A stretch of 39,111 nt of DNA from Caldilineaceae bacterium SB0662_bin_25. Lineage in GTDB: Bacteria; Chloroflexota; Anaerolineae; Caldilineales; Caldilineaceae. Location: contig VXOE01000230.1 of NCBI GenBank assembly GCA_009840225.1, positions 1-39,111 on the forward strand, read 5' to 3'. The translations under genes and the position numbers were made by a program. A model generated the notes under the pieces. That model searched no databases and had not been told where the DNA came from. It saw nothing but the letters and a program-made list of their open reading frames with translations. Shown piece by piece: positions 1 through 39,111 of this stretch (its first letter is position 1; every line of letters begins with the position of its first letter).

Positions 1-451
1 CGACCGGGTGTCGATATTCGTAACAGGTGCCTATTCGAACGTGTCCAGCCAGACCACGTCCCGCCAGTCCCATCAGATCCCCTTACGTGCCGGCCTTGTG
101 CCTGCCCTCGCACCCTCCCCAACTGACGGACTCCACCGTACGGCCAGACATGGCTACTGCACTGCGTCCCGCCCAAAGACGGTAAACAACCCCAGCCACC
201 GTTGGCACTGACTCCCCGCCAGACTGTTCCCACCCCAAATGTGGGATGCACCCGCGCATAGTCAAGCCTTGCACGAGCGTTCCACAAGAGCATATGAGAG
301 TTTACGTGAGATTCGCAAGCGTTCTGAGAACGAACCGAGGTTTGCGTTCGTATGCAGCTTGGGAGGTGTCTGAAGATGCCCGGAGCTGACTGTCCAGCCG
401 CCGTCGCAGGCGCAGGAATGCCGTCACCGGCGAAAGACCAGGGGAAATAGA
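1..451. other. Non-coding region downstream of rpoBC
   Basis: This 450 bp stretch follows the rpoC terminator on the minus strand. Short ORFs on both strands (67, 63 and 64 codons) are arginine/serine-rich, lack good ribosome-binding sites and resemble no family I recognise, so I do not call a gene. The only structure seen is a palindromic repeat near 233-260, described separately. A gene lying off the left edge could extend a regulatory region into it. Confidence 0.6.
233..260. repeat. Interspersed GGGATGCAC repeat, copy 1
   Basis: The sequence CCCCAAATGTGGGATGCAC plus a following CGCATA matches 20 of 28 positions with a copy at 38943-38973 downstream of lysS. Both copies lie in non-coding DNA just past the 3' end of an operon. 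This suggests a small dispersed palindromic repeat. Confidence 0.5.
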
Positions 452-481
452 AAGGGTGGAAGAGCCGGCTCTTCCACCCTT
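452..481 (-). terminator. rpoBC operon terminator
   Basis: A perfect 30-bp palindrome (15-bp arms AAGGGTGGAAGAGCC and its complement) lies 23 bp past the rpoC stop codon. Read on the minus strand it is followed by a T-rich run (TTTCTATTT). That is the form of an intrinsic terminator for the rpoBC transcript. The absent central loop means the RNA hairpin would open about four bases at the tip. Confidence 0.8.
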
Positions 482-503
482 ATCTGTACAAACCACCTGG
501 CTC

Positions 504-5117
<4,614 letters not shown>

Positions 5118-5157
5118 TATGGCTCCTTTGCGTTTCGCCCGCCGTCAGGCGCACAGC

Positions 5158-5193
5158 AGATGCGGTCGGCGGCGGCCTCTGTTGGCGGCGCCC
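5158..5193. repeat. GGTCGGCGGCGGCCTC repeat, copy A (rpoB-rpoC spacer)
   Basis: Half of the 76-bp spacer between rpoB and rpoC is a GC-rich element, AGATGCGGTCGGCGGCGG followed by a GGCGGCGCCCT tail. It abuts the rpoB stop codon. The same element, with one small indel and two or three substitutions, is found inside ftsI (13189-13224). Its 16-bp core recurs exactly at the murF 3' end (16878-16893). Confidence 0.6.
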
Positions 5194-8100
5194 TTACTCG
5201 CTGCTGCGGCTCATTGGGCTGGGTACGTTCAGGCTGAAGCCGAGATGCGGCAGACGGTCCTCAACCTCATCTTTGCCGAGCTGTATCACCTCATTCTTTT
5301 CGTTTATGACCTCAATCGAAAGGGCCAGACTCTGTAACTCCTTCACCAGTACGCGGAAACTCTCCGGCACACCGGGGCTCTGAATCTCGTCGCCTTTTAC
5401 AATCGCTTCGTAGGTTTTCACCCGGCCTGTCGTGTCGTCCGACTTGATCGTCAGCATCTCCTGCAAGGTGTATGCCGCGCCGTACGCCTCCAGCGCCCAT
5501 ACTTCCATCTCGCCGAAACGCTGACCGCCAAACTGCGCCTTGCCGCCCAGCGGCTGCTGTGTGACCAGGCTATAAGGGCCCGTGCTGCGGGCGTGGACTT
5601 TATCCTCCACCAGGTGGTGCAACTTGAGCATCTGCGCGATCCCAACCGTTACATGTGCATCGTAGGCTTCGCCCGTCTTGCCATCGTAAAGCTTCTGCTT
5701 ACCGGTAGTCGGCAGCGGCCAGCCAATTTCATTCGAGTAGGCCTGTGCCGCCTTTTCAAACCTTTCGAGCAGCGCGGCGTCCAACTGTTCACCCGTCTCC
5801 AGGTACAACAGGATGGGATCGTCGGCAGTCTCCGTCAGGATTTCACCGTCCTGCTCGCAACCGTGATGGAGCATCCACTCCCGCAGGGAGACATAGCGGG
5901 CATACTGGTCCGAAACATCCGATCTGCTTTCCGGGACGACAAGCTCCGCTTCATACCCTCTATCCTTCAGCCATTCGGCCAGGGCGGCGCTGCGCGCGTA
6001 CTTGTCATCGAAAAACAGCGTTTCAGGGTCGTAGCCGCGCGGCTCCAGCCATTCCAGCAGATAGAGACGGCGGGCATCGTTGTCGTCCATCAGCGCATCG
6101 CTGTCGACTTCCTGGTCGCGAACGGACGCCCACGCCAGCTGGGTGATATCCTGCCAGGCCCGGTCGATCAGCCAGGCCCGCGCCAACTCGGACTCGATCT
6201 CGTCCTCCTGCGCGCCGTCGAAGACCGGTGTCTCCGCCATAAAGCCCAGGCGGTCGGCCGCCCATCCAAGATGGGTTTCCAGCACCTGCCCGATATTCAT
6301 GCGCCCGGGCACACCCAGCGGATTCAGAATAATGTCGATCGGTGTGCCGTCCTCCAGGAAGGGCATATCTTCCACCGGCACCACCCGGGAGATTACGCCC
6401 TTGTTGCCATGCCGGCCGGCCATCTTGTCACCTTCCGTCAGACGGCGGCGCTGCGCAATGCTGACGCGCACCATCATCTCCACCCCGGCGGGCATGTCCT
6501 GGTGATCTTCGCGCGTGAATACCTTGATATCCACCACCTTACCCCGCTCCCCGTGGGGAAGCCGTAAGGAACTATCCTTTACCTCACGCGCCTTCTCGCC
6601 GAAAATCGCCCGTAACAGCTTCTCCTCTGGCGTCAGTTCGGTCTCGCCCTTTGGCGTAATCTTCCCGACCAGAATGTCGCCGGCGGCAACCTCAGCGCCG
6701 ATGCGGATGATGCCGTCCTCATCCAGATGTCTCAGCGCATCCTCACCCACGTTGGGAATGTCTCGCGTGATCTCCTCCGGGCCGAGTTTCGTCTCTCTGG
6801 CTTCTATCTCGTGCTTCTCAATATGCACCGAGGTGTACTTGTCGTTTTCGACCAGCCGTTCGCTGACCAGGATTGCGTCTTCGTAGTTGCCGCCTTCCCA
6901 GCTCATGTAGGCCACGAGCACGTTCTGCCCCAAGGCCAGCTCGCCGTTCTGGGTCGACGAACTGTCTGCCAGCACCGTGCCGGCCTCCACCAGGTCTCCT
7001 TTCTGGATCGTCGGACGCTGATCGATGCAGGTGCTCTGATTGCTACGATTGTACTTGCGCAACGGGTAGGTGTGCTCGGTTCCGTCCTCCTCCTGAATGA
7101 CGATCTCCGTATTCACAACACGAACAGCCTCGCCCGCTTTGCGCGCAACGACGACCTGGCCCGAATCAACCGCAGCCTGCCACTCCATGCCGGTGCCGAC
7201 AATCGGCGCATCCGGCTGCACAAGGGGCACGGCCTGCCGCTGCATGTTGGAGCCCATCAGGGCGCGGTTGGTATCGTCATGCTCCAGGAAGGGAATCAAG
7301 GCCGCGGACACGCCAACGACCTGTTTGGGCGATACGTCCATATACTCGATGCGTTGCGGCTCTTCAAAGCGGAACTCCTCAGCCTGGCGTACGGAGGGCC
7401 GCCTGTTGAGAAAGTGGCCGGCCTTGTCCAGCGGTGTCGAGGCCTGAGCGATGGGTGAACGCTCTTCCGTATCTGCGTTCAGATAGATGACATCTTTACC
7501 TACGAAAGGCCTTACCCGCACCTCGTTCAGGCCTTCGACAGCGGCGATCTCTTCCGCCAGTTCCGCCGTCAGTTCAGCGCCTCGCTCCGCGATGATCTCC
7601 CCGCCGTCAGGGTCGCTGACATTTTCGGCCAGAACGCGCCCTGTTAACGCATCGACCTGATTCTCGACAGTATTGAACACGCGGCGGTAAGGCGTCTCGA
7701 TAAATCCAAAATCGTTGATGCGCCCGTAGGTGGCCAGGTAGCCGATCAGGCCGATATTGGGGCCTTCCGGCGTTTCAATCGGGCAGATGCGCCCATAGTG
7801 GCTGTAATGGACGTCGCGCACGTCGAACCCGGCCCGTTCCCGGCGCAGGCCGCCGGGGCCCAGCGCGCTCAGGCGGCGTTTGTGGGTCAACTCGGCCAGC
7901 GGGTTCGTCTGGTCCATGAACTGGCTCAACTGGCTGCTGCCGAAAAACTCGCGCGTGGCTGCCACAACCGGCCGGATGTTGATCAGGCTCAGCGGCGTCA
8001 CCTGCTCCGGCTCACGGATCGACATCCGCTCGCGCACGACGCGCTCCATGCGCAAGAGACCGATGCGCAGCTGGCTCTGGATCAGTTCACCCACCGTCTT

Positions 8101-9120
8101 GATGCGCCGGTTCCCCAGATGGTCGATATCATCAGGCAACTCGCGTCCGTTGTTGATGTCAATGATGCGGCGCACCACCGACACGATATCGTCGTTGGTC
8201 AGAATGCGCGTGGAGAGAGGCTCCGCCAGGCCCAACTTGCGGTTGAGTTTGTAACGGCCCACCCGCCCCAAATCATACCGACGGGATGTGAAGAGTAGGT
8301 TCTGCAGGAAATTACGCGCATTATCTAATGTTGCCGGATCGCCGGGCCGCAGCTTCTTGTAAAACTCCAGCAGCGCATCGTCGATCCCTTTCTGCCGGTC
8401 CTCGGTCGGATTGGCCGTCGGGTCCCGCTCCAGGGTTGCCTCGATGAACGGGTGGTCTTCATTGTCGTCGACATCGGAGAACAGCTCCCGGATCTCCTCA
8501 TCCGTGCCGAAGCCGATCGCCCGCAGCAGAATCGTGGCAGGCAACTTGCGTTTGCGATCGACCTTGACGCTGATGATATCCCGCTTACTCGTCTCGAACT
8601 CCAGCCACGCGCCCCGCAGGGGGATCAGTTTGGTGCCGGTCAGATCCCTACCCGTGCTGCGGTCCTCTTCGATAGTGAAGTAGACGCCCGGCGAACGAAT
8701 TAACTGACTGACCACGACCCGCTCACTGCCATTGACAATAAAAGTGCCGGAGTCGGTCATCAGCGGGAAGTCACCCATAAAGACTTCCTGCTCGCTGATC
8801 TCGCCCGTGTCGTTATTGACGAGCCTTACCTCGACCCACAGCGGCGCGGAATAGGTGATGTCCCGTACCCGGCATGCCTCCTCTGAGTGTTTGGCGTCAT
8901 CGAAGCGGAAATTGCCGAAATGCAGTTCAAGATGCTTGTTGAAACTGACGATTGGCGAAATTTCCTCAAAAAGCTCCTTCAGGCCCTGGGTGCGGAACCA
9001 TTCAAAGCTCTGAAGCTGAATCTCGATGAGCCGGGGCAGTTCGATCAGATTGGAAGTTCGTGAATACGACTTCCTATGCGTCCTGGCGCCAACACCGTTT
9101 CCAACGGCAGAATCAATCAT
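5194..9120 (-). CDS. rpoB: DNA-directed RNA polymerase subunit beta
   Basis: This is the beta subunit of RNA polymerase, 1308 residues from the chosen start. Conserved blocks include the rifampicin-region text ([20 protein letters not shown]), [12 protein letters not shown] and the C-terminal [20 protein letters not shown]. Between [11 protein letters not shown] and [12 protein letters not shown] there is an insertion of about 170 residues absent from E. coli. It contains three related units of about 28 residues ([44 protein letters not shown]). The ORF opens at 9171, but AAAGGAG at 9131-9137 is one base from the ATG at 9129 and ten bases from the ATG at 9120, so 9120 is preferred. No ribosomal protein gene precedes it. 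It is read divergently from mraZ. Confidence 0.97.
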
Positions 9121-9273
9121 ATAGCGCATGCTCCTTTGCTGTACACAGTCGCCGGTCTTGCAAGCCTGCACGAATAACGGTCAATCCGGACGGGACTTCA
9201 GAAAGTTGAATGGGGATGGAATCTCCTCTTGTGGCCGAACGCACAGGCGTCCGGGCAGTTCGCCGGCTGCCAA

Positions 9274-9333
9274 GTGCGCAGCAATATATTCATCCGCCGC
9301 GTAGTGCGCAGCGAATTATCCGCCCGCCGCGAA
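9274..9333 (-). repeat. Two tandem 30-bp units in the rpoB leader
   Basis: Two adjacent 30-bp units begin with GTGCGCAGC and end with CCGCCGCG, with an AT-rich core, and match at 23 of 30 positions. They lie inside the predicted 5' leader of the rpoB transcript. They could be paired protein-binding sites or repeated RNA structure; the sequence alone does not decide. Confidence 0.6.
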
Positions 9334-9365
9334 CATCGGCGGACTTTACGCCAAATCTATTCACC

Positions 9366-9397
9366 CTGGTACCGTCCCCCTCTGGTACTGACCCCCT
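9366..9397. repeat. Two tandem 16-bp CTGGTAC units
   Basis: CTGGTACCGTCCCCCT is followed at once by CTGGTACTGACCCCCT, matching 14 of 16 positions. The pair sits in the rpoB leader about 60 bp from the predicted transcription start. On the minus strand it reads as two runs of five to six G separated by 11 bases. Confidence 0.6.
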
Positions 9398-9459
9398 TTG
9401 TGCAAGGCCCAAAAGCGGCAAACGGAACCGAGCCAATCAGTAGTTACTCTGAACTTCAA

Positions 9460-9488
9460 AGTATAAAGCATATGCTGCACCCTGTCAA
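9460..9488 (-). promoter_or_regulatory. rpoBC promoter
   Basis: On the minus strand a perfect TTGACA -35 box (9483-9488) is followed after exactly 17 bp by a TATACT -10 box (9460-9465). This is a near-ideal housekeeping sigma promoter. Transcription would start near 9453, giving a leader of about 330 nt before the rpoB start at 9120. It makes rpoBC independent of any upstream ribosomal protein operon. Confidence 0.75.
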
Positions 9489-9714
9489 AATTTTGATGTT
9501 GATGGAACCATTCCAGTTCTGAGGTCAGTCGGATTGACCGACTTCGCAGGCTGGTCTTTCGCCCCACCTCGAATGCCGTCAGGAACGCCCATTTTTGTGC
9601 AGAGTCACTCACTTCGAACCTCACCCATGCCTAAATCTTTAATCCGGTTTCGTGACTACTCAGCCATAGTCAGCCCGCGATCCGATCCGCGGCAGAGGAA
9701 ACACACACTCTCTC

Positions 9715-9794
9715 CTCACTACTCTTCAACTCTCTGCTCGCCTTTTGGGGCGGCCGGGCCTTCGGCCCTCCCTTGTGCAGGGGCAGAGCCCTTG
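9715..9794. repeat. Double-hairpin interspersed repeat, copy 1
   Basis: The element starts with CTCACTACTCT and contains two hairpins: GGGCC-TTC-GGCCC (9756-9768) and AGGGGC-AGA-GCCCTT (9779-9793). A close copy lies at 39038-39111. There the first loop has changed to TAGTC while both arms of its stem are kept, which argues for conserved structure. Confidence 0.7.
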
Positions 9795-10079
9795 AAACGC
9801 CCCGCCCTGGCTGGACCACCATCGTGGACAGTTGGACCCGCTGATCCCACCCGCCGGCGCACGCCGACCGACTCCTCAGTCACCTCTGAGACTCGCCGTT
9901 CTTCCTGCAGTGCCTCCGTCCTCTCATTCGCTTTCAACGCACGCGAAACCGACCGGATATGAATGCCTGGCTATTTACATACGATATACCTACGAAAGTT
10001 TAGGCCCTGTTCGCCAACCTCGTGAACCGGCACACAGAACCGATCCTGAAATCGCCGCGCGCCGCTTTCAGATCGCCTC

Positions 10080-10103
10080 AAAAAATCTCTTGCTTTCAGC
10101 AAG
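10080..10103 (-). terminator. Minus-strand terminator-like hairpin
   Basis: On the minus strand, CTTGCT-GAA-AGCAAG forms a 6-bp stem followed by AGATTTTTT. This looks like an intrinsic terminator for a transcript entering from the mraZ side. It could shield rpoB from read-through or end a small RNA. No matching upstream promoter was recognised. Confidence 0.45.
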
Positions 10104-10213
10104 CCGTTTGCCGCCCCGCCGAACGGCAGAATCACGCCCCCACCAGATAACAATTGGGCGGAGAAGACGCCGCGTGGCGGACCGGAACGCCTGCGCGCGA
10201 CGACAAAACAGAA

Positions 10214-10263
10214 CCTGCGAAAACAACGAAATTTCAACATTCGGATGCTCCGCTTTTCGCAGG
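10214..10263. repeat. Inverted repeat upstream of the mraZ promoter
   Basis: CCTGCGAAAA (10214-10223) and its exact complement TTTTCGCAGG (10254-10263) are separated by 30 bp. The pair lies about 45 bp upstream of the mraZ -35 box. It may be a dyad operator or the stem of a structured RNA. Confidence 0.55.
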
Positions 10264-10307
10264 AAAAGCAACGCTCAGCCGCCTTTCGGGTTGGTCCGTA
10301 CCCGTTT

Positions 10308-10334
10308 TTGTCAGAAAACGTTTTGTGCTATCGT
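10308..10334 (+). promoter_or_regulatory. mraZ / dcw promoter
   Basis: TTGTCA (10308-10313) and TATCGT (10329-10334) are 15 bp apart. The -10 box is preceded by TGC, giving an extended -10 element that can tolerate short spacing. Transcription would begin near 10341, directly before the MraZ boxes, leaving a leader of about 185 nt. Confidence 0.6.
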
Positions 10335-10342
10335 TTTTGCTA

Positions 10343-10367
10343 GGGGAGAATATGGGAGAAAGTGGGG
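10343..10367 (+). promoter_or_regulatory. MraZ operator (three MraZ boxes)
   Basis: GGGGA, TGGGA and TGGGG occur at 10343, 10353 and 10363, an exact 10-bp period with 5-bp gaps. This matches the known MraZ target of TGGGN repeats separated by five bases in mraZ promoters. The position, at the predicted transcription start of mraZ, fits autoregulation of the dcw cluster. Confidence 0.8.
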
Positions 10368-10525
10368 CGCTGTCCCTACATCCCGAAGTAATCTCGGATC
10401 GAGCGCTCGGCCACCCGTTCGCCGCCGAAATAGACTTCGATACTCCCTGACACAATCGTTGAAGCGAGATGTTCGATGCGCCCCGGCTCGAACGCGATGC
10501 GCAAAGGGCAACTACTCTTAAGACT

Positions 10526-10951
10526 ATGTTTCTCGGCGAGTTCAGTCACAATCTGGACAGCAAAGGGCGGGTCACGATTCCTGCCAAGTTCCGTCACCGG
10601 CTCATGCCCGGTCTCGTGGTGACGCGCAACCCCACCGGCGGCTGCCTCATGGCGATGCCGCTCGACGAATGGCAGAATGTCGCCGCCCGAGTCAGCGCCC
10701 TGCCACTGATAGACAAGCGTACAGCGCAACTGCGCCGGGCACTTTTCAGCGCCGCCGAGGACCTGAAACCCGACCGTCAGGGGCGCATCCTGATCAGCCA
10801 GCGCCTGCGCGAGTTCGCCGGAATCGAGAACGGAATCATTATCGCCGGGATGAATACCTATATCGAACTCTGGGACCCGGCCCAGTGGGAGGAGCAGTTG
10901 CTCACGCCTACGCAGCTCGGAGAGGATCTCTTCGCCGCCCTGGGAGTCTGA
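10526..10951 (+). CDS. mraZ: Transcriptional regulator MraZ
   Basis: This 141-residue protein is MraZ, the DNA-binding regulator at the head of dcw clusters. The start reads MFLGEFSHNLDSKGRVTIPA, the typical first half of the tandem SpoVT/AbrB-like fold. The second half contains DLKPDRQGRILISQRLREFA. Length matches the family (about 140-150). The ORF track opens earlier at 10469, but the family begins at the MFLGE methionine, so 10526 is chosen; its ribosome-binding site is weak. MraZ boxes about 160 bp upstream suggest that it controls its own operon. Confidence 0.95.
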   Translation: MFLGEFSHNLDSKGRVTIPAKFRHRLMPGLVVTRNPTGGCLMAMPLDEWQNVAARVSALPLIDKRTAQLRRALFSAAEDLKPDRQGRILISQRLREFAGIENGIIIAGMNTYIELWDPAQWEEQLLTPTQLGEDLFAALGV

Positions 10952-10988
10952 ACCATTCCCGGGCTCTTGCCAAGGCGCGGCAGATGGG

Positions 10989-12038
10989 ATGGCAGAAGGC
11001 CCCACCCTACCGCGCCGACCCGCGACCGACATGCAAGGCGCCCCCTTTGAACCGGACGGACTCCATCACGTCCCCGTTCTGGCGGATGAAGTGCTGACCG
11101 GCCTGAACGTCCAACCAGGCGGGCGTTTCATAGACGGCACTTTGGGCGGCGGCGGCCATACCCAGCTCCTGTTGCATCAGACGCGCCGCATCCAACCAGA
11201 GACGCCTCAGGATGCCCGTGCAGATGGGGTCGCCGGTGGGCAAGTACTGGGGCTGGACGTTGACCCCGCAGCCATCCGCCGCGTTCGCAAGCGCTTCTCC
11301 GGCGAAATCAGCGCCGGCAGACTGAGCGTGGCCCAGGCGCCGTTCGATCAGATCGAACGAATCGCCCGTCAGCATGGCTTTACAGGCGTTGACGGCATTC
11401 TGCTTGATCTGGGTCTCAGCAGCTTTCAACTGGATACGCCGGCCCGGGGCTTTGCTTTCCGGCAGGACGGTCCGCTTGATATGCGCTTCGACCCCTCTAC
11501 CGGGTTCAGTGCTGCCGAATTGATCAACAACAGCAGTTGGGAGGAGATCGCCGACATCCTCTACCAATACGGAGAGGAACGACACAGTCGCTCGATAGCG
11601 CGTGCCATTGTAGCCAGTCGCCCGGTTTCAACCACCGCCGAACTGGCAAACGTCGTACGCAGGACAGTGCGCTCGCGCGGCAGAAAGAAGATCCATCCGG
11701 CCACGAGGACCTTTCAGGCGCTGCGCATCGCTGTCAACGACGAGCTGGGACAACTGGCGCGAGCCATGATGCAGATACCCGCACTTTTGCGGCCCGGCGG
11801 ACGCGTTGCCATTATCGCCTTTCACAGCCTGGAGGACCGGCTGGTCAAGGAGTGGATGCGTGACAACGCCAGGAAATTCAAGCCCGACCCGACCTTGCCG
11901 GCCGGAGGGCAGGAGCAGATTCCCATTCTGGCGCTATGCAACAGGAAGCCGATTGTGCCGGCAGCCGCTGAAGTCGACGAAAACCCCCGCAGTCGTTCGG
12001 CCAAGCTGCGTATCGCTGAAAAGCTACCTGAGCAGTAG
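10989..12038 (+). CDS. rsmH: 16S rRNA (cytosine(1402)-N(4))-methyltransferase
   Basis: RsmH (MraW) uses S-adenosylmethionine to methylate N4 of C1402 in the 16S rRNA P site. The HHVPVLADEVL start region, the SAM loop FIDGTLGGGGHTQLLL, the DGILLDLGLSSFQLD motif and the GEERHSRSIARAIV segment are all present. Length is 349 residues from the ATG at 10989, against about 310 in E. coli. An ATG at 11031 is an equally possible start and would remove 14 unconserved residues. It follows mraZ by 37 bp, the standard dcw order. Confidence 0.95.
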   Translation: MAEGPTLPRRPATDMQGAPFEPDGLHHVPVLADEVLTGLNVQPGGRFIDGTLGGGGHTQLLLHQTRRIQPETPQDARADGVAGGQVLGLDVDPAAIRRVRKRFSGEISAGRLSVAQAPFDQIERIARQHGFTGVDGILLDLGLSSFQLDTPARGFAFRQDGPLDMRFDPSTGFSAAELINNSSWEEIADILYQYGEERHSRSIARAIVASRPVSTTAELANVVRRTVRSRGRKKIHPATRTFQALRIAVNDELGQLARAMMQIPALLRPGGRVAIIAFHSLEDRLVKEWMRDNARKFKPDPTLPAGGQEQIPILALCNRKPIVPAAAEVDENPRSRSAKLRIAEKLPEQ

Positions 12039-12105
12039 TTGATCTGTATGCCCGTGTGTCCGTTGTGCATGTCTCTATAGAGATTGTTTCTGCAGGATAA
12101 AGCAA

Positions 12106-12990
12106 TTGTCAACACCGACCATAAACCTGCATCGCGCCGGGCGCCCTTCGCAGCCGCGGGCGCAGCGAAGCAGTGACGAGCAGGTTTGGCACCCAGTCGA
12201 CCAGGGAGGGCCGAGGGAAGAAGGAGACTGGGACCCAAACAGCATGCAATCATCCAATCTGTCCCGTTTTCGAGTTCTGCGCGGCCTGGTGTGGCTCGAT
12301 GATATCGTTCCCTTGCCGCAAACGCTGAGAGGATATCTCTTTTTTGTGCTGGCCCTGACCGTCGTCTGCGGATTGGCCGTTGTTCAGGTCTGGACCTCGC
12401 TTCGGATTACACAGGCCCGCGCCGAGCTGGAGGCGCTCAACGTTCAGTACAGCCTCATCGAGCAGAAGAATGCTGAGCTACTGTGGCAAATCGGTCAGCG
12501 CACAACTCTCGAACACGTCCAGCTGCGCGCGGCTCAACTTGACTTTCGTCCCGCGCTGCAACGCCATTACGTCCCGAATCCGTATAGCCTGAGCGCCGCC
12601 CCTGTACTTTCCGCTGGTGCCACCGGTTCGGGCGGCGACCGGCAGCTGTATCAGCAGGCAGAGAGCGCCCACGCCATTGATCAACCGTCCACAGAGGCAG
12701 GGGAACAGACAGCGTTATCTGCCACCGCCGCAGGGAGCCTGGAGGCAACGCAAGAGCGTCAAGCCCCCCGTACGACGTCCCCCGTTAATGCCCAGACGGG
12801 TCTACCCGCTGCGGACGAGCCGTCCTTCTGGTCAGTGACCGAACGACTCCCCGTATCTGAGTTCGAGAAGTATCTGTCCGGTTGGCAACAACAGATCAAC
12901 GAAAGCTGGCAGTCTGTCCGTGAATGGAGCGACCCGCTGCTTGAACGGGCCGGCGATTTCTTCCTGGGCCAGTTGAGACAGCCCAGATAA
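12106..12990 (+). CDS. ftsL: FtsL-like division protein
   Basis: Position between rsmH and ftsI and topology identify this as the FtsL slot. It has an N-terminal cytoplasmic part, one membrane segment at about residues 77-98 (YLFFVLALTVVCGLAVVQVW) and a coiled coil to about 145. FtsL would bridge FtsQ and the FtsW/FtsI synthase in the periplasm. The protein is 294 residues, far longer than the usual 100 or so. The surplus is a low-complexity Ala/Gln/Thr stretch and a conserved-looking C-terminal segment with amphipathic Trp-rich helices. The start is a TTG with AGGA eight bases upstream. An ATG at 12244 would give 248 residues but its Shine-Dalgarno sequence is 17 bases away. Sequence identity alone is weak. 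Confidence 0.7.
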   Translation: MSTPTINLHRAGRPSQPRAQRSSDEQVWHPVDQGGPREEGDWDPNSMQSSNLSRFRVLRGLVWLDDIVPLPQTLRGYLFFVLALTVVCGLAVVQVWTSLRITQARAELEALNVQYSLIEQKNAELLWQIGQRTTLEHVQLRAAQLDFRPALQRHYVPNPYSLSAAPVLSAGATGSGGDRQLYQQAESAHAIDQPSTEAGEQTALSATAAGSLEATQERQAPRTTSPVNAQTGLPAADEPSFWSVTERLPVSEFEKYLSGWQQQINESWQSVREWSDPLLERAGDFFLGQLRQPR

Positions 12991-13108
12991 TTGCCGGCGC
13001 CCGTCTCGCTGCCCCTTTCGTCGCCGCCAAGTGCCCGAATGTGGGGTCGGCGGCGACGAATGTTTGTGGCCCGAGCGTCGTGGCCACCATAGTCTTGGAG
13101 TTTTCCGC

Positions 13109-15136
13109 ATGCGCGCACGGAACCGAGCCGCTCGTCCCGCCCGTGGACACGGTTTCGGCCCTCTATTCGCCTCCAGCCAGCCCTCCGAAGATGAGGTTGG
13201 CGGCGGCCTCGAAGGCGGCGCCCTGAACCGGGCGGCGTCCCGTCGCGCCCCCCTCGAACAGGAGCATCTTCAACAGCCCCCCGTGTCAGACGATCTCTCG
13301 AAGATCTGGCGTATCGGCTTCATCGGTGTCGTGCTGACCGGGCCGCTGGTCCTGTTGGTTCTGCGGTTGCTCGATATGCAGGTCATGGGCTGGCAGCAAT
13401 ACGAGCCCCCCCAGCCAGTGGTGACGGGACGCAATACCGTCGACGATACCACCTCGTGGGGAGTGATCGTCGATCGCGATGGCAATCTGCTCGCCGCCGA
13501 CCGCTTTACCTACCGCATCACGGCAACGCCCAAATTCATTGCGTCTGGCGATTTCGGCGACATCGCCCTGCGGCTCGCGTCCAGCATCGGTGTCCCGCCG
13601 CTTCATATCGAAAACCTGTTGTTCGAAAACAGCGACAGAGATTATCTGATCATCGCGCCGCATCTCGACTTTGAACAGGGGCAACAGCTGCTCGCCGAAC
13701 GCCAGCAGCGAATGCTGGAAAGGGACTTCCTGCTGGAACATATCCACGTCGCCGCCTTTCCCCGGCGATTCTATCCGCAGGGAACGCTTGCCAGCCAGGT
13801 TCTGGGATTTCTCAACGCCGAACGCGTGCCGGTGCTCGGCCTGGAGCGGTACTATCGGAACTTTCTCTCCAGTGACGGCGTTGGCCTTCCACCAGGTCGC
13901 CAAATTCCACGTTCAGAGTTGGACGAAAACGTCCTCCGCTTTCTGCCCAGCGGTAACGGCAAGGGCCTTGTGCTGACCATCGATCGCACTATCCAGCATA
14001 TCATCGAGGAGGAGTTGCGCCTGGGGGTCGGTCTCTACCGTGCCGAGGCCGGCACGGTCATCGTCATGGACCCCAAAACGGGCGCGATTCTGGGGATGGC
14101 CAACTGGCCCGCCTTCGACGGCAATAGCTTCGAAGACGGAGACCCCGACACCTTTACAAACGTCGCCATCAGCGCCCAATTTGAACCGGGGTCGGTCTTC
14201 AAGCTGATCACCGTCGCCGCCGCCCTCGACATCGACGCAGTCGAACCCTCAACCGTTTTTGTCGATACCGGCGCCATCGCAGTGGAAGGGCACATCGTTC
14301 AAAACAGTGACCGCAAGGCTGTGGGTGAACTGAACGTCGCTGATGCCATGGCCCATTCCAATAACGTAATCACCGTTCAGATCGCGCAGCAGGTCGGCGC
14401 CGAAACCTTCTACGACTATGTAACCCGTTTCGGCTTCGGCGCTGACACGAATATCGACCTGAGCGGTGAAGTGGCCGGCCAGGTCAGAAACACCGACGCC
14501 CCGAACTGGGGCGTGTCCGATCTGGCCACCAACAGCTTTGGCCAGGGCATTGCCGTTACTCCCATTCAGATGATCTGCGCAGTCGCTGCCATCGCCAATG
14601 GCGGCAAACTGATGCGCCCGTACATCGTGCAAAGCCGCGTAGTCGGCGAATACGCCATGGTGACCCAGCCGACAATGGTCTACCAGGTCATCCAGCCAGA
14701 AACCGCGCTGCGGCTGAACGATATGATGGTGCATGTCGTCAACACCGGCAATCAGATGGCCCAGGTCTCCGGCTATAGTGTTGCCGGCAAGAGCGGCACA
14801 GCCGAAATCGCCACCGAAGAGGGCTACATCCAGGACGAAACCATCGCCAGCTTTATCGGGTATGCGCCGGCCGACGACCCGCAATTCGTCATGATGGTCA
14901 AGCTCGACCGGCCGGATCCGGGCATCAGCCGCTGGGCAGCCTACACGGCGACACCCATCTTCAGCCGTATTGCCCACCGCCTGTTCGAGCACATGAATAT
15001 CCCGCCGGACGATGTCCGGCTTTCAGACGACAGTCAGAGCTACTCCTGTCTGTCCGCCGTCGAGTGCCGGGAAATCGTGCCGCCGGCAGCTTCAGTGCCG
15101 GGTGTGGAACCGGTCGCAGAGCTCGCAGACCGGTAA
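13109..15136 (+). CDS. ftsI: Septal peptidoglycan transpeptidase (class B PBP)
   Basis: This is a class B penicillin-binding protein of the FtsI/PBP2 type, 675 residues, which cross-links septal peptidoglycan together with FtsW. A membrane anchor ([20 protein letters not shown]) follows a long disordered basic N-terminus. The dimerisation domain has [12 protein letters not shown]. The transpeptidase domain shows the SxxK motif at S362-K365 (GSVFK), SxN at S417-N419 and KSGT at 561. No PASTA domain is seen. The ATG at 13109 has GGAG eight bases upstream, so the ORF's earlier start at 13031 is rejected. A GGCGGCGGCCTC repeat (13189-13224) encodes part of the N-terminal tail ([12 protein letters not shown]). 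Confidence 0.95.
13189..13224. repeat. GGTTGGCGGCGGCCTC repeat, copy B (inside ftsI)
   Basis: AGATGAGGTTGGCGGCGG followed by CCTCGAAGGCGGCGCCCT matches the rpoB-rpoC spacer repeat (5158-5193) apart from a few substitutions and one indel. It is in frame and codes for the disordered N-terminus of FtsI. A shorter relative, GGGGTCGGCGGCGACG, lies at about 13043-13058, just upstream of the gene. Confidence 0.6.
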
Positions 15137-15180
15137 CCTGCACAGCGACGAGTTACTTCTGTTCAAAGGATTCTGATTCG

Positions 15181-16905
15181 GTGGCAGAACGACCGAAAGT
15201 TGAGACAAATATAACCCAGCATACACTCTGGCAGGCGCTGACCGGGACGCCCCCCCCGCAGGCGCTCGCGCCCCGCCCTATCAGCTGCGCAGTGCTGGAC
15301 AGTCGCGACGTCGAAGCAGGCTCTCTCTTCATCGCCTTCAGCGGCGCCCGCACGGACGGTCACAATTTTATCCGCCAGGCTCTGGCCGGTGGCGCCGAAG
15401 TGATCATCTGTGAAGAGCGGGGCCTTGAACATCTGCACGATACCGGCGCCCTGTTGGTCGACTGCCGCCAGCAGGAAGAAGGCGAAGAGGCGAATGCGGA
15501 AACAGGACATTTCGACCCCGGCCGCGCCGTCGCCTACATCGTTCTTGACGCCACCGCGGCATTGCAGGCGGCCGGCCGCTTTCAGCGGCTGCATCGCACA
15601 CACCCGGACCTGCGGGTGATCGGCGTGACCGGCAGCGTAGGCAAAACCAGCACAAAAGAGCTGACCGCATCGGTCCTCGCGCAACGTTTCAGCACACATC
15701 ACAACACCGGCAACCTCAACAGCGAACAGGGGCTGCCGCTGGCTCTCCTCGGCCTGCACACCGGCCACGAGCGCACCGTGTTGGAGATGGGGATGTATGA
15801 CCTCGGGGAGATTCGCCTGCTCTGCAGCCTGGCGCGGCCCCATATCGGCCTAGTGACCAATGTCGGCCCCACCCACCTTGAGCGGCTGGGCACGATAGAC
15901 CGGATCGCACAGGCCAAAACCGAATTGGTAGAAGCTCTTCCCAGCGCGCAGAACGGCGGCGTAGCCGTCCTGAACCGGGACGACGCCCGCGTACGCGCGA
16001 TGGCGGCCGCCACCGATGCCCGGCCTTTCTTTTATGGCCTCACCCCTGAAGCGGACCTGTGGGCCGACGATATCGAAAGCCTGGGCATGCAAGGCATCCG
16101 CTTCCGTTTTCGCTGCCGCCAGGAGAACGGCCGCATCCACAGCCAGCGCCTGCGGGTGCCCCTCTTGGGTAGACATTCGGTGTATACGGCCCTCGGCGCG
16201 GCCGCCGCCGGCATCGTCAGCGGCCTGTCCTGGCCGGAGATCGTCGCCGGCCTGCAACGGGCGCCGGGTCAGCTGCGCCTCGTTGTGTTGCCGGGCATCA
16301 ACGGTAGCACTGTCATCGACGATACCTATAACGCCAGCCCCGTCAGTACCGTGGCCGCCCTCAATCTGCTGAACGACCTGTTCATTCGCCGCCAAATCGG
16401 CGCGGACAGCGCCCCCGCCGCAAACTGCGCGGAAGTGGGGCCGAGAGCAGCGAAACGCACGCCGCAGTCCAACAACGGGCAGCATCGTGAACAGAAGCAG
16501 CTGCAACAAGGCATCGGCGGACGCCGCATCGCGATTCTCGGCGATATGAGAGAGCTGGGCACCTTCACCACAGAAGGGCACAAACAGGTCGGCGCCCATG
16601 CCGCGGGCATTACCGATCTGCTCGTTACTGTCGGCGCTCTCGGCCGTCTCATCGCTGACGAGGCCCGCAAGGCAGGTCTGCCATCCCAGGCCGTGTACGA
16701 AGCCGGCGACTATGAGACGGCCGTACAGATTCTGAAGGAAATGGCTCAACCGCAGGATCTTGTGCTCGTCAAAGGCAGCCGTGCCGTGGGGATGGAACGC
16801 ATTGTTCCCGAGATTACACAGCAGCCGGCAGCAGCTGCAGCGAAAGACCCAGCCCGCCGCCCCGTGTCCGACAAAGGGGTCGGCGGCGGCCTCCCGGAAG
16901 GTTAA
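15181..16905 (+). CDS. murF: UDP-MurNAc-tripeptide--D-Ala-D-Ala ligase
   Basis: MurF adds the D-Ala-D-Ala dipeptide to the UDP-MurNAc-tripeptide in the cytoplasm, 574 residues here. The ATP loop is [31 protein letters not shown] is the MurF rather than the MurE form. [10 protein letters not shown] and GDMRELG belong to the C-terminal domain. An insertion of about 45 polar residues, rich in Ala, Gln and Asn, precedes the GDMRELG strand. The GTG start has AAAGGA ten bases upstream. The last residues ([11 protein letters not shown]) are encoded by a dispersed repeat. mraY begins 11 bp after the stop. murE, normally just upstream, is absent. Confidence 0.94.
16867..16893. repeat. GGTCGGCGGCGGCCTC repeat, copy C (murF 3' end)
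   Basis: The 16-bp core is identical to that in the rpoB-rpoC spacer, and the 27-bp segment matches the ftsI copy at about 22 positions. It supplies the last codons of murF. The reading frame is the same as in ftsI, giving VGGGL in both proteins. Confidence 0.55.
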
Positions 16906-16916
16906 AGGGCTCATTG

Positions 16917-17918
16917 ATGGAATCTCCGCTGGTGCTTGGGACACTCAGCTTCTTTATCGCCGTGATTTGGGGGCAGCCGCTGATCACCCTGTTGAGGCAC
17001 TACCGAATCGGCAAACAGGTGCGGATGGAAGGACCGGACTCGCACCAGGAGAAAACGGGCACGCCGACGATGGGGGGACTGCTATTTGTGGTGCCGGTCC
17101 TGCTGATTACGGGGGCGCTCAACCTGGCCAACCTGCTTGGCTTCACCCTGATCGGCAAGAGCACACTGTTGCTCTTCTTCTGTCTGGCGGCACACGCGAC
17201 ACTGGGCGCTGTCGATGACTGGCTGGGACTCCGCGGCAGGGGGAAGGGCATGTCTGCGCGGATGAAGAGCGGATTCCAGTTCGTCTTTGCAGCCATCATC
17301 GTGGGCATTCTCTATTACGGGCCGCCCAATCTGTACTATGTTGGCGTGCCCGGCATTCCGGAGTGGGTTTCGATCGGCTGGCTGTTCATCCCGGTTGGAA
17401 TTCTGATCATTATCGGGTTCAGCAATGCGGTGAATCTGACCGATGGACTCGACAGCCTGGCGGGAAGCATCAGCGGTATTGCGTTTGCCAGCTATGGACT
17501 GATTGCACACCTGCAGGGGCAGGCCTATCTGGCGGCTTTCTGTTTCACAATGGTGGGGGCCCTTTTTGCATTTCTCTGGTTCAATGCCCACCCGGCGCAG
17601 GTTTTCATGGGTGATACCGGAAGTCTGGCTCTGGGCGCAACGCTTGCCCTGGTGGCGCTGATGACCGGTCAATGGCTGCTGCTGCCGGTGGTCGGGTTCG
17701 TCTTTGTCGCCGAAACGGTCTCCGTACTGTTGCAGGTGGCGTCTGCAAAGTTCAGCCGCCGCTACCTGGGCCGCGATATCCGCCTGTTCAAGATGACTCC
17801 CATTCACCATCACTTTGAATTGCTGGGGTGGAGTGAAACACAGGTCAAAGAGAGATTCTGGATTGTCGGTGTGCTGAGTGGCATGTTGGGGGTGGCCTTG
17901 GCGCTGTGGAACGGGTGA
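16917..17918 (+). CDS. mraY: Phospho-N-acetylmuramoyl-pentapeptide-transferase
   Basis: MraY transfers phospho-MurNAc-pentapeptide from UDP to undecaprenyl phosphate to form lipid I at the inner membrane face. This is a 333-residue polytopic protein with about ten hydrophobic segments. Diagnostic motifs are [30 protein letters not shown] (catalytic Asp pair region), [25 protein letters not shown] and the PIHHHFE loop. The ATG at 16917 has AAAGGG seven bases upstream; the ORF track's TTG three bases earlier is less likely. Confidence 0.97.
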
Positions 17919-17960
17919 CTGCCATCTGCAACCGTTTCATGCCGGCGGCGCCTCGATTCC

Positions 17961-18010
17961 TGGCGGCCGGTTCTCAGTCCCTCGTAACTGCCGGGGGGCA
18001 GAGCCTTGAC
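17961..18010. repeat. Degenerate double-hairpin repeat, copy 3
   Basis: The mraY-murD gap contains TGGCGGCCGGTTCTCAGTCC and then GGGGCAGAGCCTTGAC, aligning with the second half of the repeat at 9715-9794. The first hairpin is broken and the second is shortened. It looks like a decayed member of the family. Confidence 0.35.
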
Positions 18011-18042
18011 CGCAAACCGGCTGCCGGAAGGAGAACGATACC

Positions 18043-19584
18043 ATGATTGCCAACGCCGAAGAGTTCAACTTTGAAAAACGCAACGTCGTTATCTTGGGGA
18101 TGGGCCGCCAAGGACTGGCTCTGGTCCGCTTCTTCGTCGCGGCAGGCGCAGACGTAACCATCAGCGATGTCGCGCCTGCGCAAGATCTGGCTGAGGAGTT
18201 GGAGCAGTTGGGTGATCTGCCGGTAACTCTTGCCCTGGGCGGTCATCCTTCCAACCTGCTGGATGGCTGCGATCTGCTCTGCCTCAGCGGCGGCGTGCGG
18301 CTGCAGGCGCCGCTGGTTCAGGATGCCATTCGACGCGGCATCCCTCTGAGCAATGACAGCCTGCTCACGATGCAGCTGGCCCCCTGCCCTATCATCGCCA
18401 TCACCGGCAGCAGCGGCAAGACAACAACGACTACGCTCGTCGGCGAAATGTTGCAAGCGACCTTTGAGGACGCCCGTACCGTCCATGTCGGCGGCAATAT
18501 CGGCAGGCCGCTGCTGGACCGCCTCGGCGAGATTCAGGAAGACGACATGATGGTGCTGGAGCTGAGCAGCTTTCAGCTTGAACTGTTCGATTCGGAAGTC
18601 GCCTATGGTTCGCTCGACCAGATGGGGCCGGACGTGGCCGCCATTCTCAATGTAACGCCCAATCATCTGGACCGGCATCCATCGATGGCAGACTATGTCC
18701 TGGCGAAGTCCAACCTCCTGCGTCATCTGAAGCCGGCCAGCGTTGTGGTCCTTAACGCCGATGATCCGGTCGCCAGCCGCATGGCCGGTTGGAGTGACGC
18801 TGAGCCGGTCCCGCCCGAATGGGAACTGGACTCCCTCCTGGCGCAATGCCGTTCCGTCCTAGGTAAAAGCCGACGGACCATACCCTTTTCGACCTCCGCC
18901 AGCCGGGGCCGGCGCACGGCGCTTCACAAAACCGAAACCCGGCCGGCCGCCGGCGCCTGGGCATCCGAAACGACCGAAGACCTGCTTTTCGAAGGCCGCC
19001 CATTCTGCCGCCGTCCCGAAGTACGGCTGCGCGGCGAGCACAATATCTCCAACCTGCTGGCCGCGGCCGCCGTCAGCGGCGCGGCCGGCGCATCCGAACA
19101 GGCGATGGGGCGCGTTGCCCGCTCCTTTGCCGGCGTACCGCACAGACTGGAGGAGATGCGGCCCAAGGACAACGTCGTATGGATCAATGACAGCATCGCA
19201 ACCGCGCCCGAGCGAGCCGTGGCCGGGCTCCAGGTCTTTCCCCCGGGCGCGCAGACGCTTATTCTCCTGGCCGGAGGCAAAGACAAGAATCTGCCCTGGG
19301 ATACCTTCGCCGACGAGGTCCTGGACCGGGTCCAATGCCTGATCGGGTTCGGAGAAGCGGGGTCGATGATCGCCGACAAGGTCAGGGAACGGGCCTCGTT
19401 TCGGCGCATCTCCGCCCCTTGCTGCGCCGTCGTAAAGCGTCTCGACGAGGCCGTCGTTCTGGCAAAACAGACAGCGACGCCCGGTACGGTGGTGCTCTTT
19501 TCTCCGGGTGGCACCAGTTACGATGCTTACAAAAATTTCGAACAACGCGGGGACCATTTCCGCAACCTGGTGGCCCGTGGCTAG
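18043..19584 (+). CDS. murD: UDP-MurNAc-L-Ala--D-Glu ligase
   Basis: MurD joins D-glutamate to UDP-MurNAc-L-Ala. At 513 residues it is longer than the E. coli enzyme (438). The N-terminal nucleotide fold begins [14 protein letters not shown], the ATP loop is [13 protein letters not shown], and [10 protein letters not shown] and [18 protein letters not shown] are typical of the family. An extra segment of about 50 residues, Arg/Thr-rich, sits before [12 protein letters not shown]. The domain-3 motif reads NDSIATAPE, with Ile where E. coli has the substrate-contacting Lys of NDSKAT. The ATG has GGAAGGAG nine bases upstream. Confidence 0.95.
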
Positions 19585-19641
19585 CGGCAGCCGCGCTCTG
19601 CCGGCCTCCTACACGTTGCCGCAGAAGTTAAAGGAATGACA

Positions 19642-21015
19642 ATGGCGCTTCAGGTCAGTCAAGCCAAACAGATCGGTAGGTTCGGGACCAGTGTCGATTG
19701 GGCGCTGGCCACCGTCCTGACCTGCCTGATTCTGTTCGGGTCTGTCATGGTCTTCAGCGCCAGCTATCCCTGGGCGCTGGAAAACCAGGTATCCCCCTTC
19801 TATTACGTACTGCTGCAGCTCCGCTGGCTGGGGGTCGGCCTGGTGGCGCTGGTCGGCGCCGCAATTGTCCCCTACCGCATCTGGGAGCGGTGGAGCATAC
19901 CACTGATGGCCATAGGGCTGATCTCCCTGATTGCGGTCATCTTTCTTGGCGAAAGCCGTTTCGGCGCAACCCGTGCCTTCCCCGGCGGCCGCGTTCAGCC
20001 GAGTGAGCCGGTGAAAGTGATCGTACTCATCTACATCAGTACCTGGCTGGCCAGCAAAGGCGACCGAATCAAAGATATAAATTACGGCCTGATTCCCTTC
20101 GGCGTGCTCATGGGAATCGTGACGGGGCTCATCGTAGCCCAGCCGGATATCAGTACCACGATTCTGATTGTTGCCACCGCGCTGATCATCTTCTTTCTCG
20201 CCGGCGCCGAGTTGAAACAGCTTATCCTGGGCGGGTTTGTGGCCGCCGTCACCTTCTGGCTGGTGATCACCCGCAACAGCTATGCCAGCCGCCGCGTCAG
20301 TGCACTGCTTGAATCGATCCAGTCTCCCCTGAACAGCTCCGAATGGCAGATCCGCGAAGCCAGCCAGGCCATCGTCAAAGGAGGCCCGCTTGGCGTGGGG
20401 CTGGGCAACAGTACCGAAAAGTTGCCCGGAAATCTGCCCCTGAGCTGGTCGGACAATATCTTTGCAGTCATCGGCGAGGAGATGGGGTTGCTGGGCACGT
20501 TGCTGGTGATCCTCCTCTTCACGCTCTTTGTCTATCGAGGTCTGCGCATCGCCAGTGAATCGGCCGATATCTTCGGCTCCCTCCTGGCAGTGGGCATCAC
20601 CGCCCTTATCATCCTGCAGGCCATAATTCACATCGCGGTTGCGGTGGCCGTCGCGCCCCCTACCGGCGTAACACTGCCGTTCGTCAGCTTTGGCGGCAGT
20701 TCTCTGATTACGTCCATGGGCGCTGCCGGCATACTGCTGAACATCAGCCGATATCGCGGTCTGCCCCCGCCCGCCGCGCCCCGTCGCGGCGAAGCCGGCG
20801 GCCACCGTCACCCCTCGGCGGGCGACCGAATACGCGGCGGCCTGGCCAACGCTTTTGGCTCAAAAAAATCCGGGGCATCCTCTGGCCCCCCAGGGCAGAC
20901 AGCCCATGCGCCTTCTAATTTCGGGTGGTGGAACCGGGGGACACGTATATCCGGCTCTCGCCGTCGTCGAACAACTGCGAATCAACGCTCTGACCGCCGC
21001 GACCGCTCAGGGTAA
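19642..21015 (+). CDS. ftsW: Septal peptidoglycan polymerase FtsW (SEDS family)
   Basis: FtsW is the SEDS-family glycosyltransferase that polymerises lipid II at the septum with FtsI. The product is 457 residues with about ten membrane segments. Motifs include FSASYPWALE near the start, QPSEPVKVIVLIYIS, AQPDISTTILI, the EEMGLLGTLLVILLF helix and the PPTGVTLPFVSFGGSSLITSM block. The ATG at 19642 has AAAGGA six bases upstream and is preferred to 19636. The gene runs 110 bp into murG in another frame, giving FtsW an Arg/Ser-rich cytoplasmic tail of about 70 residues. FtsW rather than RodA is inferred from the dcw context. Confidence 0.93.
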   Translation: MALQVSQAKQIGRFGTSVDWALATVLTCLILFGSVMVFSASYPWALENQVSPFYYVLLQLRWLGVGLVALVGAAIVPYRIWERWSIPLMAIGLISLIAVIFLGESRFGATRAFPGGRVQPSEPVKVIVLIYISTWLASKGDRIKDINYGLIPFGVLMGIVTGLIVAQPDISTTILIVATALIIFFLAGAELKQLILGGFVAAVTFWLVITRNSYASRRVSALLESIQSPLNSSEWQIREASQAIVKGGPLGVGLGNSTEKLPGNLPLSWSDNIFAVIGEEMGLLGTLLVILLFTLFVYRGLRIASESADIFGSLLAVGITALIILQAIIHIAVAVAVAPPTGVTLPFVSFGGSSLITSMGAAGILLNISRYRGLPPPAAPRRGEAGGHRHPSAGDRIRGGLANAFGSKKSGASSGPPGQTAHAPSNFGWWNRGTRISGSRRRRTTANQRSDRRDRSG

Positions 21016-22048
21016 CCCCACCCTGTTGTGGCTGGGGAGCCGGACCGGCATCGAGCACCCTCTCGTGCAGGGCGCTGGCATCCCCTTCCACGACATTCAA
21101 AGCGGCGCGCTGCGAGGACGCAATCCATTCATGGCCTCACGTAATCTGGCCAAAGTGCTGGCGGGCATTAGCCAGTCTCTGCAGATTCTCGAAGATTTCC
21201 GGCCGCAGGCATGTTTTGCCACCGGCGGCTATGTCATGGCGCCGGTCGCCATAGCCTGTCGATTGCGTTCGGTGCCGGTCATGATCTATCTACCGGACAT
21301 GACCCCAGGGCTGGCGGTGCGCTGGCTCAGCCGCCTGGCCCAGCGGGTCGCGGTCAGCTTCCCCGAGGTGGCCGGCTTCTTCGGCCAGAAGGCGGTGGTC
21401 ACCGGTTACCCTGTGCGCGCCGGACTGCTCAACGCGCTTGCGGACAGACAGGCAGCCCGGCAGAAGCTGTCCCGGAAACTGGGATTGGAGTTGGAGGATC
21501 GACTGCCTCTGCTGCTTGTCTTCGGCGGCAGCCAGGGCGCGCGCACCATCAACAGGGCCGTCTGGCAGGCCGCGCCGGCCCTGTTGCCCGCCTGCCAGAT
21601 TCTGCACGTCATCGGGACGCGCGACTGGTCCCTGCTGGAACAGGAAGGGCCGGCGCTGTGGGATAGCCCACTAGCCTACCGCTATCACCCCGTCGCCTAT
21701 CTGCACGAGGAGATGGCCTGGGCGCTGGCCAGCGCGGACCTGGCGGTCGCCCGGGCCGGGGCCAGCGTGCTGGCCGAGTTTCCGCTGGCGCGCCTCCCGT
21801 CCGTACTCGCGCCTCTGCCCGGCGCCGGCTCCCACCAGCGCCCCAATGCACAGAAGCTGGCCGAATCCGGCGGCACGATCATCATCGAGGACGGACAACT
21901 GGCGCAAGAGCTGGAATCGACCATCGCGGCGCTCCTGGCCGATGAAAGTCGACGGCACGCCATGGGCGCGGCGGTCGGCGCCCTGGCCCGGCCGCAGGCC
22001 GCAGACAATATCGTGCGTGAACTTCAGCGGCTCGTCGCCCATGGCTAG
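20906..22048 (+). CDS. murG: Undecaprenyl-PP-MurNAc-pentapeptide GlcNAc transferase
   Basis: MurG adds GlcNAc to lipid I to form lipid II at the cytoplasmic membrane face. The 380-residue protein starts MRLLISGGGTGGHVYPALAV, the family's G-loop. It then shows FATGGYVMAP, LPDMTPGLAVR, VTGYPVR, LLVFGGSQGARTIN and the UDP-GlcNAc-site text ARAGASVLAEF. The start is fixed by the G-loop; the 17 extra residues in the ORF track are not conserved. The first 110 bp overlap ftsW, an unusually long overlap that suggests translational coupling or a ragged ftsW end. Confidence 0.96.
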   Translation: MRLLISGGGTGGHVYPALAVVEQLRINALTAATAQGNPTLLWLGSRTGIEHPLVQGAGIPFHDIQSGALRGRNPFMASRNLAKVLAGISQSLQILEDFRPQACFATGGYVMAPVAIACRLRSVPVMIYLPDMTPGLAVRWLSRLAQRVAVSFPEVAGFFGQKAVVTGYPVRAGLLNALADRQAARQKLSRKLGLELEDRLPLLLVFGGSQGARTINRAVWQAAPALLPACQILHVIGTRDWSLLEQEGPALWDSPLAYRYHPVAYLHEEMAWALASADLAVARAGASVLAEFPLARLPSVLAPLPGAGSHQRPNAQKLAESGGTIIIEDGQLAQELESTIAALLADESRRHAMGAAVGALARPQAADNIVRELQRLVAHG

Positions 22049-22155
22049 CACGGTTCACCGGCCGCCGGGGCTGTGGACTGTGACGTTGAAGAGTGACTGC
22101 AAAGCAGACGGGGCAGACCCAGAGGACGCCCTGCCAATAGGATGAAAGCATAAAA

Positions 22156-22833
22156 ATGAGTGAATCTACGCCAGGCACAGTTGCATTTGTATTCTACGTC
22201 CTCCTATTTGCTTGGGTCGGTTTCCGGCGGGGGCTGTTCAGAGAACTGTTGGTGCTCGTTGTCTCGGTCGGGGGTTTCTTCCTGCTGCAACAGAACCAGG
22301 GCCTGGCCCTGGAAATCGTCAGGCAGGTGTTGGGAATCGTCTTCGGTATCGTCGCTGTGGGCGCAAAGTTCCTGGCCTCGCTGGGTCAAGGGAGCGCGGG
22401 GGGAAATGGCGAACCGGTCTACACGCTCGGCCCCTCGGACTGGCTCTCCGATGCAGACCAGCCGACCGTATCTTTTCTCGTCTGGTCGGGGTTGTTGCTC
22501 TTTACCTACCTGCTGACCAATAAGGCGATCCCTGACAGCCTGAGTACGTCCGGTCTGCTCGCGGCCATGCTCGGCGTTGGCAACGGACTTTTCTACATTC
22601 CTACTTTTGCGCCGCGGCTGATGGCCTTCATCCCGGAGGTCGGGGTGACGTCGGTTTCATCCCCCGGCACGGGGATGGAGGGCCTTCTGCAAAGCGTGAC
22701 CGACATGATGCATTCCGGGTTTGGCGATCTCTGGGTGGCATTGGGGCCGCAACAGCCCATCCTGGCCGCGATTGCGTTGACGGTGCTGCTCGTGGCGGTG
22801 ATCAGCACCCTGCGCCGCGGCGGCCAGACCTGA
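22156..22833 (+). CDS. CvpA-like integral membrane protein 1
   Basis: This 225-residue protein has five or six hydrophobic segments (about residues 8-22, 31-45, 54-74, 105-120, 133-150 and 202-217). Its start, with WVGFRRGLFRELLVL at 20-34, resembles the N-terminal pattern of CvpA-family proteins, in which a short membrane helix is followed by GxxxGxxRE. The function of that family is largely undefined. An extra-membrane loop (75-104) and a second one (155-200) are Gly/Ser-rich. It lies 107 bp after murG and is followed by a second protein of similar pattern. Assignment to CvpA is tentative. It could equally be a lineage-specific dcw membrane protein. Confidence 0.6.
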   Translation: MSESTPGTVAFVFYVLLFAWVGFRRGLFRELLVLVVSVGGFFLLQQNQGLALEIVRQVLGIVFGIVAVGAKFLASLGQGSAGGNGEPVYTLGPSDWLSDADQPTVSFLVWSGLLLFTYLLTNKAIPDSLSTSGLLAAMLGVGNGLFYIPTFAPRLMAFIPEVGVTSVSSPGTGMEGLLQSVTDMMHSGFGDLWVALGPQQPILAAIALTVLLVAVISTLRRGGQT

Positions 22834-22901
22834 TCGAGCGCAAACCGGGCCATGCTGCGGTAAACCGCCATCCGCGAAACACGTCTGATTACTGAACCGT
22901 T

Positions 22902-23447
22902 ATGGGTCTGATCGAAGTTTACTTCGGGTCTATCGCCGGCATCATTACAATGATTGGCCTTGCCCAGGGTTATGCGCGCGAACTGGGCAGGTCCATGATC
23001 ATTATCGTCGCCATCTTTCTGCTGCTCTACGTCCAGGATCGTCTCAATCCGATCCTGGACAGTGTATGGCGCATGGTATTTTCGGCTGAGGATGTCGGCG
23101 CCCAGCAGCTGTTTCTGAGCAACTTCTACCTGGTCACCTTTGTCGTTATCATCTTTGCCGGCTATGCCGGACGGGTCATTACATTCAGTGGTCAGCAGTG
23201 GCCGATGCCCCAGGGCGCCATACTCAGCTGCCTGGTAGGCGCAATCAACGGCTACCTGATCAGTGGCAGCCTCTGGTATTACCAGCACATCTACGGGTAC
23301 CCCCTCGCTAACCTGGGATGGATTAATCCGGACCTGTCGCCGATCGCTACTGAGCTGGTGCGCTATCTGCCCCAGAATATCATGCCGTCACCAACGCCGT
23401 GGGTGATTCCCATCGCAATACTGCTGCTGATGCGGGTGCGCGGATGA
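22902..23447 (+). CDS. CvpA-like integral membrane protein 2
   Basis: This 181-residue protein has four or five membrane segments (about 7-21, 31-44, 73-90, 104-123 and 166-177). Its start carries GLAQGYARELGRSM (19-32), the same Gly/Arg-Glu pattern seen in the preceding gene, so the two may be diverged paralogues. It lies 68 bp after the first and its stop codon is only 10 bp before murC. It is therefore embedded in the wall-synthesis operon. No catalytic motif is visible. A role in organising membrane-bound precursor enzymes is conceivable but is inference only. Confidence 0.6.
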   Translation: MGLIEVYFGSIAGIITMIGLAQGYARELGRSMIIIVAIFLLLYVQDRLNPILDSVWRMVFSAEDVGAQQLFLSNFYLVTFVVIIFAGYAGRVITFSGQQWPMPQGAILSCLVGAINGYLISGSLWYYQHIYGYPLANLGWINPDLSPIATELVRYLPQNIMPSPTPWVIPIAILLLMRVRG

Positions 23448-23457
23448 GGGCGCAATT

Positions 23458-24993
23458 ATGAGGATACAAGGAGGAGAGTTGCACGCGCCCCGGCAGGAGG
23501 GCGGCGCAGCCATGGAGGCGGCGATGCCGGTTGACAGCTGGCAGGAGCGGTTACAAAAAGCGCTGGACCCGTCCCTGCCCGCGAAAGGCGGGGACGACAC
23601 GCGGCCGCGCGTGCATCTGATCGGGATAGGCGGTGCAGGCCTCTCCCCCATCGCCCACGTACTCTTGGAACAGGGTATACACGTCAGTGGCAGCGACCGC
23701 CAGGAGAGCGAGCGCACACGCCGGCTGGCTGCCGCCGGCGCGACAATCTTCGGGCGCCAGGGCGCGGCCGCAGAGCTCGGCGAGCTGCCCGATCGGGAAC
23801 GCCCCGACGTGGTCCTGATCAGCAGCGCCGTCGATGATACCAACCGCGAACGCCAGACCGCACAGAGGCTGGGGATTCCGGTCGTCAAGAGGGAGTCCTT
23901 TCTGCGGCCGCTGCTGGCCGGCCGCGACGTCATCGCTGTCTCCGGCACGCATGGTAAGAGCACGACGACCTCCATGATCGTACAGACGCTGCATGAAAGC
24001 GGCTGCGACGCTGGCTATATCATCGGCGCTGACCTGCCCGGATTCGGCAACGCCCACGCCGGCACCGCCCGCGCCTTCGTGATCGAAGCCGACGAGTATG
24101 ACCGCATGTTCCATGGGTTGACGCCGATGGCGGCGGTCGTGACCAATGTGGAGTGGGACCACCCCGACTGCTATCCGACGCCGTCCAGCTTTGTAGACGC
24201 CTTCCGTCAGTTTGTTGCGCAGGTGCGCGCCGAAGGATGCGTCGTCTCCTGCGGGGATGACCCCGGCGCGGAGGCGCTGCGCACAGAACGCCCAGCCGGG
24301 GGCGGCCCGGCCTGGCTGACCTATGGACTGCGGGAAGGATGCGACGTACGCGCCGCCGGTGAGACGGTCGAAACGGGCGGGGACTATGCAGCAGCAGTCC
24401 ACAGTGAAGGGGAGTCGATCGGACGCCTGCGGCTGCAGGCGCCGGGCATCCATAATCTGCGCAACGCCCTGGCCGCGCTGACCGTCGCCCGCCGCTTCGG
24501 CGTGCCGGCTGCACAGGCTCTGGCCAGTCTGCACCAATACACCGGCATTGGCCGGCGTTTTGAACTGAAGGGGACACGGGGAGGTGTGACGGTCATCGAC
24601 GACTACGCCCATCACCCCACTGAAATCCAGGCAACCCTGGCCGCGGCCCGCAGCCGCTTCGGCGAGCGGCGTATCTGGGCTGTTTTTCAGCCCCATACGT
24701 TCAGCCGCACCAGGGCGATGCTGCACAAGATCGCTTGCAGCTTCGACAACGCCGATACGGTACTGGTAACCGATATCTACGCCGCCCGGGAGAGCGGGGA
24801 CAATGCCATGGCCGCCGCCGAGGTCGCGGCCGCCAGCCACCACCCTTCGATCCGTCACAGCGGTGGCATCGAGGAGACGAGTTCGCTTCTCCACGACGAA
24901 GTCACCGCCGGCGACGTCGTCCTGACTCTGGGCGCAGGCACCAGCCACCGCATCGGTGAAACACTGCTGGAGAGACTGGGAACCGATGGCTGA
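23458..24993 (+). CDS. murC: UDP-MurNAc--L-alanine ligase
   Basis: MurC attaches L-alanine to UDP-MurNAc, the first peptide-stem step, 511 residues as drawn. It shows VHLIGIGGAGLSPIAHVL (UDP binding), the ATP loop VSGTHGKSTTTSMI, EADEYDRMF, VEWDHPDCYP and the C-terminal DDYAHHPTEI and FQPHTFSRT motifs. The start is uncertain. The ATG at 23458 has GAGGG seven bases upstream, but ATG 23512 also follows an AGGAGG and would trim a 50-residue N-terminus that precedes GIGGAG to about 32. The stop overlaps the next gene by 8 bp. Confidence 0.95.
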   Translation: MRIQGGELHAPRQEGGAAMEAAMPVDSWQERLQKALDPSLPAKGGDDTRPRVHLIGIGGAGLSPIAHVLLEQGIHVSGSDRQESERTRRLAAAGATIFGRQGAAAELGELPDRERPDVVLISSAVDDTNRERQTAQRLGIPVVKRESFLRPLLAGRDVIAVSGTHGKSTTTSMIVQTLHESGCDAGYIIGADLPGFGNAHAGTARAFVIEADEYDRMFHGLTPMAAVVTNVEWDHPDCYPTPSSFVDAFRQFVAQVRAEGCVVSCGDDPGAEALRTERPAGGGPAWLTYGLREGCDVRAAGETVETGGDYAAAVHSEGESIGRLRLQAPGIHNLRNALAALTVARRFGVPAAQALASLHQYTGIGRRFELKGTRGGVTVIDDYAHHPTEIQATLAAARSRFGERRIWAVFQPHTFSRTRAMLHKIACSFDNADTVLVTDIYAARESGDNAMAAAEVAAASHHPSIRHSGGIEETSSLLHDEVTAGDVVLTLGAGTSHRIGETLLERLGTDG

Positions 24994-25564
24994 AAGGGGG
25001 AATGTGCTACCGCTCGTCCTGATCGTATGCGGGGCGCCGGGAACCGGAAAAACGACGCTGGCCCGCAAACTGGCTCCCCCTCTGCGTCTTCCCTTGATCG
25101 CACGCGACGATCTAAAGGAGTCGCTCTTCGAGACCCTGGGCTGGTCAACGGTGGAGTGGTCGCAGCGGCTGGGCGGGGCAACTTATGAATTGGTCTATCT
25201 ACTGATCGAACGCCTGCTGGAGGCACGCTGCTCGCTGCTCGTGGAGTCCCCCTTCGATCCGGACTGGGCCAACCCGCGCTTCCAGGCATTGCAGGCGCGC
25301 CACCCCTTCCAGCCGGCGCAGGTCTTCCTTTCCACCCAAGACGACCTGCTGCGCCAGCGCTACGCCCAGCGGGTGGACAACGGCGAACGGCACCCAGGCC
25401 ATGTGGACCGGCTGCGGATGGGCGAGTTCGACACGGTCGAGTTGGCGCGGCGCAACCGTCCCCTGGACCTGGACGGGCCTGTATTTCACGTCGACACCAC
25501 TGATTTCGCGTCGCTGGATTTCGATAGCCTGGTAAAACAGCTGCACACCTTACGAGGAATCTGA
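24986..25564 (+). CDS. Small P-loop kinase / AAA_33-type ATP-binding protein
   Basis: This 192-residue protein is not a standard dcw member. It has a Walker A loop GAPGTGKTT at 16-24, an ARDDLKESL segment at 39-47, and LLVESPF at 84-90 as a probable Walker B-like strand. A basic lid-like region follows (RQRYAQR, then ERHPGH, about 123-139). This is the layout of AAA_33/zeta-toxin-like small-molecule kinases. Its ATG overlaps the murC stop by 8 bp and murB starts 7 bp after it, so it is translationally coupled into the wall operon. The substrate is unknown. A sugar or nucleotide-sugar of the murein path is a fair guess from context only. No antitoxin-like partner is seen. Confidence 0.75.
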   Translation: MAERGNVLPLVLIVCGAPGTGKTTLARKLAPPLRLPLIARDDLKESLFETLGWSTVEWSQRLGGATYELVYLLIERLLEARCSLLVESPFDPDWANPRFQALQARHPFQPAQVFLSTQDDLLRQRYAQRVDNGERHPGHVDRLRMGEFDTVELARRNRPLDLDGPVFHVDTTDFASLDFDSLVKQLHTLRGI

Positions 25565-25571
25565 CTGAGAA

Positions 25572-26588
25572 GTGACTGTACTCAACATCATGGCACCAGC
25601 AACGGCCCCGGCCCGTCCAAAGGTAGAAATCTGCGTCGCCGCCCTCGAACAGATCGAAACCCTCGGCGTGCAGATCCGCCAGGACCACCCGCTGGCGAGC
25701 CTGACGACAATCAAGATAGGCGGCCCTGCCGACTACTACGCGACTGTCACGGACACGCATAAGCTGCTGAAGCTGGCACGCTGGGCCAGGGCCAATGACC
25801 TGCCCTACCTGATTCTGGGCGGCGGCAGCAATGTGCTGATCAGCGACCGCGGCGTACGCGGGCTGGTGATTCATAACCGCTGCAATGCAGTGCAGGTGCA
25901 GGATGCCCCCTGCTGCGATTATCCCAAAGACAGCCGCCCCTTCCTCTACGCCGAGAGCGGCGCGCTCATGGCCGGCGCCGCCCGCACCGCCATCAACGCC
26001 GGGCTGACCGGACTGGAGTGGGCGGTGAGTGTGCCCGGTTCCGTCGGCGGAGCCGTGGTCAACAACGCCGGCGCGCATGGCGGCGAAGTCAAGGACTCGC
26101 TCTGGGACGTTCTCCTGCTGGACGATAACGGCGATATCCAGATCTACCGCGTCGAGGACCTTGCCTATGCCTACCGTCAGAGCAGCTTGAAACGGGAGGG
26201 GAGTACCGACGCCGGCTTTGGCCCCGTCCTCCTGAGCGCCAACTTCCGGCTGCAAACCGGCGACCGCGACACCATCCGCGCCGCCGCCCAGTCTTTCCTG
26301 GGCCATCGACGCAGCACACAGCCGGTGGAGCCCTCACTGGGCAGCACATTTGTCAACCCGCCGGGCGACTTTGCCGGACGCCTGATCGAGGAGGCTGGGC
26401 TCAAGGGATTCCGTCTCGGCGGCGTCGAAGTTAGCCGTACGCACGCCAACTTTCTCATCAACCCCGGCGGCGCCGGCGCCGCGACAGCAGCCGATGTCAT
26501 GGCGATGATCGAACACATTCAGACGGCAGTGGCGCGGCGCAGCGGCGTTGCGCTGCAGCCGGAACTGCAGAGGATCGGAGAATGGTGA
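25572..26588 (+). CDS. murB: UDP-N-acetylenolpyruvoylglucosamine reductase
   Basis: MurB is an FAD/NADPH enzyme that reduces UDP-GlcNAc-enolpyruvate to UDP-MurNAc, 338 residues. The FAD domain shows [31 protein letters not shown] and [19 protein letters not shown]. The substrate domain has [20 protein letters not shown], with the catalytic Ser in the GSxF motif, RTHANFLIN and the terminal LQPELQRIG containing the expected Glu. The sequence looks like the shorter type II form. The GTG at 25572 is the upstream-most start; an ATG at 25590 is possible. It overlaps ddl by 7 bp. Confidence 0.95.
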
Positions 26589-27736
26589 CTCCAATGACGT
26601 GTAATCCAGTACGGGTCGGTGTCCTTTTTGGCGGCAAGAGCGGGGAGCACGAGATCTCCTTGCTCAGCGCGCAGACGGTCATCCGCGCCCTCGACGACGC
26701 CGGCTACGAAACCGTGCGGCTCGGCATTACCAAGACCGGAGAATGGCTCACCGGCGCCGATCCGCTGGCGCAGCTGACCAGCAGCAAGGTGAAAGAGAAC
26801 GGCCATGGCGGGACAAAAGAGGCCGACGCCGCCCCGCTCGCGCCCCGCTCCACGCAGTTCCCGCTCATGCAGCATAGCGAGCGCCTGCCCTCGGTGGACC
26901 TGATCTTTCCCGTGCTCCACGGCCCCTACGGTGAGGACGGGACCGTGCAGGGGCTGCTTGAGATGCTCGAGATGCCGTATGTGGGCTGTGGCGTCCTCGC
27001 CAGCGCGGTCGCAATGGACAAGATTACTGCCAAGGCGCTCTTTGCCGCCGCCGGCATCCCTCAGGTCGCCTACCGCACACTGCTGCGCCGCAACTGGGCC
27101 GAAGGCCCGGAGTCGGACGCCGGCTCGCTCGAGAACCGCCGTGAGAAGATTCTGGACGAGCTGGAGTCCACCCTGCCCTATCCACTCTTCGTCAAACCGG
27201 CAAATCTGGGCAGCAGCGTCGGCATCAGCAAAGTCAGAGACCGGGCGGAACTGGCGCACGCCATCGAGCTGGCCTGCCGCTACGACCGCAAAGTGCTGGT
27301 TGAGGAAGGCGTGCACGACGCCCGCGAACTGGAGGTCAGCGTCCTCGGCAACGATGCGCCGCGGGCGAGCGTCGTCGGCGAGGTGGTTCCGGCCAATGAG
27401 TTCTACGACTACGAGGCCAAGTATCTGGACAAGGGCAGCCGGCTCCTGATCCCGGCGAACATTCCCCCCGCCCTGGTAGACGAAATCCGGCTGCTTTCCG
27501 TTCGCGCCTTCCAGGCCCTTGACGGAGCCGGTCTCGCGCGGGCAGACTTTCTGTTAGGCGCCGACGGCCAGCTCTATTTGAACGAGCTGAATACCATGCC
27601 CGGCTTTACCGCCAGCAGCATGTACCCGAAACTGTGGGAAGCCAGCGGCGTTCCCCTGACCGAGCTCGTGGGTATCCTGGTCGAAATGGCGCTGGAACGG
27701 CATGCGGATCGCGGGCAGAACCGGATCCATCGTTAG
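26582..27736 (+). CDS. ddl: D-alanine--D-alanine ligase
   Basis: Ddl makes the D-Ala-D-Ala dipeptide used by MurF. The protein is an ATP-grasp enzyme of 384 residues. Motifs are [61 protein letters not shown], the EFYDYEAKY omega loop and [11 protein letters not shown]. The Tyr in EFYDY is the D-Ala-type, not the D-lactate-type Phe, residue. The start overlaps the murB stop and has AGAGGA seven bases upstream. A 7-bp stem hairpin lies 20 bp past the stop. Confidence 0.96.
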
Positions 27737-27755
27737 TCCCACACTGTTGAGACAA

Positions 27756-27772
27756 ACGCGGAGCGTCCGCGT
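27756..27772 (+). terminator. Hairpin after ddl
   Basis: ACGCGGA-GCG-TCCGCGT is a perfect 7-bp stem with a 3-nt loop between ddl and ftsQ. No T-run follows, so it may be an mRNA stabiliser or a processing or pause site rather than a full terminator. Confidence 0.4.
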
Positions 27773-27825
27773 CACCTGCTGAAGATCGGCAATGACCCGT
27801 AAAGTAGTACAATCAGATCAGTACA

Positions 27826-28815
27826 ATGCAAACTGCCTTCAACCCAGGGCGCAAACAGAAACGAGGATCACGGGCCGCGCGTAAGGCTGTCTCGTCCAAA
27901 CATGTGCGGCGCCGGCGGCACGCGCAGACCCGCCGCCGCTTCACCGCGGCGCTGCGTTCGACGCACGCCTTTGTCCTGCGAAGCAGCCGGTCGTGGCTGG
28001 GCTTCAAAGGCAGAGCCAAGCGGAAACCGTCGACGCTCCCCGTCCCTGCAGGCGCACAGACCACCCTCTTTCCCGGCTTTTCCGGTCTGGCCCCGAGCAA
28101 AACGATCAGTCTACTGCTGCTGGCTGCGGTCGCGGCCGCCCTGTACTGGCTGTACACCAGCGAAAGCTTCTACATCTATAGTGAAAACGTGAGCTTTGAA
28201 GGCGCCCGCTATCTTTCGCAAGAGGAGCTCTTCGCTGCCTCCGATATCGACAGCTGGAGTATCTTCTGGTTGGATCCGGAAAAGATCGCAGAACAGGTGA
28301 TGACGCACCCCTACGTTACCGATGCAGATGTAAAAATCCGCTGGCCCGGGCACATCAACATCAGCGTTCAGGAAGTGCTCCCCGTGGCACTCTGGGCGAC
28401 CGATCAGCAGGAGTACTGGCTGCTGGAGGACGGCGTGGCCCTCGCCCCCCGGGAGCTGGACTTGCAGCCGGCGCTGCGCATCATCGATCCCTCCGCCGAA
28501 GCGCAGACGGCCAACGTGGAAGGCGACCTTCAGATTGATAAACGGGTTCTGACCTCTGCCATGTTTTTGTCAAATCGTCTTTCCATCGTTTCTGAGTTCT
28601 GGTACAATTCTCGTTACGGCTTGAATTTCAGCCTGCCGTCGACCAAGGCATGGGTCCACTGGGGAGATGGATACAATTTCGAAGAAAAATGGACGGCCTT
28701 GCAATGGTTAATGCCGCAATTGGAAGCAGCCGGAGACGAAGCGCTTACCCTTAATGTAATGGTGCCGAACCGTTCCTTCATCCGCCGATACGACGGTGCG
28801 CCGGCTGAGCAATAA
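27826..28815 (+). CDS. ftsQ: Cell division protein FtsQ/DivIB
   Basis: This 329-residue single-pass membrane protein has the FtsQ layout. A strongly basic cytoplasmic N-terminus of about 90 residues is followed by a membrane helix ([17 protein letters not shown]). A POTRA-type domain comes next: [14 protein letters not shown], then [21 protein letters not shown], then EVLPVALW. The FtsQ core ends with an [15 protein letters not shown] segment. It recruits FtsL to the divisome. The position before ftsA confirms the call. The ATG lacks a clear Shine-Dalgarno sequence. The upstream AGTACAAT is duplicated 14 bp apart. Confidence 0.9.
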
Positions 28816-28877
28816 GTCTTGATGCTACACCGCTACATTCAGAAACTCGTTCGGAAAAACCTTCAGAGAAACTGTCA

Positions 28878-30137
28878 GTGACCAGAGAGATTATCGCCGC
28901 GGTCGATGTCGGCACCACAAAAATCTGCGCGCTGGTGGGCACCGTCATCCATGACAGCCTGGGCAATCTCGCCGTAAGGGTTCTTGGCGGCGGCGTCACA
29001 CCTAGCAGGGGGCTGCGCCGCGGCGTTGTCATGGACGTCCCGGAGGTGACCACCGCCATCGGCGAGGCGCTGGAGTCAGCCGAACAGGAGTCCGGCGAAC
29101 AGATCACCAGTGCCTACCTGGGCATCGCCGGCAACCACATCGCCACCTCGAACAGCGCCGGCATCAGCCCGATCGACGGACGCCATGGCGTCACCGGCAA
29201 CGACATGCAGCGGGCGCTCGAGGGCGCACGCGCGGTTCAGATTCCCGCCAACAGGCAGATCATCCATGTGATCGCCCGCCACTGGAAGGTGGACGAGCAG
29301 GAGAATATCCAGCAGCCCCTGGGCATCCTCGGCAGCCGCCTCGAAGTCGACGCCCATATCGTCACCGGTACCATCAACGCCATCAACAATCTCGCCCAGT
29401 GTGTTCTCGCACATGGCATCGACATCGATGAGCTGGTCCTGGAACCGCTCGCCAGCGGCGAAGCCGTGCTGACCGCCGAAGAGCGGCAGATGGGCGTCGT
29501 CATGGCCGACCTGGGCGGCGGCACCACCGACCTGGCCCTATTCCGCGGCAACGGGCTCTGGCACACCGAAGTGCTTGACGTGGGCGGCAGCCACATGACC
29601 AACGACGTCGCCATCGGGCTGCGCGCCCCTTTTGAAGTGGCCGAGGAGCTGAAACTGCGCTACGGCCATCTGCAACCGGAACGGATCGCCGAAGACGAAC
29701 AGGTCTGGGCGACCGTTTTCGGCGACAAACCGGAACGCACCTTCAGCCGCCGCTTTATCAGTCAGATCCTGCAGGCGCGCGCCGAGGAGACCGCCGAACT
29801 CATCCAGAGCCGGATCGTCAAGAGCAGCTATGGCAACATGGTGCCGGCAGGGCTCGTCCTCACCGGCGGCGCCAGCCAGCTCCCCGGCGCAGTCGACCTG
29901 TTCCGCAGAATTCTGCGCATGCCGGTGCGGATCGGCAGTCCCGTCGACCATCCCGCCGTGCATGGGTTGAGCAGAGAACTGCAATCTCCCGCCTTCGCCA
30001 CCGCGGCCGGCCTCCTGCTCTGGGCGCTCTACGAAGACGCGCGCGCGATCCACTACCCCATGCAGAGAATGATCCCGGAAAACGGCCAGATCCTGGACCG
30101 GGTCGGCGGCTGGCTCAAGAGCCTGCTGCCGGATTGA
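28878..30137 (+). CDS. ftsA: Cell division protein FtsA
   Basis: FtsA is the actin-like protein that tethers FtsZ to the membrane, 419 residues. ATP-site motifs are [15 protein letters not shown] at the N-terminus, [14 protein letters not shown] in the middle and [11 protein letters not shown] near residue 325. The C-terminal [15 protein letters not shown] is an amphipathic helix of the membrane-targeting type. The start is a GTG, 62 bp after ftsQ, with a weak ribosome-binding site. It ends 641 bp before ftsZ, a wider gap than usual for this pair. Confidence 0.95.
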
Positions 30138-30163
30138 GACAACGTCTCCTTCCGGGCGCCCGG
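30136..30163 (+). terminator. Paired hairpins at the ftsA 3' end
   Basis: GAGAC-AAC-GTCTC overlaps the ftsA stop codon and is followed by the 12-bp palindrome CCGGGCGCCCGG. No T-run follows. The pair could reduce read-through from the dcw operon into ftsZ or mark the mRNA end. Confidence 0.35.
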
Positions 30164-30302
30164 CGATACCCAGAATCGAGAGACAGACGGGTCAGGCCGT
30201 ACGCTCGACCCCCATGTGACTGCCGTATGATCGACCGCAAAGCCGTTGGAATTCCCGTCCCCCACTGCGTCTCAACGAGCGCTCGGGCGCAGTCTGATGG
30301 CG

Positions 30303-30335
30303 TCGTAGATAGATCGTAGGTAGATTGCCTAGAAT
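30303..30335 (+). repeat. 33-bp direct repeat upstream of ftsZ, copy 1
   Basis: TCGTAGATAGATCGTAGG and the bases up to CTAGAAT match a second copy at 30467-30499 at about 26 of 33 positions, 164 bp apart. Conservation is strongest in TCGTAGAT-N-GATCGTAGG. Each could be a binding site for a division regulator, or a promoter remnant. Confidence 0.55.
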
Positions 30336-30466
30336 AGCTTGAAAGGGGTTGGGCCGGCTCCCATACCCGCGCCCAGAAAGTGTTCCTGCAACCACGACGG
30401 CGAAAAACCGTCTTCCGGCCAGTCGTTTCCCGTCTCCTCCGGGCCCGGCGCTGCGCAGAGGCCATT

Positions 30467-30499
30467 TCGTAGATGGATCGTAGGCATATAGTCCAGAAT
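30467..30499 (+). repeat. 33-bp direct repeat upstream of ftsZ, copy 2
   Basis: TCGTAGATGGATCGTAGG and the following bases to CCAGAAT form the second copy of the repeat at 30303-30335. It lies about 140 bp upstream of the predicted ftsZ -35 box. Confidence 0.55.
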
Positions 30500-30525
30500 T
30501 GGCCCCTATTCAGTCTCAAACTAGC

Positions 30526-30556
30526 CCGGCAACAGCTTGTCATGGCATCTTGCCGG
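30526..30556. repeat. Inverted repeat CCGGCAA / TTGCCGG
   Basis: Seven-base arms separated by 17 bp lie between the second direct repeat and the ftsZ promoter. The flanking AG and CT bases pair again after one mismatch. This could be an operator or an RNA stem. Confidence 0.35.
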
Positions 30557-30639
30557 ACTCCAGAGTATTCCGCCCCCTATCCGCCTGAAATATGGACCCA
30601 TCCGAGCCTTTTTGCGGGAACCTCCCTAATTCAGTGACT

Positions 30640-30667
30640 TTGCAATCGATTTCAGGTGTAGTACGAT
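30640..30667 (+). promoter_or_regulatory. ftsZ promoter
   Basis: TTGCAA (30640-30645) and TACGAT (30662-30667) are 16 bp apart, or TTTGCA with 17 bp. Transcription would start near 30674, giving a leader of about 105 nt. This allows ftsZ to be expressed independently of the upstream dcw genes. Confidence 0.6.
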
Positions 30668-30710
30668 GAGACAATTCTGACACAGCGGTGAGAACGGAGC
30701 TTTTGGTACC

Positions 30711-30746
30711 GTCAGGGAAAGTGCAAATTCCAAGAGCGGCCCTGAC
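30711..30746 (+). promoter_or_regulatory. ftsZ leader stem
   Basis: GTCAGGG (30711-30717) and CCCTGAC (30740-30746) pair exactly across 22 bases inside the predicted ftsZ 5' leader, 32 bases before the start codon. It may affect mRNA stability or translation. Confidence 0.4.
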
Positions 30747-30778
30747 AATGTCTGCCAGCGGTTAAAGGAGACCAATCT

Positions 30779-31954
30779 ATGACGAGACGGAGTAGCGCCT
30801 CACAATTTGTAGACAACTTTGCCCAGATAAAGGTTGTCGGCGTTGGTGGTGGCGGACAGAACGCGGTCAACCGCATGATCGAGGCAGACGTTCAAGGCGT
30901 AGAGTTTATTGCCGTCAATACCGATGCACAGGCCTTGATGCTCTCCAACGCGCCGCAGCGTCTGCGGATTGGAGACAAACTGACCAGGGGTCTGGGGTCG
31001 GGCGGAAAGCCGGAAATCGGCTTGCGGGCGGCTGAGGAGAGCCGGGAAGAGATCGAGCAGTTGTTCGAAGGCGCGGATATGGTTTTCGTGACCGCTGGTC
31101 TGGGCGGCGGTACGGGTTCCGGCGCGGCTCCGGTCATCTCCTCCATCGCACGCGAATCGGGCGCGCTGACCATCGGCGTCGTCACCAAACCGTTCACCTT
31201 CGAAGGCACGCAGCGCCGCCGCATCGCCGAAAGCACAATGGGCCGCCTGCGCGAATCTGTCGATACGCTGATAACTGTCCCCAATGACCGGCTCCTGCAT
31301 ATCCTCGATAAAACAACCGCCATCCGTGAATCATTTATCGTCGCCGACGACGTCCTGCGGCAGGGTATTCAGGGCATCAGTGAACTGATTACCGTGCCCG
31401 GTCTGATCAACCTGGACTTCGCCGACGTGCGGTCCATCATGCTCGACGGCGGCGCCGCCCTGATGTCTATCGGCCGTGCCAGCGGTGAAAACCGCGCCCA
31501 GGAGGCCGCCCAGCAGGCGATTCACAGCTCCTTGCTGGACGTGTCGATCGAGGGTGCCCAGGGTATTCTCTTCAATGTCAAGGGCGGCGACGACCTGAGC
31601 CTGTTCGAGGTGAATGAGGCCGCTGAAATGATCCGGGCCAACGCCCATCCCGAAGCGAATATCATCTTCGGCGCCGTCATCGACGAAAGTATGAAGGACG
31701 AGCTCCACATGACCGTCATCGCCACCGGCTTTGACAAAGACCGGCGTCCGGAACAGCCGCCCGCTTCGACCCGGCAGCCCGCCACGGGCAGTATCCGCCA
31801 GCCCGGCTTGAACCAACCCCCGCCGAGCCAACCCGCCCAGCCGCAGCAGCCGAAGCCCAAGGAGCCAATCGACTTCCCCGTCCGCTCCTTCGACCGCGAA
31901 GACCTCGACATCCCGGCATTTCTACGCCGCGCCAAGAACAACAACGGCCAGTAG
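30779..31954 (+). CDS. ftsZ: Cell division protein FtsZ
   Basis: FtsZ is the tubulin-like GTPase that forms the division ring, 391 residues. The GTP-binding G-box is [13 protein letters not shown], the N-terminal loop is [15 protein letters not shown], and the T7 synergy loop is [15 protein letters not shown] Pro/Gln-rich linker of about 50 residues leads to the C-terminal peptide [10 protein letters not shown], the docking site for FtsA and other partners. The ATG has AAAGGAG eight bases upstream. It carries its own promoter and terminator. Confidence 0.98.
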
Positions 31955-31990
31955 CGCCCCATAGCAAAGAATACTTGCAATAGGATATTC

Positions 31991-32024
31991 AGAGAGCCCG
32001 GCGATGCCGCGGCTCTCTTTTTTT
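31991..32024 (+). terminator. ftsZ terminator
   Basis: AGAGAGCC (31991-31998) pairs with GGCTCTCT (32011-32018) and is followed by a run of seven T. This is a clear intrinsic terminator 37 bp after the ftsZ stop. Confidence 0.9.
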
Positions 32025-32092
32025 GCTTCGCCCGCGGGCAAGACTGTGCGGTCGAACTGCCCCCGCCGGTCCCTCTTCAGGCCCAGTTCGCT

Positions 32093-32111
32093 GCAGCAGT
32101 GCTGCGTTTTT
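32093..32111 (+). terminator. Second terminator-like hairpin after ftsZ
   Basis: GCAGC-AGT-GCTGC is followed by GTTTTT. The stem is only 5 bp, so this is a weak back-up terminator at best. Confidence 0.35.
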
Positions 32112-32218
32112 CAGTACGCGAAATAACTTCGGTCTACCGGAAATTCCTTTTGCGCGTTGGCCCCGGATGTGTTATATCTTTGCTGACGTCCCGAAATAAG
32201 CAAACAGGCATCTTTGTA

Positions 32219-32260
32219 CTACATATTGTATCTCCCAGGGTTATATGATACAGTATGTAG
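32219..32260 (+). promoter_or_regulatory. nrdR operator/promoter candidate
   Basis: CTACATATTGTATC (32219-32232) and GATACAGTATGTAG (32247-32260) form a 14-bp inverted repeat with one mismatch and a 14-bp spacer. Each arm contains an ACA-N3-TGT core like NrdR boxes, with centres about 29 bp apart (31-32 is usual). TTGTAT (32226) and TACAGT (32249) are 17 bp apart and could form the promoter, so a bound repressor would cover both boxes. Confidence 0.5.
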
Positions 32261-32390
32261 GCTGTTCCCCGAACGAAGAACGGCCCAGTAAAGTTGTCGA
32301 AGGGCACCGAACTGAACCCGTCTGAACGGGAATCAAGTGGGGGAACCGCGCTCCCTAAAACAGCCACGCCGACTGCTCGGGAGACGGACA

Positions 32391-32867
32391 ATGCAGTGTC
32401 CTCATTGCGGACATGGCAAACACCAGGTAATCGATACTCGCGATAGAGGGGAGACGGTCCGTCGTCGCCGTAAGTGCCTGGATTGCGAGCAGCGCTTCAC
32501 AACCTATGAACATGTCGCCCCCAGCCTGCTCGTCTCTAAACGGGACGGCCACCGTGAACCGTTCGATTCCCAGAAGCTGCTTGCCGGCATCCGTATCGCC
32601 TCGGTCAAACGGCCCGTCAGCAGCGAGCGCATGCAGAGTATTGTCAAGTACGTCGAAGAGCGAATCCAGCGCTTAGGCCGCGCGGAGGTCACAAGCGAAA
32701 TGATCGGCAATCTTGTGCTGGACCAACTGGCCGACGTAGATCAGGTGGCCTATATACGTTTCGCAAGCGTCTACCTGGACTTTGGCGATCTCAGTGAAAT
32801 CCGATCCGAAGTTGACCGGCTTATGGGACGCAGCGACCAGGAAGGTGACACAGACGGACGGCCATAA
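32391..32867 (+). CDS. nrdR: Transcriptional repressor NrdR
   Basis: NrdR is a zinc-ribbon, ATP-cone repressor of ribonucleotide reductase genes, 158 residues. Cys3, Cys6, Cys29 and Cys32 form the ribbon (MQCPHCGH, then [13 protein letters not shown]). The ATP-cone domain starts near residue 46 ([21 protein letters not shown]), where dATP/ATP sensing occurs. The ORF opens at 32337, but the family starts at MQCPHC, and that ATG has GGGAG seven bases upstream. nrdJ lies 145 bp downstream, fitting direct control of that gene. Confidence 0.96.
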
Positions 32868-32898
32868 GCGCAAAACCGACCGGCAGCAGAGACCGAAA

Positions 32899-32927
32899 TT
32901 GACCTCTTAGATCTTTTGTTCTATTAT
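32899..32927 (+). promoter_or_regulatory. nrdJ promoter
   Basis: TTGACC (32899-32904) and TATTAT (32922-32927) are separated by exactly 17 bp in the nrdR-nrdJ gap. Transcription would start near 32934, leaving a leader of about 80 nt, too short for a full cobalamin riboswitch. Confidence 0.7.
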
Positions 32928-33012
32928 TGAACTTATTGCTGCTTCCTGTCGTCCTACTGCTCACTAGCACGAATTCATTCCCGCTTATCATCTTTTTCTA
33001 AGGAGTATCCCC

Positions 33013-35583
<2,571 letters not shown>

Positions 35584-35590
35584 TCCCTAC

Positions 35591-35623
35591 AGTGGCTCGC
35601 GGCCTCCAACGCCGCGAGCCACT
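35591..35623. terminator. Shared hairpin between convergent nrdJ and methyltransferase
   Basis: A 13-bp perfect stem (AGTGGCTCGCGGC and its complement) with a 7-nt loop starts 7 bp after the nrdJ stop. It touches the stop codon of the converging methyltransferase gene. It lacks a T-run on either strand but is strong enough to act as a bidirectional barrier or mRNA end. Confidence 0.6.
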
Positions 35624-36408
35624 CACCTCTTCCGCGCGATGAAGATCAGCCGCTCGCTGTCGAATCGATAGGGGCTGCCGTCGAAGTCGCCGTACAGTTC
35701 ATCCACCGCAAACCCTGCCTGTTCCAGGAGCATAGCGCCCTCGTCGGGCCACCAGAAGCGCAGCGGAAAGGACAGCCGCGTCTGCGCGTTGCGCCCGTCA
35801 GGAAACACCTCCTCGTAGACGAAGACCGTCTCTTGCAGTTGCCGGGCCGCGTCCACGTAACGGGTCGACCATTTCAACACCGTCGCCCCGCTTTCCCCGT
35901 CCTCCCACCAGTCCGCCAGCTCCTGCACTCCCGCTATCGCCTCCAGGTAGGCCACGTCCGGGTTGAACAGATCGATCAGCAGCAGACCACCCGCGCGCAG
36001 ATGGCGCTGCGCACACTGCAGCGCCTTCAACTGCCCGGCCTGGGTCGTCACGTGCATCAGCGTATTGCTGACCACGAAGGCGAAGTCAATCTCCTTCTCC
36101 GCCAGCTCGAAACGGGTCATATCCGCCTGCACCAGCCTGACCGTCCGCGAGCCGTCTGCCGCTGTCTCGGACGCATGGCCCTGCTTCGCCAGCTTGCGGC
36201 GGGCGATCGCCAGCAGTGCCGCGCTCGTGTCGACTCCAATAACATGACAGCCGTCCTCCACCAGGGGAAGCAGCACGCGGCCTGTGCCGCAGCCAAGCTC
36301 CAGCACAACGCGGCCGGCCGCACGCGCCGTCTTCAGGACGAGCGGAATGTCATCTCTGTAGTCGCGGTAGTCGCCGTCGTAGAAACGGGCAAATCCATCG
36401 AAATCCAT
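35623..36408 (-). CDS. Class I SAM-dependent methyltransferase
   Basis: This 261-residue protein is a Rossmann-fold methyltransferase of the Methyltransf_25 kind. Motif I is LELGCGTGR at 36-44, an acidic residue at the end of strand 2 appears in GVDTSAALL, and VQADMTRFELAEKEIDFAFV covers motifs II-III. The C-terminal half contains RFWWPDEGAMLLEQAGF, common in small-molecule methyltransferases. The substrate is unknown. The ORF track starts at 36750, but the first 114 residues cross the greA promoter and are not protein-like. The ATG at 36408 begins MDFDGFARFYD, the usual family start. No Shine-Dalgarno sequence is evident. Confidence 0.8.
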   Translation of the reverse strand: MDFDGFARFYDGDYRDYRDDIPLVLKTARAAGRVVLELGCGTGRVLLPLVEDGCHVIGVDTSAALLAIARRKLAKQGHASETAADGSRTVRLVQADMTRFELAEKEIDFAFVVSNTLMHVTTQAGQLKALQCAQRHLRAGGLLLIDLFNPDVAYLEAIAGVQELADWWEDGESGATVLKWSTRYVDAARQLQETVFVYEEVFPDGRNAQTRLSFPLRFWWPDEGAMLLEQAGFAVDELYGDFDGSPYRFDSERLIFIARKR

Positions 36409-36454
36409 GCGGTCGCGTGACAGGCTCGGTTGGTGGACAGGTACACTGTGATTT

Positions 36455-36482
36455 CCCGATATCGGGAGAGCCCCGATTTCGG
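36455..36482 (-). promoter_or_regulatory. Twin CCCGATATCGGG-type operators
   Basis: CCCGATATCGGG (36455-36466) is a perfect palindrome. CCCGATTTCGG (36472-36482) is a close second copy starting 17 bp later. They lie 47-75 bp upstream of the methyltransferase start, a usual place for a repressor or activator site. Confidence 0.45.
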
Positions 36483-36580
36483 TCCTTTTTGGAGAAGCTG
36501 ACTGCGGGTCCCAGTGTAATTCCTCTATGGTTGCCGTAAATGTAACCCCGTTCAGGGATGTACAACAACTGTTCACCGGG

Positions 36581-36609
36581 TTTGCATTCTGCCAGAATTC
36601 AGCTATAAT
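36581..36609 (+). promoter_or_regulatory. greA promoter
   Basis: TTTGCA (36581-36586) and a perfect TATAAT (36604-36609) are 17 bp apart. Transcription would begin near 36616, with a leader of about 140 nt. greA and lysS can both be read from it. Confidence 0.75.
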
Positions 36610-36624
36610 CGTATCAGATCGAGA

Positions 36625-36648
36625 GCCGACCTGACGATCCGGGTCGGC
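36625..36648 (+). promoter_or_regulatory. Hairpin at the start of the greA leader
   Basis: GCCGACC and GGTCGGC pair exactly around a 10-nt loop, about 10 nt after the predicted start site, and are followed by GTTTACTTT. The stem could be a pause or partial attenuator, or simply stabilise the 5' end. Confidence 0.45.
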
Positions 36649-36755
36649 GTTTACTTTCCAGAGGTCGCTGCTGAGGACGGCAGATCTACACGCCCTTGAC
36701 CGCGTCCTCTCTATTTGTGTGAAGGATATTCCCCCGCAACCAGCGAGCAAGAACT

Positions 36756-37229
36756 ATGAGTGAAAGTCCTGTCTATCTGACCCAAAGCGGCCTCGAGGCT
36801 CTGCGAGAGGAGTTGGCGTATCTTGTCGGTGAAAGGCGGCAACAGATCGCCCAGCAGATCGCCGAAGCCAAGGCCGAAGGCGACTTGCGAGAAAACGCCG
36901 GCTATGACGAAGCCAAAAATGCCCAGGCCTTTGTCGAAGGGCGCATCAGGGAACTCAAGGTCAAGATCCACAACGCGCAGATCATCGACGATACCCAGAC
37001 GCCCGATGACCAGGTCGCCCTGGGCCGCAGTGTTGTCGTCAGAGAAAACGGCTATGACGCTGAAGAGATCTACACCATCGTCGGCTCGACTGAAACCGAT
37101 CCCAGCAACGGGCGTATCAGCAACGAGAGCCCTATCGGCAAGGCGTTGATCGGCCGGACGGCAGGAGACGTTGTGCGCGTCGATGCGCCGGCTGGCGAAA
37201 TCGAGTTCGAGATCGTCCGCGTCGAATAA
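36756..37229 (+). CDS. greA: Transcription elongation factor GreA
   Basis: GreA enters the RNA polymerase secondary channel and stimulates cleavage of backtracked transcripts, 157 residues. The N-terminal coiled coil carries the tip motif GDLRENAGYDEAKN, keeping the Asp and Glu that position the catalytic metal. The C-terminal FKBP-like domain ends with SPIGKALIGRTAGD and EIEFEIVRVE. Length is normal. The ATG has only a weak ribosome-binding site. lysS starts 56 bp after it, suggesting one operon. Confidence 0.97.
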   Translation: MSESPVYLTQSGLEALREELAYLVGERRQQIAQQIAEAKAEGDLRENAGYDEAKNAQAFVEGRIRELKVKIHNAQIIDDTQTPDDQVALGRSVVVRENGYDAEEIYTIVGSTETDPSNGRISNESPIGKALIGRTAGDVVRVDAPAGEIEFEIVRVE

Positions 37230-37285
37230 CCAGCCCCATTCTGCCCGTTACCCTGCCGCGACCCAGGCTGCCAGGAACAGGTACT

Positions 37286-38866
37286 GTGACAGACGCCAGC
37301 GAACTGTTCGCCCCGGAAAACCTGAGCGACCAGGAACAGAGCCGCCTCCAGAAACTGGACGCCCTGCGCGCCCGCGGGATCGACCCCTACCCGGCGCGTG
37401 TAAGCCGCTCCCATACAATCGCCGCCGCCCGCGCCCTCTATGACGAAGGCGCCGACGAGCTGCCGGTCGTCTCCGTGGCCGGCCGTCTCAAGCGCATCCG
37501 CGTGATGGGCAAGGTCAGCTTCGCCGACCTCGACGACGGCAGCGCGCAGATCCAGCTCTTCATCCAGCGCGACAGCCTGCCCGACGGCTGGTACAACGAA
37601 GTCTGGAAGCGTCTCATCGATCTCGGCGACTTCATCAGGGCCAGCGGTCCCCTCTCGGTCACCCGCAGCGGCGAGCTGAGCATAGCTGTCCAGGAGATCA
37701 CCTTCCTGGCCAAAGCCCTCAAACCGATGCCGGACAAATGGCACGGCGTGCGCGATCCCGAAGTCCGCTACCGGCGGCGCTATGTGGATCTGCTGGCCAA
37801 TGACGATGCGCGCAAGCTCTTTCGCGACCGGGCCGTGGTCGTACGCGCCCTGCGTACCTACCTCGACGACGCCGGCTTCCTCGAAGTCGAGACGCCGATC
37901 CTGCAACCGCTCTACGGCGGCGCGGCCGCACAGCCCTTCGTCACCCACCACAACCAGCTCCACCAGGACCTCTACCTGCGCATCAGCTTCGAGCTCTACT
38001 TGAAGCGGCTGATCGTCGGCGGCTTTCCCGCCGTCTACGAGATCGGACGCGACTTCCGCAACGAAGGCGTCAGCTTCAAGCACAATCCGGAGTTCACCCA
38101 GCTGGAGTTCTACGAGGCCTACGTCGACTACGAAGACGTCATGCGGCGCACCGAGGAGATGGTCGCCTTCACCGCCGAACAGGTGACCGGCAGCCCCGCT
38201 GTCACCTGGCAGGAGCACACCATCGACTTTACACCGCCCTGGCCGCGCGTTCCTCTCCGCCAGGCCATCCTCGACGCATCCGGCATCGACTACGAACAGT
38301 TCACCGATGCCGGCAGCCTGCGTGCCGAGATGCGCAGCCGCAGCATCGAAGCCGCCGCCGAGGACAACTGGGGCCAGCTCGTCGACCAGCTTCTCTCCAA
38401 GTTCTGCGAACCCAAGCTGATTCAGCCCACCTTTCTCGTCGACTACCCGCGCGAAGTCAGCCCGCTCGCCAAAGGCATGCCGGACAATGAGCGCCTGGTT
38501 GAGCGCTTCGAAGGCTTCGCCGCCGGCATGGAGCTTTGCAACGCCTTCACCGAGCTGAACGATCCCGTCGACCAGCTGCAGCGCTTCCTCGACGAAAACT
38601 ACCGCGCCGCGCAAGGCGACGAAGAAGCCCACCCGGTCGACATCGACTACGTCGAAGCGCTCAGCTACGGCATGCCGCCCACCGGCGGCTTCGGCATGGG
38701 CATCGATCGCCTCACCATGCTGCTCACGGACCGCGACACGATCCGCGAGGTCATCCTCTTCCCCCACCTGCGCGAAATCGACGAAAGTTCTCAGCCGGAC
38801 GCCACCCCTGACGCTCAGGAGCCGGCCGCAGCAGTCGCGCTACCCGCTGGCGACACCGGCGCATAG
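37286..38866 (+). CDS. lysS: Lysine--tRNA ligase (class II)
   Basis: Class II lysyl-tRNA synthetase, 526 residues. An N-terminal OB fold for anticodon binding (VAGRLKRIRVMGKVSFADL) precedes the catalytic core. Motif 1 is near FLEVETPILQP, motif 2 is FRNEGVSFKHNPEFTQLEF, and motif 3 is GFGMGIDRLTMLL. The usual GGAxARPF is GGAAAQPF here and the PELYLKRL text is SFELYLKRL, small departures from the common form. The last 25 residues are an Ala/Pro-rich tail. The start is a GTG with AGGAACAGG upstream. Confidence 0.96.
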   Translation: MTDASELFAPENLSDQEQSRLQKLDALRARGIDPYPARVSRSHTIAAARALYDEGADELPVVSVAGRLKRIRVMGKVSFADLDDGSAQIQLFIQRDSLPDGWYNEVWKRLIDLGDFIRASGPLSVTRSGELSIAVQEITFLAKALKPMPDKWHGVRDPEVRYRRRYVDLLANDDARKLFRDRAVVVRALRTYLDDAGFLEVETPILQPLYGGAAAQPFVTHHNQLHQDLYLRISFELYLKRLIVGGFPAVYEIGRDFRNEGVSFKHNPEFTQLEFYEAYVDYEDVMRRTEEMVAFTAEQVTGSPAVTWQEHTIDFTPPWPRVPLRQAILDASGIDYEQFTDAGSLRAEMRSRSIEAAAEDNWGQLVDQLLSKFCEPKLIQPTFLVDYPREVSPLAKGMPDNERLVERFEGFAAGMELCNAFTELNDPVDQLQRFLDENYRAAQGDEEAHPVDIDYVEALSYGMPPTGGFGMGIDRLTMLLTDRDTIREVILFPHLREIDESSQPDATPDAQEPAAAVALPAGDTGA

Positions 38867-38881
38867 CCTGCAAGCCAGGCT
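38865..38881 (+). terminator. Hairpin at the lysS stop
   Basis: AGCCTG-CAAGC-CAGGCT overlaps the lysS TAG stop codon and is followed by TTCCC. It is a short stem with a poor T-run, so it is a weak terminator candidate. Confidence 0.35.
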
Positions 38882-38942
38882 TCCCAACCGCTTTCCCCGG
38901 AAATCATCACCCAAATCCTCCATAGATCGACCGACCGCGGAT

Positions 38943-38973
38943 GCATCCCAACATGGGGATGCACAGTCGCATA
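38943..38973. repeat. Interspersed GGGATGCAC repeat, copy 2
   Basis: GCATCCC-AACATG-GGGATGC is a perfect 7-bp inverted repeat. The following ACAGTCGCATA extends the match to the copy at 233-260. It is in non-coding DNA after lysS. Confidence 0.55.
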
Positions 38974-39037
38974 CCTCTGGAAGAAACCAGGCCACGGTCA
39001 GTTCACTTTCCAATTGCCTGCAAATGAAGAGGTGTTT

Positions 39038-39111
39038 CTCACTACTCTCTCCTCGCCTTTGGGCGGTCGGGCCTAGTCGGCCCTCCCTTGTGCGGGGGCG
39101 GAGCCCCCGCA
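39038..39111. repeat. Double-hairpin interspersed repeat, copy 2
   Basis: From CTCACTACTCT to the window end this closely matches 9715-9794. It has hairpin 1 GGGCC-TAGTC-GGCCC (39069-39083) and hairpin 2 TGCGGGGGC-GGA-GCCCCCGCA (39091-39111), the latter a perfect 9-bp stem. The window ends exactly at the last paired base, so the element may continue. Confidence 0.7.

What the first reader, a model, noticed from the sequence alone, without database searches (positions are those of the whole stretch)
22156..23447. Two CvpA-like membrane proteins embedded between murG and murC
Neither gene belongs to the textbook dcw set, yet both sit tightly inside the wall-precursor operon; the second ends 10 bp before murC. 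Both open with a short hydrophobic segment and a Gly/Arg-Glu pattern (GFRRGLFREL and GLAQGYAREL), suggesting paralogues that may form a hetero-complex. A role in lipid II handling, or as a membrane scaffold for MraY, MurG and MurC, is inference from position only. These are the best candidates in the window for undescribed division or wall factors.
Basis: partly seen in the sequence, partly recalled or inferred. Interest (0 to 1): 0.62.

Follow-up and report, generated by a model that had tools for sequence, protein, structure and literature searches.

The report
Wall-operon CvpA-like membrane protein pair
Two related small membrane proteins of unknown function sit between the cell-wall genes murG and murC in this Caldilineaceae bacterium and, as a pair or a single copy, in nearly all Anaerolineae and many other Chloroflexota, which makes them good candidates for an overlooked part of bacterial wall building.

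Summary
X (22156-22833, 225 aa) and Y (22902-23447, 181 aa) are real genes under purifying selection (dN/dS 0.14-0.23 and 0.04-0.10) between murG and murC. They are paralogues (profile-profile E 4.8e-12). Both are remote members of the CvpA/Colicin_V superfamily: neither passes Pfam's cut-off alone, but relatives tie them to it. The adjacent pair occurs in 38 of 46 Caldilineaceae genomes; four of the rest keep one divergent copy, and the other four have a broken or missing murC contig. At least one such gene lies between murG and murC in 37 of 38 sampled Anaerolineae. A single copy precedes murC in ten other Chloroflexota families sampled. On a tree with canonical CvpA, the wall-operon genes form one separate clade. 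Y is an Anaerolineae branch, and a second, independent duplication inside it rebuilt a pair elsewhere. Predicted architecture is five transmembrane helices, N-out/C-in; no solved structure resembles them. Most likely they form a hetero-oligomeric membrane factor serving the lipid II steps. The wall role and the complex remain inference from position, selection and rate covariation. I found no description of this subfamily in the open papers searched. Rated a new variant of a known kind.

The parts
22156..22833 (+). X: 225-aa predicted 5-TM membrane protein, divergent CvpA-like; motif GxRRGxxREL after TM1, GxxNG in TM4, C-terminal basic tail
   Evidence: ORF; conserved in 38/46 family genomes; dN/dS 0.14-0.23; relatives hit PF02674 in 34/48, best 6.6e-16; AlphaFold2 pLDDT 78.5, pTM 0.62
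22902..23447 (+). Y: 181-aa predicted 5-TM membrane protein, CvpA-like paralogue of X; motifs RGYxxELG, NGYLxxGxLWYY, YP, LP, C-terminal RVRG
   Evidence: ORF; PF02674 E 4.3e-4, 20.7 bits; conserved next to X in 38/46; dN/dS 0.035-0.098; relatives hit PF02674 in 33/43; AlphaFold2 pLDDT 91.7, pTM 0.87
20855..22048 (+). murG, upstream neighbour (ORF from the first TTG; true start probably a little downstream)
   Evidence: Pfam Glyco_transf_28 and Glyco_tran_28_C
23458..24993 (+). murC, downstream neighbour; start uncertain (ATG 23458, or TTG 23479 after an AGGAGG)
   Evidence: three Mur ligase domains, first from residue 52
19636..21015 (+). ftsW, overlapping the murG ORF; part of the conserved block murD-ftsW-murG-X-Y-murC
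   Evidence: Pfam FTSW_RODA_SPOVE 3.6e-83; block conserved

Best explanation
X and Y are two anciently diverged paralogues of a CvpA-superfamily membrane protein that took up residence in the division and cell-wall (dcw) cluster of Chloroflexota. Shown: remote CvpA relationship, paralogy, conserved position, purifying selection, a single clade apart from the canonical CvpA sampled, and a predicted five-helix N-out/C-in topology. Inferred: X and Y pack against each other through the glycine-rich GxxNG helix and form a hetero-oligomer in the cytoplasmic membrane. The conserved Arg/Glu loop (RGxxxEL) on the cytoplasmic side would meet a peripheral or membrane enzyme of the pathway (MurG, MraY or FtsW), and the conserved outer loop (YP...LP in Y) would face the side where lipid II is used. 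The complex would help or regulate the membrane steps of lipid II supply. Lineages with one copy would use a homo-oligomer.
For: Both genes are adjacent in 38/46 family genomes, in the order murD-ftsW-murG-X-Y-murC-(kinase)-murB-ddl in the family loci inspected. One or two membrane ORFs fill the murG-murC gap in all 155 loci parsed that have both genes (loci were fetched through X or Y and many are near-duplicates), in 37/38 sampled class genomes, and one precedes murC in ten other families. Profile comparisons: X-Y 4.8e-12, Y-singles 1.5e-25, X-singles 5.5e-25; canonical Chloroflexota CvpA against X 1.6e-7, Y 1.2e-5, singles 8.2e-10. dcw-type and canonical genes separate at SH-aLRT 99. A second, independent duplication restored a pair (100/100). 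X-Y has the highest partial distance correlation of ten gene pairs, 0.51. Positive-inside charges fit N-out/C-in. In Agrobacterium, cvpA insertions are synthetically lethal with loss of LD-transpeptidases, a wall-related genetic link for a canonical relative (PMC11527210).
Against: No direct functional evidence. Many Chloroflexota with murG and murC have no such gene between them, so it is not essential to lipid II synthesis in the phylum. X is fast-evolving and in places hard to align. Canonical CvpA is kept by genomes of family f19 in which no murC was found, so the superfamily as a whole is not tied to peptidoglycan. The rate covariation is only modestly above murG-murC and ftsW-murC (0.42 each).
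Confidence: 0.5

Rival explanations
1. X and Y are simply this lineage's ordinary CvpA, a small-solute or amphiphile exporter of the inner membrane, relocated into the wall operon; the position reflects expression needs rather than a wall role.
For: The window genome has no canonical PF02674 gene over cut-off; its best PF02674 place is Y itself. E. coli cvpA loss gives deoxycholate sensitivity without a general envelope defect, and Pfam is reported to place the family in the LysE transporter clan (PMC6705877).
Against: Several Chloroflexota have both: a canonical CvpA elsewhere and a dcw-type copy before murC (G163, G155, G057, G195, G333, G133), and the two kinds form separate clades (SH-aLRT 99). 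A relocated housekeeping copy does not predict that.
Confidence: 0.25
2. A dedicated lipid-carrier transporter: X-Y flips undecaprenyl phosphate or a lipid-linked wall intermediate across the membrane, alongside or instead of known flippases.
For: Membrane protein with polar residues conserved near TM1 and in TM4 (E27, N116 in Y) next to murG and ftsW. Position only.
Against: No similarity to known flippases in Pfam or in solved structures. Many relatives with the same pathway lack the gene.
Confidence: 0.12
3. Passengers: membrane genes kept between murG and murC by operon inertia, with an unrelated membrane function.
For: dcw synteny is generally strong, so any inserted gene may be carried along. 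The nearby P-loop kinase is a less constant example.
Against: Found across many genera and in ten families outside the class, while the kinase comes and goes. Persists where murG has left the neighbourhood (ftsW-X-murC in L168, L170, L206). A pair was regained by a second duplication.
Confidence: 0.13

Closest known systems
CvpA / Colicin V production protein (Pfam PF02674)
   Same: Superfamily match through relatives; 4-5 TM helices; basic-Gly...Glu motif after TM1 and a glycine-rich TM4
   Different: Below the Pfam cut-off in the window; separate clade from the phylum's canonical CvpA sampled; Asn in GxxNG; longer C-terminal part with a fifth TM; dcw location; duplicated to X and Y
Single CvpA-like gene before murC in other Chloroflexota (e.g. 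G163, whose contig length suggests Chloroflexus aurantiacus J-10-fl; the name is my inference)
   Same: Same position and clade; scores against the X profile
   Different: One copy only; no Y-type partner
MarP-type proteins (CvpA-like membrane domain plus serine protease; Colicin_V is listed among domains co-existing with serine proteases in PMC2605481)
   Same: CvpA-type membrane domain (own knowledge for MarP)
   Different: X and Y have no protease or other soluble domain
Textbook dcw membrane proteins (MraY, FtsW, FtsQ)
   Same: Same operon
   Different: No sequence relation; X and Y are not in the 17-gene dcw set of PMC8871954

Membership tests
CvpA/Colicin_V (PF02674) | Profile score over the curated cut-off (29.3 bits) | tested here: not met
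   X 10.5 bits, Y 20.7 bits
CvpA/Colicin_V (PF02674) | Superfamily homology shown through relatives | tested here: met
   PF02674 is matched (E up to 1) by 34/48 X-position, 33/43 Y-position and 34/37 single relatives, best 6.6e-16; the next families match at most 2, 5 and 2 members. Canonical CvpA profile against X 1.6e-7, Y 1.2e-5
CvpA/Colicin_V (PF02674) | 4-5 transmembrane helices | tested here: met
   AlphaFold2 helices and positive-inside charge counts
CvpA/Colicin_V (PF02674) | Falls inside the canonical CvpA clade | tested here: not met
   Separate clade, SH-aLRT 99, with 12 canonical Chloroflexota sequences as outgroup
CvpA/Colicin_V (PF02674) | Function in colicin V export or bile-salt resistance | not testable with these tools
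   Described for enterobacteria and Vibrio in PMC6705877
MarP-like CvpA-protease | C-terminal serine protease domain | tested here: not met
   No such domain in Pfam scans; proteins are 181 and 225 aa
X and Y as paralogues | Significant profile similarity in register | tested here: met
   hhalign E 4.8e-12 over TM1 to TM4
Known unrelated transporter family | Significant match to a transporter model or fold | tested here: not met
   No Pfam/NCBIfam transporter match for the window proteins; no PDB fold match at E<=0.001

The most novel reading that the evidence does not exclude
X and Y form an obligate hetero-oligomer that is a previously unrecognised core accessory of the lipid II membrane machinery in Chloroflexota, a clade-specific gain to a gene cluster thought to have only lost or moved genes.
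Probability: 0.25. Interest if true: 0.8.

Novelty: new variant of a known kind. Interest (0 to 1): 0.55.

Why it matters
The dcw cluster is among the most conserved bacterial operons, and a 2022 analysis concluded it has mainly lost or moved genes with likely no gain (PMC8871954). A CvpA-type gene settled there across much of a phylum and duplicated into a pair is a counter-example. It also offers a functional handle on CvpA, a widespread family whose molecular role is not established, and on wall building in Chloroflexota, where even the number of membranes is debated.

Tried and rejected
Absence in genus g2 and in G022/G024/G027/G041: not simple loss.

Full report
Observation. The window is contig C6 of a genome in the family of the Caldilineaceae records found by close protein match (Anaerolineae, Chloroflexota). 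Gaps are 107, 68 and 10 bp. The last depends on the murC start, for which a TTG at 23479 preceded by AGGAGG is a good alternative. Both genes are under purifying selection, Y strongly (dN/dS 0.035-0.098), X less so (0.14-0.23).

Identity. Alone, Y touches the Colicin_V model (PF02674) at E 4.3e-4 (20.7 bits, cut-off 29.3) and X hardly does (10.5 bits). NCBIfam gives nothing useful. Relatives from the same position make the case. PF02674 is by far the most frequent family in scans at E up to 1: 34/48 X-position (best 6.6e-16), 33/43 Y-position (1.4e-7) and 34/37 single-copy proteins (6.1e-10), against at most 5 members for any other family. Profile-profile comparison links X with Y (4.8e-12), and both with the single-copy proteins (5.5e-25, 1.5e-25). 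Twelve canonical CvpA proteins of the phylum link to X (1.6e-7), Y (1.2e-5) and the singles (8.2e-10). I therefore call X and Y remote members of the CvpA superfamily and paralogues of each other. I do not file them as typical CvpA: the cut-off is not met, and they lie outside the canonical clade.

Distribution. In the family, X and Y are both found, adjacent, in 38 of 46 genomes, within the block murD-ftsW-murG-X-Y-murC-(kinase)-murB-ddl. Of the remaining eight, four (genus g2) have one divergent copy in the gap, matching the X profile at E about 1e-13, and four have murC at a contig end or missing. In the class, 37 of 38 sampled genomes have at least one membrane gene between murG and murC; G221 is the exception. 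Three of these (G189, G197, G335) were judged from hit positions next to murC rather than from fetched loci. Outside the class, one locus from each of about 40 other families was inspected, more in a few. Ten families (f23, f24, f31, f34, f49, f50, f63, f65, f78, f81) have a single CvpA-like gene directly before murC. In the others murG or ftsW is followed directly by murC, or no such gene was recognised. Taxon names of G handles are withheld. From contig lengths I infer that G163 is Chloroflexus aurantiacus J-10-fl and G155 Herpetosiphon aurantiacus; that is memory, not a test. Litorilinea aerophila carries the pair (L108).

History. On a tree of 128 dcw-type proteins, X-position and Y-position proteins fall on two sides, and the single copies of Anaerolineales lie with Y. 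With canonical CvpA as outgroup, all dcw-type proteins form one clade (SH-aLRT 99). Inside it, Y plus the Anaerolineales singles form a clade (98), and X groups with most singles from other classes (88). The simplest reading is one entry of a CvpA-type gene into the dcw cluster of Chloroflexota, a duplication giving Y in or before Anaerolineae, and loss of X in Anaerolineales. In another lineage (L062, L149, L156) a Y-type gene duplicated again, giving a second, independent pair (100/100; 99). Branches are long, the second tree is a short search with 12 outgroup sequences, and several deep forks are open, so the order of events is provisional.

Structure. AlphaFold2 gives a confident model for Y (pLDDT 91.7, pTM 0.87) and a moderate one for X (78.5, 0.62). 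Hydrophobicity and the predicted helices fit five transmembrane segments. Charges are positive in the TM1-TM2 loop, the TM3-TM4 loop and the C-terminus, which gives N-out/C-in. Conserved features are R/G/E after TM1, GxxNG in TM4, and in Y an outer YP...LP region and a C-terminal RVRG. Neither model matches a solved structure, and no PDB sequence is related.

Function. Known facts about canonical CvpA are few: deoxycholate resistance and a suggested export role in enteric bacteria (PMC6705877; repeated in PMC12173739), and synthetic lethality with loss of LD-transpeptidases in Agrobacterium (PMC11527210). The last links the family to the wall. Against a general wall role, canonical CvpA is retained in genomes of family f19 where no murC was found; Dehalococcoidales are reported to have lost the dcw genes (PMC10608941). 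The dcw-type and the canonical type therefore behave differently. For the dcw type, conserved position, coexistence with a separate canonical CvpA in several genomes, persistence next to murC even where murG has moved away, and regain of a pair favour a role in the pathway. Rate covariation gives X-Y the highest partial correlation of ten gene pairs (0.51; next murG-murC and ftsW-murC, 0.42), which is suggestive only.

Verdict. A real, conserved and apparently undescribed feature: a dcw-resident CvpA subfamily, duplicated to a pair. Searches of open papers for CvpA with peptidoglycan, cell division, cell wall, undecaprenyl or Anaerolineae murG operons gave no description of it, but subscription papers and preprints were not searched. 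Mechanism remains inference; complex modelling and a deletion in a cultured relative would settle most of it.

Noticed in passing
24956-25564 (+): A 202-aa P-loop kinase (PF13671 E 1.2e-14; Zeta_toxin PF06414 27.0 bits, over its 22.3 cut-off) sits between murC and murB and recurs there in several other Caldilineaceae (L031, L033, L047, L050). Zeta toxins phosphorylate UDP-GlcNAc (own knowledge), so a wall-precursor kinase or regulator here would be worth testing.
   Followed up: partly
L164 (G221): The one sampled Anaerolineae genome with murG followed directly by murC and no CvpA-like gene between them; useful for asking what replaces it.
   Followed up: no
L062, L149, L156: A second, independent tandem duplication within the Y lineage restores two CvpA-like genes between murG and murC.
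   Followed up: yes
L168, L170, L206: The CvpA-like gene directly follows ftsW and precedes murC where murG is no longer in the interval.
   Followed up: partly
window 23458-23520: The murC start is ambiguous: ATG 23458 is followed by an AGGAGG and a TTG at 23479, with another ATG at 23512, and the conserved domain starts only at residue 52.
   Followed up: partly
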